In this document: piece by piece, positions 1 through 64,000 of the stretch
Numbering within the stretch: the first letter of the stretch is position 1
Layout of the letters: each line of letters starts with the position of its first letter
Source: Paenisporosarcina cavernae
GTDB lineage: Bacteria; Bacillota; Bacilli; Bacillales_A; Planococcaceae
Reading direction: 5' to 3'
Assembly (NCBI RefSeq): GCF_003595195.1
Contig: NZ_CP032418.1
Coordinates: forward strand, 1,252,501-1,316,500
DNA length: 64,000 nucleotides
The notes under the pieces: generated by a model
What the model was told of the DNA's origin: nothing
Databases searched by the model: none
Seen by the model: only the letters and a program-made list of their open reading frames with translations
Translations under genes and position numbers: made by a program

Positions 1-9
1 TGCTCCGCA

Positions 10-426
10 TTATGGAGCCTGTTGATAATTCTTGGTGGATTGGAGAATTTTCTGCAATTTTTTTGTGTCCGTTTCATTTATTAACGCCACTCCCGAGTCA
101 CCAAGTAGCAACGCTTTCTGTTCATCTTTTAGAAAAAAGAGCTGAAAATCATCGAGCGTTTCAGGTGGTTCATTCGTCTCGTTAAATAATGTTAAGACGT
201 AGTGTTCTTGTTGGGGGCGACTCGAATCCGCTTTGTCTTGCCAAGTAACGGCTTGAAAGATCGAGCTCAATTCGAGCAACGTCTCTTCATCTTGGATCAT
301 CCACACATCAAGGTCCTTTTCCCCTGCCCAAGCAGTATGAAAGTCGACGCGAACAAGTTGCGTTTTAGGTTCGCCACAACCCGATAAAAGGAAGACAAAA
401 CTAAGCAAAACTAGCCATTTTTTCAT
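10..426 (-). CDS. Small putative lipoprotein, function unknown
   Basis: 138 residues. The N-terminus is a lipoprotein signal: a Lys-Lys start, a hydrophobic stretch and a lipobox LSGC with the acceptor cysteine at residue 17, so the mature protein should be anchored to the outer face of the membrane. The rest is an acidic soluble domain of about 120 residues that I do not recognise. Its ATG overlaps the stop codon of the RNase Z gene by one base, so it is translationally coupled as the last gene of the dinB-rnz run. No other cysteine or catalytic motif stands out. Coding status is well supported by the signal and coupling; function is open. Confidence 0.75.
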   Translation of the reverse strand: MKKWLVLLSFVFLLSGCGEPKTQLVRVDFHTAWAGEKDLDVWMIQDEETLLELSSIFQAVTWQDKADSSRPQQEHYVLTLFNETNEPPETLDDFQLFFLKDEQKALLLGDSGVALINETDTKKLQKILQSTKNYQQAP

Positions 427-1397
427 TATGCGTCATCCTTTCTCTCCATCAGCGCAGAATCGATACGGTGGAACGTTCTATTTTTCCATTCATAAGTCGA
501 AAAATCTTCTGCGATGGTGAGAAATGGAAAAATCGTTTTGCCTTGTTCCAAGAGTGTTCGAACAGCGCTCCCTATAAAGCGAGCACTAATGTGCGTAGCA
601 ATCAATTGCTTCGCATTAGCAAGCTGAGCAACTTTTGCAGCATCGTGAATAGTCGAGTGTCCATATTCAGCTGCTAATTTTTCTGTATCCCCGTCGAACG
701 TTGCTTCATGTATTACTAAATCAGCTTCGTCACATAACTGAATAGATGCTTCGCAAAATTTTGTATCCCCTAAAATAGACACGACAAATCCGTCAGCAGG
801 AGCAGTTGTTACATCCCTACTCTTGACGGTGGAACCGTCTTCTAATTCTACATCATGTCCTGCTTTTAATTGACCGAGAAGCGGCCCTCTCGGAACGCCT
901 CGTGTAATTGCTTCTTCAAGAATCAACGTTGGTGGTAAAGGTTTTTGGGTAACTCGATACCCAAAAGAGGGGATTACATGTGCAAGCTCTTTCGCTTCCA
1001 CACAAAAGGTGTCGTCTTCAAAAATAACACCCTCAGAAATTTCTACCACCGTTAGTGGGTACTGGAGTGCTGTTTTTGACAGACGAATCGTCGTATGAAT
1101 CCATTCTTTAATTCCTTTAGGACCGTAAATCGTCAACTCAGAATCTCCAGCGAGAAAAGATCGTGAACCAAGTAGTCCTGGCAAACCAAAAATATGATCT
1201 CCATGAAGATGAGTAATGAAGATTTTCTCGAGCTTACGAGGTTTCAGGGCTGTATACAACATTTGATGTTGCGTTGCTTCTCCACAATCGAACAGCCAAA
1301 ATGTTCCTCGTTCTTGCAAGAGTTTCATCACAATTGCAGAAGTATTCCGTTGTTTAGAGGGCATGCCAGCTCCGGTACCTAAAAATTGAATTTCCAC
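426..1397 (-). CDS. rnz: Ribonuclease Z (tRNA 3'-end endonuclease)
   Basis: Cytosolic zinc endonuclease that removes 3' trailers from tRNA precursors lacking an encoded CCA. 323 residues from a GTG start, about the usual length for the long bacterial form. The metallo-beta-lactamase motif HLHGDH is at residues 63-68, with FLGTGAG at the N-terminus and a later GDT and HIS segment for the remaining metal ligands. The frame extends 19 codons further upstream, but those lie inside dinB. The GTG at 1397 begins the conserved EIQFLGTGAG and has an AGGAAG ribosome site formed by the end of dinB. The neighbour order dinB-rnz is as in B. subtilis yqjH-yqjK. Confidence 0.93.
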   Translation of the reverse strand: MEIQFLGTGAGMPSKQRNTSAIVMKLLQERGTFWLFDCGEATQHQMLYTALKPRKLEKIFITHLHGDHIFGLPGLLGSRSFLAGDSELTIYGPKGIKEWIHTTIRLSKTALQYPLTVVEISEGVIFEDDTFCVEAKELAHVIPSFGYRVTQKPLPPTLILEEAITRGVPRGPLLGQLKAGHDVELEDGSTVKSRDVTTAPADGFVVSILGDTKFCEASIQLCDEADLVIHEATFDGDTEKLAAEYGHSTIHDAAKVAQLANAKQLIATHISARFIGSAVRTLLEQGKTIFPFLTIAEDFSTYEWKNRTFHRIDSALMERKDDA

Positions 1398-1398
1398 G

Positions 1399-2586
1399 TT
1401 AGTCTTCCTTCTTTTTGAGACGAGATGTCCCTTTTTGAATGCTATCTTCACCAAATTTCTTTTGCATCTTTTCTAAAAGTTGCAGAAGCGGTTCTTCTTT
1501 TGCATGCTGTTGAAAAGTGAAAATAGATAATTGTTCCGTCCGATCTTGCATATCTTCCACATTACTGATAGTTATGCCAAGTAACCGAACAGCAGAACCA
1601 TCCCAATGCTTTTCGAAAAGTCGAATAGCTTCCTTTGCAATCATTTCCTGCTGATAATAAAGAACATTTTTCGTGACACTTCGACTCACATTATTCCAAT
1701 CGGCATATCGAATAGAAATGGACAAAGTCGTTCCAGCAAGTTGTTTCGCTTGCAGTCGACGAGCCACTTTTTCACTTAATCGAACAAGAATATTTCGTAG
1801 TTCTTGAATGTCACTTTCATCCACTTCAAGTGTCGTAGAATTACCGACACTTTTTGATTCCGCATGGGCATCAGGATCAACTGGTCTATTGTCCTCGCCA
1901 TTTGCTTTTTGCTTCAACCGAACACTTTTTTTCCCGAGCGTTTCAATAAGGAGTGTATCTTCCATAGTTGCAAGGTCGCCAATCGTGAAAACACCGACAT
2001 GATTCAACTTGGTTGCCGTACTTTCTCCAATTCCGTGCATTTTGATAATTTCAAGTGGCCATAAAAGTGTTGGAACATCTCGTTTCCGCAACACGGTGAT
2101 CCCCATCGGTTTTTTCATATTACTCGCCATTTTCGCCAAAAATTTATTTGGTGCAATTCCAATCGAACTAGGTAAATCTAGTTCTCTGGATAACCGCTGC
2201 TGTAAATCATTCGCAACATGAATGGCATCTGATGGGTTTTCTAAATGAGATAAATCAAGGTAGCCTTCGTCAATAGAAGTCGGTTCGACTAGATAAGAAT
2301 ACGTTCGCAACACATCGAACATCGCAACCGAAGCCGTTTTGTAGCGAGCAAAATTTGGCGGAAGAACGATTAATTCAGGACAAAGCATCTTTGCTTCTCG
2401 CACATTCATCGTTGTGTACACGCCAAAAGCTCTAGCTTCATACGAGCACGTAACAACTATTCCTCGTCGTTTCGTCGGGTCTCCAGCAACCGCGACAGGT
2501 TTTCCTTTTAAGGAAGTATCATAGGATTGTTCAACGGATGCGAAAAAGCTATTCATATCAATATGAAAAATGACTCTGGCTGCCAT
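1399..2586 (-). CDS. dinB: DNA polymerase IV (Y-family translesion polymerase)
   Basis: 395 residues. Y-family error-prone polymerase that bypasses DNA lesions. The palm carries the catalytic carboxylates: Asp10 in HIDMNSFFASVEQ and Asp106-Glu107 in SIDEGYLD. A helix-hairpin-helix thumb follows near residue 180 (KMHGIGESTATKL), then the little-finger domain. Near the C-terminus QLSIF fits the beta-clamp binding motif. The start overlaps the stop of the upstream CheW-like gene by one base. No LexA/SOS box is expected or seen directly upstream because the gene is internal to a cluster. Confidence 0.94.
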   Translation of the reverse strand: MAARVIFHIDMNSFFASVEQSYDTSLKGKPVAVAGDPTKRRGIVVTCSYEARAFGVYTTMNVREAKMLCPELIVLPPNFARYKTASVAMFDVLRTYSYLVEPTSIDEGYLDLSHLENPSDAIHVANDLQQRLSRELDLPSSIGIAPNKFLAKMASNMKKPMGITVLRKRDVPTLLWPLEIIKMHGIGESTATKLNHVGVFTIGDLATMEDTLLIETLGKKSVRLKQKANGEDNRPVDPDAHAESKSVGNSTTLEVDESDIQELRNILVRLSEKVARRLQAKQLAGTTLSISIRYADWNNVSRSVTKNVLYYQQEMIAKEAIRLFEKHWDGSAVRLLGITISNVEDMQDRTEQLSIFTFQQHAKEEPLLQLLEKMQKKFGEDSIQKGTSRLKKKED

Positions 2587-3059
2587 TAGCTTGACGCTTC
2601 TACCGTCGCCATATACTCTTTGATTTCTTTCACTCCGTCAATCGTTGTGACAAAAATGTGTGGATCAACTATCGTAATCATGCGATTTTCTAGATTTGCC
2701 ACCGACGTAAAGTATTTTGTTTTCGCATAGTTAACAAAGCCAATTTGCTTTAAGTCGTCCGATTGAATATCTAAAATTTCTTTTGCTTCTAATACAAGTA
2801 ATCCTAGCGAAAAGTCATCTGTTTGAACAACGATAACGCGAAGTTCCTCAGACGATGGAGCTTGTCGGTGATACAAAACTTGCTCAAAATCGATTACTGG
2901 AACGAGTTCCCCTCGGATTTTCGTTAGTCCTTTAAAATAATCCGGAACATGTGGAATTGGACTTATATGCGCTAACTTTTCGATCGATACAACATGATCT
3001 ACTGATACGGCGTACTCTTCATTCCCTGAACGAAACACAACCACTTTTTCTGATGACAT
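2586..3059 (-). CDS. CheW-like chemotaxis coupling protein
   Basis: 157 residues, essentially one CheW domain (SH3-like double barrel): FRSGNEEYAVSVDHVVSIEK at the N-terminus, the IRGELVPVIDF turn around residues 48-58, and a C-terminal MITIVDPH. CheW proteins link chemoreceptors to the CheA kinase at the cell pole. A receiver domain, as in CheV, is absent. It sits alone: no receptor, CheA or CheY gene is in the window, and its stop overlaps the dinB start. An ATG with GGGGGAAACGAT upstream supports the start. It could act in the main chemotaxis array or in a separate signalling complex. Confidence 0.8.
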   Translation of the reverse strand: MSSEKVVVFRSGNEEYAVSVDHVVSIEKLAHISPIPHVPDYFKGLTKIRGELVPVIDFEQVLYHRQAPSSEELRVIVVQTDDFSLGLLVLEAKEILDIQSDDLKQIGFVNYAKTKYFTSVANLENRMITIVDPHIFVTTIDGVKEIKEYMATVEASS

Positions 3060-3116
3060 ATCGTTTCCCCCGTTCTGTCTTTGTGTAAGCTTGTTTCAAA
3101 CGTGTCTGACAATGAA

Positions 3117-4238
3117 TTAATTCGATGTAGCAGCGGTTTTCACAATTTCTACTAATAATTCCGTTAGTTTTTCCAACTCTTCAACAGGCATCCGTTCACT
3201 TGTCGTGTGGATCTCTTCATATCCCACTGAAAGTGTCACTGTTGGAACACCGTGTCCAGAAATAATGTTGGCATCACTACCTCCACCACTAGTTCCAATT
3301 GTCACATCACGTCCAATTTTTTCAATTGCTTTTACAGCAGTTTGGACAACTTCATGGTTTTCCTCAAATCGGAACCCTGGATACATTAATTTAGATTCGA
3401 CCGTCGCTTTACCACCCATTTCATTCGCCACACGTGTAAACGTATCAACCATGTGTTTAGTTTGTTGTTCTAATTTGGCAGGATCAATAGATCGTGCTTC
3501 CGCTAAAATGTGCACTTCATCGCACACGATATTTGTCGCTTTTCCACCTTCAAAACGGCCAATATTCGCTGTCGTTTCCTCATCAATTCGACCTAAGGTC
3601 ATCGCAGAAATCGCTTTAGCCGCGATATTAATCGCAGATACGCCTTTTTCAGGTGCCACACCAGCATGTGCGGTTTTTCCAAAAATAGTAGCATTAATCT
3701 TTTGTTGATATGGAGCAGCATTTACAATCCCACCGACTTTTCCGTCAGAGTCCACTGCATAGCCGAAGGATGCTTTTAGTAATGAAACATCCATTTCTCG
3801 TGCCCCAGCTAAACCGCTCTCTTCACCAGCGGTAATGACTACTTGAAAATCACCGTGTGGAATTGAAAATTCTTTTAGTACGCGGATCATTTCAAATATT
3901 GCTGCAATACCAGCTTTATCATCGGCACCTAAAATTGTCGTGCCATCAGAATAAATGAAGCCATCCTCTTTTAAAACCGGTTTAATCGATTGACCAGGAA
4001 ACACCGTGTCCATGTGAGATGTAAAATAGATAGGAGTTGCATCTGCTACAGTTCCTTTAAACGTGGCAAATAAGTTACCAGCACCGTGACCGGAACGGTT
4101 AGCGGAATCATCTTCTACTACTTCTGCACCAAGTGCTTCTAGTTTTTCTTTCAATACGATGGATATTTCTTTTTCGTTTTTCGTTTCCGAATCGATCTGT
4201 ACAAGTTCCATAAATTCATCTACAAGTCTTTTATTCAA
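3117..4238 (-). CDS. M20 family zinc aminopeptidase, PepT/YqjE-like
   Basis: 373 residues, matching the length of B. subtilis YqjE. Cytosolic metallo-exopeptidase predicted to trim tri- or dipeptides. The M20 metal site is visible: His75 and Asp77 in SHMDTVF, Asp106 in LGADDKAG and Glu139-Glu140 in TAGEESG. A dimerisation insert with HAGVAPEKG follows, and SGGGSDAN lies near the C-terminus. Start is TTG with an AAGGAGG site seven bases upstream. It lies 12 bases after the carboxyltransferase gene and may be read with it. Substrate specificity cannot be decided from sequence. Confidence 0.86.
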   Translation of the reverse strand: MNKRLVDEFMELVQIDSETKNEKEISIVLKEKLEALGAEVVEDDSANRSGHGAGNLFATFKGTVADATPIYFTSHMDTVFPGQSIKPVLKEDGFIYSDGTTILGADDKAGIAAIFEMIRVLKEFSIPHGDFQVVITAGEESGLAGAREMDVSLLKASFGYAVDSDGKVGGIVNAAPYQQKINATIFGKTAHAGVAPEKGVSAINIAAKAISAMTLGRIDEETTANIGRFEGGKATNIVCDEVHILAEARSIDPAKLEQQTKHMVDTFTRVANEMGGKATVESKLMYPGFRFEENHEVVQTAVKAIEKIGRDVTIGTSGGGSDANIISGHGVPTVTLSVGYEEIHTTSERMPVEELEKLTELLVEIVKTAATSN

Positions 4239-4250
4239 TGAAGTTCCTCC

Positions 4251-5798
4251 TTACAATGGAATATTTCCATGTTTTTTGGTTGGTCGAGTTTCTTTCTTAT
4301 TGCGCATCATATCTAACGCTTGAATGAGTTTAATACGCGTCTCACGAGGATCGATTACGTCATCTACCATTCCACGAGCAGCAGCAACGTATGGATTTGC
4401 AAATTTTTCGCGATATTCCTCGATTTTTGCCGCTCGCGTAGCTTCCTGATTGTCGCTTTGCGCGATTTCCCGGGAAAAGATGATGTTCGCAGCCCCTTGA
4501 GGACCCATTACCGCAATTTCAGCATTTGGCCAAGAGAAGACTAAGTCGGCACCAATTGATTTAGAGTTAAGTGCTACATATGCTCCGCCATATGCTTTTC
4601 GTAAAATAACCGTAATTTTCGGAACGGTCGCTTCGGAGTAGGCATATAATATCTTCGCTCCGTGACGAATAATCCCGCCGTGTTCTTGTTTGATACCTGG
4701 GAAAAAACCTGTCACATCCTCAAAGGTAATAAGAGGAATATTAAACGAGTCACAGAATCGGATGAATCGAGATGCTTTATCTGATGAATCAATATCCAGT
4801 CCGCCAGCCATTACTTTTGGTTGGTTACAAACTAACCCCACAACTTCTCCTTTGATACGCGCAAGACCAATCACAACATTTCTTGCGAACTCAGGTTGAA
4901 CTTCTAAAAAGGAATTCGTATCGACAACTTGCTCAATCACTTTTCGAACATCATACGGGCGAATCGCGTCGAACGGAATGACTTCCGTTAAATCCGCACG
5001 ATAATCTTCCATATCAGGAGCATCCGAAACAGGTGCTTTTTCTTCATTATTTTGTGGTAAATAGCTCAACAATTGACGGACTTGTTGTAACACTTCTTGT
5101 TCAGAAGCGGCACGGAAGTGAGCATTTCCACTAATCGCATTATGTACTTTTGAGCCACCTAGATCTTCCGAAGAAATTTTTTCGCCCGTTACTGTTTCAA
5201 TCACCTTAGGTCCGGTGATGAACATTTGACTCGTTTTATCTACCATAAAGACAAAGTCAGTAATTGCTGGTGAATAAACTGCACCACCTGCGCATGGTCC
5301 CATAATAACCGAGATTTGTGGTATAACCCCTGAGTAAATCGCATTTCGATAAAAGATATGTCCATACCCATCGAGTGATACAACACCTTCTTGAATTCTA
5401 GCGCCGCCAGAATCATTCAATCCGATAAAAGGAGCACCATTTTTCGCTGCTAAATCCATCACATTTGCGATTTTTTGTGCATGCATTTCTCCAAGGGCAC
5501 CACCAAAAACTGTGAAGTCTTGAGAAAATAGATAAATGTCCCGTCCATTTACTTTTCCGAATCCAGTAACGACACCATCCCCTGGTCCTGCTAAATCTCC
5601 CATTCCAAAATCCGTTGTCCGATGCTCGACAAATGGATTTAACTCTACAAATGATCCTTCGTCTACTAATAAATCGATTCGTTCTCTCGCTGTAAGTTTC
5701 CCTTTTTCATGTTGTTTCGCGATGCGGTCATCTCCGCCACCTAATTCAATTTGACGCTTTCGATCATACAATTCATTAATTTTTTCATAAATATCCAC
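4251..5798 (-). CDS. mmdA: Acyl-CoA carboxyltransferase subunit (propionyl-CoA carboxylase beta / methylmalonyl-CoA decarboxylase alpha type)
   Basis: 515 residues, the usual length of the biotin-dependent carboxyltransferase beta subunit. Two crotonase-like halves are seen, with acyl-CoA and biotin oxyanion-hole glycines (GGAVYSPA near residue 170; GGAYVALNSK near 400). It transfers carboxyl groups between carboxybiotin and propionyl-CoA, interconverting propionyl- and methylmalonyl-CoA. Directly downstream of the epimerase gene (three-base gap; GTG start with an AGAGGG site), which places it in the propionate pathway. No dedicated biotin carboxylase, carrier or membrane subunit is adjacent, so partner subunits must come from elsewhere. 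Matches B. subtilis YqjD. Confidence 0.88.
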   Translation of the reverse strand: MDIYEKINELYDRKRQIELGGGDDRIAKQHEKGKLTARERIDLLVDEGSFVELNPFVEHRTTDFGMGDLAGPGDGVVTGFGKVNGRDIYLFSQDFTVFGGALGEMHAQKIANVMDLAAKNGAPFIGLNDSGGARIQEGVVSLDGYGHIFYRNAIYSGVIPQISVIMGPCAGGAVYSPAITDFVFMVDKTSQMFITGPKVIETVTGEKISSEDLGGSKVHNAISGNAHFRAASEQEVLQQVRQLLSYLPQNNEEKAPVSDAPDMEDYRADLTEVIPFDAIRPYDVRKVIEQVVDTNSFLEVQPEFARNVVIGLARIKGEVVGLVCNQPKVMAGGLDIDSSDKASRFIRFCDSFNIPLITFEDVTGFFPGIKQEHGGIIRHGAKILYAYSEATVPKITVILRKAYGGAYVALNSKSIGADLVFSWPNAEIAVMGPQGAANIIFSREIAQSDNQEATRAAKIEEYREKFANPYVAAARGMVDDVIDPRETRIKLIQALDMMRNKKETRPTKKHGNIPL

Positions 5799-5801
5799 GA
5801 A

Positions 5802-6212
5802 CTAATCCCTCTTTTCCGTCTTATCACATAATTCATATAACACACCGAACGATGATTTTGGATGTAAAAATGCTACTTGTGCTCCGCCAGCTCCAGGAGA
5901 AGGTTTTTCACTTAACAGCTTTACACCTTTTGTGCGTAACTCGTCCATGCGATGTTCTATATCATCCACACCAAATGCTATATGGTGAATGCCTTCACCT
6001 TTTTTTTGAATAAAAGCATGAATGGCATTATTTTCATTCATCGGCTCTAATAACTCGAGTTTTACATTTCCGGCATCGATAAATGCGACACGTACAGCCT
6101 GCGATTCTACTTCTTCTACTTTTAAACAAGTTAAACCAAGCGTTTCTTCATAGTACGCAATGGAAGCTTGTAAATCTTTTACCGCGATTCCAATATGATC
6201 TACCTTTTTCAA
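5802..6212 (-). CDS. mce: Methylmalonyl-CoA epimerase
   Basis: 136 residues of the vicinal-oxygen-chelate (glyoxalase) fold, converting (S)- to (R)-methylmalonyl-CoA so that the mutase can use it. Metal ligands are visible in the two beta-alpha-beta-beta-beta modules: His6 in KKVDHIGIAV, GIHHIAFGVDD in the middle and YELC near the end. I use the TTG at 6212: an AGGAAGTGA ribosome site lies five bases upstream, while the in-frame GTG three codons earlier falls inside that site. First gene of the mce-mmdA-peptidase run. Confidence 0.9.
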   Translation of the reverse strand: MKKVDHIGIAVKDLQASIAYYEETLGLTCLKVEEVESQAVRVAFIDAGNVKLELLEPMNENNAIHAFIQKKGEGIHHIAFGVDDIEHRMDELRTKGVKLLSEKPSPGAGGAQVAFLHPKSSFGVLYELCDKTEKRD

Positions 6213-6280
6213 TGAAGTCACTTCCTATTCAGAAAATATCTACTTCTATTGTACCGATTCAGAAAAGAAATCTCTAGCAC

Positions 6281-6308
6281 TTGTGCATTTCACGATTTTT
6301 GCTACACT
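6281..6308 (+). promoter_or_regulatory. Putative sigma-A promoter for prli42
   Basis: TTGTGC at 6281-6286 and TACACT at 6303-6308 with a 16-base spacer, about 30 bases before the prli42 start. The match is moderate (four of six at each box). Confidence 0.4.
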
Positions 6309-6338
6309 TAGCCTATCGGATATAAAGGAGTGAGCGAA

Positions 6339-6437
6339 GTGAGAAACGCCACATTTCGTAAAGTTGTCGTTTACATGATGATCGGTATTATGGTTTTATC
6401 GAGTGTATTATTCGGTATCAGTTTTATTTTAAGCTAA
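6339..6437 (+). CDS. prli42: Prli42, stressosome-associated membrane miniprotein
   Basis: A 32-codon gene starting GTG, preceded by an AAAGGAG site eight bases upstream. The product has a short basic N-terminus (RNATFRK) and a single transmembrane helix of about 20 residues (VVVYMMIGIMVLSSVLFGIS). This is the organisation and residue pattern of Prli42, described in Listeria as the membrane anchor that ties the stressosome to the envelope, with a basic patch and a conserved RK-VVY-M core. It is divergent from mce and ends in a terminator. Identification rests on pattern and position; the gene is too short for ordinary gene callers. Confidence 0.78.
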   Translation: MRNATFRKVVVYMMIGIMVLSSVLFGISFILS

Positions 6438-6475
6438 AAAAATGCGCAGAGATCATCTCTACGCATTTTTTTTCG
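6438..6475. terminator. Bidirectional intrinsic terminator
   Basis: A 15-base stem, AAATGCG-AGAGAT paired with ATCTCT-CGCATTT around one loop base with one C-A mismatch, flanked by A and T runs on either side. It can stop prli42 (plus) and the convergent membrane-protein gene (minus), whose stop codon lies inside the hairpin. Confidence 0.8.
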
Positions 6476-7430
6476 TTTTAAAACCGATAAATTCTTTTTT
6501 AATTTTTAAATAGTCTTCCATTTCTTCGATAAATTGAAACATCGCCGCCATCGATTCAAATTGTTTTCGATCCTTTGGTAATTCCATCGAATGAAAGTCC
6601 TGTTTTACTTCTTCTAGTTTTTGAATAAAAACAGAAGCAGTATTGCCAGAATGAACATGTTCTCCAAGTTCTTCTGTAAAATCCGCTATAATTTCCGCGT
6701 GACGAGTAAGTTTAGGCAGCGACGTTATTTTAGGAAGAATCCGCTCAATAATCTCATACTGTCGTTCTCTCATGTCAAAATATAAGTAATGTAAATTTTC
6801 TTTTCGCGTTAAATGGTTTTGGACGTCTTGGTAGGCGAGTGCCTTTCCTTTTTCGATAATATCTCCAGCAGTGACCAGTTCTTTTCCTGACCAAGCAGAA
6901 TCACCATCTCGCAAGTAGTTCGCAATCTCGCAAAATATTGTCGCATAGCATGCCTCTAAATCATGGCGATAAGCTGTTAGCTGTCGTTCGATATCTGGCA
7001 TGTACATATTGACGAGTAACGCAATTCCGAAACCGACGGCCATTAACTGCACTTCATTCCAAAGAAAAGATGGAGTAATTCCTCCTTGGTCAAATACATG
7101 CAAAATAATAACGATACTTGAAACAAACCCATCTTGAATGCGTAAAGATACAAGGGTAGGGATATAGACTAAGAGCATAATACCAAAAACAATCGGATGA
7201 TAATCAAACAGTTCAAAAAAGATAAATGCGAAAAACAATCCGACGCTACTAGCTGCAACACGTGCAAAAACCGCACGGAACGATTTATGTCGAGTTGGTT
7301 GAATGCAGAGCACCGTTAAGATAAAAGCGGAGCTGAAATAATCCAGCTCCAAAAACATCGCGATTAGCATGGAAATGCTCGAACCTACTGCCGTTTTAAG
7401 CGTTCGATAGCCAATACGAAACTGTCGCAT
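6459..7430 (-). CDS. Aromatic acid exporter family membrane protein (DUF939, YqjA-like)
   Basis: 323 residues. The N-terminal ~150 residues carry about four to five transmembrane segments, with the IQPTRHKSFRAVFARV loop typical of ArAE/FUSC-type exporters. The remainder is a soluble, largely helical cytosolic domain with many charged residues. Family members are proposed to move aromatic acids out of the cell, but the substrate here is unknown. Start ATG, five bases after the bacilliredoxin stop, so the two genes are probably co-transcribed. Same neighbours as B. subtilis yqjA-yqiW. Confidence 0.82.
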   Translation of the reverse strand: MRQFRIGYRTLKTAVGSSISMLIAMFLELDYFSSAFILTVLCIQPTRHKSFRAVFARVAASSVGLFFAFIFFELFDYHPIVFGIMLLVYIPTLVSLRIQDGFVSSIVIILHVFDQGGITPSFLWNEVQLMAVGFGIALLVNMYMPDIERQLTAYRHDLEACYATIFCEIANYLRDGDSAWSGKELVTAGDIIEKGKALAYQDVQNHLTRKENLHYLYFDMRERQYEIIERILPKITSLPKLTRHAEIIADFTEELGEHVHSGNTASVFIQKLEEVKQDFHSMELPKDRKQFESMAAMFQFIEEMEDYLKIKKEFIGFKTKKNA

Positions 7431-7435
7431 ACCGA

Positions 7436-7876
7436 CTATACTTCTTCGCAGTACTCTTCAAATAACGCTTGGATATTCGTAATCACACTCATTGGGTCGT
7501 GCCCTTCAATTTCGTGACGAGCAATTTCACCAACTGGTTTACCATCTTTTAATAACACAAAGGATGGTGAAGATGGAAGATGATCTTCTCCAAAAATGTC
7601 ACGTGCTACTGCTGTTGCTTCTTTGTCTTGTCCAGCAAAGACAGTTAGCAAGCGGTCTGGACGTTTGTCATAATGAACTGCGTGAGCTGCTGCAGGGCGA
7701 GCAATTCCACCTGCACAACCGCAAACAGAATTGACCATGACAAGTGCTGTTCCTTCTTTTGCAAATACCTCTTCTACTTCTTCCGGAGTTTGCAGTTGTT
7801 GATATCCTGCTTGTTCCATTTCACTTCTTGCTTGACGTACTATATCATTCATCAATAAGTTAAAATCCATATTCAT
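7436..7876 (-). CDS. brxB: Bacilliredoxin BrxB (YqiW family)
   Basis: 146 residues, thioredoxin-like fold. The signature CGC active site is at residues 52-54 (SVCGCAGG). Bacilliredoxins remove bacillithiol from S-bacillithiolated proteins after oxidative stress, implying that this organism makes bacillithiol. The closely similar N-terminus NMDFNLLMN and the IEGHDPM segment match YqiW/BrxB rather than BrxA. Ribosome site AGGAGTG before ATG. Located between meaB and the ArAE gene. Confidence 0.92.
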
Positions 7877-7909
7877 GTGTTAGCACTCCTTTCGTTCCTT
7901 ATTGTACGC

Positions 7910-8911
7910 TTATTTTGAAAATAATTCATCCAATGCATTCGATGGAGATACCTCTCCTAATAAGATACGTTTTTCTAACTGTTTTACAGTATCTCGAGTT
8001 GTGTTGGAAACAAAAAACTGTTCCACTAATCGATCATGGATCATTTGCGTAAACCAATCCGTCAGTTGTTGGTTTCGACGACTCTCAAAATAGTCATTTT
8101 CTTTCGTAAACTTAACAAATGCCTCAATTATTGTCCAAACGTCGTCTAATCCATCCTTCTTTAGAGAAGACACTGCCATTGCTTTCGTTTGCCATTCAGG
8201 AGTAGCTGGCTGTAAAAAATGAAGCAACTGGTTGAATTCCCGAACCGCTCGTTTTGCAACGGGTACATTTTCTCCATCGGATTTGTTTACAAGGAGTAAA
8301 TCGGCAATTTCCATAATTCCTTTTTTCATGCCTTGCAGCTCATCGCCAGCTCCCGTTAAAACAAGCAACAAGAAAAAGTCGACCATGTTTCGGACAAGTG
8401 TTTCGCTTTGTCCCACTCCTACTGTTTCAATAAGTAAAATGTTATAGCCAGCAGCTTCGCACAGCATCATCGTTTCCCGCGTTTTTTTATGGACACCGCC
8501 AAGAGTTCCGGCGGTCGGACTAGGTCGTATAAAAGCAGAGGGATGGCGAGCGAGTGTCTCCATGCGAGTTTTGTCGCCTAAAATACTTCCGCCGTTGCGA
8601 GTGGAACTTGGATCAATTGCTAGCACAGCTACACGATTATGTTGTTCACAAAGCATGGTGCCAAATGATTCGATAAACGTACTTTTACCTGCACCTGGGA
8701 CTCCCGTAATCCCAATCCGAATGCAATTACCTGTGTATGGGTACAATCGTTCAAGCAGTTCGTTTGCATAGATACGGTCTTCTGCTTTCACGCTTTCAAT
8801 TAGGGTAATACCTTTGGCTAGAGCTTGTTTTGAACCTGCTCGAATGTCATCAGCTAATGAAGCCACTGACAGTTCTCGCTTATTAACCTTTCGGAAGTGC
8901 CGAGTTGTCAT
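7910..8911 (-). CDS. meaB: MeaB-type G-protein chaperone of methylmalonyl-CoA mutase
   Basis: 333 residues. P-loop GTPase of the ArgK/MeaB (SIMIBI) class: Walker A GVPGAGKST at residues 70-78, a DPSS segment at 100-103, GVGQSE near 165 and the guanine-specific NKSD at 209-212. These GTPases gate loading of adenosylcobalamin onto the mutase and eject inactivated cofactor. The start ATG overlaps the stop of mutB by one base, which fits a dedicated chaperone of that enzyme. C-terminal dimerisation helix present (ESRRNQQLTDWF). Confidence 0.93.
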   Translation of the reverse strand: MTTRHFRKVNKRELSVASLADDIRAGSKQALAKGITLIESVKAEDRIYANELLERLYPYTGNCIRIGITGVPGAGKSTFIESFGTMLCEQHNRVAVLAIDPSSTRNGGSILGDKTRMETLARHPSAFIRPSPTAGTLGGVHKKTRETMMLCEAAGYNILLIETVGVGQSETLVRNMVDFFLLLVLTGAGDELQGMKKGIMEIADLLLVNKSDGENVPVAKRAVREFNQLLHFLQPATPEWQTKAMAVSSLKKDGLDDVWTIIEAFVKFTKENDYFESRRNQQLTDWFTQMIHDRLVEQFFVSNTTRDTVKQLEKRILLGEVSPSNALDELFSK

Positions 8912-10986
8912 TACTCGCTCACTTCCTCGTATCCAAGACGTTTATAAATCTCTTCAATCACTTTTATCGCTGCTTGCGGAATGACAGTACCAGGACCGAA
9001 AATCGCACTTGCTCCATTCTGTAAGAGAAAAGCATAATCCTGCGACGGAATAACACCACCAGCAACGATCATTATATCTTCTCTACCTAGTTCTTTTAAC
9101 GCGTTTGCAAGTGCTGGAACAAGTGTTTTATGTCCAGCTGCCAATGAACTAACACCAATTACATGGACATCATTTTCAACCGCTTGAGCTGCAGTTTCTG
9201 TAGGAGTTTGGAAAAGTGGACCAATATCCACATCAAATCCTAAGTCAGCAAAAGCAGTCGCTATCACTTTTGCTCCACGATCGTGTCCATCTTGTCCCAT
9301 TTTTGCAACCATCATTCGAGGACGGCGACCTTCATTTTCAAGAAAAACATCGGTCATGTGTTTTACAGTTGTTATCTCCTCGTTATTCTCATAATTCGAT
9401 TGATACACACCGCTCACTGAACGAATCACCGCCTTATGTCTACCACATGCTTCTTCAATTGCATCGGAAATTTCACCTAAAGATGCGCGAACACGCGCTG
9501 CTTGAATTGCTAATTCGAGTAAATTTACATTACCTGTCTTCGCACCTTCCGCTAATGCTTGTAAGGCAATTTGCACGTCTTTTTCAGATCGTGTAGATTT
9601 CATTTTCTCTAATCGTGCAATTTGGCTATTCCGTACAGCTGTATTATCAATAGATAAAATATCCATTTCATCTTCTTTCTCTAGACGAAATGCATTTACT
9701 CCAATAATTTTCTCTTTTCCAGAGTCAATTTGGGCTTGACGGATAGCAGCTGCTTCTTCGATTTTCATTTTTGGTAACCCTGTCTCAATCGCTTTCGCCA
9801 TACCGCCTAGATCTTCAATTTCTTGTATTAGCTCCCATGCTTTCTCTGACAATTCCTTTGTGAGATTCTCGACATGAGTGGAACCTCCCCAAGGGTCAAT
9901 AATTTTCGTCATATATGTCTCATCCTGTAAAAACAGCTGTGTATTACGAGCAATACGAGCAGAAAAATCTGTCGGAAGAGCAATCGCTTCATCCAGAGCA
10001 TTTGTATGCAACGATTGCGTGTGACCCATGGAGGCTGCGTTCGCCTCTACTAGAGTTCGCATTACGTTATTAAACGGATCTTGCTCTGTCAAACTCCAGC
10101 CCGATGTTTGAGAATGCGTTCGAAGTGCAAGTGATTTAGGATTAGTTGGAGAAAAAGAATACATCATTTGCGCCCAAATTTTACGAGCAGCACGCATTTT
10201 CGCAATTTCTTCAAAGTAATTCATTCCAACTGCCCAAAAAAAGGATAGTCTCGGTGCAAATGAATCAATGGGAATTCCCGCAGCTAAACCAGTACGAACA
10301 TACTCTAAACCGTCTGCGAGTGTATAGGCAAGTTCAATTTCTGCAGTCGCTCCCGCTTCTTGCATATGATAGCCCGAAATAGAAATAGAGTTAAACCTTG
10401 GCATTTTTTCGGCAGTAAACGAAAAAATATCGGCAATAATTTTCATCGACATTTCAGGTGGATAAATGTACGTGTTTCGCACCATATATTCTTTTAAAAT
10501 ATCATTTTGAATCGTTCCAGCGAGTTTATCTGGTAAAACTCCTTGTTCTTCTGCTGTTACAATATAAAATGCGAGTATCGGTAGAACAGCGCCATTCATT
10601 GTCATGGAAACGGACATTTGATCGAGTGGAATTCCATCAAATAAAATTTTCATGTCTTCTACGCTATCGATGGCAACGCCTGCTTTTCCTACGTCACCTT
10701 CTACTCGCGGATGATCGGAATCGTATCCCCGGTGTGTCGCTAAATCAAACGCGACGGACAGACCTTTTTGTCCCATTGCCAAATTACGACGATAGAAGGC
10801 ATTCGATTCTTCTGCTGTAGAAAATCCAGCATATTGTCGAATGGTCCATGGTCGCGAAACATACATCGTAGCATAAGGTCCACGAGTAAATGGTGCAATA
10901 CCAGCAGCTAACGCTTCGTTTGAGCGTGATGTTTTTTCTTCCTCAAGAAAAGAAGCGAGTGAAACGTTTTCCCATTTATTTCCCAT
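8911..10986 (-). CDS. mutB: Methylmalonyl-CoA mutase, catalytic (large) subunit
   Basis: 691 residues. An N-terminal TIM barrel binds acyl-CoA ([18 protein letters not shown] near residue 45). The C-terminal cobalamin domain has the DxHxxG motif at residues 566-571 (DGHDRG), with the SSLAAGH and GG-IP elements of the base-off/His-on fold. It converts (R)-methylmalonyl-CoA to succinyl-CoA with adenosylcobalamin. It overlaps mutA by 11 bases and has a GGAGG site inside the end of mutA. With Bkd it completes valine, isoleucine and propionate oxidation into the TCA cycle. Confidence 0.95.
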
Positions 10987-12589
10987 TAGAAGTATTTCCT
11001 CCTTCCGTTAGCGCTTGAATTTCTTTCATTTTGGCAGGAATCGATTGACCAATATAAATGGCACCATGCAGTCCATCTTGCTTCCATTTTTCCAGTTGTG
11101 GATGTTTCCCAGCAATCTCCACGATTGTTTGCTTAAATAAAGAAGAAAAGACCGGTACAAAATTCGTTAAATCGTCATCTGTTGCGCTTAAAACGACATA
11201 GTCATACGAGCCTTCTTCGATGAATTTCTGCGCCATTTCGGCTGTTTCAAATACTTGCGAGATGTTTGGAACTACCCCACCCGCTTGTAAAAAGCCAACC
11301 ACAAAGTCTGTGCGTACTTTTATAGCTTTTAACTCGCCTATTTGAACGACGGCAGCTTTGAGAGGATTTTTCGAGAAATAATATCGTAACGACTCGAACG
11401 GAATAGCAACCCGATTTGTTTTTTCCGTTGATAGTGACTTGATTTCATCACTTGGGTTTGCATATTGGTTAACCCCAACCATTGAGGACTTTCTGGTGAA
11501 TAAAGCTTGTTCCCGTTTTTCATGGAGAGCTGTTGCACGATGAAAAAGCTCCTCTTGAGCAGCAGTAAACGGTAAATCGACTAATTGTAAGAATAACTCC
11601 CAACTTTTTTTCACCAATTCTTCTGTCAATGCCTCAATAGCATAGGATCCATTTGCAGCGTCTGTTATGCCGCTAAGACCTGCTTCCTCTCGTAAGATCA
11701 ATCCCATGTTTTTAGCAAGTCGACGAGATTTTGCATCGGTTGTTGTTAAGACATTGTAGGCAGTCGTATGAATTACGTCGCTACCACCTAAAACCATTGC
11801 AAGTGTTTCATTCCCAGCGCGCAACAAATTGACATGCTCATCTAATTTAGAAAAGGAGCGAACAGAAGTAGTCGATTCAATAGTCAGTGCTGGAATATCA
11901 TGTTGGTCTGTAGAATGAAATGCTTTCCAAAGGATACGCATTGCACGTAACTTCGCAATTTCCATGAAAAAATGAGTATCCACATGTAACCGAACCGCTT
12001 GGAACCGTGCTTCTTGTTGATTAGCGAGTTGAAGTAGTACATACGTCAATTCTTCAACCGCACTAGCTCCTTTTAAGTGAATTTTTTCCGTGGTAATTGC
12101 ATGCTCCACGTTTGGAAACGGAGACTCTATGCCTGAAATTGTGCCATGAACGGATGATTTTTCTTCTTCCGTCAGTGACTGGATGATTTGTAAAATCGGA
12201 TCATTCGTTGACTGAATATCCCACATAATCGGATAGTTCAATATGTATTGCTTTAACTGCATCATGTCTGCGTCTGTCCATTGTTCATTTGCGAGCGTAC
12301 TTGCATAGCCAAAAACTTCGACACCATTCGCTAATGCTTCTTTTGTCTCCTGAAGAAATGTCGAAATAGTGGTGGCTAATGACGTTTGGGCAATTTTCCA
12401 GCCCTCACGAGATTCCTCTACCTCCGCCACTTTGTTTGTTGAATACAAAGGCTGAAGATCAATACCTTCTGGTGTAGGTGTGATCAAGCTATCCATCGAC
12501 TTCCCTTTTAAAGCGGCAAATGCAGCATCCATCCATTGTTGCTCTTGAATATCTTGAAACTGTATATCTTTCATTTGTTGAACATTCAT
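10976..12589 (-). CDS. mutA: Methylmalonyl-CoA mutase, small subunit
   Basis: 537 residues. Paralogue of the large subunit with a TIM-barrel half and a degenerate C-terminal cobalamin-like domain that lacks DxHxxG, as expected for the non-catalytic partner of the heterodimer. It is 154 residues shorter than mutB here. First gene of the mutA-mutB-meaB run. The ribosome site AAAGGAGAG lies about 18 bases before the ATG, an unusually long spacing with no alternative ATG, GTG or TTG in between. A cre site is centred about 60 bases upstream. Confidence 0.92.
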
Positions 12590-12643
12590 AAGGTCGCGAA
12601 AGCTTCTCTCCTTTTACAAGCTAATCTACCTTCAGTCTACATG

Positions 12644-12657
12644 AGGAAACGCTTTCA
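12644..12657 (-). promoter_or_regulatory. cre site (CcpA operator) upstream of mutA
   Basis: On the minus strand the 14-mer TGAAAGCGTTTCCT fits the CcpA operator consensus TGWAARCGYTWNCW at every position. It lies about 55-68 bases before the mutA ATG, a place where CcpA binding would normally repress. No convincing -35/-10 pair was found next to it. Confidence 0.7.
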
Positions 12658-12763
12658 ATAAAGTAAAAAACAAGGATTTGCTGGATACAATGAGTTATTT
12701 TTATGAAGTGTGTGGAAAAGGAAAGTGAACTCGTAGAGAAGTCTGGGGATAGATATAAAAAAA

Positions 12764-12900
12764 AGTGTCCTAATGTTTGGCGAAAGTGTCCTAATGTTTG
12801 GCGGAAGTGTCCCAATGTTTGGCGGAAGTGTCCTAATGGTTGGCGGAAGTGTCCCAATGTTTGGCGAAAGTGTCCTAATGTTTGGCGGAAGTGTCCCAAA
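12764..12900. repeat. Tandem array A, 21-bp unit, six copies plus a partial seventh
   Basis: Head-to-tail units of AGTGTCCYAATGTTTGGCGRA begin at 12764, 12785, 12806, 12827, 12848 and 12869, with a broken copy from 12890. Copies differ mainly at two positions (C/T at base 8, A/G at base 20), with one extra change (G for T at base 13 of copy four). It lies 175-310 bases upstream of mutA. The rest of the 12,658-13,000 gap is AT-rich and holds nothing else I recognise. Reading frames across the array on both strands lack ribosome sites and look repeat-derived. Confidence 0.95.
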
Positions 12901-13000
12901 CTCCACCATCCGGAATCACTAAAGACATTCCTCTATATAATAAAAGCTTCAAGTTATCTCAAAGCTGGCTTCCTACCTCGTAAAATGCGACCAGTGATCT

Positions 13001-13042
13001 AAAAACGAAAAACTGGCATCCCTATTGAAAGGAATTGCCAGT
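13001..13042 (-). terminator. Terminator of the bkd operon
   Basis: On the minus strand ACTGGCA pairs with TGCCAGT around a loop of about 17 bases and is followed by TTTTTCGTTTTT. It begins eight bases after the bkdB stop. Confidence 0.75.
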
Positions 13043-13049
13043 ATGTCAA

Positions 13050-14369
13050 TTAATAGACGGAAGTATTTTCTTTTGAAATGTTTTCAAGGATTTCTTTTAC
13101 ACGTGCTAAGAAGCGCCCGCAAACTAATCCATCTAGTACGCGGTGATCAAGTGATAAACATAAGTTTACCATGTCACGTGCTGCAATCATGCCGCCATCC
13201 ATGATGACTGGACGTTTTACGATTGATTCGACTTGTAGAATAGCTGCTTGTGGGTAGTTGATAATCCCCATAGATTGAACAGATCCGAATGAACCTGTGT
13301 TATTAACAGTGAAAGTTCCACCTTGCATTTCATCGGATTTTAATTTACCACTACGAACTTTTGTCGCTAGCTCATTAATTTCTCGTCCAATGCCTTTAAT
13401 CGTTTTTTCGTCTGCGTTTCGAATGACTGGTACAAATAAAGCATCATCCGTTGCCACGGCGATAGAAATATTGATGTCTTTCTTTTGAATGATTTTGTCT
13501 CCCGCCCACATGGAATTCATCATTGGGAATTCTTTTAGAGCTTGTGCAACAGCTTTTACGAAAAACGCAAAATAGGTTACATTGAATCCTTCTTTTTTCT
13601 TAAATTCGCCTTTTATCGAATCGCGATATTGCACTAGGTTTGTTACATCCACTTCAATCATGGTCCACGCATGTGGAGCTTCATGTTTGCTACGTAGCAT
13701 ATTCGAAGCGATTGCTTTACGCACTCCGGATACCGGAATTTCGATATCTCCAACTGCTGTCGGAATGGAAGGCGCTGGCGCTGCTTGCGGTCTAGTAGCT
13801 GTTGAAGTTTCTTGTGTTGCGCTAGAGGCAGAAGTTGATGATGCTGGTGCTTCGCTAGCTTTCGGAATTGATCCACTTTCAATGATTGCAAGTAAATCTT
13901 TCCGTGTAATACGGCCTTCCGAACCAGTTCCATTCACTTGATTTAAATCGATATCATTCTCTTGTGCAATTTTAAGTACAGCAGGTGAATAACGAGCTTT
14001 AGCTCCTTTTTCACGTGCCGGAGCTTGAGTTGCAGAAGCTTTTGGTGCAGATGAAGTAGATACTTCTTTTGGAGCTTCTTCTTTTTTCTCATCATTTGAC
14101 GAAGTAGATGCTTCTTCCGCTCCGCCGCCTGCTGTTTCAATAGTACAAACAACAGCACCAACTTCGAGCGTCTCGCCTTCTTGTGCAATAAGCTCTTTAA
14201 TAACTCCTTCAAAAGAAGAAGGAATTTCTGCTGTTACTTTATCTGTATTCACTTCCGCAAGTGGGTCGTATTTGTTCACTTTATCGCCTGGTTGTACAAG
14301 CCATTTTTCGATTGTTCCTTCTGTAACGGACTCCCCAAGTTGAGGCATTTTGATTTGTTCTAAAGCCAT
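13050..14369 (-). CDS. bkdB: Branched-chain keto-acid dehydrogenase E2 (dihydrolipoyl acyltransferase)
   Basis: 439 residues. Lipoyl domain at 1-75 with the lipoylated Lys44 in NTDKVTAE, then a Ser/Ala/Glu-rich linker, a peripheral-subunit-binding domain near 125-160 (ARYSPAVLKIAQENDIDL), a second Ala/Pro linker and the catalytic acyltransferase core with DHRVLDG at 408-414. It transfers the branched acyl group to CoA and forms the core of the Bkd complex. Last gene of the operon, followed by a terminator. The one lipoyl domain is typical of Bacillus BkdB. Confidence 0.95.
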   Translation of the reverse strand: MALEQIKMPQLGESVTEGTIEKWLVQPGDKVNKYDPLAEVNTDKVTAEIPSSFEGVIKELIAQEGETLEVGAVVCTIETAGGGAEEASTSSNDEKKEEAPKEVSTSSAPKASATQAPAREKGAKARYSPAVLKIAQENDIDLNQVNGTGSEGRITRKDLLAIIESGSIPKASEAPASSTSASSATQETSTATRPQAAPAPSIPTAVGDIEIPVSGVRKAIASNMLRSKHEAPHAWTMIEVDVTNLVQYRDSIKGEFKKKEGFNVTYFAFFVKAVAQALKEFPMMNSMWAGDKIIQKKDINISIAVATDDALFVPVIRNADEKTIKGIGREINELATKVRSGKLKSDEMQGGTFTVNNTGSFGSVQSMGIINYPQAAILQVESIVKRPVIMDGGMIAARDMVNLCLSLDHRVLDGLVCGRFLARVKEILENISKENTSVY

Positions 14370-14387
14370 CTAGATTTCCTCCTTCCT

Positions 14388-15371
14388 TTAAAATTCAGCT
14401 AGTTCTCTCATTGCTTTTTCGACTTTATCCGGATTTATCATAAAGAATTTTTCCATTGTAGGAGCATATGGCATTGCCGGAACATCTGGTCCTGCTAAGC
14501 GTTTAATCGGTGCATCTAAGTCGAATAAGCAATTCTCTGCAATGATTGCAGCAACTTCACCGATAATGCTACCTTCTTTGTTATCTTCTGTAACGAGCAA
14601 CACTTTACCAGTTTTTGATGCTGCTTCGATAATCGCTTCTTTATCTAACGGATAGATCGTACGTAAATCCAAAATATGTGCGGAAATGCCGTCTTGTTCT
14701 AGACGTTCAGCAGCTTGAAGTGCAAAGTGGACCGCTAAACCGTACGTAATAACGGTGATGTCTTCCCCTTCACGCTTTACATCTGCTTTTCCAATTTCAA
14801 TTGTATAGTCTTCATCTGGAACTTCACCTTTGATTAAACGATACGCACGTTTGTGCTCGAAGAACATAACAGGATCTTCGTCACGAATTGCAGCTTTTAA
14901 CAAACCTTTTGCATCATATGGAGTAGAAGGAATAACAATTTTCAATCCTGGTTGATTAGCAAAAACTGCTTCGACAGATTGAGAGTGATAAAGTGCTCCG
15001 TGAATACCTCCACCAAATGGCGCACGAAAGACAATTGGGCATGACCAATCATTGTTCGAACGATAGCGAACTCTCGATGCTTCCGAAATAATTTGGTTAA
15101 CGGCTGGCATGATGAAATCTGCGAATTGCATTTCTGCGATTGGTCGCATTCCGTACATAGCAGCACCAATACCAACACCAGCAATAGCAGATTCAGCAAG
15201 TGGAGTATCCATTACGCGGTGCTCTCCAAATTGTTCATAAAGACCATTTGTCGCTTTAAAAACGCCACCTTTTTTACCAACGTCTTCCCCAAGGACAAAA
15301 ACGTTTTCATCGCGTTCCATTTCTTCTTTCATCGCGAGTGTAATCGCGTCGATATAAGACATAACTGCCAT
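14388..15371 (-). CDS. bkdAB: Branched-chain keto-acid dehydrogenase E1 beta subunit
   Basis: 327 residues, same length as B. subtilis BkdAB and closely similar throughout (SYIDAITLAMKEEMERD at the start, MPYAPTMEKFFMINPDK at the end). It forms the alpha2-beta2 thiamine-dependent decarboxylase with the preceding gene. GEDVG and the acidic metal/TPP-side residues are present near the N-terminus. The start ATG overlaps the E1 alpha stop by one base, so the two subunits are translationally coupled. Confidence 0.96.
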   Translation of the reverse strand: MAVMSYIDAITLAMKEEMERDENVFVLGEDVGKKGGVFKATNGLYEQFGEHRVMDTPLAESAIAGVGIGAAMYGMRPIAEMQFADFIMPAVNQIISEASRVRYRSNNDWSCPIVFRAPFGGGIHGALYHSQSVEAVFANQPGLKIVIPSTPYDAKGLLKAAIRDEDPVMFFEHKRAYRLIKGEVPDEDYTIEIGKADVKREGEDITVITYGLAVHFALQAAERLEQDGISAHILDLRTIYPLDKEAIIEAASKTGKVLLVTEDNKEGSIIGEVAAIIAENCLFDLDAPIKRLAGPDVPAMPYAPTMEKFFMINPDKVEKAMRELAEF

Positions 15372-16381
15372 TATACGTTCCCCCCGTCTTGTTGTGCATA
15401 GACGTATTTCAAAGCGTCTTCAGGTGCAGCGTATGGTGCGTTTTCTGCATACTCGGTAGCTTCATTGACTTCTTTCATAATTCGCTCATTTAACTCTTTC
15501 TCTAATTCTTCATTCAAGATATTCAACTCTGTTAAATACGCAGCAAATTTACGGATTGGATCTGCCGCTTGCCCTTCTGCTAAATCTTCTGCTGTACGAT
15601 ATTGGCGATGATCATCATCCGAAGAGTGAGCAGTCAAACGGTGCGATACAGCTTCAATAAGAGTTGGACCTTCTCCATTACGCGCACGATCTGCAGCTTC
15701 TTTTACCACTTTGTAAACTTCCAAAGGATCGGTACCATCAACAGTGTATCCTGGCATCCCATATCCAATTGCACGATCTGACACATTTTTAGCAGCTACT
15801 TGGCGATCATAAGGAACCGAAATAGCATACTTGTTGTTTTCAACCATTGTGATACATGGCAATTTGTGTACTCCCGCAAAGTTTAACCCTTCGTGGAAAT
15901 CCCCTTGGTTAGAAGAACCTTCTCCAAGTGTCACGAAAGTGACAAAATCTTCCTGTTTAATCTTACCAGCTAATGCAACACCAACTGCGTGTGGGAGCTG
16001 TGTAGTGACAGGTGATGACCCAGTTAATATACGGTTTTTCTTTTGACCGAAATGGCCAGGCATTTGGCGTCCACCAGAGTTTGGATCTTCCGCTTTCGCA
16101 AATGCAGATAACATTAAATCACGTGCTGTCATTCCGAAGTGTAATACAACGCCCATATCTCGGTAATAAGGTGCAATATAGTCTTTTGAGTTATCAAGTG
16201 CGTATGCTGCACCTACTTGTGTTGCTTCCTGTCCTTGACACGAGATAACGAATGGGATTTTACCCGCACGGTTTAATAACCACATACGCTCATCTACTCG
16301 ACGAGCTAGCAGCATTGTTTCGAAAATTTTCAGAACATCATCATTCGTTAATCCTAGTTCTTCATGACGATTTTTTGCCAT
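15371..16381 (-). CDS. bkdAA: Branched-chain keto-acid dehydrogenase E1 alpha subunit
   Basis: 336 residues from the ATG at 16381, which has a GGGGGAAG site. The frame runs 14 codons further but that extension covers the ribosome site and the end of lpdV. The TPP-binding motif GEGSSNQGDFHEGLNFA is seen near residue 165 and NNKYAISVP follows. The YRDMG and HRLTAHSSDDD segments belong to the phosphorylation-loop region of E1 alpha proteins. It decarboxylates 2-keto-isovalerate, -isocaproate and -methylvalerate; in Bacillales the products also prime branched-chain fatty acids. Confidence 0.95.
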   Translation of the reverse strand: MAKNRHEELGLTNDDVLKIFETMLLARRVDERMWLLNRAGKIPFVISCQGQEATQVGAAYALDNSKDYIAPYYRDMGVVLHFGMTARDLMLSAFAKAEDPNSGGRQMPGHFGQKKNRILTGSSPVTTQLPHAVGVALAGKIKQEDFVTFVTLGEGSSNQGDFHEGLNFAGVHKLPCITMVENNKYAISVPYDRQVAAKNVSDRAIGYGMPGYTVDGTDPLEVYKVVKEAADRARNGEGPTLIEAVSHRLTAHSSDDDHRQYRTAEDLAEGQAADPIRKFAAYLTELNILNEELEKELNERIMKEVNEATEYAENAPYAAPEDALKYVYAQQDGGNV

Positions 16382-16397
16382 TTCAACTTCCCCCTTA

Positions 16398-17828
16398 TTA
16401 CATGTGAATTGCTTTGCCGTCAACTGCTAATGCAGCCTCTCCCATTACCTCTGATAACGTTGGATGTGGATGGATCGTATTTGCAACTTCCCAAGGTGTA
16501 GCATCTAATACCATGGCAAGTCCTGCTTCAGAAATCATATCCGTTACATGTGGTCCAATCATATGAACCCCAAGAATGTCATTTGAATCCTTGTCAGCAA
16601 CAATTTTCACAAAACCATCAGATTCACCATATACAAGCGCTTTTCCAATCGCTTTAAAGGAGAATTTCCCTACTTTTACGTTCAAGCCTTTGTCTTTCGC
16701 TTGTTGTTCCGTGATTCCAACACTTGATGCTTCCGGACTTGAATAGATACACCGGGAAACGTGATCGTAGTTAATCGCATGTACTTCTTGACCTGCAATA
16801 TGTTCTATAGCGGTAATACCTTCATGAGAAGCGACATGTGCTAATTGTAAACCGCCAATAACATCTCCAATTGCGTATATATGAGACTCTTTCGTTTGGA
16901 AAGTTTCACTCACTTGAATAAAACCTTTTTCCACTTGGATGTCTGTATTTTCGATACCAATTCCTTCAACGTTTGCTTGTCTTCCAACAGAAACTAGCAT
17001 CTTTTCTGCTGTAAATTCTTTCATTTCACCTTTAATTTCTGCAGAAATCATCACCGATCCTTCAGCAATTTTTAACGTTTCAGCGTCCACTTTGGCACTA
17101 GTTGCGAATGTAATTCCTTTTTTCGACAACAGTTTTTGCATTTCTTTGGAAATATCTGCGTCTTCCGTCGGAATAATCCGATCAGCATATTCAATAACCG
17201 TAACTTCTACACCGAAATCGTTTAACATAGAAGCCCACTCTATACCGATGACACCGCCACCGACAATAATCATGGACTTTGGCAGTTCCGTCATTTCAAG
17301 TGCTTCATCTGAGGTCATAACAGTCGTTCCATCAATCGTTAATCCGGGAAGTGAACGTGGACGAGAGCCAGTTGCGATCACTACATTTTTAGGAATTAAC
17401 ATTTGATTTTCTTCCCCATTATTCATCTCCACTGAAACGGTACCACCTGGAGATGGCGAGAAAATAGAAGGCCCTAACATACGACCAGTTCCTTCAAAAA
17501 CATCAATTTTCCCTTTTTTCATCAATCCTTGCACTCCTTGATGAAGTTGAGAAACAATCGAAGATTTTCGTTCTTGAACTCGTGAGAAATCGAGTGTTAC
17601 TTCGCCCGTATTCACACCAAAATCCGCAGCATGATGTTTCGCTGTGGAATAAACTTCTGCACTTCGAAGCAACGCCTTACTTGGAATACACCCTTTATGC
17701 AAACACGTACCCCCGAGTTTTCCTTTTTCAACGATGGCCGTTTTTAACCCCAATTGTGCAGCACGAATAGCAGCTACATATCCACCTGTACCGCCACCTA
17801 ATATGACAAGATCATATTCATTCGCCAT
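16398..17828 (-). CDS. lpdV: Dihydrolipoyl dehydrogenase (E3) of the Bkd complex
   Basis: 476 residues. FAD-binding GGGTGGYVAA near residue 11, redox-active disulfide Cys42-Cys47 in GGTCLHKGCIPSK, NAD-binding GGGVIGIEWAS near 190 and the C-terminal HPHPTLSE with the active-site His-Glu pair. It re-oxidises the E2 lipoyl group using NAD. Its place between buk and bkdAA marks it as the Bkd-dedicated E3 rather than the pyruvate dehydrogenase E3. Confidence 0.95.
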   Translation of the reverse strand: MANEYDLVILGGGTGGYVAAIRAAQLGLKTAIVEKGKLGGTCLHKGCIPSKALLRSAEVYSTAKHHAADFGVNTGEVTLDFSRVQERKSSIVSQLHQGVQGLMKKGKIDVFEGTGRMLGPSIFSPSPGGTVSVEMNNGEENQMLIPKNVVIATGSRPRSLPGLTIDGTTVMTSDEALEMTELPKSMIIVGGGVIGIEWASMLNDFGVEVTVIEYADRIIPTEDADISKEMQKLLSKKGITFATSAKVDAETLKIAEGSVMISAEIKGEMKEFTAEKMLVSVGRQANVEGIGIENTDIQVEKGFIQVSETFQTKESHIYAIGDVIGGLQLAHVASHEGITAIEHIAGQEVHAINYDHVSRCIYSSPEASSVGITEQQAKDKGLNVKVGKFSFKAIGKALVYGESDGFVKIVADKDSNDILGVHMIGPHVTDMISEAGLAMVLDATPWEVANTIHPHPTLSEVMGEAALAVDGKAIHM

Positions 17829-17844
17829 GTCGTACCCCTCCTAT

Positions 17845-18930
17845 TCAGTTCGGATAAACCTTTGCATTTTCTTCTCCATTTAACACACGGATTGCGCCTT
17901 CTGAAAGAGCCTGCAATTCATTTTCACCTGGTATGACGACAATTTCTCCTAAATAATGAATGCGCTTCGAAATCGATTCAACAAAATCTTTTCCATAAGC
18001 TAGTCCACCGGTTAGCAGGATTGCATCAATTTGTCCTTCTAATACTGTACTGGCAGCACCAATCTCTTTTGCAACTTGATAAGCCATTGCATCATAAATT
18101 AAGGCTGCTTCTTTATCACCTTTCGCAATCCGTTTTTCTACTGCAACTGCGTCACTTGTTCCAAGGTAACTTATTAACCCACCCTGTCCAACGAGTTTTT
18201 TCATAATTTCATGTCGGTAATACTCACCAGAGAAACATAAATCTACTAGATCTCCAATTGGAACAGATCCAGCACGTTCTGGACTAAATGGTCCATCACC
18301 GTGCAATCCGTTATTCACATCAATAACACGTCCCCCTTGATGAACTCCGACTGTAATTCCCCCACCCATATGTGTGACGATAAGCCGCAAATCTTTGTAG
18401 GATTTGCCGATTTTTTTTGCATACCGTTTTGCTACTGCTTTTTGGTTTAGTGCATGAAAAATGGATTTTCGTTCAATCAATGAAAATCCAGATACACGTG
18501 CGATGGGATCCAATTCGTCAACCACAACTGGATCTACAATATAAGATGGAATATTTAAACCGGAAGCAATTTCAAAAGCTAAGATACCGCCTAGATTGGA
18601 AGCATGTTGCCCTGAAAAGCCTTTACGTAAATCTTCTAACATCATGTCATTTACTGCGTACGTTCCGCCTTCGATTGGACGAAGCAAGCCGCCTCTACCA
18701 CAGACGGCTGATAACTTCGAAATATTAATTCCTTCTTCATCCAATGCTTCTAAAATTGTTTCTTTTCGAAATTCATATTGATCAATAATGGAACCAAACT
18801 TTCCAATTTCTTCTGCAGAATGACGGATTGTTTTTTCCATTAATAAAACTTCATTTTCAAAAACACCAATTTTGGTCGATGTGGAACCCGGATTAATGAC
18901 AAGAATTCGATAAGATGCTTCTTGCATCAT
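17845..18930 (-). CDS. buk: Butyrate / branched-chain fatty acid kinase
   Basis: 361 residues, acetokinase (ASKHA) family: [10 protein letters not shown] phosphate-1 motif at the N-terminus, [11 protein letters not shown] near 190 and [11 protein letters not shown] near 310. With Ptb it converts acyl-CoA through acyl phosphate to free acid and ATP, so isobutyryl- and isovaleryl-CoA can be recycled. Two adjacent ATGs (18930 and 18927) are possible; the second sits seven bases from GGAGG and may be the real start. Internal gene of the bkd operon. Confidence 0.93.
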
Positions 18931-18954
18931 GATTCCTCCTCAGAATTGAGACAA

Positions 18955-20052
18955 TTAAATACGTCCACTCAAAATGTGTTTTTCATTTTGTAAAAATTGG
19001 CTACGAGATTTTCCAACACGAGCAATACGTTCTTCAGCTAAACGGTCAGCTGCAAGATACGTTGGAATTCCGTCACGTTTAGAAATTTCGATTACTTTTT
19101 CGATATTGTCATACACACCTTCTACACGTTTCATCGCACGTTCACGATTATAGCCGTATAGTTCATCCGCAACGTTAATCACTCCACCAGCATTAATGAC
19201 ATAGTCAGGAGCATATACGATCCCTTTTTCATGAAGAATATCACCATGTTTTGTTTCTTTTAGTTGGTTATTAGCAGCTCCAGCAACTACTTTTGCTTTT
19301 AACTGTGGAATTGTTTCATCATTAATAATTGCGCCAAGTGCACATGGAGCGAAAATATCAACGTCTTGTGAGTAAATATCGTTTATATCTACTGCAGTTG
19401 CGCCAAATTCGTCTACTACACGTTGAACTGCTTCTTTATTAATATCTGTTACAGTTAAAATCGCGCCTTCTTCATGTAAGTGACGGCAAAGATTATATGC
19501 AACGTTACCTACACCTTGTACTGCGATTTTCTTTCCTTCAAGTGAGTCTGTGCCAAATGCTTCTTTTGCAGCAGCTTTCATTCCACGATACACACCGTAA
19601 GCAGTAACCGGAGATGGATTACCAGAAGAACCGAATGCCGGTGAGATACCTGTTACGAAATTTGTTTCTTCATGAATAAGGTCCATATCCGCAACAGTTG
19701 TACCAACATCTTCTGCAGTTATGTAACGACCGTTTAAGCCTTGAATGAAGCGACCAAATGCGCGGAACATTTCTTCATTTTTGTCTTTTAATGGATCTCC
19801 GATAATGACGGTTTTACCGCCACCTAAATTCAATCCAGCAGCTGCATTTTTGTATGTCATTCCTTTTGCTAAACGAAGTGCATCTTCTATTGCATCTGCT
19901 TCAGAAGCATATGTCCACATACGAGTTCCACCTAGTGCTGGTCCTAATGTAGTGTCATGGATGGCAATAATCGCTTTTAATCCGGATGTTTTATCTTGGC
20001 AAAATACCACTTGTTCGTAATCGTACTTTTCTAAATAGCTAAAAATTTCCAT
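18955..20052 (-). CDS. bcd: Leucine dehydrogenase (branched-chain amino acid dehydrogenase)
   Basis: 365 residues from [14 protein letters not shown], one residue longer than the B. subtilis enzyme. The longest frame adds nine codons that cover the AGGAGGAAT ribosome site, so I set the start at 20052. Catalytic Lys80 is in NLGGGKTVI, with substrate-side Lys68 in [11 protein letters not shown]; the Rossmann domain has [12 protein letters not shown]. It oxidatively deaminates Leu, Ile and Val with NAD, feeding the keto acids directly to Bkd encoded by the same transcript. Confidence 0.95.
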
Positions 20053-20082
20053 TTTCCTATTCCTCCTAATGATCGACAATAG

Positions 20083-20994
20083 TTATTCTTTCGTTTTTGA
20101 AGAACTGATTGCTAAAGCGAGCGAATGTAGTTTACTTTCTGCATTGTCTGCTCTAGACGTTAATACGATTGGTGCCTTCGCGCCTTCAATTAGTGCTCCA
20201 ACTTTTGCTTGAGCAAAATACACTAACGATTTGTATAATATGTTTCCGGATTCAATGTTCGGTACAAGCAATATATCCGCTTTACCTGCTGTTGTTGAAG
20301 TGAGTCCTTTGTGCTTCGCTGCTTCGACTGAAATAGCATTGTCTAGAGCGAGTGGACCATCTACTATGCATCCCGAGATTTGTCCACGATTGTTCATTGC
20401 TACTAATGCCGCAGCGTCCAGTGTCGGTGACATAGATGGATTCACTACTTCCACAGCTGCTAATGGAGCAACGATAGGATTTTCCACTCCAGCAGAATGC
20501 GCTACTTTAACGGCATTTTGAATGATTTGTGCTTTTTGTGAAAGATCTGGAGCAATATTCATCGCTGCATCTGTAACGAATATCAAGCGGTCATAGCCTG
20601 GTATTTCAAATGCTGCGACATGAGAAAGAACTTTCCCTGTACGTAAACCGTATTCCGGGTTAAGTACTGCTTTTAAAATCATCGCCGTGGGTAAATGACC
20701 TTTCATTAATACATTCGCTTCATTTAAATTCACTGATCTTACGGCTGCGATTGCTGCTTGTTGATTATCCTTCACATGTTGCTTATAAATTTTTGGATGC
20801 CCAACTAAGTGAGGGAAATGTAATGCGATTAGTTCTTTTAACTTTTGCTCATCATCATATAGTCGAAAGCTGGCCATGTTTTGTTCAAGCGCCATACTTA
20901 CCGCTTCTAAAACTTCTAAGTCTGCTGCAGCAGCAACTGCCACAACGTTATCTGATGACTCAGAAGCATGATGAATTAAATCTTGTAATTTCAT
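20083..20994 (-). CDS. ptb: Phosphate butyryltransferase
   Basis: 303 residues from MKLQDLIHH, which has a GAGGTGATGAA site; an in-frame extension of 33 codons upstream crosses the promoter region and is unlikely. Phosphotransacetylase fold, with VTDAAMNIAPDLSQKAQI near residue 160 and LLVPNIESGNILYKSL near 245 typical of Ptb. It makes acyl phosphate from butyryl-, isobutyryl- or isovaleryl-CoA for Buk. First gene of the seven-gene bkd operon, 130 bases downstream of bkdR. Confidence 0.94.
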   Translation of the reverse strand: MKLQDLIHHASESSDNVVAVAAAADLEVLEAVSMALEQNMASFRLYDDEQKLKELIALHFPHLVGHPKIYKQHVKDNQQAAIAAVRSVNLNEANVLMKGHLPTAMILKAVLNPEYGLRTGKVLSHVAAFEIPGYDRLIFVTDAAMNIAPDLSQKAQIIQNAVKVAHSAGVENPIVAPLAAVEVVNPSMSPTLDAAALVAMNNRGQISGCIVDGPLALDNAISVEAAKHKGLTSTTAGKADILLVPNIESGNILYKSLVYFAQAKVGALIEGAKAPIVLTSRADNAESKLHSLALAISSSKTKE

Positions 20995-21048
20995 TTCATC
21001 ACCTCGTCCTCTTATATTTAAGCATAAGAATGCTTGTAATCTCAACAA

Positions 21049-21062
21049 TGAAAGCGCTTTAA
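21049..21062. promoter_or_regulatory. cre site (CcpA operator) upstream of ptb
   Basis: TGAAAGCGCTTTAA is nearly the perfect cre palindrome TGAAAGCGCTTTCA (13 of 14). It lies about 55-68 bases before the ptb start, implying carbon catabolite repression of the whole bkd operon. Confidence 0.75.
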
Positions 21063-21106
21063 TTGCTAATTTATGTTCAATTCCACTATGCAAATGCTTT
21101 CAAACC

Positions 21107-21122
21107 ATGCAAAATATTGCAT
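21107..21122. promoter_or_regulatory. Palindrome ATGCAAAATATTGCAT, candidate BkdR operator
   Basis: A 16-base dyad with arms ATGCAA and TTGCAT around AATA, between the bkdR stop and ptb. A related half site TATGCAAATGC lies 20 bases nearer ptb. The position suits an operator for the Fis-type helix-turn-helix of BkdR, but the link is inferred. Confidence 0.35.
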
Positions 21123-21124
21123 AA

Positions 21125-23167
21125 TCATGTTAATCCGTACTTATCTAATTTGTAATATAACGTACGAAGGGACACATCAAGCTCTCGAGCAGCTTGCGAT
21201 TTATTTCCTTTCGCTAAACTTAGCGCATGCTGAAGTATTTCCTTTTCCACTTTTTCAAGTTGTTCGGTTAAAGGGATTGTTTGATGTGGCGAATTCGAAA
21301 GTAAGTTGGTTTCTTGAAACATAGAAAAAGGAAAATGCTGCACATCCAATGTATTTTCTGCAGGATTCATAAATATCATTCCTCTGCTGATCATATTTTC
21401 GAGTTCTCGGACGTTTCCTGGCCACTCATATTCTTGTAATTTCTTCATTGCACGGTTAGAGATTTGTTCCACATTTCGGCCGTACTCTTGGTTCAGCTTA
21501 ATTAGCAGCTTATCTGCTAACAAAGGAATATCTTGTATTCTACTGCGTAGTGGAGGAATTTGAATTGGCATTCGATTTAACCTGTAATAAAGGTCCTCTC
21601 GAAAAATACCTTGGGACATTGCTTTTTCCATATGAATATTCGTTGCTGCGATGACACGAACGTCTACATGAATTGTTTCCTTTCCACCTATTCTTGTAAG
21701 TTCGGATTCTTGCAAGACTCGAAGTAATTTTGCTTGTGTGGAAGCAGAGAGTTCACCAATTTCATCTAAGAAAATACTGCCTAAATTAGCTTCTTCTAGT
21801 AATCCTCTTCTAACTTGAATCTCCTGGCTATTCGATACAATGATTTCTTCTCCAAATAGATCCTTTTCTAGTTGTAAAGGCTCACTAGCCGAACAATTCA
21901 CTCGGATGAATTTATTGTATTTCCGATCACTTGCAGAATGAATAGCGTGTGCGAAAAGCTCTTTGCCTGTCCCTGATTCTCCACGTAAGAGAACCGTCAC
22001 AGGTGTTTTTGCAGCCAATTTTGCTTGTTCAATGGATAATTCCATTTCGTTTGTTTTCCCAACGATATCATCAAAGGTATATTTCGATTCTAGAGTTCGA
22101 ATAATACTCCTTGCTCGATCAAGCTCTTTCATCAAATGACGAATTTCCGTCATATCGTGTATAACACCTACACTACCTTTTAACCGATTATTAACGAGAA
22201 TTGGTGCTACATTTACGATTACTTCTCGTTTACTTGGCCCTACAAGAAGATTCACTCCACGAATAGGTTGCTTTTTTTGTAAAACTTTTAAATGAATACT
22301 TTCCCCTTCGCTAATATCTGCTGTCGCGGGTTTCCCAATTACATCCGACGTTTCTAGTCCAGTAATACGAGTGTACGCTGGATTAATCAGCAACCCCTTC
22401 CCATTTTCGTCCACGACTGAAATTGCATCATCACTTGATTGGATGATTGCTTGAAGCATAGTTTGAATTTCTTTCAAATTAGTGATTTCTTCAGCCAAAT
22501 TTACAACTTCCGTAATATCTTTAAAAACAGCAAAAGACCCTAGCCGGTTTCCACGTTCATCAATAATCGGAAAACGCGACGTCACAATTTTTAACCCATT
22601 ATGTAAAAGCATTTCACGATTATACTCTGATCTACCCGACTCATAAATTCTTGGTAATTCACTCGAAGGAATCACTTCGTTAATATGTTTTCCAATAGCT
22701 GCCTTTTCTTCTATTTCCGTCATTTTTTGTGCACTTTTATTAAAAAAATTAATGATTCCCTTTTGATCAACACCGACCATACCCTCGTCAATGGAATCAA
22801 AGATTAATTGACGAATGCTTGACTCTTCTTTTACTTGATGCATAATTTGATCTTTTTCTTCTAATAATTTTACTAACATATTTGCAACTGTTCCTGGAAT
22901 TAAAACAGTCTCCCGTTTTCTTTCTATAAGTAACTGTTCGAAGACATCCTTCTTTCCTGTCACATCAAAAATGATATCGATTGGCTTTTTCATCAAATCA
23001 TTCCATGTGTTGGAAATGGGTATAGACAAATCTTTAGCAATCTCAATAGCAGGGGCATTTTGATTGATTTCGACAAGACCTACAATGTGAAAAAATTCAT
23101 TTGAAGCTAGGAGTCGTAAAATCGCACTACCTCCTTGACCTCCTCCGATGATTAACACTTGTTGCAT
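21125..23167 (-). CDS. bkdR: BkdR-type AAA+ transcriptional regulator lacking the sigma-54 contact loop
   Basis: 680 residues from the ATG at 23167 (GAGGTG site; 11 upstream codons rejected). Domains in order: a Rossmann-like N-terminal domain with IGGGQGGSAILR (1-110), two PAS domains (about 120-240 and 245-350), an AAA+ domain with Walker A GESGTGKE and Walker B IFLDEIGE plus the arginine-finger region REDLYYRLN, and a C-terminal Fis-type helix-turn-helix (KGNKSQAARELDVSLRTLYY). The GAFTGA loop that sigma-54 activators use is missing: DLFG is followed by EEIIVSNSQEIQ. It therefore resembles TyrR-like regulators that work without sigma-54. Expected to control the adjacent bkd operon. Confidence 0.9.
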   Translation of the reverse strand: MQQVLIIGGGQGGSAILRLLASNEFFHIVGLVEINQNAPAIEIAKDLSIPISNTWNDLMKKPIDIIFDVTGKKDVFEQLLIERKRETVLIPGTVANMLVKLLEEKDQIMHQVKEESSIRQLIFDSIDEGMVGVDQKGIINFFNKSAQKMTEIEEKAAIGKHINEVIPSSELPRIYESGRSEYNREMLLHNGLKIVTSRFPIIDERGNRLGSFAVFKDITEVVNLAEEITNLKEIQTMLQAIIQSSDDAISVVDENGKGLLINPAYTRITGLETSDVIGKPATADISEGESIHLKVLQKKQPIRGVNLLVGPSKREVIVNVAPILVNNRLKGSVGVIHDMTEIRHLMKELDRARSIIRTLESKYTFDDIVGKTNEMELSIEQAKLAAKTPVTVLLRGESGTGKELFAHAIHSASDRKYNKFIRVNCSASEPLQLEKDLFGEEIIVSNSQEIQVRRGLLEEANLGSIFLDEIGELSASTQAKLLRVLQESELTRIGGKETIHVDVRVIAATNIHMEKAMSQGIFREDLYYRLNRMPIQIPPLRSRIQDIPLLADKLLIKLNQEYGRNVEQISNRAMKKLQEYEWPGNVRELENMISRGMIFMNPAENTLDVQHFPFSMFQETNLLSNSPHQTIPLTEQLEKVEKEILQHALSLAKGNKSQAARELDVSLRTLYYKLDKYGLT

Positions 23168-23231
23168 ATAATTCACCTCGTTGTCTGCAAAAAACTGCAT
23201 GGTAGGTTAAGCATACGTTTTCTGTCGAATC

Positions 23232-23259
23232 TTGACAAGCGGTATAGAAGTAGTAAACT
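23232..23259 (+). promoter_or_regulatory. Sigma-A promoter for the DUF2627 gene
   Basis: Perfect -35 TTGACA at 23232-23237 and TAAACT at 23254-23259 with a 16-base spacer, about 27 bases before the start codon. It diverges from bkdR. Confidence 0.6.
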
Positions 23260-23285
23260 ATTTACGAATATAAGGAGGCAATAGT

Positions 23286-23528
23286 TTGCAACGATTAATC
23301 GCTTTCATTATCTTATTAATTCCAGGAGTAATGGCAGCAGGTGGTATTAAACTTGTTCGAGATACTCTCTTTGGAAAACTCATTTCCCCATTTCCTTTTT
23401 TAAGTGTTCAATTACTTGTCGGAACTGTATTTATCGTTCTAGGTCTCGGATTTTTTGCTGGATTTTTACTACGTCGCGATCGCAAAAATGGAAAAATACA
23501 ACCGAAATTTGCTCAAAGAAAGAAATAA
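23286..23528 (+). CDS. Small membrane protein of the DUF2627 (YqzF) family
   Basis: 80 residues from a TTG start with an AAGGAGG site. Two transmembrane helices (about residues 4-20 and 38-60) joined by a loop with KLVRDTLFG, and a highly basic cytosolic tail ending RKK. Function unknown. The family is conserved next to bkdR in Bacillales. Own promoter and own terminator make it a single-gene unit. Confidence 0.8.
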   Translation: MQRLIAFIILLIPGVMAAGGIKLVRDTLFGKLISPFPFLSVQLLVGTVFIVLGLGFFAGFLLRRDRKNGKIQPKFAQRKK

Positions 23529-23536
23529 ACTCTTCC

Positions 23537-23564
23537 AAGACGTCCTTGTATGTACGTCTTTTTT
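23537..23564 (+). terminator. Terminator after the DUF2627 gene
   Basis: AAGACGT pairs with ACGTCTT around a ten-base loop and is followed by a T run. Confidence 0.7.
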
Positions 23565-23651
23565 GTTCGTTCCAATAGTTACATCTAAAAGCATTACACC
23601 GTCTTTTCTAAAAGAAAATGTTGAAACGATTATCTTTTAGGAACAGTCTTT

Positions 23652-23685
23652 TGAAAAAAGAAAAACCGAGCAAAGGTTGCTCGGT
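23652..23685 (-). terminator. Terminator after the glycerophosphodiesterase gene
   Basis: On the minus strand ACCGAGCAA pairs with TTGCTCGGT around three bases, followed by TTTTTCTTTTTT. It faces the DUF2627 terminator. Confidence 0.8.
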
Positions 23686-23715
23686 AGTTCACTAGGCTAT
23701 TTTAATCAACAAAAC

Positions 23716-24444
23716 CTATGAAGGAAATGAACGATTCATTGCCTCTCGAACTTTATCAGGATAGTCTGTGATCCATCCTCTCACATCTTGAAATGGCTCA
23801 CGCAAAAACGACTCATTTCCTGTTACACCATAAAAACGTAGTCCCTTGTTTGCACGATTCGCCCGCTCACACAACTCTATTGAATAGTAGCGTTTATGGA
23901 AATGGAGGTCATCCGCGAAGGATAATGAGGAAAAATCCTCCGATAGATTTTTTTTCGTCCCTATAAATGCTGTCGGGCAGTTGGTGTTAACTGATTTTAA
24001 ATATTTTAGGATTTCTACATGAAAAGAAGAGTAGTGGAAAGGCAATCCGTTATACTGTCGAATTGCAAGTGCAGACAATATCGTTTCTTGACCAACTAAC
24101 GTTTCTTTTAATTCAATATTAAGTCGCATGTTATGCTCATTTGCAAATTGAATTGCTTCCTCAAATGTCAGAACGTTATCTCCAAACCATTTCCTCCAAA
24201 ACCCTCTACCAATACGTAATTTTTTCACCTCTTCTAAATTTAAATCCGTCACTTTTTTTCTTTTCCCTGCAACTCGTACAAAGTCAATGTCATGCGTCAC
24301 TACAAGTTGGCCATCCTTTGTCAATTGAAGATCGAATTCTAAGCCGTCTGCGCCTAATTCAAATGCTTTCGTAAATGAAAGATAGGAATTTTCCATCGCA
24401 TAAGCAGATGCACCACGATGCGCATAAATTGGGAGATTAGACAT
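23716..24444 (-). CDS. Glycerophosphodiester phosphodiesterase (YqiK-like, cytosolic)
   Basis: 242 residues, GDPD TIM-barrel. Catalytic motif HRGASAYAMENS near residue 9, metal ligands in LEFDLQLTKDG and the second histidine in VVTHD near residue 50. It hydrolyses glycerophosphodiesters to glycerol-3-phosphate and an alcohol. There is no signal peptide, so it should act inside the cell on phospholipid breakdown products. It overlaps the end of the fapA gene by eight bases and ends before a terminator, so the two share a transcript. Confidence 0.88.
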   Translation of the reverse strand: MSNLPIYAHRGASAYAMENSYLSFTKAFELGADGLEFDLQLTKDGQLVVTHDIDFVRVAGKRKKVTDLNLEEVKKLRIGRGFWRKWFGDNVLTFEEAIQFANEHNMRLNIELKETLVGQETILSALAIRQYNGLPFHYSSFHVEILKYLKSVNTNCPTAFIGTKKNLSEDFSSLSFADDLHFHKRYYSIELCERANRANKGLRFYGVTGNESFLREPFQDVRGWITDYPDKVREAMNRSFPS

Positions 24445-26008
24445 TTAATTCACCATTTTCTAATAGAAATGTCCCTTTCGTAACGGACGTTAACGCTTTG
24501 GATTTATGCCCAATTTGTATGACAGTGCCAGGAAAAGCTTCCGTGTGAATGGAAATTTCTGTTTCCATTGGACTTCTTAATTTAATTAACACTGTTTGAA
24601 TTTCCTTATCCACTAGTTGAACCGTTTTTTGTTTTTCATCTAGTTGATTTTTCACTTGATCAATTAGTTTCTTTTGTTCATCCGTTGCCTTATCTTGTAA
24701 TCGTTGAAATTGTGTGAGTTGGTTTGATAATTTCTCTTCGTCCGCTTGTAACTCTTTTAAGATGCTAGCCTTTACTTTCAATTCATCTTGAAGGGCAATC
24801 TTGTTAATTCCCGAAACGATTAGGATAGTTTTTCGCTCTAAATGATTGCCTGAAGTTCCAGTGACAATTTTGTTCACTGCTTCTGTTTGACCACCTATAA
24901 TTTTCCCTTTGTGAGGATCCACAAAAACATTCTTCCCTTGAATGAAAGATCCTAACGCATAATAACCAATATGTACATCACCTTTTGCATGCAAAATTGC
25001 TTCATTAGCATGTTTTATATAGATACTCTTGCCAGCTTCAACGGTAGATTCATTTTTCCCGAAAATCCCACCTCGAATAAATATATCCCCATAGACAGCA
25101 TGAATTTTTCCAGCATTCAAAACTCCATCCGTACTTTCAATTGCTATATCTCCAGCAGCTACAACTGAGAAACCAGATAAGACAGTTCCTCTAATCGTGA
25201 TAGACCCGTCAAACTTCAAGTTACCCGTTTCTGGTCCAACATCTCCATTGATCACTAAATGTTTACTAACGCCCATTACACCATCTTGAACATCTAACAC
25301 TCCTGCAACAGTTGCAACTAACGTCCATTTACCATTTACCATTTTCTCTTCTACCGTTTTTCGATCGTATAAAAATTTGGTATCTGCACCTTTTTCAGCC
25401 GGAATTTTATTTCCTAGTACGGTCGTTCCACTTGTTCCTTCTTGTGCTTCTGTCTTTTCACCTAACCAATCACCAATACTCACTTCTTCTAAAAAGTTCA
25501 TATCATAATAATCTGCTTTGCCGGTTTCAGTGATAATCGGTTTTCGGTCAGGCATTTCTTTGTATGTAATAAAAGCATCTTGTCCTTTAATTGGTGGAAT
25601 GCCCTTGGCAATTTCAAATGGTTTACCTGGTCTTACTTCATTAAAATGGATGTCTTTAATCCCGTGCACAATCCCACTTCGTTCTAATAGTTCTTCTACT
25701 TCTAATTCAATAGATGCAATGTTGTCTTGGTTCGACACGTCGAATTCATGAATCGTAAGGATAGCAGACATTTCATCTTTTGTTATATCCAACTCCACGT
25801 TTGGAACTAAATATCCGATTTCAACTTCTTCTTCCGACGGAGAAACGAGAATCGATTTTAAAGCAGCGATATTCGTCAATTTAATCCGAGAATTTGTTCG
25901 TATTAATTGATCAATATCTCTTAGAGATGCACCTGATTTTATCACTTTAATCTTTACTTTTGACTGGTCTTCCGTAATATGAAAATAGTTTGTTTCTAGC
26001 GTTAACAA
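24437..26008 (-). CDS. FapA family protein (DUF342 polymer-forming domain)
   Basis: 523 residues. I use the TTG at 26008, eight bases after GGGGAG; the frame is open seven codons further but that part contains the ribosome site. The centre (about residues 240-370) is a right-handed beta-helix of repeated short strands (SITIRGTVLSG, DIFIRGGIFGKN), followed by a coiled coil (about 400-470, rich in Lys, Gln and Glu) and a small C-terminal beta domain. In this family the N-terminal domain inhibits KinA-like sensors in B. cereus-group FapA, but the function here is unproven. It is downstream of spo0A with a terminator between. Confidence 0.78.
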   Translation of the reverse strand: MLTLETNYFHITEDQSKVKIKVIKSGASLRDIDQLIRTNSRIKLTNIAALKSILVSPSEEEVEIGYLVPNVELDITKDEMSAILTIHEFDVSNQDNIASIELEVEELLERSGIVHGIKDIHFNEVRPGKPFEIAKGIPPIKGQDAFITYKEMPDRKPIITETGKADYYDMNFLEEVSIGDWLGEKTEAQEGTSGTTVLGNKIPAEKGADTKFLYDRKTVEEKMVNGKWTLVATVAGVLDVQDGVMGVSKHLVINGDVGPETGNLKFDGSITIRGTVLSGFSVVAAGDIAIESTDGVLNAGKIHAVYGDIFIRGGIFGKNESTVEAGKSIYIKHANEAILHAKGDVHIGYYALGSFIQGKNVFVDPHKGKIIGGQTEAVNKIVTGTSGNHLERKTILIVSGINKIALQDELKVKASILKELQADEEKLSNQLTQFQRLQDKATDEQKKLIDQVKNQLDEKQKTVQLVDKEIQTVLIKLRSPMETEISIHTEAFPGTVIQIGHKSKALTSVTKGTFLLENGELNV

Positions 26009-26153
26009 GTTTATTTCTCCCCTTACCAAGCTCTACTATATGGTCTCTATCTCTTTTCCATCATCTACGTATAGTTAATCATACCATTTTTAGTATATTT
26101 AGAAAATGAAGCTTCTTATCCATTTATATGCATTCAATAATGGTATAAACACA

Positions 26154-26192
26154 TGAAAAAACTGTAAATTCTTTTGGAAAAGAATTTACAGT
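26154..26192 (-). terminator. Terminator of spo0A
   Basis: A perfect 15-base stem, ACTGTAAATTCTTTT with AAAAGAATTTACAGT, tight loop, and a TTTTTTC tail on the minus strand. It separates spo0A from fapA. Confidence 0.85.
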
Positions 26193-26233
26193 GTGACGAA
26201 TGAGCTATTGTTGATTATTTTTTTCACTAGTTT

Positions 26234-27025
26234 TTAACTAGCCATGTGCTCTAATCGGATTTTGTCTGCAATCATCGCGATAAACTCAGAATTTGTTGGT
26301 TTACTTTTCAAATGATGAACCGTATAGCCAAACATTTTCGAAATGGACTCGTAATTTCCTCTATTCCACGCAACTTCTATCGCATGCCGTATAGCTCGTT
26401 CAACTCGAGAAGGAGTTGTATTGAATTTACTTGCGATGTCTGGATATAACACCTTCGTTACGGAACCAAGCAATTCAATATCCACATACACCATATGAAT
26501 CGCTTCTCTTAAATAAGAATATCCCTTAATATGAGCTGGAACTCCAATTTCTTTAATTACTGCTGTAATTGTGGTATCAATTACCTTTTGTGACTTAGGA
26601 GCATTTGCATAAGGCTGTAACACACTGTTTCTCGTTGTTTTTAGTTGCTCATTTCCAGATATTTGAATAATTTTCATTACTAATTGGTCAAACTCAAATG
26701 GTTTTAACATGAAATAAGAAGCCCCATACTCGACAGCAGATTTCATAACATCTTCTTGACCGAAAGCCGTTAGCATAATTACTGGCAGATCTTTCAGATC
26801 AGGTTGTTGTTTTAGTTGCTCTAAAACAGCGATTCCGTCTAAATGTGGCATAATAATATCTAGCAACAGAACATCCGGTTTTTCTTCTTGAATTTGTGCA
26901 AGGCACGTTTTACCATTATTCGCCGTACCAATTACCTCAATCGTATCTTGATTGTTTAAATACGCTTCTAACGTATTTACTAACTCCTTATTGTCATCTG
27001 CAATAAAAACTCGAACTTTTTCCAC
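26234..27025 (-). CDS. spo0A: Spo0A, master response regulator of sporulation and stationary phase
   Basis: 263 residues from the GTG at 27025, seven bases after AGGGGG; a TTG one codon earlier is too close to it. Receiver domain with Asp10-Asp11, phosphoacceptor Asp56 in LLLDIIMP, the MLTAFGQED switch threonine and LKPFEF lysine. A linker of about 20 residues follows, then the DNA-binding domain with the signature [19 protein letters not shown] recognition helix and [18 protein letters not shown] end. All key residues are intact, so it should be a working regulator even though other sporulation genes here are reduced. Upstream are 0A-box-like sites. Confidence 0.97.
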
Positions 27026-27085
27026 CAATATTCCCCCTAATAATGGTTAAACAAGTGACACATAACTCCCTGTTTCCACAGACTG

Positions 27086-27194
27086 ATTTCGACATCGCAT
27101 CTGGAAATCCTTTCTAAATGAAAAAAATGAGCGAAGAGTATGATAATTCCGTCACATTTCGACGATTGGTACTCTTTTCCAACAATTTGTCGAA
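27086..27194 (-). promoter_or_regulatory. Putative spo0A control region with 0A boxes and a sigma-H-like promoter
   Basis: 0A-box heptamers: TTCGACA at 27088-27094 (reverse complement TGTCGAA), TTCGACG at 27158-27164 (one mismatch) and TTGTCGAA at 27187-27194. On the minus strand AGGATTT at 27111-27105 and GAAAT at 27090-27086 resemble a sigma-H promoter but with a long 14-base spacer. Autoregulation of spo0A through 0A boxes is established in B. subtilis. Nothing else is recognised between 27,195 and 27,333. Confidence 0.4.
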
Positions 27195-27333
27195 TAATCT
27201 TTATCTTATTGTATCAAAAATTGCCAAATGTACCATACTTACATCAATCTATCTGTTTTAATCCTTTAGCGAATCGAATGGTGGCATACATCATGCTTGT
27301 AGGATTTAACAAATGGGGACGATTACTCAATTG

Positions 27334-27376
27334 TAAAAACGAGGCTGGGACAAAACATACATCTGTCCCAGCCTCG
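27334..27376 (-). terminator. Terminator of spoIVB
   Basis: CGAGGCTGGGACA pairs perfectly with TGTCCCAGCCTCG (13 bases, 27340-27376) and has a TTTTTA tail on the minus strand. Confidence 0.9.
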
Positions 27377-27391
27377 CAAAAATTTTTTTCT

Positions 27392-28339
27392 TTAGCTTGC
27401 TTCTTTTATCATTTCTTCAATTCCAATTGCAGTTCCTTTCATTGGTTTCTCCACGACCATGTGTGTAATAGCACCAATGAAAAGCCCATCTTGCAGAACG
27501 GGACTACCACTCATTCCTTGTAGAATACCGCCTGTTTTTTTTAATAACTGTTGATCATCAACTTCAAAGGAAAAGGAAGGTGGATGTACGTCTGTAATAT
27601 TAATAGTGAATTCCTGAACTTCTTTACCAGCAATCGTCGTTCGAATGATCGCATTTCCTTCTTTCACTTGTTGAATTTCTGCTGTTTCAACTGTTGGATT
27701 AGATTTCATTTGTTCCTCAGAAATCGTTCCAAATATCCCAAGAGGCTTATTGGAAAGTATTTTTCCTAACTTTGTCGGGGAAAGACTGTTTTTCGCAATT
27801 TTATATCCCGGTATCCCTGGTGAGCTTCGTTGAACACGAATTATTTCGGTTTCAAAGATATCCCCTGCGATAAATTTTGTAACATCCACTTGATTGTGAA
27901 TGAGAATTGGATGACCTAGCGCACCAAACTGATGTGTTGCAGGATTAATATACGTCAGTGTTCCGATTCCTTTTGCTTTGTTAGAAAACATGTAACTCAT
28001 ACCACTCGATTCTTCTTTCGTTAATATCAAGGAGTGGTTCTTTTTATCACGCTTGATGATTATTTCGGAAGATCGAAGTTGCACATCCTGCTGCATTTTC
28101 GAAAACGTTTTTTCAGAATCCATGGATTGATTGTTCCATGAAATTAGTTGATCTCCAGCCTTCACCCATTTTCCACTTTCTAACAACACATCATGTTGCG
28201 CAGTATAGGTGGAAAAATCCATCTCAACGCCAATCGACTCGCCCATTGGAATGAGTGATTCCGCATATGCATATGAAAAAGAAAATGAACACATACTAAC
28301 CAACAGACAAGCAGCAAAAAATGAGCGCAGTTTTTTCAT
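27392..28339 (-). CDS. spoIVB: SpoIVB, signalling serine peptidase (S55), short form
   Basis: 315 residues against about 425 in B. subtilis. An N-terminal signal anchor (residues 6-26) is followed by a shortened PDZ-like region (about 30-110) and the S55 peptidase domain. Catalytic residues appear intact: His in FGALGHP, an Asp pair in FEVDDQQLL and Ser in GMSGSPVLQ. In sporulation SpoIVB is secreted from the forespore and triggers pro-sigma-K processing by cleaving SpoIVFA. The missing ~110 residues lie before the peptidase domain. Sits between spo0A and recN as in Bacillus. Confidence 0.9.
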   Translation of the reverse strand: MKKLRSFFAACLLVSMCSFSFSYAYAESLIPMGESIGVEMDFSTYTAQHDVLLESGKWVKAGDQLISWNNQSMDSEKTFSKMQQDVQLRSSEIIIKRDKKNHSLILTKEESSGMSYMFSNKAKGIGTLTYINPATHQFGALGHPILIHNQVDVTKFIAGDIFETEIIRVQRSSPGIPGYKIAKNSLSPTKLGKILSNKPLGIFGTISEEQMKSNPTVETAEIQQVKEGNAIIRTTIAGKEVQEFTINITDVHPPSFSFEVDDQQLLKKTGGILQGMSGSPVLQDGLFIGAITHMVVEKPMKGTAIGIEEMIKEAS

Positions 28340-28385
28340 TTTTCACCTCCTTCTCTATATCGTAGGATGTGTTCAGATCATTCAA

Positions 28386-30077
28386 TTATGAAAGGTAATT
28401 TTTTCGAGTTTCCGCCATCTCAATCAGTTCAGAGGCATGTCGTAATGTCGTATCAGTCACTTTTTCACCAGACATCATTCTACTTATTTCTTCCACTCGT
28501 TTATGAGAAGTTACTTCTTTTAATGACGTAACCGTCCGATTTTCTACAGATTCTTTCTGAATTACATAGTGATGATCTGCCATAGCAGCTACTTGTGGCA
28601 AATGGGAAATACATAGCACTTGAGAGCCAATGGATATCTTCGCAATTTTTTCTGCGATTGCTTGTGCAACTCGTCCGCTTACTCCACTGTCTACCTCATC
28701 GAAAATGATTGAAGTGACACCTTGATGCTTACTAAATATCGATTTAAGCGCAAGCATAATGCGTGATAATTCTCCACCTGATGCAATTTTTGCCACCGGT
28801 TTTTCGGGTTCTCCGTTGTTTGGAGAAAGGTAAAAAGATATTTGATCTTTTCCATCTTTTCGAAATGCTTCCGCACTCTCAATGTGTGCAGTAAAAGTTG
28901 CTTTTTCCATGTATAAATCTTTCAGCTGCTCTTCAATATCAGACTTTAAATTGAGAGCAAGCTTTTTCCGAATGATCGTTAATTCAGTCGAAATATCCTG
29001 CATGTCTTTTTCAAGTTTCTCTATTTCTAGTTGTGATTGCTGTAAATTTTCATCATGATTTTTTAAAGCGAGCCATTTTTCTTCCACGCGATCTCGATAA
29101 TCCAAGACTTCCTCTACCGTATGACCATATTTTCTTTTCACTTGATTAATTGCTTCGAGACGTTCGTCAGCTGCAATTAATTCTTCTTCATTAATTTCTA
29201 ATGAATCCATCGCATCTTTTATAGCATAACTGACATCTTGAAGCGAATAGAAAGCAGATGAGATCGTTTCTGCTAGTTCAGCGTATGTTGGATGAATATC
29301 ACTTATTTCATTCATGTCACTCATTGCTTTGCCAATCCAATCAAGCCCATGACCTTCCTCTTGAATACTGGTATAACTATTTGCTAATTTTTCCACTATT
29401 TTTTGGTGGTTCACTCCCTGTTTACGGAGTTCAGCTAACTTTTCATCTTCCCCTACAACAAGTTGAAGTGCATCGATTTCATTTAGTTGAAAAGAATACA
29501 AGTCCATTTTTTGAGCACGTACTTGTTCGTTTTCGGTAGCTTTTTTGGAAGCACTTACTAGTTTTGTATACCTTTGATAAAGAACGTAGTAATGATTTTT
29601 TAAAGAAATAATCTTTTCACCGCCATAAGAGTCAAGTAACGGTAAATGATTTTTTTCTTCCATAAGCTCTTGGCTTTCATGCTGTCCATGGATATCAATT
29701 AAATGACTACCAATTTCACGTAAAATACTTAAAGGAACTAATTTCCCATTAATACGACAAATACTTTTTCCAGATAGTGCGATGTCTCTTCGTAAGATGA
29801 GCAACTCTTCTTCTATCTCTAAGCCATGATCATCTAAAATAGTTTTCAGTTCGATTGTGGCATCTTCTACATCAAAAAGGCCTTCTAGTTCTGCTTTAGG
29901 AGCGCCGTGGCGAATAAACTCTGTCGATCCTCTCCCGCCACAAAGTAAGGTGACAGCATCAATAATAATCGATTTTCCTGCGCCAGTTTCACCACTTAAA
30001 ACCGTCATACCTGTTTGAAATGAGACATGTAAATTTTCGATAATTGCAAAATTTTTAACCGATAATTCTTTTAACAT
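28386..30077 (-). CDS. recN: DNA repair protein RecN (SMC-like ATPase)
   Basis: 563 residues. Walker A GETGAGKS near residue 30, two coiled-coil arms of moderate length around the middle (about 155-380), ABC signature IASGGELSRIMLAL and Walker B IIFDEVDSGVSG near 470-480. It acts at double-strand breaks, tethering ends before RecA-mediated repair. Length and architecture are typical. It lies 16 bases downstream of argR, the common Firmicutes order argR-recN. Confidence 0.96.
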   Translation of the reverse strand: MLKELSVKNFAIIENLHVSFQTGMTVLSGETGAGKSIIIDAVTLLCGGRGSTEFIRHGAPKAELEGLFDVEDATIELKTILDDHGLEIEEELLILRRDIALSGKSICRINGKLVPLSILREIGSHLIDIHGQHESQELMEEKNHLPLLDSYGGEKIISLKNHYYVLYQRYTKLVSASKKATENEQVRAQKMDLYSFQLNEIDALQLVVGEDEKLAELRKQGVNHQKIVEKLANSYTSIQEEGHGLDWIGKAMSDMNEISDIHPTYAELAETISSAFYSLQDVSYAIKDAMDSLEINEEELIAADERLEAINQVKRKYGHTVEEVLDYRDRVEEKWLALKNHDENLQQSQLEIEKLEKDMQDISTELTIIRKKLALNLKSDIEEQLKDLYMEKATFTAHIESAEAFRKDGKDQISFYLSPNNGEPEKPVAKIASGGELSRIMLALKSIFSKHQGVTSIIFDEVDSGVSGRVAQAIAEKIAKISIGSQVLCISHLPQVAAMADHHYVIQKESVENRTVTSLKEVTSHKRVEEISRMMSGEKVTDTTLRHASELIEMAETRKNYLS

Positions 30078-30093
30078 ACATCGAACTCCTTCA

Positions 30094-30543
30094 TTAAAGC
30101 ATGTCTAATAAGCGAGTTTTTATGGTCTCAATATCTTCTGTACTTTTACAAATAATCAGACAAGTATCATCCCCGCATATGGTTCCTAAGATATCCTCCC
30201 ATTCCAAGTGGTCAATTAATGAACCAATTGAATGTGCATTTCCTGGCAGTGTTTTCATTACAAGAAAATGACCAGCTCCATCGATACTAACAAAAGCATC
30301 GGTCATTGCTCGATGCAATTTTTGCATTGGATTAAATCGTTGATCTGCAGGTAAACTATATTTATAGCGACCATCCTGTAAAGGTACTTTTACCAAATGT
30401 AATTCCTTTATGTCTCTTGAAACAGTTGCTTGTGTGACTTCAAACCCTGCAACTTTTAATAACTCCACTAAATCGTCTTGTGTTTCAATCTCATATTTTG
30501 AGATTAAATCACGAATGCGAATATGACGTTGACCTTTACTCAA
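30094..30543 (-). CDS. argR: Arginine repressor ArgR/AhrC
   Basis: 149 residues from a TTG with AGGAGG six bases upstream, exactly the AhrC length; the long upstream frame is non-coding. Winged helix N-terminus ([19 protein letters not shown], then [19 protein letters not shown]) and C-terminal hexamerisation and arginine-binding domain with [13 protein letters not shown]. It represses arginine synthesis and activates catabolism when arginine is bound. An AT-rich dyad TTGTATAAATATACTT lies just upstream and could be an ARG-box-like site. Confidence 0.95.
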
Positions 30544-30655
30544 AATGAACCTCCTGCTTGTATAAATATACTTCTTTATTAATATCCTACCATTGTAAAT
30601 GTACGTAAACAAGAATTTACGAATCGTGTTGAACTCCCTTCTTGTACCGGTCATA

Positions 30656-30697
30656 CGTAAAAACCACTTAAATCTGTGTAAAGATTTAAGTGGTTTT
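30656..30697 (-). terminator. Terminator of the dxs-tlyA run
   Basis: A 15-base perfect stem, AAACCACTTAAATCT with AGATTTAAGTGGTTT, with a TTTTT tail on the minus strand, directly after the tlyA stop. Confidence 0.9.
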
Positions 30698-30698
30698 A

Positions 30699-31523
30699 TT
30701 ACTTCTCTTTTAGCGTCTCATGTGCATCGCGCACAGTTTGTTCGATTAACTTATCTAATCGATCTGGTGTATTAGAAGTGGGATTGTTTTGTAGATAAGC
30801 AAGGAATTCGATATTTCCCTCCCCACCGGTAATTGGAGAATATGTTAATCCCTTCACTTCAAACAATGTTTCCATAAAGGCAATTATTTCTCGTAACACT
30901 AGAAGATGCGTTTTAGGTTCTCGAACAATTCCTTTTTTTCCGACCAGTTCCCTGCCTGCTTCAAACTGAGGCTTAATGAGCGCAACAATTTCACCACCAG
31001 GTACAAGTAACGTTTTTAAAACGGGTAAAATTAATTTTAGTGATATAAACGACACGTCGATTGTTGCAAATGTTGGCATCCCTTTTTCTAAATCCGCCGC
31101 AGTAACGTACCGAAAATTAGTTCGTTCCATGACAGTAACTTGAGAATGGTTTCGTAATTTCCAAGACAATTGATTATAACCAACATCTAAAGCGTAACAA
31201 TGGGCTGCACCGCTCTGTAACGCACAATCAGTGAACCCGCCAGTAGAAGCACCAATATCTAAGACTAACTGATTCGAGAGGTCTAACTCAAATAGATCAA
31301 TCGCTTTTTCAAGTTTCAGGCCACCTCGACTGACATATTTCATCGTGGAACCTTTCACTTGTAGAGGGGCATCGATCGCAATTTTTTCACCGGGCTTTTC
31401 CAACCGAATTTCATTAGAAAAGACGATTCCCGCCATAATTGAACGCTTCGCTTGTTCTCGAGTCTCTACTAACCCACGTTCTACTAAGAGCAAATCGACT
31501 CGTTCTTTAGGAGATTTCGTCAT
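30699..31523 (-). CDS. tlyA: TlyA/YqxC family rRNA 2'-O-methyltransferase
   Basis: 274 residues. N-terminal S4 RNA-binding domain (about 8-65: [20 protein letters not shown]) followed by an FtsJ-like Rossmann methyltransferase with SAM motif [13 protein letters not shown] near residue 88. Relatives methylate ribosomal RNA and some are called haemolysins, a historical name. The start overlaps the end of dxs by four bases, so it belongs to the xse-ispA-dxs-tlyA-argR-recN run. Confidence 0.9.
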
Positions 31524-33424
31524 AGTACAACACGTCGATTTTGAGGATCGTTTTTTATTGCTTTTTCAATTGTAGAGACAATCGATTCTTTCGTTAAATG
31601 TATTTCATTTAATAGCAGGTCGACTTCTCCATGTTCGATAAAGCGATCTGGAATCCCCATTCGATGAATAAGATCAGAAGAATAGTTATATTCTTCATAA
31701 AACTCTAAAATACTGCTGCCAAATCCGCCTTGTAAAATAGCTTCTTCTACTGTTAGTACAGGTGTATCTTTTCGGACAATTCGATGGAGCATTTCTTCAT
31801 CTAAAGGCTTGATAAAACGTGCATTCACGACTTCTACGTCTATTCCGTTATTCGATAATGCCATAGCAGCTTCAAGCGCCATAGGAATAGTTGTTCCGAA
31901 CGTTAGAATGGTCGCATCTTTACCGGGTTTTAACACTTCCCAAGAACCTATTGGAATTTCTTTTAAGTCTGCATCCATTTCCACTCCAAGTCCATTTCCT
32001 CGCGGATAACGAAGAGCAATTGGACCATCATTGTAAGCAAATGCAGTATGCACCATATGCTGTCCTTCATTTTCATCTTTAGGCATCATTAAAACCATGT
32101 TTGGAAGTGATCTCATGAAGGAAATATCAAAGACCCCTTGATGTGTTTCTCCATCGGCACCAACAAGCCCTGCTCGATCAATTCCGATAAAAACATTTAA
32201 ATTTTGACGACAAATATCATGTAATACTTGGTCGTACGCTCGCTGAAGAAACGTAGAATATATCGCTAGAAATGGTTTCATGCCTTGTGTCGCAAGTCCA
32301 GCAGCCATCGTTGCTGCGTGCTGTTCTGCAATCCCGACATCAAACATTCGATCAGGAAATTCCTTCGCAAAGCCTTCCAACTTGGACCCAACTGGCATAG
32401 CTGGTGTAATTGCCACTACCCGAGGGTCTACACGAGCTGCCTTTTGAACACCTTCAGCAATTAAGCCACTCCAAGAAGGAGCAGTAGTGGAAGATTTTAA
32501 GAATGCACCTGTTTCCATCTTATAAGGGCCAGTTCCGTGCCAAGTACCAATTTTATCTTGCTCAGCAGGACTATAACCTTTTCCTTTTTTCGTAATGACA
32601 TGAACCAGTACAGGGCCCTTCATTTTTTTAGCAGAACGTAAATTACGTTCTAATTCTTCATAACTATGGCCATCAATAGGACCAATGTATGTGAATCCTA
32701 ACTCTTCAAAAAACATACCAGATACAAGTAAATATTTTAAGCTATCTTTTACACGCTCAGCTGTGGCAGCCAATTTCCCACCAACTGCAGGAATCTTTTT
32801 CAATAAATAGTCTAACTCGTCTTTCGCTTTCGTATATTTACCATCTGTTCGTAACTTCCCAAGAATGGTGTGCAATGCACCAACATTTGGAGCAATAGAC
32901 ATCTCATTATCGTTTAAAATCACAATCATATCTGTTTTTGCATGACCGATGTGATTTAATGCTTCTAATGCCATTCCGCCTGTTAACGCACCATCTCCAA
33001 TAATTGGTACGACATAATTTGTTTCTTTTTTAATATCACGAGCTGCCGCCATTCCCATTGCTGCAGACAAAGAAGTAGAACTATGCCCCGTTTCCCAAAC
33101 ATCGTGCTCACTTTCGTTTCGTTTAGGAAAACCGCATAATCCTTTATACTGACGTAATGTATCGAATTCCGAAGCACGTCCTGTTAAAATTTTATGAACG
33201 TAAGCTTGATGCCCTACATCCCAGATAAATTTATCGTCCGGACTTGAAAAAATTCGATGTAAAGCAATTGTTAGCTCAACAACACCTAAATTAGGACCAA
33301 TATGTCCTCCTGTTACCGATAATTTTTCAATAAGAAAGTCACGAACGTCTTGACTCAAGCCTTCCAATTGATCGGTGGACAAGTCTTTCAGAAAGGATGG
33401 ATTTTTTATTGATAATAGATCCAT
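31520..33424 (-). CDS. dxs: 1-deoxy-D-xylulose-5-phosphate synthase
   Basis: 634 residues, full length. TPP/metal motif [16 protein letters not shown] near residue 145, with [12 protein letters not shown] before it and the transketolase pyrimidine domain ([15 protein letters not shown] near 360) after it. First enzyme of the MEP pathway: condenses pyruvate and glyceraldehyde-3-phosphate. Downstream of ispA, linking isoprenoid precursor supply with prenyl synthesis. Confidence 0.96.
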
Positions 33425-33516
33425 CTATACCACACACCTTTAATAAATTTCATCCGATTTCATATGATTACTTCTTATTATATCAATGCTGAAGGAATAT
33501 CGAAACTAATACTGTT

Positions 33517-34401
33517 TTATCGATCCCGTTTCACAATAAAGGAAGCAATTTCTTGTAACATAGTTGGAAGTTTTACAACTTCATGCAATGCTTGAATAGC
33601 CATTTCATAGTGTTCATCTCTTTTTTCTTTTGCTCCATCTAGCGTTAATAAAGATGGATATGTACTTTTCTCGGAGCGTTCATCTTTTCCCACAGTTTTG
33701 CCAATTAACTTCTCATTACCTTCGATATCTAAAATATCGTCTTGGATTTGGAATGCAATCCCTAAATGATGCGCAAATTGTTCGAGAAGATAGCGAGTGT
33801 CCGGGTTAGTATCTGCTAAAATGCAAGCTGCGATGACAGGGAATGAGAGTAAAGCGCCTGTTTTATTTCGATGAATCATCTCTAATTCATCTAAGGATAG
33901 TTCCTTTGTTTCTCCTGCTAAATCAAGTACTTGACCCCCGACCATTCCTTCTGCACCAGATGCTTTTGAAAATAATCGTATTAATTCTAACGACTTTTCT
34001 GCACTAACATTTGGTAACTGCGCTAACATTCCCATTCCATAGGTTAACAAAGCATCCCCGGATAATATTGCCAAAGCTTCCCCGTAAACAATATGATTCG
34101 TAGGTTTTCCTCTACGCAAATCATCATTGTCCATACTTGGTAGATCATCATGAATAAGGGAATACGTATGAATCATTTCAACAGCAGTAGCTATTTTTTC
34201 GGAAGCAGGGTGTTTACATTGCAAAGCATCCAGTGTTGCAAACAAAAGCGCGGGACGAATTCGTTTTCCCCCAGCTTTTAATGAGTAAAGCATTGCTTCT
34301 TTTAAGGAACTCGGTGCTTGAAGTGTTCCTATTTCTTCTACAAAAGTAATTTCAAGTTTTTCGCTATATTGTTGAAAAAAATGAGCTAATGCTGGTTTCA
34401 A
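33517..34401 (-). CDS. ispA: Geranylgeranyl/farnesyl diphosphate synthase (short-chain polyprenyl synthase)
   Basis: 294 residues. First aspartate-rich motif DDLPSMDND near residue 85 and second DDILD near 225, with LLQ-type lipid-binding residues between, as in FPP synthases. It makes farnesyl diphosphate from IPP and DMAPP for undecaprenol, quinones and haem. The TTG start overlaps the xseB stop (TTGA). Confidence 0.93.
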   Translation of the reverse strand: MKPALAHFFQQYSEKLEITFVEEIGTLQAPSSLKEAMLYSLKAGGKRIRPALLFATLDALQCKHPASEKIATAVEMIHTYSLIHDDLPSMDNDDLRRGKPTNHIVYGEALAILSGDALLTYGMGMLAQLPNVSAEKSLELIRLFSKASGAEGMVGGQVLDLAGETKELSLDELEMIHRNKTGALLSFPVIAACILADTNPDTRYLLEQFAHHLGIAFQIQDDILDIEGNEKLIGKTVGKDERSEKSTYPSLLTLDGAKEKRDEHYEMAIQALHEVVKLPTMLQEIASFIVKRDR

Positions 34402-34643
34402 GACTGATCATCCTTTTCCGTTTGCTCTATCGAAAATTGCTGTTCATTTCCATCTTCATCAATCATTGTAACAAGTTGTTTTTCTGCAGATTGAAGTTTT
34501 TGCTGACAAATAGCGGAAAGTTCCATTCCTTTTTTGTACAAATCTATTGCTTGTTCTAAAGGAGCATCCCCTGATTCCAACTGACGAACAACCTCTTCCA
34601 ATTGTTTCATCGCTTCATCGAAAGTAGTATTTTTAGTTGCCAT
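34398..34643 (-). CDS. xseB: Exodeoxyribonuclease VII small subunit
   Basis: 81 residues, two-helix coiled protein with the family core FDEAMKQLEEVVRQLESG and LYKKGMELS. It binds several copies to XseA to form the single-strand DNA exonuclease. Two-base gap after xseA and overlap with ispA show tight coupling. Confidence 0.94.
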   Translation of the reverse strand: MATKNTTFDEAMKQLEEVVRQLESGDAPLEQAIDLYKKGMELSAICQQKLQSAEKQLVTMIDEDGNEQQFSIEQTEKDDQS

Positions 34644-34645
34644 CT

Positions 34646-36001
34646 CTATTCCTCTTTTCCTTTGCTGACTTCGAGCACTTTCGCGCTAATCGTTCCATCT
34701 TTTAAAGTCACAGATAGAACATCTCCTTCTTTTATAGATGTAATCTGCTCGACTACATGTCCTTTTTTATAGACAATCCCAAATCCTCTTCCCATAACTT
34801 GAAGAGGATTTAATACTTCGAGTGTTCGAAGAGTGGAAACAAATCGTTGCTGCTCTTCTCTCAGTTTAAACATTTTTACTTCATTTAATCGGTGAGTCAG
34901 TTGATCAACCCTTGTATTTGCCTCTGCCACTGTTTTTAACGGTTGTTGTTGATCAAGTCTCGATTTTAAAAAGAGAAATTGTTCTTTTTTACGCTCTATT
35001 TGTCTCGTTATTGAAGATTCCAACTTTTGTTGTAAATAAGCATGACGTTCAATAAAGGGTCGGTATAGACGTTCAGGTTGCGTCATGACAGTGGCACCTT
35101 GTAGACGATCTACTTTTTCTTTTGCTAATTGGACAAGGTGTAACGTTTTCGTTTGAATCGACTGCTCTAATTGAATAATATGTCGTGAAATTTCCAATTG
35201 ATTTGGTACGGAAAGTTCTGCAGCAGCTGTAGGTGTAGCAGCTCGAACATCCGCTACATAATCAGCAATAGTCGTATCGGTTTCATGTCCAACTGCACTA
35301 ATAATTGGTATTTCCGATTCATATATAGCTCGTGCTACGATTTCATCGTTAAAAGCCCATAAATCTTCAATAGAGCCTCCGCCTCTTCCTACAATTAACA
35401 CGTCGATTTCATTGTATTGATTTGCACGTTGAATGGATTGGACAATACTTGGAGCGCTTCCTCGACCTTGCACAAGTGTAGGGAAAACAATAACTTTTGC
35501 AAGGGGAAATCTTCTATTTAATGTTGTTAGTACATCACGAATTGCAGCACCCGTTGTAGCAGTGACGAGACCAATTGTTTTCGGAAAAGCAGGAAGTTTC
35601 TTTTTCGTTTCGATACGAAATAGTCCTTCATGCCGCAGTTTTTCCTTCAATTGTTCAAAAGCAACAAAGAGAGCACCTACTCCATCTGGTTGCATATCAT
35701 TCGCGTAGAGCTGATAGTTTCCGGCTATTTCAAAAACGTTTACTTCTCCTCTAATAAGAACAGTCATTCCATTCTCGGGTTTGAATGCAACAGACCTAGC
35801 ATTCGTGGCAAACATGACGCCGGCTATTTTAGAAGAATCATCTTTTAACGTGAAATAAATATGGCCACTAGTATGAATTTTGACATTCGAAAGTTCCCCA
35901 CGTACATACACCTGTCGTAAGTGGGGATCTGCATCAAATTTACGTTTTATGTATTTGGTCAATGCCTTAACAGATAAATAGGCTATTTCAGTTGTAGACA
36001 T
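34646..36001 (-). CDS. xseA: Exodeoxyribonuclease VII large subunit
   Basis: 451 residues from the ATG at 36001 (AAAGG site; the 14-codon extension is dropped because the conserved region begins at STTEIAYLSVKALTKYIK). OB fold at 10-105 with VRGELSNVKIHTSGHIYFTLKD, catalytic domain with GRGGGSIEDLWAFNDE near 200 and VGHETDTTIAD near 240, then a long coiled-coil and C-terminal barb. Degrades single-stranded DNA to oligonucleotides. Confidence 0.95.
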   Translation of the reverse strand: MSTTEIAYLSVKALTKYIKRKFDADPHLRQVYVRGELSNVKIHTSGHIYFTLKDDSSKIAGVMFATNARSVAFKPENGMTVLIRGEVNVFEIAGNYQLYANDMQPDGVGALFVAFEQLKEKLRHEGLFRIETKKKLPAFPKTIGLVTATTGAAIRDVLTTLNRRFPLAKVIVFPTLVQGRGSAPSIVQSIQRANQYNEIDVLIVGRGGGSIEDLWAFNDEIVARAIYESEIPIISAVGHETDTTIADYVADVRAATPTAAAELSVPNQLEISRHIIQLEQSIQTKTLHLVQLAKEKVDRLQGATVMTQPERLYRPFIERHAYLQQKLESSITRQIERKKEQFLFLKSRLDQQQPLKTVAEANTRVDQLTHRLNEVKMFKLREEQQRFVSTLRTLEVLNPLQVMGRGFGIVYKKGHVVEQITSIKEGDVLSVTLKDGTISAKVLEVSKGKEE

Positions 36002-36084
36002 GTACTCAACCTTTCGATGGAAAATGAAAATGCCGTCTTTCATTCGAAAAACAGCATTCGTCTTCCTTTCATTCAGGGAAAAAG

Positions 36085-36936
36085 TTATGTGGAAAGCTTT
36101 TTAGCAGACTCCAGTGTGTTTTTCATGAGCATCGTAATTGTCATCGGACCAACTCCACCTGGTACAGGTGTAATGAAGGATGCAATATTTCGCACATTTT
36201 CGAAATCGACATCGCCACATAATTTTCCATTCTCATCTCGATTCATTCCAACATCAATGACAATAGCTCCATCTTTCACAAATTCGGATGTGATAAATTT
36301 CGCTTTACCAACCGCTACGATTAAGATATCAGCTTGTTTAGTGATAGAGGATACATCAACTGTTTTACTGTGTACATATGTGACGGTCGCATTATTTTTT
36401 AACATCATTAAGCCCATCGGTTTTCCCACAATGTTGCTGCGACCAACTACAACAACATGTTTCCCAGCCACGTCAATTCCTTCAAAATGTAACATTTCCA
36501 TAATTCCGTAGGGTGTGCAAGGTAAAAAGCTCTCTTCGCCTATGACGAACTTCCCAACATTAATTGGGTGAAATCCATCGACATCTTTTTCCGGGGAAAT
36601 AGCATGAATGATTTTTGACTCATCGATATGACGAGGTAATGGAAGTTGTACTAAAATACCATGGACCGTGGGATCGTTATTCAATTCAACAATTTTATTC
36701 ACTAATTCTAATTCTGTCGTAGATTCTGGCAATTCCAGTAACGCGGAATTCATACCTAATCGTTCAGACGTGCGTTTTTTGTTTGTGACGTATGTAATAG
36801 AAGCAGGATTATCCCCTACAATAATTACTGTTAGACCCGGTACTACACCTGATTGTTTTAACGTCTTTACTTGTTGTTCAATATCTGACTGGATGGACGA
36901 TGCTATCTTTTTTCCATCTAATATATTGTTCACCAT
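36085..36936 (-). CDS. folD: Methylenetetrahydrofolate dehydrogenase / cyclohydrolase
   Basis: 283 residues from MVNNILDGKKIA. Bifunctional one-carbon enzyme: catalytic Lys in YVTNKKR near residue 50, HGILVQLPLPRHID near 95, NADP-binding GRSNIVGKPMG near 165 and TPVPGGVGPMT near 260. The upstream ribosome site is weak (GTGTGGA). It supplies formyl-THF for purines and ties in with glycine cleavage elsewhere in the window. Confidence 0.95.
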   Translation of the reverse strand: MVNNILDGKKIASSIQSDIEQQVKTLKQSGVVPGLTVIIVGDNPASITYVTNKKRTSERLGMNSALLELPESTTELELVNKIVELNNDPTVHGILVQLPLPRHIDESKIIHAISPEKDVDGFHPINVGKFVIGEESFLPCTPYGIMEMLHFEGIDVAGKHVVVVGRSNIVGKPMGLMMLKNNATVTYVHSKTVDVSSITKQADILIVAVGKAKFITSEFVKDGAIVIDVGMNRDENGKLCGDVDFENVRNIASFITPVPGGVGPMTITMLMKNTLESAKKLST

Positions 36937-37027
36937 TCCACACACCAACTTTCAAGAATTATATCTGTTGTGAATTAGGATCAAGTTTTTCCTATTAAAA
37001 GGAACGTTTTTGGTTGAATAAAAACGG

Positions 37028-37423
37028 TTACTCTCCTTGAGAACTCTTTGGAATAAATTTAGATAAAACTCCATTAACAAATTTACTTGATTGTTCATCG
37101 CCAAATAGTTTAGATAATTCAATTGCTTCGTTCATCACTACTCTAGCTGGTGCATCTTCATTATAGGATAATTCATACACCGCTAAACGCAATACTGTGC
37201 GCTCAATTTTCGGTAATCGATCTAGTGACCAATTTTCTAAATTTGCTCGTAATTTTTCATCTATTTCTATTACATGTGATACCGTGCCTCTCACTAATTT
37301 TTCATAAAAGGAATCTGATTCTTCTCCCATTACATGAGAAATGGCCTCGTCCACTTGTAACTCTGAATTATCTAATTGGAAAAGCGTTTGGATCGCTTTT
37401 TCTCGTGCCTCGCGTCGTTTCAT
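37028..37423 (-). CDS. nusB: Transcription antitermination factor NusB
   Basis: 131 residues, all-helical NusB fold: MKRREAREKAIQTLFQ at the start, IERTVLRLAVYEL near residue 75 and AIELSKLFGDEQSSKFVNGVL at the end. It binds boxA RNA with NusE for rRNA antitermination. Located between asp23 and folD as in B. subtilis. Confidence 0.96.
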   Translation of the reverse strand: MKRREAREKAIQTLFQLDNSELQVDEAISHVMGEESDSFYEKLVRGTVSHVIEIDEKLRANLENWSLDRLPKIERTVLRLAVYELSYNEDAPARVVMNEAIELSKLFGDEQSSKFVNGVLSKFIPKSSQGE

Positions 37424-37599
37424 TCTATTTTCTCCTTTAACTTACATTCCATCCTATTTTAGCACACTATGTGCAAAACATCGGCATTTTACATGACTTT
37501 CTTTACAAAAAAATTCATCTGAGAAGACTCCAAAAAGCAGGTTACGTCTCTTCAAAAACACCTGTTTAGTTTCATTCCGTAAACGAATAGTATTCATGA

Positions 37600-37645
37600 A
37601 TAAAAAACTGCAGTCAAGCTCACGGTTACTGAGTTTGACTGCAGT
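37600..37645 (-). terminator. Terminator of accB-accC-asp23
   Basis: AACTGCAGTCAA pairs perfectly with TTGACTGCAGTT, extended by CTC/GAG, with a TTTTTTA tail on the minus strand. It lies 60 bases after the asp23 stop. Confidence 0.85.
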
Positions 37646-37703
37646 TGCTGATTCTTAAAAAAACTAATTTCACGACTGTTTTTGGAAAAAAGTATCTTTT
37701 TAT

Positions 37704-38111
37704 TTATTGTTCAAGCGGTTCTTTTGGCTGATCAAATTGAATGGCAGCAACATGCACATTTACTTCCTTCGTTTCTAAAGAAGTCATGTCTTGGATTGCT
37801 TGTCTTACTTTTGTCTGAACTTCTTTCGCAACGGATGGAATGGAATACCCAAATGTAATGACGCAATAAATATCCACATATAATCCGTCCGTCAGCCATT
37901 CCGTTCTAATCCCTTTGCCATGTACTTTTTTGCCTAATTTTTCTGCAACACCAGATGCAAATGTCCCTCTAGTACCGGCTACACCTTCTACATCAGTTGT
38001 TGCGATTCCAGCTATTACTTCTAAAACCTCTGAAGCAACTTCGATTGTACCAAGTGATTCTTTACCTTCTATTTTCATCTCTAAATATGCGTGTTGAGAT
38101 TTATCTGCCAC
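37704..38111 (-). CDS. Asp23/Gls24 family protein (YqhY-like)
   Basis: 135 residues from the second of two close GTG codons (38111), nine bases after GAGGAG; the first GTG is only three bases away from it. Asp23 core: GTIEVASEVLEVIAGIATTDVEGVAG and a VDIYCVITFGYSIP strand. In B. subtilis YqhY, encoded right after accC, restrains acetyl-CoA carboxylase, and the same accB-accC-yqhY order is kept here. Confidence 0.9.
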   Translation of the reverse strand: MADKSQHAYLEMKIEGKESLGTIEVASEVLEVIAGIATTDVEGVAGTRGTFASGVAEKLGKKVHGKGIRTEWLTDGLYVDIYCVITFGYSIPSVAKEVQTKVRQAIQDMTSLETKEVNVHVAAIQFDQPKEPLEQ

Positions 38112-38125
38112 TTTCACTCACTCCT

Positions 38126-39475
38126 CTATGACTTCATGATATCATAGCGCTCTAAAAATTTCGTGTTAAAATCACCAGAACGGAAGACGTCATTTTCCAT
38201 TAATTTTAAATGGAACGGGATCGTGGTGAAAACGCCATCTACTAAAAATTCACTTAATGCTCGGTGCATTTTTTGAACTGCTTCCTCACGTGTATTAGCA
38301 TGAACAATTAGTTTGGCAACCATCGAATCATAGTAAGGAGGTATGGAGTAACCCGGATATACTGCCGAATCAATTCGCACACCGTATCCACCTGGTGGTA
38401 AATACATATCCACTTTACCAGCAGAAGGCATGAAGTTTTTCATCGGATTTTCTGCATTGATCCGACATTCGATTGCCCAACCGTTTATCTTGATATCTTC
38501 TTGTTTATAAGCAAGCGTTTCTGCAGAAGCCACTTTTAGCTGTTGTTGGATTAAATCAACACCAGTAATCATCTCTGTTACTGGATGTTCCACTTGAATG
38601 CGCGTGTTCATTTCCATGAAATAAAATTGATCGCTCACAGGTTCATAGATAAACTCAACCGTTCCTGCACTGCGATAATTTACGGCAAGTGCAGCTTTCA
38701 CTGCGGCTTCCCCCATGCGCGCTCTTGTTTCTTGAGATAGCGCTGGTGAAGGAGCTTCTTCTACCAATTTTTGCATTCGACGTTGAATGGAACAATCACG
38801 TTCACCTAAATGAATGGCATTGCCATGAGCATCAGCTAGTACTTGAATTTCTACATGACGAAATTCTTCGATAAATTTCTCTAAGTATACTCCTGGATTT
38901 CCAAATGCTGCCGCCGCTTCTTTTTGAGTAATTTGGATTCCTTTTACAAGTTCTTCCTCGGATCTTGCAACTCGGATTCCTTTTCCACCACCACCGGCAG
39001 TAGCTTTAATGATCACAGGGTAGCCAATTTCTAAGGCAATCTTTTTCCCTTCGTCAATTGATTCGACGATACCTGTGGAGCCAGGTACAATAGGAACACC
39101 CGCTTTACGCATCGTTTCTCTTGCTACGTCTTTTGTACCCATTTTAGAAATAGCATCTGACGTTGGTCCAATAAAGGTAATATCACACTCTTCACACAAT
39201 GCAGCAAACTTCGCATTCTCGGATAGGAAACCATAACCAGGATGAATACCATCACAATTTGTAAGCTTTGCGACACTAATGATATTCGAGAAATTTAAGT
39301 AACTATCGGACGAGGATTTTGGTCCAATACAATATGCTTCATCCGCCATTTGAACATGAAGTGCTTCTTTGTCTGCTTCCGAATATACAGCAACTGTTTG
39401 GATATTCATTTCTTTACATGCACGAATAATTCGAACGGCAATTTCGCCTCGGTTTGCAATCAATACTTTTTTCAT
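38126..39475 (-). CDS. accC: Acetyl-CoA carboxylase, biotin carboxylase subunit
   Basis: 449 residues from MKKVLIANRGE (AAGGAGG site); an 18-codon extension overlapping accB is dropped. ATP-grasp: glycine-rich loop TAGGGGKGIRVAR near 160-172, GERDCSIQRRMQKL near 235 and the active-site EMNTRIQVEHPVTE near 285. It carboxylates biotin on AccB, the first step of malonyl-CoA and fatty acid synthesis. Confidence 0.96.
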   Translation of the reverse strand: MKKVLIANRGEIAVRIIRACKEMNIQTVAVYSEADKEALHVQMADEAYCIGPKSSSDSYLNFSNIISVAKLTNCDGIHPGYGFLSENAKFAALCEECDITFIGPTSDAISKMGTKDVARETMRKAGVPIVPGSTGIVESIDEGKKIALEIGYPVIIKATAGGGGKGIRVARSEEELVKGIQITQKEAAAAFGNPGVYLEKFIEEFRHVEIQVLADAHGNAIHLGERDCSIQRRMQKLVEEAPSPALSQETRARMGEAAVKAALAVNYRSAGTVEFIYEPVSDQFYFMEMNTRIQVEHPVTEMITGVDLIQQQLKVASAETLAYKQEDIKINGWAIECRINAENPMKNFMPSAGKVDMYLPPGGYGVRIDSAVYPGYSIPPYYDSMVAKLIVHANTREEAVQKMHRALSEFLVDGVFTTIPFHLKLMENDVFRSGDFNTKFLERYDIMKS

Positions 39476-39488
39476 TATGTAAGCCTCC

Positions 39489-39998
39489 TTAGTTTGCTTT
39501 AACCAAGAATAAGGCTTGGCCATACTCAACTAATTGTCCGTCTTTTACTAAAATCTCTACGATTTCACCGGAAACTTCAGCTTCAATCTCGTTAAACAAT
39601 TTCATCGCTTCTACAATACATACAACCGAATCTGCAGATACTTTATCGCCAACTTGTACAAATGCTGGTGTTTCTGGAGAAGAAGCTTGATAAAAAGTTC
39701 CTACCATTGGCGAGGTGATTTTTAATAGAGATTCGTCTTGAGAGTCAGCTTTCTCAACCGAAGTTTGTTCGCTAGGTGCCGTTTGTGCAGCAGCTGGTGT
39801 TGGAGTAACGGCAACAGGCTGTGGTTGAGGAACTACAGGTGCTGAAATAGATGAAACTCCTTGCGGTGCTTGAATAGTGGAACCTGTTGCGTTCTTTTTC
39901 AATTTCACTTTTGAACCTTCTGATTCGAATACAAATTCATCAATGGATGAGTGATCGATAAGTTTAATAATTTCTCTAATTTCTTGAATTTTTAACAT
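39489..39998 (-). CDS. accB: Acetyl-CoA carboxylase biotin carboxyl carrier protein
   Basis: 169 residues. N-terminal helical segment ([19 protein letters not shown]), a flexible Pro/Ala/Gln linker (about 45-85) and a C-terminal biotinyl domain with biotinylated Lys133 in [10 protein letters not shown]. First gene of accB-accC-asp23. Upstream a T/A-rich leader with TAAAAT may hold its promoter but the -35 is weak. Confidence 0.95.
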
Positions 39999-40102
39999 TT
40001 CAAACTCCCCTTACGTAATTTTCCTAGACGTTCTATCCTCTATTTTAGACGTTTTTAACGAAATAGGAAACTGTTTCGCGAAATTTTTAGGAGTAGGTAC
40101 TA

Positions 40103-40127
40103 GAAAAAGGACCTAAAAGGTCCTCCT
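40103..40127 (-). terminator. Terminator of the spoIIIA-like operon
   Basis: GGACCT-TTT-AGGTCC stem on the minus strand followed by TTTTTC, four bases after the spoIIIAH stop. Confidence 0.75.
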
Positions 40128-40130
40128 TTG

Positions 40131-40664
40131 TTAGTCATTCGTATCAAATTGAACACTGACTTCACGCGCATTTTCCCATTCTTTTCGAACTGTGTAGATA
40201 ATTTCATTCGCTAATGCTTTTGATTCTTCTTCTGACTGAACATGTACATATACTTTTTCTCCATCTGTCTTTACAAAAGCATCCGAATAACCAAGTGATT
40301 GAATGAGCATTTCTAGCATCGCCTCAGCAGAACTTTGTTTGGTTAATTGTTCCATTTTTGAATATGCTTCATTTTTCTCTTCTGCCGTTGCTGTATCAGA
40401 TGCAATTAAACTAGTTAGTTGTTCCCTAACTTGACTTCTCTCGTCTTGTAATTCTAACCTCATGTCCTCAAATAATGTGGAGGGTGCCATAACCGGTGTT
40501 GTCTCATCCTCGTCTGTATTAGACAATATATCCGCTGCTTGATCGGTGAATAGCGATACCCCATCCAACGAGAGCGATTTCGGTTCATTTGCATAATAGA
40601 CGGAAATTACTGCGACTAAACTTAATAAAGTCAATAACCATACATTTCTTCTTTTAACTTTCAC
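40131..40664 (-). CDS. spoIIIAH: SpoIIIAH, forespore-mother-cell channel ring protein
   Basis: 177 residues (B. subtilis 218). One N-terminal transmembrane helix (NVWLLTLLSLVAVISVYY), an acidic linker much shorter than usual, and the YscJ/FliF-like ring-building domain with LFEDMRLELQDERSQVREQL, a helix ending NEAYSKMEQL and a C-terminal beta sheet (VYVHVQSEE, EVSVQFD). In sporulation it binds SpoIIQ across the septum. GTG start overlapping spoIIIAG by 11 bases. This is the best preserved protein of the locus. Confidence 0.9.
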   Translation of the reverse strand: MKVKRRNVWLLTLLSLVAVISVYYANEPKSLSLDGVSLFTDQAADILSNTDEDETTPVMAPSTLFEDMRLELQDERSQVREQLTSLIASDTATAEEKNEAYSKMEQLTKQSSAEAMLEMLIQSLGYSDAFVKTDGEKVYVHVQSEEESKALANEIIYTVRKEWENAREVSVQFDTND

Positions 40665-41106
40665 TTGGACTTTTCCCCCTTGTCATTTGTGTCACGATGA
40701 TTCGATGCTCTGGAAGTAAGAAAAGATTTGCCACCGTTTCTTTAAGGAGCCTCTTGATGTGAGGATTTTCCGCGCCTTCGGCAACGATCAGAACCGATTG
40801 TATTTCTAGACTTGTCTTTTCTTCCTTTGCAAAGATTGCTTCAAAAGAAGGCGTATTTGACGTCTCGTTTGAAGATTCTCCCTTATTCAAAAACACTCGT
40901 ACTTCACCAACTTGGTCCATTTTTTGCAAAATTTGTTCCAACGTTTTTTCCGTCGATTGTAACTCCGTCTCTTCAGATGACGAAAAGGAAGACGTTGTTT
41001 TATTCCACAGAAAAAGAAGTAACAAAACGGTTAAGAGAAGAAACGGTATTGTTTTTGATGTCATGTGAAAAGGAGTTGCCATACGCACCATCCATCGCTG
41101 CCACAA
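40654..41106 (-). CDS. spoIIIAG: SpoIIIAG, shortened ring protein
   Basis: 150 residues (B. subtilis 229). Transmembrane helix at about 20-35, then a ring-building motif. The core strands are recognisable (VGEVRVFLNKG; IQSVLIVAEGAENPHIKRLL; VANLFLLPEHRIIV). Between VFLNKG and IQSVLIVAEG only about 25 residues remain, where the Bacillus protein has a long beta insertion of some 70 residues. Initiation is uncertain: a TTG at 41106 and ATGs at 41091 and 41082 all lack a good ribosome site. Most likely expressed by coupling from the preceding genes. Confidence 0.82.
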   Translation of the reverse strand: MWQRWMVRMATPFHMTSKTIPFLLLTVLLLLFLWNKTTSSFSSSEETELQSTEKTLEQILQKMDQVGEVRVFLNKGESSNETSNTPSFEAIFAKEEKTSLEIQSVLIVAEGAENPHIKRLLKETVANLFLLPEHRIIVTQMTRGKSPSES

Positions 41107-41141
41107 TCTAAGATAATCTATGCGAGAGTTCTAGCCTACAT

Positions 41142-41294
41142 TCATAAAAGACGAAAAAAGGTCAAAAAAATGACTGTCGCGATCATGAATTTTGTTAACA
41201 GTAATAGTCGTTCCAATGCCGTTTTAGTAAGATGTGGCTCAAGAAAGGCTTGTACGAGCGTAAATAAAAGTAAAAGAAGAATTAGTTGTCTCAT
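41142..41294 (-). CDS. 50-residue two-helix protein in the spoIIIAF position (SpoIIIAF stub)
   Basis: Open frame of 50 codons whose ATG overlaps the spoIIIAE stop as ATGA, the classic coupled arrangement, and ends 35 bases before spoIIIAG. The product is two hydrophobic helices (LILLLLLFTLVQAFL and FMIATVIFLTFFRLL) joined by a short polar loop EPHLTKTALER. SpoIIIAF is normally about 205 residues with exactly two N-terminal membrane helices followed by a soluble ring domain, which is entirely absent here. Too short for ordinary gene callers. I infer a SpoIIIAF reduced to its membrane part; similarity is too weak to prove it. Confidence 0.6.
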   Translation of the reverse strand: MRQLILLLLLFTLVQAFLEPHLTKTALERLLLLTKFMIATVIFLTFFRLL

Positions 41295-42202
41295 CCCATA
41301 CCTCGCATAATAGCTACCCATTTCATATAAAAAACGACAAACATTACCGTATAAAATAACGCAAACACAAACAGTAAAGAAATTAACAATAAGGAAAAAA
41401 GAGTTCTCCCAATATCATCAACAAAATCAGGTAAATCGTCTGGAGCAAAAGGTTCAATAATGGCCGCAATGAATCGATAACAAAAGGCTAATAGCGCAAT
41501 TTTGACACTCGGTAATAAAATGGCTGTGACCAAGATACCTGTTAAAGTTAGCCCCGTTAAGCTGGAGATATGCTGACTAATAGAAGTAAAAGTAGATAAC
41601 CCTTCTGTCAGAGCAGATCCGACAAAAGGAATGTTTTGCTGAATCCATTTTTTGATTGGCACAGAAAAGACAGGAGAAATACTCGATTGCACCATGCCGC
41701 TCATGCCTATAAAGAAAGAATACAAAAAGACAATGATGCTGACACCACTTAGTAAAGAGAGTCTCATTAAATCTGTAAATTTTGTAAAGGAGAGATCAGG
41801 TTGTAATCGACTCATAAAATCTAGCAAGATGGTGACGACTAAAAATGGAAGCAAAATAGCATTTGATACAAACAAAGCAATTTGAATAAATAAAAATAGT
41901 GTTGGTTGCCATAAGGAAAAGGAAACAAATTCCCCACTTGAAAGAAGGCTTGCACTTAACAGTGGATACATGGTGAAAAATAAGTGCAGGATAGCGCCTG
42001 TGTATTTCTTCATATCCAATATTGCAGAAATAGCTGGTTGGCAAAGTACACTAATTGTTAGAAGGAATAGAAACAGACGGATGAGTTTTTCATTCGTTGG
42101 AAAAAGCTGTTGGAATAATAAGGAAAGATATATACTGACAAGAAAGATCGCAAATGGTGAGAGAAACTCCTTGATTAACTCAATTAGAATTGAAATAAGC
42201 AT
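41291..42202 (-). CDS. spoIIIAE: SpoIIIAE, polytopic membrane protein, N-terminally short
   Basis: 303 residues (B. subtilis about 400). Roughly eight transmembrane segments; family landmarks include the LLSGVSIIVFLYSFFIGMSGM and VPIKKWIQQNIPFVGSALTEG regions. The N-terminal signal and extracellular domain of about 90 residues is missing, and there is no room for it since spoIIIAD ends six bases upstream. Permease-like subunit of the SpoIIIA complex. An AGGGG ribosome site sits almost against the ATG. Confidence 0.85.
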   Translation of the reverse strand: MLISILIELIKEFLSPFAIFLVSIYLSLLFQQLFPTNEKLIRLFLFLLTISVLCQPAISAILDMKKYTGAILHLFFTMYPLLSASLLSSGEFVSFSLWQPTLFLFIQIALFVSNAILLPFLVVTILLDFMSRLQPDLSFTKFTDLMRLSLLSGVSIIVFLYSFFIGMSGMVQSSISPVFSVPIKKWIQQNIPFVGSALTEGLSTFTSISQHISSLTGLTLTGILVTAILLPSVKIALLAFCYRFIAAIIEPFAPDDLPDFVDDIGRTLFSLLLISLLFVFALFYTVMFVVFYMKWVAIMRGMG

Positions 42203-42208
42203 TCCCCT

Positions 42209-42589
42209 CTATGAGAGCGTGGAAAGTTGAAATAGTTGTTGGATGATTGGGACCCAATAAGGCTTCCAGAGAAGCAACAATTGCACACCTATGATAATGG
42301 GAAGTAGGATTTGAAAGATGTTAGCTCGTACATCTATTGCCAAAGCTCGTAAAATTTCCCCAATTAATAAGAGTAAAAAGGATTGTCCGATGATCCAAAA
42401 GAGCGGAGAAATAGTCGGTGGTATCACATCTTCAATTTGTAGAAATGTTGGTAGAAGTAGTTCTTGCATGACAGATACGCCAAGAAGAACAAAAAACATA
42501 TAAGTTAGTAAATGATGATATCTTGGAGAAACTTCTTGAAAAAAGAGGAGCAATAGAAAAATTAGAAATAGAAAACCGAGATAAATCAT
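42209..42589 (-). CDS. spoIIIAD: SpoIIIAD-like membrane protein, strongly diverged
   Basis: 126 residues (family about 130), four predicted transmembrane helices, very rich in Leu, Ile and Phe. The family landmark around the conserved membrane glutamate is still visible (GEILRALAIDVRANIFQILLPI), but elsewhere similarity is low. Identification rests on size, topology and position between AC and AE. Its ATG overlaps the spoIIIAC stop by one base (TGATG). Confidence 0.72.
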   Translation of the reverse strand: MIYLGFLFLIFLLLLFFQEVSPRYHHLLTYMFFVLLGVSVMQELLLPTFLQIEDVIPPTISPLFWIIGQSFLLLLIGEILRALAIDVRANIFQILLPIIIGVQLLLLWKPYWVPIIQQLFQLSTLS

Positions 42590-42798
42590 CAGTTATCCTT
42601 GTCAAATAAATGAAAAAAAGTTTGCAAATCATCAAAGAAAATGGCTAAAAAACGAAACATTTCAGCGGCCATATATAAGTACCCAAAAACAAATAGAAAA
42701 AAAGTAAATTCTTTCTTACCAGTCTGTTCAAAAAACAGATGAAGAAAGGCAAGAATAATACCTACCGTAGCAATTCGAAGAATGTCTGTAAATTCCAC
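42589..42798 (-). CDS. spoIIIAC: SpoIIIAC membrane protein
   Basis: 69 residues, GTG start behind GGGGGG. Two transmembrane helices; pattern close to B. subtilis SpoIIIAC (RIATVGIILAFLHLFFEQTGKKE). Here it is the first gene of the locus, whereas spoIIIAA and spoIIIAB normally come before it. Upstream there are only 129 bases to efp, filled by a terminator and a putative sigma-E promoter. Confidence 0.82.
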   Translation of the reverse strand: MEFTDILRIATVGIILAFLHLFFEQTGKKEFTFFLFVFGYLYMAAEMFRFLAIFFDDLQTFFHLFDKDN

Positions 42799-42818
42799 AT
42801 GCTCCCCCCATCTAAAGT

Positions 42819-42847
42819 AACTTATGACAAGTGTCGTTGCTTTATGA
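42819..42847 (-). promoter_or_regulatory. Putative sigma-E promoter of the spoIIIAC-AH operon
   Basis: On the minus strand TCATAAA (42847-42841), a 14-base spacer and CATAAGTT (42826-42819) fit the sigma-E pattern (-35 with ATA, -10 CATACAMT) at moderate quality. Start of transcription would fall some 15 bases before the ribosome site of spoIIIAC. Confidence 0.35.
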
Positions 42848-42867
42848 GAAGAAAAAGGTGATCGAAA

Positions 42868-42913
42868 TAAGAAAAACCTCCTATCACCTACTTAGAGGGA
42901 TAGAAGGTTTTCA
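42868..42913 (-). terminator. Terminator of the yqhR-aroQ-prolidase-efp operon
   Basis: On the minus strand AAAACCTTCTATC pairs with GATAGGAGGTTTT (one mismatch) around a loop, followed by TTTC. It isolates efp from the sporulation genes. Confidence 0.75.
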
Positions 42914-42927
42914 ATTAGTTAAAGCAA

Positions 42928-43488
42928 TTATTGCGCTCGTGAAACATACGAAGAATCTGTTGTATTAATAATTAACTTATCTCCTTGGTTCACGAAAAAT
43001 GGAACTTGAACGGAAAGTCCTGTTTCTAAGATCGCAGGTTTGGTACCACCACTTGCAGTGTCTCCTTTAATTCCTGGCTCTGTTTCCGTAACTTCTAATA
43101 CTACTGTATTTGGCAGTTCGACTCCAAGCGTCTCGCCATTATATTGCATAATGTGTACTTCCATATTTTCACGCAAGAATTTTAACTCATATTCGATTTG
43201 TGAGGCAGAAAGTTCTAATTGCTCATAGCTTTCTGTATCCATGAAGATATGATCGTCTCCATTAGCATAAAGGTACTGCATTTTTTTGTTATCAATTTGC
43301 GCTTTTTCTACTTTCTCTCCAGCTCGAAACGTTTTTTCATTCACAGCACCGGTACGCAAATTGCGTAATTTAGAACGAACAAATGCTGCTCCTTTACCAG
43401 GTTTAACATGTTGAAAATCCATTACACGCCAGATAGAGCCATCTACTTCGATTGTTAAGCCTGTTTTAAAATCATTTACTGAAATCAT
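42928..43488 (-). CDS. efp: Translation elongation factor P
   Basis: 186 residues, three beta-barrel domains as in all EF-P. The loop modification site Lys32 lies in [12 protein letters not shown]. It relieves ribosome stalling at polyproline. It follows the prolidase gene by 16 bases, an arrangement shared with B. subtilis yqhT-efp. Confidence 0.97.
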
Positions 43489-43504
43489 GTGTGTTCCTCC
43501 AAAA

Positions 43505-44566
43505 TTATAAAATTCGCAATTCTTTCGTAGAATGAGTTAAGCGTTCCAACCCATTTTCGGTCACAATCGCATCATCTTCGATTCGAACGCCACCAATACC
43601 CTCTAAGTATATACCAGGTTCAATTGTTATGACCATCCCTGGCTCCAAAATTACAGAAGAACGAGGTGATAATCCCGGTCCTTCATGTACTTCAAGACCA
43701 ATTCCATGTCCTAAAGAGTGGCCAAATGCATCACCATACCCATGTGATTTGATATGATCACGAGCGATCGCATCTGCTTCAGCTGTGTTCATCCCTGGTT
43801 TAATTTCACGCAACGATTTTTCTTGTGCGTCTAAAACTATTTGATAAATCTCTTTCAATTTTTCGGAAGGTTCCCCTACAGCAACTGTTCGAGTGATGTC
43901 CGAAACGTATCCATTGAAGTAAGCGCCGAAATCTAATGTGACAAAATCACCTTTTTCGATGACTTTTTCACTTGCAACCCCGTGTGGTAAAGCAGAACGT
44001 TCACCAGAAGCGACAATAATATCAAATGACGAAGATGTAGCGCCTAGTTTACGCATGAAAAACTCCAACTCGTTCGAAACATCAATTTCTTTCATCCCTG
44101 GTTTGATGAAGGTGCAAATATGTTCGAAAGCTTGATCTGCAATCTCAGCTGCTTTACGAAGTACGGACAGTTCGTCCTCTGTTTTAATCATACGCATATT
44201 TTCAATCGTAGAAGAGAAAGGCACCAGTACGCCGTCTACAGCTTTGTTGTATAGTTCATATAATCCATAGCTCATGTGTTCTTTTTCGAAGCCAATTTTG
44301 GTTGCGCCAAGCTCTTTAAGCTTTTCTGCCGTTTCTTCGACTAGTGATTTTTTGAACTCGTGAATAGTAAAATCTTTCACTTGTGATTTAGCTTGTTGTG
44401 TATAACGGAAATCGGTTAAAAATACAGCTCCATCTTTCGTAACAATGGCATTACCAGTTGAGCCAGTAAAACCAGTGATAAAACGACGATTAAATTCTGA
44501 TGTGATCAGCATTGCATCAATCCCAAGATCTCCAAAATGACTTCTTAACGTGGTTAATTTTGACAT
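43505..44566 (-). CDS. M24 family Xaa-Pro peptidase (YqhT-like)
   Basis: 353 residues. N-terminal creatinase-like domain (1-125) and C-terminal pita-bread domain with the five metal ligands: Asp in [11 protein letters not shown], Asp in SDITRT, His in [12 protein letters not shown], Glu in ITIEPGIY and Glu in VRIEDD. It cleaves dipeptides or N-terminal residues before proline. Overlaps aroQ by 13 bases and precedes efp. Confidence 0.92.
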
Positions 44567-45006
44567 TCTTTTTCCCCTTTTCTCCCTAGAAATTTTTCTA
44601 ACGCCATCTCATATCCTTTCAAACCATGCCCCAAAATTTGATCAATAGCTACATCTGAGATAAAGGAATGGTGACGAAAAGACTCTCGTTCTAAAATATT
44701 ACTAATATGTACTTCGATGACTGGAATATCAATGGATGAAATGGCATCGCGGAGAGCGATGCTAGTATGGGTGTAAGCAGCTGGATTAAAGATAATCCCA
44801 TCCAATCGTTCATGGAAGGCCCAATGTAGTTTGTCAATTAACGCTCCCTCGTGGTTCGATTGAAAAAACGTTAGTTTTGTATTATGTTGATCGGCCAAAT
44901 GCCTCAACCTTACTTCCAAATCGGACAGTGATTCCCTGCCGTAGATGCTCGGCTCGCGAAGACCGAGTAAATTTAAGTTCGGGCCATTCAAACACAAAAT
45001 ATGCAT
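44554..45006 (-). CDS. aroQ: Type II 3-dehydroquinate dehydratase
   Basis: 150 residues from MHILCLNGPN behind GGGGGG. Shows LNGPNLNLLGLREPSIYG with the catalytic Arg and Tyr, QSNHEGALIDKLH with the conserved His-Glu, and NPAAYTHTSIALRDA. Third step of the shikimate pathway; the shikimate kinase gene lies elsewhere in the window. Confidence 0.95.
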   Translation of the reverse strand: MHILCLNGPNLNLLGLREPSIYGRESLSDLEVRLRHLADQHNTKLTFFQSNHEGALIDKLHWAFHERLDGIIFNPAAYTHTSIALRDAISSIDIPVIEVHISNILERESFRHHSFISDVAIDQILGHGLKGYEMALEKFLGRKGEKECQN

Positions 45007-45007
45007 A

Positions 45008-45403
45008 CTACCCCCCATTTCCCGTCGACGTTCCTATTTTATCATAAGTTATTTGTTCCTTCCTATAATAATCTGCTGTGAATTGAAGTGCATGAATGAA
45101 TATAAAAAGACTTGTTACATTCGCACTCCAGGTAGTGATTGAAAAAACGTGTGTCTTTTGCAGAAAATAAACAACACCTATAACGATAAAAGTGACGAAC
45201 AGAGGAAACAGAATCGAGGAACCTTTCCAGTGGAAACGAAATATGATCAAATAAAGAAATCCACTTATAATAGTGCCAATCAAAATTAAAGGAAGAAATC
45301 TCCAAGAATACGAAAACAAGGATAAATGGATTGATTCAAGAAATGCTTGGAACAAACAAAAAAGTGTACTGTAAAATATCGATATGATGAAGTATTGTTT
45401 CAT
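45008..45403 (-). CDS. Conserved membrane protein YqhR
   Basis: 131 residues from MKQYFII (AAGGTGA site). Four transmembrane helices and a short polar C-terminus. Position upstream of aroQ and divergent from yqhQ matches YqhR of Bacillus. Function unknown. Confidence 0.72.
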   Translation of the reverse strand: MKQYFIISIFYSTLFCLFQAFLESIHLSLFSYSWRFLPLILIGTIISGFLYLIIFRFHWKGSSILFPLFVTFIVIGVVYFLQKTHVFSITTWSANVTSLFIFIHALQFTADYYRKEQITYDKIGTSTGNGG

Positions 45404-45518
45404 GCAAATCACCTTTTTTGAACAGTCTATACACTTTTCTCAATAAGTAGTCTTCTGACAAAATATTTTGTATACTAGAACAGTTCAACACTATAGAAAA
45501 AATGAGGTGCATTTTATT

Positions 45519-46457
45519 ATGAATGAACAGTCAGCACCTGTATATGGCGGACAAGCTCTTTTAGAAGGAGTTATGTTTGGGGGAAAAGATCATACAGTTA
45601 CTGCAATACGAAGAAAAGATCAATCGATTGATTACTATCATTTACCTAGAGAACAAAAGCCCTTCCTACAAAATTTAAAAAAGATTCCTTTTTTAAGAGG
45701 AGTAGTTGCAATAGTAGAAGCAGCCGCTACAGGAAGCAAACATCTAAATTTCGCAAGCGAACGGTACGATGTTATGCCGGGAGAAGAAAAAGAAGAGGAA
45801 GAAGAACCTTCAAAATTGGCCATGTATTTAGGCGTGGCTTTGCTTGGAATTATCTCCTTCATTTTCGGAAAGTTCGTTTTCACATTAGTACCTGTTTTCT
45901 TAGCAGAACTTTTCGAATTTGTGATTCCATCTAAGACTGGTCAAATTTTACTTGAAAGTGGATTTAAATTAATTTTATTACTTTGTTATATTTACTTTAT
46001 CTCCATGACACCTTTAATCAAACGAGTATTCCAATATCATGGTGCAGAGCATAAAGTAATAAATGCATATGAACAAAATTTGCCTCTAACGGTTGAAAAT
46101 GTCCAGGCTCAGTCCAGACTCCATTATCGATGTGGTAGCAGTTTTATGTTATTTACCGTGATTGTGGGAATGGTCGTTTACTTCTTTGTGCCTGCTGATC
46201 CACTTTGGTTACGAGTCGTAGATCGTTTACTCCTCATTCCAGTGGTACTAGGCATTTCATTTGAAGTACTGCAAATGACGAATAAATTACGTAATATTCC
46301 TGTTTTACGATACTTAGGCTATCCAGGACTAGCGTTGCAGTTACTGACAACAAAGCCTCCTATGGACGATCAAGTTGAAGTGGCTATTGCTTCTTTTCAA
46401 AAACTTCACGAAATTGAACGTCATTTACCAGAAAAAGAGCAAGCTGAGTTAGTATAA
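45519..46457 (+). CDS. DUF1385 membrane protein YqhQ
   Basis: 312 residues from the ATG at 45519 with GAGGTG nine bases upstream. Starts with the family motif VYGGQALLEGVMFGG, then a charged region (EEKEEEEEPS near 105), two to four transmembrane helices, the RVFQYHGAEHKVINAYE motif with conserved histidines and another membrane pair. In the family this is suggestive of a metal-dependent membrane enzyme but no activity is established. Single-gene unit divergent from yqhR. Confidence 0.85.
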   Translation: MNEQSAPVYGGQALLEGVMFGGKDHTVTAIRRKDQSIDYYHLPREQKPFLQNLKKIPFLRGVVAIVEAAATGSKHLNFASERYDVMPGEEKEEEEEPSKLAMYLGVALLGIISFIFGKFVFTLVPVFLAELFEFVIPSKTGQILLESGFKLILLLCYIYFISMTPLIKRVFQYHGAEHKVINAYEQNLPLTVENVQAQSRLHYRCGSSFMLFTVIVGMVVYFFVPADPLWLRVVDRLLLIPVVLGISFEVLQMTNKLRNIPVLRYLGYPGLALQLLTTKPPMDDQVEVAIASFQKLHEIERHLPEKEQAELV

Positions 46458-46473
46458 CTCGCTTGCTCTTTTC
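46434..46473 (+). terminator. Terminator overlapping the end of yqhQ
   Basis: AAAGAGCAAGC and GAGTTA pair with TAACTC and GCTTGCTCTTT; a T run follows. The stem starts inside the last codons of the gene. Confidence 0.85.
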
Positions 46474-46492
46474 TCTTATGTCACTGAACTTC

Positions 46493-49057
46493 TTACAATC
46501 CACATTTTAGTTGCGCACCACAGTTGGTACACGTATTACATCCGCCCATTTCTTCGACCGTTCCTTTACGACATACTGGACAAGTATTGCCCACTTCCGA
46601 TCCAATGGTTACATTGGTAGAACGAAGGTCTTGAATCGTGTCTATTAATACAATTGGACGTTTTTCAAGCACTGCCTCTTCTTTTGGATCTTCTTCCATC
46701 TCATTCTCTTCTGCTTTTAATGTGAGAACTTGAGCATCACGGCTACCGTCTACATACACCGTGCCACCTTTAGCTCCCCCTTTGTATAAACGTTCATATA
46801 CTCCTTCTACTTGTTCCACGGAGTATCCTCTCGGTGCATTCACCGTCTTGGAAATGGAACTATCAATCCATCGTTGAATGATACATTGAACATCCGCATG
46901 TGCTTCTGGTTTTAACTCCATTGCTGTTACAAACCATTCAGGTAATGACGATTCCTCTGCAGATGGATTCTTTTCCAAATATTCTTGCACGATATCTGCT
47001 TTCACTTCCATAAATTTTCCTAAGCGTCCACTTCTATAGTACGTAAATGAAAAGTATGGCTCTAATCCTGTGGAAACTCCAACCATCGTTCCTGTAGAAC
47101 CAGTTGGTGCAACTGTTAATAAATGAGAATTTCGAATACCGTTTGCTAAGATTGATTCGCGAATCGACGTTGGCATCTTCTGCATGAATCCAGTTTTCGT
47201 AAATGCCTCACGTAGCTGTTTCGTTTCTGCATCATTTTCGCCAATCAAAAATGGAAAACTTCCTCGTTCCACTGCAAGTTGGGAAGATGTTTCATATGCC
47301 GTCGCAGCAATCGTTTCGAATAATTCGTCGACTAATTTGTTTCCTTCTTCTGAACCGTATTCCTTTTCACAGTAAATAAGTAAATCTGCTAATCCCATTA
47401 CTCCTAGACCAACACGACGCTCACCTAATGCCTGAACACGATTCTCTTCTAAAAAGTATGGGGTTGCATCAATAACATTGTCTTGCATACGAACTCCAAC
47501 ACGAACAGTTTCTTTTAATGATTCAAAGTCGACTGTTTTCGTTTCTTTATTTGCAAAACGGGCTAAATTGACTGCGGCTAAGTTACAAACGGAATATGGC
47601 GCAAGTGGTTGTTCACCGCATGGATTTGTCGCTACAACTTGTTGTCCGTAAGCTTTTGCATTTGTCATATCATTCGCATTATCAATGAAGAAAATTCCTG
47701 GTTCTGCAGAGTAGGTAGCACAAATATTAATTAAATTCCACAGTTCTCGTGCTTGAATTGTCCGATACACTCGTACTTCATGGCCCTGGCGTTCCCACTC
47801 TCGAACATCTCCTACTTCATGCCAGTGCGCATTATATGTTTGCATTTCTTCCTTCGAATACGATTCTACTGCAGGAAAACGCAGGTCAAATTCTTGATCT
47901 TTTTCCACAGCTTCCATGAATTCTTTTGTTAAGGTAACAGAAATATTAGCACCTGTTAAAAATTCGCTATTGTGTACAGTGTACGTTCCACCATCCCGTA
48001 ATTTAGCGGCAGCATCTTTCATGATTTGCTCGTTAAATCCGCCTTGTCCAGGAATGTTTTGGTAGTTTAGTATTCCTTGATACATTGCTTCTTCTTGCGA
48101 GGTAAGGGGCTTAAACTTTAACTTTTCTTTCGCAAGTTTGCGAATCGTCTCGTCTTTTGTTTGTTCTATTAAATAACGCAGAATTCGAGGATTTTGCATC
48201 TTTGAAATGATGAATTCTGCAATATCAGGATGCCAATCTGCTAGCATGATCATTTGGGCACCACGTCTAGATCCACCTTGCTCCACTAAGTGTGTAAGCT
48301 TCGCGATATCATCCAACCATGATACAGATCCAGAAGATTTCCCATTTACCCCTTTTGCTAGTGTATTACGAGGTCGTAAAGTAGAACCATTTGTCCCTAC
48401 TCCACCGCCACGACTCATAATTTCCATGACTTGTTTTCGATGATCGGAAATTCCTTCTCTCGAATCTGGAACGAATGGCATCACGTAACAATTGAAGTAG
48501 GTAACATCTGTTCCTGCTCCAGCTCCGTATATCACACGACCAGCCGGAATGAATTTAAGGTCAACGAGCTGCTCATAGAATTTTTGCTGCCATTCTTTTT
48601 GTAGCTCCTCTGTTTTTTCTACTGCGGATAACCCTGTCGCATTCCGAAGCGCAATTTGCTCATAATAAACCTCTAAAGGTTTTTCTATTACATCGAGTGA
48701 ACGATATACAATACCACTTTCTAATTCCCTTGGGTCATCAATCGCACTCCGGTAATCTTCTTCAATTAATACTTCCGCTTTCTTTTCTAATTCATTAATT
48801 GAAACTATGTAACCAAGTCCTCGTGCTGGAAACTTTGGATCCTCTTTGACTGTTAGTACGACAAAATCCCCGGCTTTTAACGTCTTCTTTTCTGTATCTT
48901 TAAACGAGTATCGATCTATCATCACTAATCGAGATACGCCTTTATGTGTTAATGTCATTTCTGAAGTTATCGGATGAACTTGTGTAAATTGTTTGATATC
49001 TTCATTTAATGCTTGTTTATTCAACTTCATTTTTGCTACTTCGGACGCTAAAACCAT
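46493..49057 (-). CDS. nrdJ: Class II (adenosylcobalamin-dependent) ribonucleoside-diphosphate reductase
   Basis: 854 residues from the ATG at 49057, nine bases after AAAAGGAG. An ATG three codons earlier touches the ribosome site, and a hydrophobic 27-codon upstream extension is non-coding. The ten-stranded barrel shows ATNPCGEQPLAPYSVCNLA with the active-site Cys and Glu, LRPRNTLAKGVNGKSSGSVS, and APTGSTGTMVGVSTGLEP. The C-terminus has a zinc-ribbon-like redox tail, CPVCRKG and CNTCTNCGAQLKCGL. It makes deoxyribonucleotides without oxygen and without a beta subunit. It is not at this locus in B. subtilis. Confidence 0.93.
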   Translation of the reverse strand: MVLASEVAKMKLNKQALNEDIKQFTQVHPITSEMTLTHKGVSRLVMIDRYSFKDTEKKTLKAGDFVVLTVKEDPKFPARGLGYIVSINELEKKAEVLIEEDYRSAIDDPRELESGIVYRSLDVIEKPLEVYYEQIALRNATGLSAVEKTEELQKEWQQKFYEQLVDLKFIPAGRVIYGAGAGTDVTYFNCYVMPFVPDSREGISDHRKQVMEIMSRGGGVGTNGSTLRPRNTLAKGVNGKSSGSVSWLDDIAKLTHLVEQGGSRRGAQMIMLADWHPDIAEFIISKMQNPRILRYLIEQTKDETIRKLAKEKLKFKPLTSQEEAMYQGILNYQNIPGQGGFNEQIMKDAAAKLRDGGTYTVHNSEFLTGANISVTLTKEFMEAVEKDQEFDLRFPAVESYSKEEMQTYNAHWHEVGDVREWERQGHEVRVYRTIQARELWNLINICATYSAEPGIFFIDNANDMTNAKAYGQQVVATNPCGEQPLAPYSVCNLAAVNLARFANKETKTVDFESLKETVRVGVRMQDNVIDATPYFLEENRVQALGERRVGLGVMGLADLLIYCEKEYGSEEGNKLVDELFETIAATAYETSSQLAVERGSFPFLIGENDAETKQLREAFTKTGFMQKMPTSIRESILANGIRNSHLLTVAPTGSTGTMVGVSTGLEPYFSFTYYRSGRLGKFMEVKADIVQEYLEKNPSAEESSLPEWFVTAMELKPEAHADVQCIIQRWIDSSISKTVNAPRGYSVEQVEGVYERLYKGGAKGGTVYVDGSRDAQVLTLKAEENEMEEDPKEEAVLEKRPIVLIDTIQDLRSTNVTIGSEVGNTCPVCRKGTVEEMGGCNTCTNCGAQLKCGL

Positions 49058-49088
49058 TGATTCCATCTCCTTTTTGTTGCAATTAAAA

Positions 49089-49137
49089 ACACAACATATA
49101 GTATCTATTATGATTAATAAGATACTATATGTTGCGT
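49089..49137. promoter_or_regulatory. Pair of NrdR-like boxes upstream of nrdJ
   Basis: ACACAACATATAGTAT (49089-49104) and ATACTATATGTTGCGT (49122-49137) are near-perfect inverted copies of each other, with centres 33 bases apart. Each resembles the NrdR box acACTATATaTTGTgt (about 12-13 of 16). Two boxes about three turns apart is the usual NrdR operator layout. The flanking arms form a 15-base perfect inverted repeat. Confidence 0.65.
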
Positions 49138-49221
49138 ATAGTTGCAAACATTTCTAAATTACAGAAAACCAGTAACGCCAACGTCCATAGGAAGAATGGA
49201 CCGAAAAAAATTTTTCTTTTA

Positions 49222-50058
49222 TTAAAATTTATTGTTCCATTCTAATGATCCATATTTTGTTTGTTCAAGCAAATGAACTTTTTCTTGTTGCTCCGGAGTC
49301 AGTACTAAAGGTTGTAAGTCAATTTGTAATCCAGCTTCAAATCCCTTCTTAAAAGCAGACACGCACTGTTCGATTCCAACTGGGTTTTCAAGTAAACGAT
49401 TGATCGCTACCGCTTTTTCCGGAAGAGAGTGTCGAACTTTTTCTTTCACCTCTTCCGAAGGGTAATGAAATAGTGAGACTAGTTGATCTTCATCCAAGTC
49501 TAGCAAGATTGCCCCATGTTGTAAAATGACACCTTTTTGTCGCGTCTGAGCGGAACCCGCCACTTTTTTCCCTTCAACGACTAATTCATACCATGAAGGA
49601 GCATCAAAGCAAACAGCACTTTTTGGTGACGTTAAATCTGCTTTTTTCTCATCGGAATCAGGTACCGAAAAATATGCTTGTAACCCCAATTCTTGAAATC
49701 CAATTAACAATCCTTCGCTTAGCACTCGATAAGCTTCCGTGACCGTAGCTGGCATATTCGGATACGACTCTTCCACGATGATACTATAAGTCAATTCTTT
49801 GTCATGCAATACCCCACGACCGCCAGTAGGTCGTCGTACAAACCCTAACCCTTGCTTTTGTACTTCCTCCATATTTACTTCTTTTGCCACTTTTTGAAAG
49901 TAACCAATCGATAGCGTTGCTGGATTCCATTCGTAAAAGCGAATAACAGGTCCAATTTCACCTTTACTATGTAACTCTAACAACGTCTCATCCATTGCCA
50001 TATTGTAAGCAGGGCTGTGAGCTCCTGTATAAAGAAAATTCCATTTTGTTTTAGTCAT
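49222..50058 (-). CDS. lipM: Octanoyl-[ACP]:protein N-octanoyltransferase LipM
   Basis: 278 residues, biotin/lipoate ligase fold. [18 protein letters not shown] binding loop near residues 75-93 and catalytic Cys150 in [12 protein letters not shown], the same position as in B. subtilis LipM, followed by [11 protein letters not shown]. It moves octanoate from acyl carrier protein to GcvH, from which it is relayed to E2 proteins. Divergent from yqhL and near the gcv genes, whose H protein is its partner. Confidence 0.94.
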
Positions 50059-50114
50059 TGAATTTAGTACCTACCTTTTTTATAATGAATGGAGTAACAG
50101 AAAGGGGTTCAACT

Positions 50115-50498
50115 GTGGAATACTTATATATAATCTCCGCAATCTTGTTTGGTCTCATTGTGTACGTTCTAGTTTCTGGAATGCGCTTGAGAAAAGCAGT
50201 CACAAATTTAACGCAAGAACAATTCATCGAAGGATATCGTAAATCTCAACTAATTGACGTTCGAGAGCCAAAAGAATTCGATAATGGGCACATTTTGGGA
50301 GCGCGTAATTTACCTAACTCTCAGCTTCGTCAACGTTATAAAGAAATTCGTCCAGACAAACCAGTTTATTTGTATTGTCAAAGCGGCTCTAGAAGCGCAC
50401 GTACTGCTCTTTTCCTAAAGAAAAAAGGATATAATCAAGTATATCAGCTTCAAGGTGGATTTCGCCAATGGACTGGAAAAGTAAAATCAAAAAATTAA
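50115..50498 (+). CDS. Membrane-anchored rhodanese-like protein (YqhL)
   Basis: 127 residues from the GTG at 50115 (AAAGGGG site seven bases upstream; the longer frame starts inside the lipM promoter region). One N-terminal transmembrane helix (residues 3-21) and a rhodanese domain with LIDVREPKEF and active-site Cys88 in CQSGSRS. It probably transfers sulfur from persulfides; substrate unknown. Confidence 0.88.
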   Translation: MEYLYIISAILFGLIVYVLVSGMRLRKAVTNLTQEQFIEGYRKSQLIDVREPKEFDNGHILGARNLPNSQLRQRYKEIRPDKPVYLYCQSGSRSARTALFLKKKGYNQVYQLQGGFRQWTGKVKSKN

Positions 50499-50505
50499 TG
50501 ATTTG

Positions 50506-50530
50506 GAACCCATTTTATATGGGTTCTTTT
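50506..50530 (+). terminator. Terminator of yqhL
   Basis: GAACCCAT pairs with ATGGGTTC, followed by TTTTC. Confidence 0.75.
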
Positions 50531-50595
50531 CATTTGTAATAAAACAGTGATTAATTTCTATTTTTTTACGTGTGATTTACTTTAATTTGTCTAAA

Positions 50596-50700
50596 CGATC
50601 GATTCTCAGGACCAGGCGATCGATTCTCTGGACTAGGCGATCGATTCTCGACATAAGACGATCGATTCTCAGGACCAGGCGATCGATTCGTCATAATCAA
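50596..50700. repeat. Tandem array B, 21-bp unit, five copies
   Basis: Units begin at 50596, 50617, 50638, 50659 and 50680, each opening with CGATCGATTC. Copies one and four are identical (CGATCGATTCTCAGGACCAGG), copy two differs at two positions, copy three has a different second half, and copy five decays after ten bases. The array lies between the convergent yqhL and gcvPB genes. The rest of the 50,531-50,816 gap is AT-rich and shows nothing else. Confidence 0.93.
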
Positions 50701-50816
50701 TATCCATTTCATCCTATAGGACCATCCTTTGAGTACTCCATCTACTTCAGCAATTTTTCCTCACCGATAAAGTCATTTATCTCTTCCCATAACTAGAATC
50801 TGGTATATTTCATTCC

Positions 50817-50863
50817 CAAAAAAAGACTATAGATCCCCTTTAACAAGAGGGTAATCTATAGTC
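50817..50863 (-). terminator. Terminator of the gcv operon
   Basis: GACTATAGAT pairs with ATCTATAGTC, with a CCCTC/GAGGG-type inner stem, and is followed by TTTTTTT on the minus strand, nine bases after the gcvPB stop. Confidence 0.85.
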
Positions 50864-50871
50864 CGTATCAT

Positions 50872-52332
50872 TTATGCTTTTGTATAACGAAGAATAGGAT
50901 TACGTGCAGCTTTTGTCTCATCTAAGCGTTTGATAACTGTTGTATGAGGAGCTTCTTGCACAATTTCTGGATTTTCTTCGACTTCTTTTGCAATTTGAAT
51001 CATTGCATCGATAAAAGCATCGAGTGTTTCTTTCGATTCTGTTTCTGTTGGTTCAATCATCATACCTTCTTCCACATTGAGTGGGAAGTAAATTGTCGGT
51101 GGGTGGTAACCGAAATCAAGTAATCGTTTTGCCATATCTAGCGTTCGAACACCTAATTTCTTCTGTCTTCTACCACTTAACACAAACTCATGCTTACAGT
51201 GCCTATCATATGGTAAATCAAAGTATGGCTGTAGTTTCCGCATCATGTAATTTGCATTTAACACCGCATACTCTGTTACTGCTTTTAAACCGTCTGGACC
51301 CATAGTACGGATATACGTGTAGGCACGGACATTAATTCCGAAATTCCCATAGAAAGGTTTAACTCGCCCAATCGATTGAGGACGATTATAATCGAACGTA
51401 TAGCCATCTTCCGTTTTAATTAGCACTGGTTTAGGTAGGAAGGGAATTAAATCTTTCTTCACTCCTACAGGACCAGATCCCGGCCCTCCACCACCATGAG
51501 GACCAGTGAAGGTCTTGTGTAAGTTTAAATGAACACAATCAAATCCCATATCTCCTGGTCGAGCTTTTGACATAACCGCATTTAAGTTAGCCCCATCATA
51601 ATATAGTTTGCCGCCAACTTCATGAATGATTGCTGCCATCTCTAGAATGTGTTCTTCAAATAATCCAAGTGTATTGGGATTTGTCAGCATTAGTGCTGCT
51701 GTGTCTCTACCAACTACTCGTTTTAAGTCTTCTAGATCGACCAATCCATGTTCGTCGGATTTAACTGTAACTGTTTCAAATCCTGCAACAGTTGCGGAAG
51801 CTGGATTTGTACCGTGTGCTGAGTCGGGAACTATTACTTTCGTCCGCTCAAGGTCTCCATTTGCTTCAAAATACGCACGAATCATCATTAGTGCCGTCCA
51901 CTCACCATGTGCACCAGCAGCAGGTTGAAGTGTTACTTCGTCCATCCCTGTAATCTCGATAAGATGCTCTTGAAGATCGTACATTAATTCCATTGCACCT
52001 TGAACGGTGCTTTCATCTTGTAATGGATGAATATTTGCAAAACCTGAGAAACGTGCAACTGCTTCATTAATTTTCGGATTATATTTCATCGTGCACGAAC
52101 CTAGTGGATAAAAACCAGAGTCAACTCCATGATTTCGCTTTGAAAGCGCAGTATAGTGTCTCATAATATCTAGCTCCGAGACTTCTGGTAATTCAGCTGG
52201 AACTTCTCTTACAGCTTCAGTAGGTAATAAACTTGAAAGATCAATTTCCGGTACATCTAATTCAGGCAAACTATAGCCGATCCGTCCTTCTTTTGTCATT
52301 TCAAAAATTAACGGTTGATTGTCTTTATGCAC
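50872..52332 (-). CDS. gcvPB: Glycine dehydrogenase (decarboxylating) subunit 2
   Basis: 486 residues from the GTG at 52332, overlapping the gcvPA stop by eight bases; the longer frame lies inside gcvPA. PLP enzyme: schiff-base Lys273 in [18 protein letters not shown], with [11 protein letters not shown] and YYDGANLNA of the cofactor pocket. With GcvPA it decarboxylates glycine and passes the aminomethyl group to lipoyl-GcvH. Confidence 0.95.
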
Positions 52333-53671
52333 GATAAGCCCCCACTTCCTGCACGAATGCGTCAATTTCTTCTTTCGTTCGTTGCTCTGTTACTGCAATC
52401 AAACATTGTCCATCCCATTTTTCTGAAACTCTTCCTAAATCAAACCCGCCTATAATCCCTTTATCGAATAAGACTTTATTTAGAGCTGTAACATTCGATT
52501 TAAGATCAATCACTAGTTCATTAAAATGAGCACCTTGATAAAGGACGTGAATACCTGCTTTTTCAAGTGCTTTCTTTGCATAATGTGTCTTCGCAATATT
52601 TTGTATGGCAATATCTTGGATTCCCTGTTTTCCTAATGCAGTCATAGCAACAGAAGCAGCCAAAGCATTGAGCGCTTGGTTCGAACAAATGTTGGAGGTC
52701 GCTTTATCACGACGAATATGTTGCTCTCGTGCTTGAAGTGTAAGTACAAACCCTCTACGACCAACTTCATCAGTCGTTTCACCTACTAGACGTCCTGGAA
52801 CTTTTCGCATTAACGCTTTTGTCACGGCGAAATAACCACAATGCGGTCCTCCAAATGATTCAGGAATTCCAAACGGTTGAGCATCTCCTACCACGATATC
52901 TGCCCCTAACTTGCCTGGAGGTGTTAATACGCCTAAAGAAAGGGGGTTTGATGACACAACAAATAACGCTTTTTGTTCATGCGCGATTTTTTCGATTGTA
53001 CTTAACGATTCGATTTGACCGAAGAAATTCGGATATTGAACCATAACAGCGGCAATTGAATCATCCATTAATGAAGTTAATGCTTCCACATCTGTTATTC
53101 CATCTTTCGATGGAACAACCACTACATCAATTGATTGACCAAGCGCATATGTTTTTACCACATCTATTGATTCCGGATGAACTGTTTCAGACACTAGAAT
53201 TTTTTTGCGGCGTGTATGACCTGCAGCTAGCATACCAGCTTCCGCCAAAGCAGTTCCTCCATCGTACATAGAAGAGTTTGCTAAATCCATGCCAGTTAAT
53301 TCACAAATCATCGTCTGAAATTCAAAAATCGCTTGAAGCTCTCCTTGAGAAATTTCCGGTTGGTAAGGAGTATAAGCGGTGTAAAATTCTGAACGAGAAA
53401 TAACATGATCTACAATAATTGGTTTGTAATGATCATAGACCCCTGCACCTAAAAAACTGGCATATGATTTTGTATCTGCATTTTTAGCTGCTAGTGCCGC
53501 TAATTCTTTCGTTAATTCATTTTCAGACTTTGCTTCTTTAATGGCATAATTCCCCTGAAATCTTACTTTCTCCGGAATATCAGCAAACAAATCATCAATC
53601 TTTTCAACGCCAATCGCTTCTAACATTTCTAATTGGTCTTGTTCCGCCATTGGTAAGTAACGATGCTTCAT
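52325..53671 (-). CDS. gcvPA: Glycine dehydrogenase (decarboxylating) subunit 1
   Basis: 448 residues, split-type P-protein half. N-terminus [55 protein letters not shown] and [12 protein letters not shown] are landmarks of GcvPA. It lacks the PLP lysine, which is in GcvPB. Gap to gcvT is 24 bases, so gcvT-gcvPA-gcvPB form one operon under the glycine riboswitch. Confidence 0.95.
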
Positions 53672-53695
53672 GCTAAAGATACCTTCTTCCCGCTA

Positions 53696-54796
53696 TTATT
53701 TTTGTCGTTTATAAAAAGGTGTTTCAACTATTTTAGCTTTTAATTTTTTTCCTCTAATTTCTACTTCAACCTCTGTTCCTAACTCTGTGTAAGAGGATTG
53801 TATCAAAGCTAACCCAATATTCTTTTTCAATGTAGGAGATTGTGTTCCAGTAGTAACAAAACCAATTTTTTCATCACCAGTATAGACGTCGTAGCCAAAT
53901 CTTGGAATCCCTTTATCAATCATCTCGATTCCAACTAATTGACGCGGGACACCTTGTTCTTTCTGTTCTACGAGAACCGATTTTCCGTTGAAATCTTCGT
54001 TTTTTTTCAATTTAACAACAAAACCAATTCCCGCTTCTAAAGGAGAAATATCTTTCGATAGTTCTTGGCCATAAAGTGCAAGACACGCTTCAAATCGGAG
54101 AGTATCACGAGCACCTAATCCACAAGGCTTTAACTCTTCGCTTGTTTTTGATAATAAATCATTCCACAACGCCACAATTGCTTCCGGTTTTCCGTAAATT
54201 TCAAATCCGTCTTCTCCCGTGTATCCAGTGCGTGAGACTAAAAAAGTAGAGTCGCCGATTTTGACATCCGCATTAAAACGGAAAAAGCCAATTTCAGATA
54301 AAGGCGTCGAAGTAAATCGTTGTAGAATTTCCTGCGCTTTTGGGCCTTGTAACGCTAACTGCCCAAAATTGTCCGAAACATTTTTAATCTCTACGTTTCC
54401 AAAACTATTATCCATCATCCATTTATAATCTTTTTCAATATTAGAAGCATTTACTACTAATAAATAACTTGTTTCGTTATACCGGTAAATTAATAAATCA
54501 TCCACCGTTCCACCATCTGTGTAACACATCGCCGTATACTGTGCTTGCCCATCTGACAATTTCGCCACATCATTCGTCACTAACTTTTGCAAATAAGCAA
54601 GACTATCAGGACCTTCAACGGCGATTTCACCCATATGAGAGACATCAAACAATCCTGCGTTCGTGCGCACAGCTTCATGTTCTTCTTTGATGCTAGAGAA
54701 TTGGACAGGCAACTCCCATCCTCCAAAGTCAATTGTTTTTCCTCCCGAAGCAGCATAGGAATTAAATAAAGGGGTTCTTTTTAATGAATTACTCAT
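53696..54796 (-). CDS. gcvT: Aminomethyltransferase (glycine cleavage T protein)
   Basis: 366 residues. Landmarks: [45 protein letters not shown] and the folate-side [21 protein letters not shown]. It releases ammonia and gives methylene-tetrahydrofolate, which FolD then uses. First gene after the riboswitch; leader of about 120 bases between terminator and start. Confidence 0.96.
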
Positions 54797-54916
54797 GTGT
54801 TATGCCTCCTAAAGTGAAGTGCTAGTATGTTCAATTTTACAGATGGAAGACTCACTTCTTTTAAACTACGAGGTAACCTGTGTTTTTATCTTTGTACCAT
54901 TTTCTAAACTACCTCA

Positions 54917-54958
54917 TGAAAAAAGGACAGAGAATCCCCTTAAATGGATTCTCTGTCC
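54917..54958 (-). terminator. Riboswitch-controlled terminator before gcvT
   Basis: GGACAGAGAATCC pairs perfectly with GGATTCTCTGTCC and is followed by TTTTTTC on the minus strand. It directly follows the second glycine aptamer and shares its GGACAGAG end, the expected switch between terminator and aptamer P1. Confidence 0.85.
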
Positions 54959-55130
54959 TGTGACCTGAAAGTTTAGCCATTTGGCTTGCCTCGTTGGTAG
55001 TCAATAATGACTTTCTCCAGAGTCGCGTCCAATACGAGTCTTTTTGCCTGAGAGATTGACAATCACAAGTTTGCTCCTTCGGCGACACATCAAAGTGTTC
55101 TCTCCTCGTACTCTCTACCGCTATACAACC
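54959..55130 (-). promoter_or_regulatory. Tandem glycine riboswitch
   Basis: Two gcvT-type aptamers in series on the minus strand. Aptamer one has GAGGAGAG, CGCCGAAGGAGCAA and CTCTCAGGCAAAAAGACTCGTA. Aptamer two has GGACGCGACTCTGGAGA, ACCAACGAGGCAAGCC and AACTTTCAGGTCACAGGACAGAG. Position upstream of gcvT-gcvPA-gcvPB and a following intrinsic terminator match the known glycine-on switch. Confidence 0.95.
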
Positions 55131-55166
55131 TAATAAAGTTATCAAAGAAGTGAAAATCTTTCTTAT

Positions 55167-55195
55167 ATCCTAACATTAGTTATGTAATTCGGCAA
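55167..55195 (-). promoter_or_regulatory. Sigma-A promoter of the gcv operon
   Basis: TTGCCG (55195-55190), 17-base spacer, TAGGAT (55172-55167) on the minus strand. Transcription would start about 30 bases before the first aptamer. Confidence 0.5.
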
Positions 55196-55215
55196 TCATT
55201 TTTAAATCAATCACT

Positions 55216-55258
55216 AAAAAACGAACAATAAAAGTATAATAACTTCTAATGTTCGCTT
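55216..55258 (-). terminator. Terminator after aroK, end of the comG operon
   Basis: GCGAACA with inner AGAAGT pairs with ACTTTT and TTGTTCG, followed by TTTTTTAG on the minus strand. The aroK stop codon lies within the stem. Confidence 0.7.
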
Positions 55259-55761
55259 TTTAGTCTTTCCACCTGGAAGGCTGCATATTCAGTTATTTGA
55301 CGAAGCGATCTACTCTCTGTTCGAATCGTAATGTGAGCTGCTTTTTTATAAAACACTCGTCTCTTTAGATATAACTGGTGTAATTCTTCTTTTGTCGATC
55401 GTTGTACAATTGGACGATTGGGATCACGATGAATTCTAACCCATAAATCATCAAAAGTGGCATCTAGAAATAATACTAGTCCTGTTTTTCTCATCAACTT
55501 AATATTTTCAAGATCGGTAGCAACTCCTCCGCCAGTGGAGACAATACACCACTCATCTCTTGTCGCCGCTAGATAGTCTTTTTCTAATTGACGAAAGTAA
55601 GCTTCCCCATTTTCTTCAAAAATCTCTGGAATAGATTTGCCCGTCATACGGACAATTTCTTTATCCATATCATAATATGGCAATTTCAACATAAAACTCA
55701 ATCGCCGTCCGATTGCACTTTTTCCACTACCCATGAATCCGACCATGTAAATCCTCTTCAT
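55246..55761 (-). CDS. aroK: Shikimate kinase
   Basis: 171 residues. Walker A GFMGSGKSA at residues 8-16, shikimate-binding DMDKEIV and STGGGVA near 75, and LID arginines around RDPNRPIVQR. Phosphorylates shikimate on the way to chorismate. It starts five bases after the short comGG-like gene, whose last codons provide its GGAGG ribosome site, so it is probably co-transcribed with comG as well as having any promoter of its own. Confidence 0.94.
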   Translation of the reverse strand: MKRIYMVGFMGSGKSAIGRRLSFMLKLPYYDMDKEIVRMTGKSIPEIFEENGEAYFRQLEKDYLAATRDEWCIVSTGGGVATDLENIKLMRKTGLVLFLDATFDDLWVRIHRDPNRPIVQRSTKEELHQLYLKRRVFYKKAAHITIRTESRSLRQITEYAAFQVERLKSEH

Positions 55762-55766
55762 CCCTG

Positions 55767-55958
55767 CTATTCCTCCATTTCATTTATGGTAGCAGAAAAA
55801 TAATAACTTTCCAACATTTCATAGAACTGAATAGAAGACAAAAAAGAAAGGATAAAGTAGCTGACAAAAAACAACACGATAACAAGTACGACTAACGCAA
55901 GTGGAAAACTGGCCCCTTTCTCGTTTAACTTATCCACTAATTTGAAAGGATTGTTCAT
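55767..55958 (-). CDS. comGG: ComGG-like minor pseudopilin, very short
   Basis: 63 residues from MNNPFKLV (GTGGGG site), against about 125 in B. subtilis. It has the pilin-like start NEKGASFPLALVVLVIVLFF and a long hydrophobic helix, then ends after only about 25 more residues. The soluble C-terminal domain is absent and the next gene begins at once. It overlaps comGF by 29 bases. Either a truncated ComGG or a divergent small membrane protein in its place. Confidence 0.6.
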   Translation of the reverse strand: MNNPFKLVDKLNEKGASFPLALVVLVIVLFFVSYFILSFLSSIQFYEMLESYYFSATINEMEE

Positions 55959-56400
55959 AAATTTCCCCACTATTTTTCTTCACTCTTAAACGAATTTCAT
56001 GACCATACTTTGTGAAAGTTACAGCTTTTACATGCAATAACATTGGTTCGTTCCCTAATTGATTTCGCTGTTTTCGTATTTCATTTCCATTTAGCTCGAT
56101 ATCGTATGATTCATTTATTGTCGTGATGCGTATTCCACTAGATTGATTAATTACAATTACATTCACTTGCTCATCTAAATAATTTCTGGTATCCATTAAA
56201 AACAGATCCCATTGTTGTTCTTGATTATTCGCAAGTAAATTATTAGTCGTACCTAAAAAATGAAAAATCGTTGGAAGTGTGGCTACGACAAATAGAAAGA
56301 TGGAAAATTGGAGTATCGATTCAATCAGGGTGAACCCCTTTTGTGTTAATACTGACGGCAAAAAGAAAGTTCTTTTATCTCTTGTTTGTAGAAAATGCAT
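55930..56400 (-). CDS. comGF: ComGF minor pseudopilin
   Basis: 156 residues from MHFLQTRDKR (AAGGAG site eight bases upstream). Prepilin cleavage motif QKGFTLIESIL near residues 20-30, one hydrophobic helix and a ComGF C-terminal domain (EIRLRVKKNSGEIYEQSF). Part of the competence pseudopilus. Overlaps comGE by 55 bases and comGG by 29. Confidence 0.85.
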   Translation of the reverse strand: MHFLQTRDKRTFFLPSVLTQKGFTLIESILQFSIFLFVVATLPTIFHFLGTTNNLLANNQEQQWDLFLMDTRNYLDEQVNVIVINQSSGIRITTINESYDIELNGNEIRKQRNQLGNEPMLLHVKAVTFTKYGHEIRLRVKKNSGEIYEQSFQISG

Positions 56401-56645
56401 AACTCTTTCTCCTTCCAGTGCCACGTATACATCTGATCATTCGTCAATGTCTCGCCATCCAAATAACCCTTTCTATATCCGATAGAAGCTTCATACGAAA
56501 CTTGTGCTATTCTAGCCATCATTCTTTTTTCAGATAGATGGTAATTCATTGAAAGAAGGAACGGGATAAAACAACCGACGATTAATAAGATAATTTGAAT
56601 GCTAAGTAAACTTTCGAATAAGGAATATCCTTTTTCATTCTGCGA
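56346..56645 (-). CDS. comGE: ComGE-like minor pseudopilin with no canonical start codon
   Basis: Open frame encoding a clear prepilin N-terminus, NEKGYSLFESLLSIQIILL, followed by a polar domain through to the stop at 56346 (about 98 residues). Back to an in-frame stop (TAG, before GAAAGGGGA) there is no ATG, GTG or TTG in this frame. The codon seven bases after the GGGGAGA ribosome site is TCG (56645-56643), one change from TTG. The first in-frame ATG (56549) lies after the pilin helix. The gene may be silenced by one mutation, use an unusual start, or reflect a sequence error. Confidence 0.65.
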   Translation of the reverse strand, partial: SQNEKGYSLFESLLSIQIILLIVGCFIPFLLSMNYHLSEKRMMARIAQVSYEASIGYRKGYLDGETLTNDQMYTWHWKEKELCIFYKQEIKELSFCRQY

Positions 56646-57060
56646 GTTCCATTCTCCCCTTTCCTATATAAAATTTAACGTATTCTTTTTTCTGCCCGTT
56701 CTCAAAAACTAATGTTCCAAATTTCACAATAGTACCGTTCGGGTTAAATGAAACACTGGTTAAGGTTCCTTCGTTCCGATAGACTATTTCACTTGGAATA
56801 TCTCTTGTGAAAAGTGTTTTTGTAAAAGACTGTCTTGCAACATACCGGGTACCGTTATTCGTAAAAACAATTTCAGTCGTTTGATTTGTTGTAATTGCCT
56901 GTAATTGAATCGTCATCACATCTTTTTCCAATTGTTGATAAAAAGATAAAAAAGACTGTTCTCTTTGTATGTTAGAATACCCAGCAATGGTAACGGAAGT
57001 GATGACCGTAACGATTAGCAAAACAATCAACACCTCGATGAAAGTGAACCCTTTATTCAC
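56635..57060 (-). CDS. comGD: ComGD minor pseudopilin
   Basis: 141 residues. Prepilin motif KGFTFIEVLIVLLIV at residues 3-17 and a ComGD-type beta domain (TTEIVFTNNGTRYVARQ). GTG start overlapping the comGC stop (GTGA). Processed by ComC peptidase and placed in the pseudopilus. Confidence 0.88.
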   Translation of the reverse strand: MNKGFTFIEVLIVLLIVTVITSVTIAGYSNIQREQSFLSFYQQLEKDVMTIQLQAITTNQTTEIVFTNNGTRYVARQSFTKTLFTRDIPSEIVYRNEGTLTSVSFNPNGTIVKFGTLVFENGQKKEYVKFYIGKGRMELAE

Positions 57061-57386
57061 GGTGAAGCGACAGCTGCGACAGAAACCTCTCCTTGCGCAT
57101 TAATGTCGATCTGTCTTCCATCCGGACATGTTTGTTGTTGAGCAGTTAAATAGTCTTCATCCGTTAAGTTTTGAAGGGTTGGAACTGACTTATTTTCTAT
57201 TTGATATGCCTCGACTTGTCCCTCTATCATTTTCATAAAAGCTTGACATCCTTTTTCATCTATTGTGGCGGAGTGCTTTGTCACATTTGGAATAGCGATC
57301 AAGATTAAAACAGAAATAATAAGCAGCACCATCATCATTTCAATCAACGTAAAGGCTTTTTCATTGCGAATATAGATCATCGTCAT
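57057..57386 (-). CDS. comGC: ComGC major competence pseudopilin
   Basis: 109 residues. Prepilin motif EKAFTLIEMMMVLLII with Ala rather than Gly before the cleaved Phe, also seen in staphylococcal ComGC. Two cysteines (in KGCQAF and QTCPDG) can form the intramolecular disulfide known for ComGC. Main subunit of the transformation pilus. Six bases after comGB. Confidence 0.92.
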   Translation of the reverse strand: MTMIYIRNEKAFTLIEMMMVLLIISVLILIAIPNVTKHSATIDEKGCQAFMKMIEGQVEAYQIENKSVPTLQNLTDEDYLTAQQQTCPDGRQIDINAQGEVSVAAVASP

Positions 57387-57392
57387 TCTCCT

Positions 57393-58439
57393 TTAGACTA
57401 ATTCTATTAATTGATACATTGGTAAAAGGATTGATAAATACGAAAGGATAATTGCTAGTGCCACAAGTATAAATACAATTGGCTGTATTTTTTTGATGAG
57501 GCGTTCTAGCTGATTCCCCATTTTTTCGGTTAAATGGTTACTGTATAAAACAAGTTCTTTTCCAACATGACCATGCATTTCACCATAATAAATAATGTCA
57601 TACAGATCTTTCCGGAGAAATTCATTTTTAAGAACTGCTTGAGAAAGACTGTCTCCAACCATTAATAGGTCTAACATATCAGTCGTAATTATTAAAAGAA
57701 CTGGATGCTGATAAAAAGTACATATGGTATCAAATGCATGCTTACTGGAAGTATTGCTGATTAATAGTGTCCCTAAAACTAATGCGTAACTTCTTGTCCA
57801 ATAGGAAACTAGAAAATCTCCAAACCATGGAATCTTTCGTAACTTTTGCATTTTTTTTCGTAAAGTGTTCTTTCGGTAAAGTAAAAACCAGCTTCCTACT
57901 ATTACAATAAGAAGTAAAAGCAATATGGATAGAAGGCTCGGAATAGAATTCATAAAAGCAACTGTGAGATTTTCCTTTTCAGCACCACTATGTACTCTAC
58001 TTTGATATAACCTTTCCATATTCGGATATAAATACAATCGAAAAATTACCATTAATCCTGCTAGCATCCCAAATAGCACCATCGGGTAAACCATAATTTG
58101 TTGCAATTTTGTTTTGGCTTCTCTTTCCATTTGTATATAATTCGCGGTGTGAACTAGGGACGTAATTAAATCTTCCGAAGTAGACACTGTTAATAATGGA
58201 AACAACATCTTTTGAGGAATGCCTAAACTTCCGAATAAGTCGTAAATTGGTTCACTTACATTTAAAGGAAACGTTTCAACTTTTGTGTAATTTGTCGAAT
58301 ACAAAGGAATGAGAAGTAAAATAGCATGTTGAATTGTGTATCCTTCTTGAAGCAATTCCACCGTCTTTCGCAAAAAGATATGCTGATCGTTTACAGGAAT
58401 AAGCGGGTTTCGGTTAATTCGTCGGGTAAAAACTGCCAT
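57393..58439 (-). CDS. comGB: ComGB, inner-membrane platform protein of the competence pilus
   Basis: 348 residues of the GspF/PilC family: two related halves, each with a cytosolic helical domain and membrane helices (about 125-145, 170-190 and 315-345). GAGAGGG site eight bases before ATG. Overlaps comGA by 26 bases. Confidence 0.9.
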   Translation of the reverse strand: MAVFTRRINRNPLIPVNDQHIFLRKTVELLQEGYTIQHAILLLIPLYSTNYTKVETFPLNVSEPIYDLFGSLGIPQKMLFPLLTVSTSEDLITSLVHTANYIQMEREAKTKLQQIMVYPMVLFGMLAGLMVIFRLYLYPNMERLYQSRVHSGAEKENLTVAFMNSIPSLLSILLLLLIVIVGSWFLLYRKNTLRKKMQKLRKIPWFGDFLVSYWTRSYALVLGTLLISNTSSKHAFDTICTFYQHPVLLIITTDMLDLLMVGDSLSQAVLKNEFLRKDLYDIIYYGEMHGHVGKELVLYSNHLTEKMGNQLERLIKKIQPIVFILVALAIILSYLSILLPMYQLIELV

Positions 58440-59439
58440 TGAGCAAACCCTCTCTTAATTGAAACCGAATCGTTTTTTCTATTGGCAATTCGTATTCCCA
58501 TCCCTCTGAGAGATAGGACAAACAATCAGATAACGAAGCACCTTGTAATATCTCTACTAATGCTTTTCGTTTTTTCCCCTTTTCGATTTCCTCCGACGTG
58601 ATTTCAACTAATTGCTGAGAAACAAGTGCTAATACACCTTGTCGAATATCCTCCATTCGAACTCCCAGATCTCGTAAACGAAAAATGGAACCAATTGAAT
58701 TCGATGCATGAATCGTTGACAATACTAAATGACCTGTTAGTGCTGCTTCCATAGCGATACTAGCCGTTTCAGAATCCCTAATCTCGCCGATGAAAATAAT
58801 ATCTGGAGAGTGACGGAGTAATGACTTAATTCCCTTTGCATAGGAAAGGCCAGCATTTTCGTTTACTTGAACTTGTAAAACATTGGCTAGTTTAATTTCA
58901 ATGGGGTCTTCAATTGCGATGACATTTTTCCGAAGGACTTGTGCACAATATTGCAACATGGAATACGCAGAAGTCGTTTTTCCAGTTCCTGTTGCTCCTG
59001 CTATACAAATTAAACCGTAACGGTTTGACAAGAGGAGGCGAAAATAATCAGCCATATCTTCTTGAAAAAATAGATCATCTAAACTTTTGGTCTGTAAATG
59101 GGATTGAAATCGTAGTGCCACACTTTCCAAATTATGCGCTGAAGGAAGTGTAGAGAGACGAATCGAAAAAGCGATATTTTGAAGTTCTAGCTCGAAAGAG
59201 CCGCTTTGAGGTTTGCGTTTTTCACTTATGTCTAATTGCGCTAACAATTTCCAATAGGTGATGAGTCGTATCCCTAATTCCAGTGGGAGTGAACAATACA
59301 TGGTTAATTGTTCCTGTATTCTGTAGACAATGGAAAAATGATTATCTTTGGGGATAAGATGAAGATCAGTAGCATGGAGATCTAATGCTTGTTGAAAAAA
59401 ATTAACACTCTTTTTTTCTAATAATTGGTTTATTGTCAT
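58414..59439 (-). CDS. comGA: ComGA, traffic ATPase of the competence pilus
   Basis: 341 residues from MTINQLLEKK (an ATG four codons earlier is possible; both have weak ribosome sites). GspE/PilB-type: Walker A GATGTGKTTS near residue 145, Asp box IAIEDPIE, Walker B FIGEIRDSETA and His box ATLTGHLVLSTIHA-like segment. The zinc-binding four-cysteine motif of many GspE proteins, present in B. subtilis ComGA, is absent; VEITSEEIEKGKKR stands in its place. No clear ComK box pair was found upstream. Confidence 0.92.
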   Translation of the reverse strand: MTINQLLEKKSVNFFQQALDLHATDLHLIPKDNHFSIVYRIQEQLTMYCSLPLELGIRLITYWKLLAQLDISEKRKPQSGSFELELQNIAFSIRLSTLPSAHNLESVALRFQSHLQTKSLDDLFFQEDMADYFRLLLSNRYGLICIAGATGTGKTTSAYSMLQYCAQVLRKNVIAIEDPIEIKLANVLQVQVNENAGLSYAKGIKSLLRHSPDIIFIGEIRDSETASIAMEAALTGHLVLSTIHASNSIGSIFRLRDLGVRMEDIRQGVLALVSQQLVEITSEEIEKGKKRKALVEILQGASLSDCLSYLSEGWEYELPIEKTIRFQLREGLLNGSFYPTN

Positions 59440-59530
59440 CGTTTCTTTCATCCAAAGCCAACAGAGACCGCTCACTGTTGGTGATTGAAGTATACAACTA
59501 GTTTCTTTTTAAAGAAAGACTTGTCCCGAA

Positions 59531-59561
59531 AATAAAAATTCCCCCCTCAAAATGAGGGGGA
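59531..59561 (-). terminator. Terminator of mgsR
   Basis: CCCCCTCA-TTT-TGAGGGGG stem with AATTTTTATTTT tail on the minus strand, between mgsR and comGA. Confidence 0.85.
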
Positions 59562-59574
59562 AATGAAATTTTTC

Positions 59575-59952
59575 TTAAACTGCAGCAGATAAATTTCGTT
59601 TATTCGAAAGGGTAGAAAGTTGTTCTGGTTGATATCCTACTACTAAACGTTGTTCTGAAACTAAAATTGGACGACGTAACAATTTAGGGTTTTCCACCAT
59701 AAGATTTACCACTTGCGACAGGGATAATTCGTCAATATCCAGATTTAAATCTTTAAAAGATTGACTTCTAGTCGCTAGCAATTCGTCCACACCATCTGTT
59801 GTTAGTGACAATAAATAATACAATTCTTCTTGCGTCGGCGTTTCACGGAACAAATGTCTTTCTTGAAAATCCACACCATTTTGTTGTAACCATTTTTTTG
59901 CCTTACGACAAGATGTACAAGACGGGTAAGTATAAAATAGTACTTTTTCCAT
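59575..59952 (-). CDS. mgsR: Spx/MgsR family RNA polymerase-binding regulator
   Basis: 125 residues, ArsC-like fold. Redox switch Cys12-Cys15 in YPSCTSCRKAK, FRETPTQEEL and PKLLRRPILVSEQRLVVGY as in MgsR (YqgZ), which it matches better than Spx. MgsR acts on part of the SigB general stress regulon in B. subtilis. Own promoter and terminator. Confidence 0.88.
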   Translation of the reverse strand: MEKVLFYTYPSCTSCRKAKKWLQQNGVDFQERHLFRETPTQEELYYLLSLTTDGVDELLATRSQSFKDLNLDIDELSLSQVVNLMVENPKLLRRPILVSEQRLVVGYQPEQLSTLSNKRNLSAAV

Positions 59953-59992
59953 TTTAATAGCCTCCTAATTTTCTTCGTTATTTGTTATACAC

Positions 59993-60022
59993 ATTGTACA
60001 ACATTTGTATAACCTTTGTCAC
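59993..60022 (-). promoter_or_regulatory. Sigma-A promoter of mgsR
   Basis: GTGACA (60022-60017), 18-base spacer, TACAAT (59998-59993) on the minus strand, about 40 bases before the ATG. Confidence 0.5.
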
Positions 60023-60082
60023 TATTTAAATGAAATTATTTTTTCCTACACTTTTCTGTCACATTCAAATACGATTCCAGAG

Positions 60083-60111
60083 TTTACAATGACTTTACGT
60101 ACACTTATAAT
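60083..60111 (+). promoter_or_regulatory. Sigma-A promoter of the DUF2626 gene
   Basis: TTTACA at 60083-60088, 17-base spacer, perfect TATAAT at 60106-60111. Confidence 0.65.
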
Positions 60112-60157
60112 AGGATTAGATGAAATTGCATCCTTGGAATAAAAGGAGGGACCATAA

Positions 60158-60400
60158 ATGGGCAATATGTATAAAGTAATGGGATTTTGGACAGGAATTT
60201 TTGCAGTAATGTTCTATCTCGGTGGTATGACAGAAGCGTCTTTATTATTTTTAGCAAACACGGGCTTATTCATTCTTTTAGGCTTCTTGAATCTATCTGA
60301 ACGTATGTACATCTATATCTTCGGAGCATATTTGACAGTGTTCTTTGCTGGATTTACGTACTACACAACATTCATTCATGTACCTGGTGCTGGCCACTAA
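60158..60400 (+). CDS. Small membrane protein of the DUF2626 (YqgY) family
   Basis: 80 residues with three hydrophobic helices (about 8-25, 28-45 and 51-70) and AAAGGAGGG ribosome site. Conserved near mgsR and yqgX in Bacillales; function unknown. Single-gene unit. Confidence 0.82.
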   Translation: MGNMYKVMGFWTGIFAVMFYLGGMTEASLLFLANTGLFILLGFLNLSERMYIYIFGAYLTVFFAGFTYYTTFIHVPGAGH

Positions 60401-60431
60401 AAAACAGCTGTCACTTAGACAGCTGCATGAT

Positions 60432-60475
60432 CTGTAGAAGACTCTTCGTAAAGAGTACTTCTACAGTTTTTTTTT
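60432..60475 (+). terminator. Terminator after the DUF2626 gene
   Basis: CTGTAGAAG with inner CTCTT pairs with AAGAG and CTTCTACAG, followed by nine Ts. A second small stem CAGCTGTC-GACAGCTG precedes it at 60407-60425. Confidence 0.85.
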
Positions 60476-60534
60476 GCTCTTTTTTTCTTCACATAGTGTA
60501 ATTAAATTTTCATCGTCTCTTTAGCGAAATATCA

Positions 60535-61176
60535 TTAGTTGAAACCGTTAAGAAAAGGATTAGTTTCGATTTCTGCTCCTATCGTAGTTGGTTCCCCATG
60601 TCCCGAATAACATATCGTGTCTTCCTCTAAAGGTAAAAGCTTTTGATGTATGGAGTCCAGCAATTGTTGAGTGTTACCACCTAACAAGTCTGTGCGACCA
60701 ATACTACCTTTGAATAACGTGTCGCCAACAAATGCGATATTTTCTCCAACTAATACATACGTGATACTGCCTGGGGAGTGTCCTGGTGTAAAAAGTAGTT
60801 GGAAATGAATATCGTCAAATGATAACGTTCCTTCTTCAGTAATCAAATGATCTGCTGGATTTGTTGTGATATTAGGTAACTCTGCATAATGTCCAGAACC
60901 ATTTTTCATTGGATCTTCTAGCCAATCTTTTTCTTTCTTGTGTAAATAAAGTGGAATGCCCCACTTTGTCCGTACAAATTCTACTGCTCCTACATGATCA
61001 AAATGTGCATGCGTTAACAAAATCGCTACAGGTGTCAATTGTAAACGTGTTAACTCTTTCACTAATTTTTCTCCATTTCCCCCTGGATCAATCACCACAC
61101 ACTTTTTTGAAGCATTTGAAACGATATAACAGTTCGTTTGAATCCAGCCTAACGGGTATGTTCGAATAGAATACAT
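60535..61176 (-). CDS. Metallo-beta-lactamase fold hydrolase (YqgX, glyoxalase II-like)
   Basis: 213 residues from MYSIRTYPLG (GGAGGTG site). Metal-binding HAHFDHVG near residue 55, TPGHSPGS near 130, VGDTLF near 150 and a final SGHGEPT. This is the complete glyoxalase II-type ligand set. Likely a thioester hydrolase; in bacillithiol producers such proteins are candidates for methylglyoxal detoxification, which is inference here. Confidence 0.85.
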   Translation of the reverse strand: MYSIRTYPLGWIQTNCYIVSNASKKCVVIDPGGNGEKLVKELTRLQLTPVAILLTHAHFDHVGAVEFVRTKWGIPLYLHKKEKDWLEDPMKNGSGHYAELPNITTNPADHLITEEGTLSFDDIHFQLLFTPGHSPGSITYVLVGENIAFVGDTLFKGSIGRTDLLGGNTQQLLDSIHQKLLPLEEDTICYSGHGEPTTIGAEIETNPFLNGFN

Positions 61177-61249
61177 ATTTTCACCTCCCATTGATTGTAT
61201 CAAATTTCGTGATTATGGACAGTGTTCAAAGAACGTTCAAGATTAACGC

Positions 61250-61278
61250 TCGACATCGTATTAGAAAGAAATTATAAT
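61250..61278 (+). promoter_or_regulatory. Sigma-A promoter of the DUF2759 gene
   Basis: TCGACA at 61250-61255, 17-base spacer, perfect TATAAT at 61273-61278. Confidence 0.65.
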
Positions 61279-61331
61279 AGAGAGAGTAACGACAGTCGAC
61301 ATATACAATCCATGTCGGAAGGAGTATTCAC

Positions 61332-61511
61332 ATGAACTTATTAATGGTTATTTTTGGTTTAGTTTCAATTCTTGGATTAATCGGAACGTATGTAGCATTT
61401 AAAGAAAAGAACATGCTAGGTGTTGCATTTAATTTTCTAGCATTCGCTATTTTTGGATGGTTTACATTCATGACAATTAAAGATCATGGATTCCCACCAA
61501 TTTTACATTAA
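61332..61511 (+). CDS. Small membrane protein of the DUF2759 (YqgW) family
   Basis: 59 residues starting MNLLMVIFGLVSILGLIGTY behind GGAAGGAG. Two transmembrane helices separated by a basic loop (AFKEKNM). Too short for most gene callers at a 60-residue cut. Position next to yqgX matches B. subtilis yqgW. Function unknown. Confidence 0.78.
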   Translation: MNLLMVIFGLVSILGLIGTYVAFKEKNMLGVAFNFLAFAIFGWFTFMTIKDHGFPPILH

Positions 61512-61546
61512 AGGTAATGATGAAATTCATTTCTTGAATATTCATT

Positions 61547-61594
61547 CCCCCTCTGAATCGGAGTTAACTCCAGTTCAGAGGGGTTTCCTTTTAT
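61547..61594 (+). terminator. Terminator after the DUF2759 gene
   Basis: CCCCTCTGAA pairs perfectly with TTCAGAGGGG around an 17-base loop with its own GGAGTTAACTCC dyad; TTTCCTTTT follows. Confidence 0.85.
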
Positions 61595-61595
61595 A

Positions 61596-61850
61596 TCGGG
61601 GTTCCTTACTATCTATATTTGTTGCATAACACGTAGTTTTTATTGAAAAAGCATTTAAATAGTGAGTTGAAATGTTTCTAAAAGCAATCTAGCTAATAAC
61701 AACACCATCTATCTAACATTTCCTATGTAGATTTCCCCTCCTTTCTCCTTTACTATCCATATGAAGTAAATAGTCGTAGTAAAAATCTTGGTTTTACCTT
61801 CACACCTAATATAGGTACCACTTCTAAAAGAGAATTCCTGCAAATAATGT
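61596..61850. other. Intergenic gap without recognised features
   Basis: AT-rich stretch between two facing terminators. I see no reading frame with a ribosome site, no repeat and no RNA motif. Confidence 0.6.
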
Positions 61851-61852
61851 CA

Positions 61853-61909
61853 TCAAAAAATCCGAACGACATCTGGATTCTCAATAAATACAGATGGGTC
61901 GTTCGGATT
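61853..61909 (-). terminator. Terminator of ltaS
   Basis: AATCCGAACGAC pairs perfectly with GTCGTTCGGATT, with inner ATCTG/CAGAT, and has a TTTTTTG tail on the minus strand. Confidence 0.88.
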
Positions 61910-61954
61910 ATCTATTTTTTAATAATATTCGTTTCTGAAAAAGCTTAATTGCAT

Positions 61955-63865
61955 TTACTGATCTTTAGAATCTTCTGTTTCACCATCAGTCAATAGTTTA
62001 CCTGTCTTATCATCATAAAATCGTAATAAGTCTCCAATAATGATTTGATCAGAATAGTTTAATTCTTGTTGTGCACGTTTTGCATATGGCTCGCAGGCTT
62101 CCGTATCAGTTGCCTCACCAGTCATTTTATCGTAGCAAGTATTTGCTGCAAATACATAGTCTTCTGTTACAAATCGACCATCTCGTAAAATCGCGAAATC
62201 TTCATGATCTGGCGAAAACAAATCTGCACCTAACTGCATATCTTTCGATGTATCAATTCCTGCTAAGTGCAAGACAGTAGGTCGAATATCTACTTGAGAA
62301 GCAACTTCTGTCATTTCTTTTCCTATACCGGAATCCGGGATATGAATAAATAAAGGAACACGTTGTAATTGTGCATTTTCAAATGGTGTAATTTCTTTCC
62401 CTAAATATTGGGACATTGCAGCATTATGATTTTCAGAAATACCATAATGATCACCGTACATCACAATAATGGAATTATCATATACGCCACTTTCTTTCAA
62501 TTTTTCAAAGAATACTTTAATTGATTCATCCATGTATCTTGCTGTTTGGAAATAACGATTCAACGTTCCAGAATTAGAATCGTATTCATCGATAAACATG
62601 TCCTCATCATCTAAATGGAAAGGATAGTGGTTTGTTAACGTAATAAGACGACTGTAGAAAGGTTGGGGCATTTCTTTCATGTGATCGACAGACTGTTCGA
62701 AGAAAGGAATATCTTTCATGCCCCAGTTCACGGCTTGCCCTTCTTCGATTGTATAACTATCTACATCATAAAACTTTTGCGTTTCCATCGCTTTATACAT
62801 CACATCACGATTCCAGAAACTTTTATTGTTTGCATGCATGACGGATGTAAAATAACCATTGTCATTCAATTTTTCGGAAAAAGAATTAAATGTGTTTCCA
62901 CTATTTGTAAAGAATACAGCTCCTCCACCTATTCCATACAAACTATTTTCTACAATGAATTCAGAATCGGAAGTTTTTCCGAGACCAGTATTGTGATAGA
63001 AATTGGAAAAATAAAAGGTGTCTTTATCTTTTGTTAACTCATTCAAAAATGGCGTTACAACTTGGCCGTTCATTTCACTATTAATAACAAAATTTTGTAG
63101 CGATTCTAACGAAATGTAAATAATGTTTTTATCTTTCGCAATTCCAAATAACTTTGGATTAGGATCAATTTGGTTAGCACGAACGTAGTTATTTACTTCC
63201 ACTAATTCGCTTCCATCAGCTAATACACGTTGGGCTTGTGATTTCGATTGAATGTAAATATCATATAAATGATAATTATACGTTCCGATATTTTTGACTA
63301 ATAACTCACGGTCAAAACTACGAGTAAGTAACTGTGGACGTTCTGTCTCTGAAAGTCCTAAATTTAAAAACAATACAGCAGCAGATAAAATAAAATACGC
63401 TCTGCGAACAGATGATGACATGCTATACGATTCTTTTGCAATTGCCATAAATTTAACTACCGCGATTAATATGAAAACATCCGCGAAATATAAAATATCT
63501 GTCCAATAAATGCTTTCTAGAGCAGACGTTCCTAGATCTCCGAAATTGTTCGTTTGAAACAATACTGGTATTGTAATAAAATCGCTAAAGAAACGATAAA
63601 AAGCCACGTTTAAATAGAGAATGATTGATAAGACAATACTCGTTCCAATCAAATATCGATTACGGTTTTTAACAGAACGGAAAAATAACGATACTCCGTA
63701 AACTAACATTAAAAAACTTAAAGGATTGATGAACAAAATAAATTGTTGCATCATGTTTTCAATTTTCATATTAAAGCCGACTTGATATGCGATATACGTT
63801 TTAATCCATGTGATGATAATTGCTATTGCAAGAATCGAATGTTTTGGCCATTTAAATTCTTTCAA
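61955..63865 (-). CDS. ltaS: Lipoteichoic acid synthase (LtaS-type)
   Basis: 636 residues from the TTG at 63865, nine bases after GGAGG; a GTG three codons earlier touches that site. Five N-terminal transmembrane helices (about 8-28, 40-62, 72-95, 120-142 and 155-172), a linker and an extracellular sulfatase-fold domain. Catalytic residues as in S. aureus LtaS: Glu255 in ISLESLQNF, nucleophile Thr298 in GLGKTSDSE, and the Asp-His pair in YGDHYG. It polymerises glycerol phosphate from phosphatidylglycerol. A cleavage region SQAQRVLA lies near 210-217. Confidence 0.93.
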   Translation of the reverse strand: MKEFKWPKHSILAIAIIITWIKTYIAYQVGFNMKIENMMQQFILFINPLSFLMLVYGVSLFFRSVKNRNRYLIGTSIVLSIILYLNVAFYRFFSDFITIPVLFQTNNFGDLGTSALESIYWTDILYFADVFILIAVVKFMAIAKESYSMSSSVRRAYFILSAAVLFLNLGLSETERPQLLTRSFDRELLVKNIGTYNYHLYDIYIQSKSQAQRVLADGSELVEVNNYVRANQIDPNPKLFGIAKDKNIIYISLESLQNFVINSEMNGQVVTPFLNELTKDKDTFYFSNFYHNTGLGKTSDSEFIVENSLYGIGGGAVFFTNSGNTFNSFSEKLNDNGYFTSVMHANNKSFWNRDVMYKAMETQKFYDVDSYTIEEGQAVNWGMKDIPFFEQSVDHMKEMPQPFYSRLITLTNHYPFHLDDEDMFIDEYDSNSGTLNRYFQTARYMDESIKVFFEKLKESGVYDNSIIVMYGDHYGISENHNAAMSQYLGKEITPFENAQLQRVPLFIHIPDSGIGKEMTEVASQVDIRPTVLHLAGIDTSKDMQLGADLFSPDHEDFAILRDGRFVTEDYVFAANTCYDKMTGEATDTEACEPYAKRAQQELNYSDQIIIGDLLRFYDDKTGKLLTDGETEDSKDQ

Positions 63866-63920
63866 TCCAAACACCCTCCTCTTTCTTCAAATATTAGGAA
63901 ATTCTTTCAAACATCTATAT

Positions 63921-63949
63921 ATGATAAGTTTTTTTAAAGATATTTGCAA
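63921..63949 (-). promoter_or_regulatory. Sigma-A promoter of ltaS
   Basis: TTGCAA (63949-63944), 17-base spacer, TATCAT (63926-63921) on the minus strand, about 55 bases before the start. Nothing else is recognised up to the window edge. Confidence 0.55.
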
Positions 63950-64000
63950 CTGATTTCCTGTACCCGTTATTAGACGGATAAAAACCAAAATAGTTTCATT

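Follow-up and report, generated by a model that had tools for sequence, protein, structure and literature searches.

How the mother cell and the developing spore stay connected when the gene for the SpoIIIAA motor is missing is the question raised by the spoIIIA locus in the window, i.e., the whole stretch of 64,000 nucleotides analysed here. What the SpoIIIA–SpoIIQ complex does, and in particular whether it secretes at the expense of ATP, is still under debate in sporulation research, and a sealed channel has been doubted lately (PMC12720343).

Layout of the spoIIIA locus

The window originates from a complete, Paenisporosarcina-type genome of 2.54 Mb, in which the spoIIIA genes are arranged in the order AC-AD-AE-(mini-AF)-AG-AH, each encoded on the minus strand, and are flanked by efp and by a gene presumed from its position to be accB (Table 1). 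The gene order, the location downstream of efp and upstream of accB, the sigma-E-like promoter, the ring-building folds of AG and AH and the SpoIIQ partner resemble the B. subtilis spoIIIA operon. In contrast to B. subtilis, AA and AB are missing, AF is represented by a membrane hairpin only, the AG insert is shorter by approximately 35–40 residues and AE is devoid of its N-terminal ~95 residues. AC, AE, AG and AH were all recognised between efp and accB, with the AC and AG models remaining below the NCBIfam cut-offs. The same layout recurs in 73 named loci, which represent several genera, the span from AC to AH being approximately 2.6–2.9 kb in the relatives.

Table 1. Features of the spoIIIA locus and of neighbouring sporulation genes (window positions).
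Feature	Position	Strand	Evidence
spo0A, same chromosomal neighbourhood	26234..27028	-	TIGR02875, E 2.2e-112, over cut-off
spoIVB, open frame	27392..28339	-	TIGR02860, E 4.3e-61, below its cut-off
accB (presumed), downstream neighbour	39489..39998	-	Biotin_lipoyl PF00364, E 1.1e-23
Operon terminator hairpin, then TTTT, after AH	40103..40124	-	read in the sequence; palindrome scan lists plus strand
spoIIIAH, 177 aa	40131..40664	-	PF12685, E 8.2e-25, over cut-off
spoIIIAG, 150 aa, one membrane helix and ring-building motif, insert shortened	40654..41106	-	TIGR02830, E 1.4e-12, below cut-off
mini-spoIIIAF, 50 aa, membrane hairpin only	41142..41294	-	ATGA overlap with AE; family-profile match to AF
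spoIIIAE, 303 aa, N-terminally shortened	41291..42202	-	PF09546, E 1.4e-25, over cut-off
spoIIIAD, 126 aa, highly diverged	42209..42589	-	position; TGATG coupling to AC
spoIIIAC, 69 aa, GTG start	42589..42798	-	TIGR02848, E 6e-8; PF06686, E 1.4e-4; both below cut-off
Sigma-E-like promoter, CATAAA-N14-CATAAGTT	42819..42846	-	begins 48 nt before AC start
Likely efp terminator hairpin	42871..42910	-	by eye: 11-pair stem with one G-U, 13-nt loop, then TTTTT
efp (elongation factor P), upstream neighbour	42928..43488	-	Pfam and NCBIfam matches over cut-off

A previous sequence-only reading had placed the start of the run at AC, 129 bases after efp, with an efp terminator and a plausible sigma-E promoter filling the gap, and had described open frames with overlapping junctions that end at a clean terminator. 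The coordinates agree with this description, and a likely efp terminator hairpin and a sigma-E-like promoter were located in the 129-bp gap, although the efp hairpin was not listed by a palindrome scan with a loop limit of 8. The AC/AD and AE/AF junctions read TGATG and ATGA, respectively, AG and AH overlap by 11 nt, all frames are open, and the terminator hairpin follows AH. The description as a minimal locus holds for the missing AA and AB; a reduced spoIIIAF frame following AE has to be added.

Sigma-E promoters follow a known consensus, and the corresponding motif CATR-N16-CRTA was detected at fixed spacing before AC in 67 out of 71 loci of relatives, as well as in the window (0.24 expected from mononucleotide shuffling). 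This conserved, consensus-like promoter would fit a transcription of spoIIIA by sigma-E.

Absence of SpoIIIAA and SpoIIIAB across the sampled family

Neither SpoIIIAA (best match 29.3 bits) nor SpoIIIAB (three sub-threshold matches) exceeded the curated cut-off in any of 200 sampled family genomes, including the window genome, and spoIIIAE was kept in 151 of them. In the window genome itself, a single SpoIIIAA match at E ≤ 0.001 was obtained (23.7 bits versus a cut-off of 281.3, in a 435-aa frame) and none for SpoIIIAB at this threshold. A relocation of AA and AB to another place in the genome, which would have contradicted the sequence-only reading, was rejected, as no match over the cut-off exists in the 200 genomes. 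Remnants of both genes between efp and AC, for which the same reading had seen no room, were rejected likewise: 68 gaps (window and 67 relatives' loci) contained none at E ≤ 1 when searched with profiles built from eight proteins each for AA and AB; a training sequence, included as positive control, was recovered. Weak AA matches at E ≤ 0.001 occurred in 193 of the 200 genomes, those listed residing in frames of 414–488 or 338–359 aa; judged from the profile positions, these were taken for P-loop stretches of other proteins.

Outside the family, all 157 AE-bearing genomes in a class-wide draw of 240 encode AA (E ≤ 1e-20) and AF (the AE, AA and AF lists were compared by eye and the common list was counted). 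In an order-level draw, AA was found in 0 out of 200 genomes, only family members being present among the 20 matches listed. Since AA and AB are missing in all sampled family genomes and AA accompanies AE in all 157 outside genomes, their loss is a trait of the family and not peculiar to the window genome; it is most simply placed in the common ancestor of the family. Comparison with related Planococcaceae, as proposed by the sequence-only reading, thus revealed the same reduced locus across the sampled family.

Reduced spoIIIA sets devoid of AA and AB have been reported for Planococcaceae and Lysinibacillus (PMC3533761, PMC7924749), the loss being in print for L. sphaericus since 2012 and for Planococcaceae since 2021. 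The 2021 paper gives a Sporosarcina signature comprising Spo0A, AC, AD, AE, AG, AH, SpoIIQ, D and P (PMC7924749). These reports score AF as absent, at some points also AD or AG (PMC3533761, PMC7924749); here, in contrast, a short conserved gene was assigned to AF, and AG was recovered as a ring protein devoid of the insert. The loss of AA and AB is accordingly already published; new here are the remodelling of the surviving components (mini-AF, AG insert and AE N-terminus), the conserved promoter, the co-occurrence with SpoIIQ and the dN/dS values.

A strong SpoIIQ match was present in exactly the 151 AE-bearing genomes of the 200. In the window genome, SpoIIQ was recognised by NF053738 (E 1.3e-52, 178.7 bits, below the curated cut-off of 250), and sigE, sigF, sigG and sigK, to which the sequence-only reading had likewise drawn attention, are all present together with sigH, Spo0A, SpoIVB, SpoIIGA, SpoIIAA, SpoIIAB, SpoIID and SpoIIID, the matches for SpoIIQ, SpoIVB, SpoIIAA and SpoIIID being below the NCBIfam cut-offs.

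Remodelling and conservation of the remaining genes

Judging from profile comparisons, AF, although reported lost, persists in the family as a predicted membrane hairpin of approximately 44–59 residues without the ring domain. The family mini-AF profile matched full AF over AF residues 1–57 only (hhalign 94.0%, E 1.4e-7; 94.9% once the window row was removed), and the frame was found in all 73 named loci. None of the 157 PF09581 matches in the class-wide draw falls in the family, in which AF is reduced to the N-terminal hairpin and the soluble ring domain is missing. The window copy is harder to recognise: with a genus profile of six members, the right frame came out as the best one in the window, but at a non-significant E of 0.06, and a 21-member profile did not find it at E ≤ 0.01 (right frame E 17, wrong frame 3.1). 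The latter profile also missed two of 30 further loci (L015 and L021, E 0.037 each). Pfam gave nothing usable for 22 mini-AFs, the best result being one SpoIIIAC match (E 0.0032).

The family AC profile matched AC of AA-bearing genomes clearly (hhalign 97.1%, E 5.9e-11), that of AD only weakly (33.5%, E 4.4e-4). No Pfam or NCBIfam match was obtained for AD of the window, but a gene of the right size is in the right place in 71 of 73 loci. As AD and AF are highly diverged in the window genome, their homology rests on position, by which both were mainly identified. Regarding the shortened membrane proteins proposed by the sequence-only reading, the truncation of AE was corroborated, the PF09546 match starting at profile position 67; however, it is family-wide (median of 299 aa in 73 loci versus 389–407 aa in eight AA-bearing genomes). 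The predicted AE structure is all helical (mean pLDDT 74.7) and matched no solved structure (best E 0.2). AH matched the solved SpoIIIAH chains 3uz0 and 3tuf, and its proposed shortening was rejected as a special feature, since AH measures 178–224 aa in 30 genomes that carry AF and do not belong to the family.

AG has kept the ring-building fold, the missing residues being located between the first two strands. AG matched 5wc3, leaving chain residues ~90–128 unmatched; the match of the first half was weak (9.8 bits, independent E 6.1). The AlphaFold2 model of AG has the order helix-strand-strand-helix-strand. The motif spacing is 34 residues in the window versus 68–78 in 25 of the 30 outside sequences, the other five and one of 41 family sequences giving no value; five high family values (46, 46, 62, 66 and 82) proved to be wrong motif picks on inspection. 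For this family set, poor automatic starts in some loci (3 to 158 aa) were re-chosen, and 41 of 73 sequences were kept after length and redundancy filters; the follow-up set comprised 40 of these (L145 left out) and the window. Hence, the motif is there, but the long insert of B. subtilis type is not present. A beta-barrel has been described for AG (PMC8092281), and the long insert would probably form it. A Foldseek search returned type III secretion and flagellar ring proteins as best matches (E 3e-4 and weaker). The likeness to type III secretion inner rings and the flagellar MS ring (PrgK/EscJ, FliF) consists in this ring-building fold; unlike those systems, the spoIIIA operon has no ATPase or export apparatus, and a likeness in one domain does not imply membership.

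The operon genes are under purifying selection in the relatives. Median dN/dS values were 0 (AC), 0.025 (AE), 0.066 (AH), 0.078 (AD), 0.115 (AF) and 0.173 (AG), compared with 0.028 for efp and 0.117 for accB as controls, in up to 22 close species pairs chosen on AE dS (0.15–1.3), so that AE is not an independent gene in this comparison. The values for AC, AE, AG, AH, efp and accB refer to tblastn-aligned parts, and the AF frames were chosen by hydropathy; one AD pair reached 5.2, possibly owing to a wrong frame or start from automatic calling. On the window's own branch dS is saturated. Since, in addition, AE, AC and AG of the window show a somewhat lower similarity to outgroups than do their counterparts in sister species (the control accC likewise) and its AF lacks a third-position excess, selection on the window's own copy can only be presumed from that in relatives. 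A streamlined complex under selection rather than a set of pseudogenes, as the sequence-only reading had suggested, was thus supported for the family, with median values far from 1, but is not particular to this genome.

A proposed complex without its ATPase, and competing explanations

Because the motor gene is missing and the operon is kept, the link between mother cell and spore probably runs without the motor. We consider a working, reduced and ATPase-free SpoIIIA–SpoIIQ complex, remaining after the loss of AA and the GspF-like AB, to be the best explanation (probability of roughly 0.68), its formation and function in the family being predicted from the genes. On the mother-cell side, AC, AD, AE and the AF hairpin would form the membrane core, joined by AG and AH as proteins with ring-building motifs; SpoIIQ would be the forespore partner. 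Along with the ATPase, the complex would have lost three parts that in B. subtilis would help to make a tall, powered and sealed channel, namely the ring domain of AF, the insert of AG and the N-terminus of AE. Most likely still made under sigma-E, the reduced complex would dock on SpoIIQ around engulfment and serve, without the need for ATP, as a gated conduit, a membrane zipper or both, letting sigma-G switch on. Complex assembly, passive passage of metabolites and the absence of any ATPase replacing AA are what we infer. For the more specific proposal that the family runs SpoIIIA–SpoIIQ without ATPase, AB, AF ring and long AG insert, as a conduit of AC-AD-AE, the AF hairpin and two short rings, we see an even chance. 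Findings in B. subtilis count against ATPase-free function: deletion of AA or AB lowers sporulation to 0.001–0.003% (PMC12720343), and AA ATPase-motif mutants do not activate sigma-G (PMC2703783).

It appears unlikely that the residual complex transports nothing and is needed in engulfment only, as a SpoIIQ–SpoIIIAH zipper or ratchet. In favour of this are the clear recognition of AH and SpoIIQ, the reported lack of SpoIIM in these genera (PMC7924749) and the debate over the role of the channel (PMC12720343); against it, the most constrained genes are AC and AE, membrane proteins without an obvious zipper role, and the remaining operon genes are kept too. A complex still powered by a non-orthologous ATPase (of type IV pilus, ComG or Tad type, or an unrelated mother-cell enzyme) is slightly less probable still. 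The genome indeed holds four secretion-type ATPases, with PilB, ComGA, TadA and PilT as best NCBIfam matches, ComGA being located within the window at about 58.6–59.4 kb. However, the best explanation for every one of them is that it powers the system to which it ordinarily belongs, the AA model recovered none of the four at E ≤ 0.001 in the window genome (its single match lies at another place), AB as the expected partner of such an ATPase is gone too, and the short AC–AH span leaves no room for an added ATPase gene within the operon.

Very improbable is a decaying remnant in a lineage losing sporulation. The window genome is the smallest of nine sampled from the genus (the range being 2.8–4.1 Mb for the others), and the lower conservation of AE, AC and AG and the barely recognisable AD and AF would fit decay; against it stand the open frames, the promoter and terminator, the sporulation sigma factors and SpoIIQ in this genome, the shared layout of the 73 loci and the spore formation reported for family members with a reduced spoIIIA locus (PMC7924749).

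That the ATPase has been lost family-wide in nature, together with parts from which a tall, powered channel would be made, provides a ready comparison for the function of the complex. If the ATPase-free reading is true, a tall sealed channel and its motor would be dispensable additions to a simpler conduit, and traffic from the mother cell to the forespore need not be ATP-driven secretion.

Operon layout and absence of AA and AB

The window genome is represented by a single contig of 2,537,131 bp (99.94% complete), and its spoIIIA operon follows the order AC-AD-AE-mini-AF-AG-AH on the minus strand, flanked by efp and accB. The sequence-only reading, according to which the run begins at AC, 129 bp beyond efp, was confirmed with identical coordinates, and the proposed ATGA/TGATG couplings and terminator were recovered at the AE/AF and AC/AD junctions and as a hairpin 3' of AH. 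Likewise, AA and AB profiles detected no trace of remnants of these genes in the 68 efp-AC gaps searched (window and 67 relatives).

Gene junctions and further features of the window
Feature	Position or form	Strand
AC/AD junction	TGATG	minus
AD/AE junction	6-nt gap	minus
AE/AF junction	ATGA	minus
AF/AG junction	35-nt gap, taking the listed TTG start	minus
AG/AH junction	11-nt overlap	minus
mini-AF	41142-41294	minus
ComGA competence-pilus ATPase gene (L219)	58579-59424	minus

The closest relatives of the window AE were one MAG (49% identity) and five Paenisporosarcina records (44-46%), followed by Sporosarcina, Psychrobacillus, Filibacter, Viridibacillus, Rummeliibacillus, and Bhargavaea. A Sporosarcina-like efp-spoIIIA-accB locus was also encountered in a record titled 'Arthrobacter beigongshangensis strain REN13' (L109), the label or assembly of which is probably wrong. 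Besides ComGA, the window genome encodes PilB, PilT, and TadA-type ATPases.

Curated-model searches of 200 Planococcaceae genomes, including the window genome, placed neither AA nor AB over the cut-off in any of them, and AE exceeded it in 151 of the same genomes; the positive control B. subtilis was detected in every search. Weak AA matches (E ≤ 0.001) in 193 genomes reached at most 29.3 bits vs. a cut-off of 281.3, and three sub-threshold matches were obtained for AB. In a draw of 240 genomes from the class, AE was found in 170 (13 family members and 157 others), AA at E ≤ 1e-20 in 158 (155 over the cut-off), and AF (PF09581) in 157. Comparison of these lists by eye, with subsequent counting of the shared list, yielded one set of 157 genomes outside the family common to all three genes, indicating that AA and AE co-occur everywhere sampled outside the family, and AA was never detected inside it. 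AE was not found in one fragmented, AA-bearing genome (G271).

AE is also much more divergent inside the family (best E 4.4e-37) than outside (worst E 1.1e-65), and the shortening claimed for it was substantiated by a median of 299 aa (73 loci) vs. 389-407 aa in eight AA-bearing genomes. Shortening of AH as a peculiarity could not be upheld: the window AH matches solved SpoIIIAH chains, and its length is ordinary among Bacilli.

Short AF and AG without a central stretch

A frame matching the mini-AF profile was located between AE and AG in all 73 loci, representing several genera, with a length of approximately 44-59 aa for frames with a clear start codon. Beyond the training set, 52 of 52 loci matched, many being closely related to training members, as did 28 out of 30 loci of a further set. 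The family profile aligns to residues 1-57 of full-length AF (probability 94.0%, E 1.4e-7; 94.9% after removal of the window row), with a score of 43.9 vs. 24.3 for the best of 200 column shuffles; controls reached 0.4% (AC) and 0.3% (reversed AF). AF has thus been trimmed to its membrane hairpin and is retained rather than lost, in contrast to the published Planococcaceae account, in which AF is missing. The window mini-AF is an outlier in sequence: it was identified from its place, coupling, and hydropathy, its sequence similarity not being significant.

The AlphaFold2 model of AG combines a single membrane helix with a helix-strand-strand-helix-strand fold (mean pLDDT 72.6; 56 of 150 residues ≥ 90, mostly within the fold; residues 79-98 below 50). 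Foldseek ranked PrgK and relatives on top (best E 3.3e-4), ahead of SpoIIIAG 5wc3 (E 3.5e-3) and SpoIIIAF 6dcs (E 0.03). Against 5wc3, the family AG profile aligned weakly over chain residues 44-89 and strongly over 129-175, about 40 chain residues facing just four profile positions. Correspondingly, the two motif strands lie 34 residues apart in the window AG, and a spacing of 32-39 was obtained for 35 of 41 family sequences (five were mis-measured and one lacked a measurement), vs. 68-78 for all 25 measurable of 30 sequences outside the family. According to PMC8092281, the B. subtilis SpoIIIAG ring bears a cylindrical beta-barrel; family AG, in contrast, keeps the ring-building fold without the ~40-residue stretch, which we infer to be the barrel-forming insert.

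Promoter, SpoIIQ, and selection

A CATR-N16-CRTA element, agreeing with the sigma-E consensus, starts 49-53 nt upstream of AC in 67 of the 71 loci with sufficient upstream sequence (0.24 expected from mononucleotide shuffling) and 48 nt before AC in the window. Four loci (L128, L119, L106, and L139), from Psychrobacillus and a Bacillus sp. record, feature an efp-AC gap of 0.9-2.5 kb enclosing other reading frames, the promoter-AC distance still being 52 nt.

Strong SpoIIQ matches (E ≤ 1.7e-45, a boundary placed post hoc at the score gap) occurred in precisely the 151 AE-bearing genomes among the 200, none of the family matches reaching the model's curated cut-off. Eleven genomes without AE (G016, G026, G054, G088, G097, G098, G105, G111, G123, G163, and G196) gave weak matches (E 3.4e-28 to 9.2e-21), possibly representing other M23 proteins or SpoIIQ relics. 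Two near-alike 285-aa M23 peptidase genes (L052 and L053, genome positions ~1.37 and ~1.76 Mb) are possibly lysins of related prophages. The sporulation genes suggested for inspection (spoIIQ, sigE, sigF, sigG, and sigK) are all present in the window genome, SpoIIQ below its cut-off, together with sigH, Spo0A, SpoIVB, SpoIIGA, SpoIIAA, SpoIIAB, SpoIID, and SpoIIID, part of these protein matches falling under NCBIfam cut-offs. A GerA-family spore germination gene lies immediately 3' of sigF (L224:3465-4958).

Decay of the locus, to be judged by dN/dS, is not apparent among relatives: medians for 22 disjoint close pairs (20 for AD and efp) were 0 (AC), 0.025 (AE), 0.066 (AH), 0.078 (AD, range to 5.2), 0.115 (AF), and 0.173 (AG), with efp (0.028) and accB (0.117) as controls. 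On the window's own branch, however, synonymous sites are saturated. Compared with three genus members, third-position excess was clear for AC, AE, and AH, small for AG and AD, and absent for AF. Moreover, the window AE is less similar to 20 outgroup loci (0.368) than its sister copies (0.424-0.445), as are AC and AG; efp, accB, and AH exhibit no such drop, but the control accC does (0.796 vs. 0.819-0.835). Accordingly, AD and AF may be eroding further in this genome, or it may simply evolve faster.

Relation to previous reports and significance

In PMC3533761 (2012), AA, AB, AD, and AF are listed as missing in Lysinibacillus sphaericus C3-41, a genome excluded there as insufficiently reliable. 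PMC7924749 (2021) describes spore-forming Planococcaceae without AA, AB, AF, SpoIIM, SpoIIB, and GerM, leaving the mechanism to be elucidated; AG belongs to its Sporosarcina signature, yet is absent according to its discussion. AA is required in B. subtilis, as stated in PMC2703783 and PMC12720343. A literature search, with subscription papers mostly outside its reach, retrieved no earlier report of a short AF or insert-less AG.

The proposal of a streamlined, working locus thus stands as most likely functional, albeit as a family-wide and previously noticed condition not unique to the window. The reduction of spoIIIA in this family was already known, though unexplained; apparently new are the mini-AF, the insert-less AG, the strict pairing with SpoIIQ across genomes, and a promoter at a fixed distance from AC. 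The reduced spoIIIA operon is real and family-wide, and most likely works without a dedicated ATPase.
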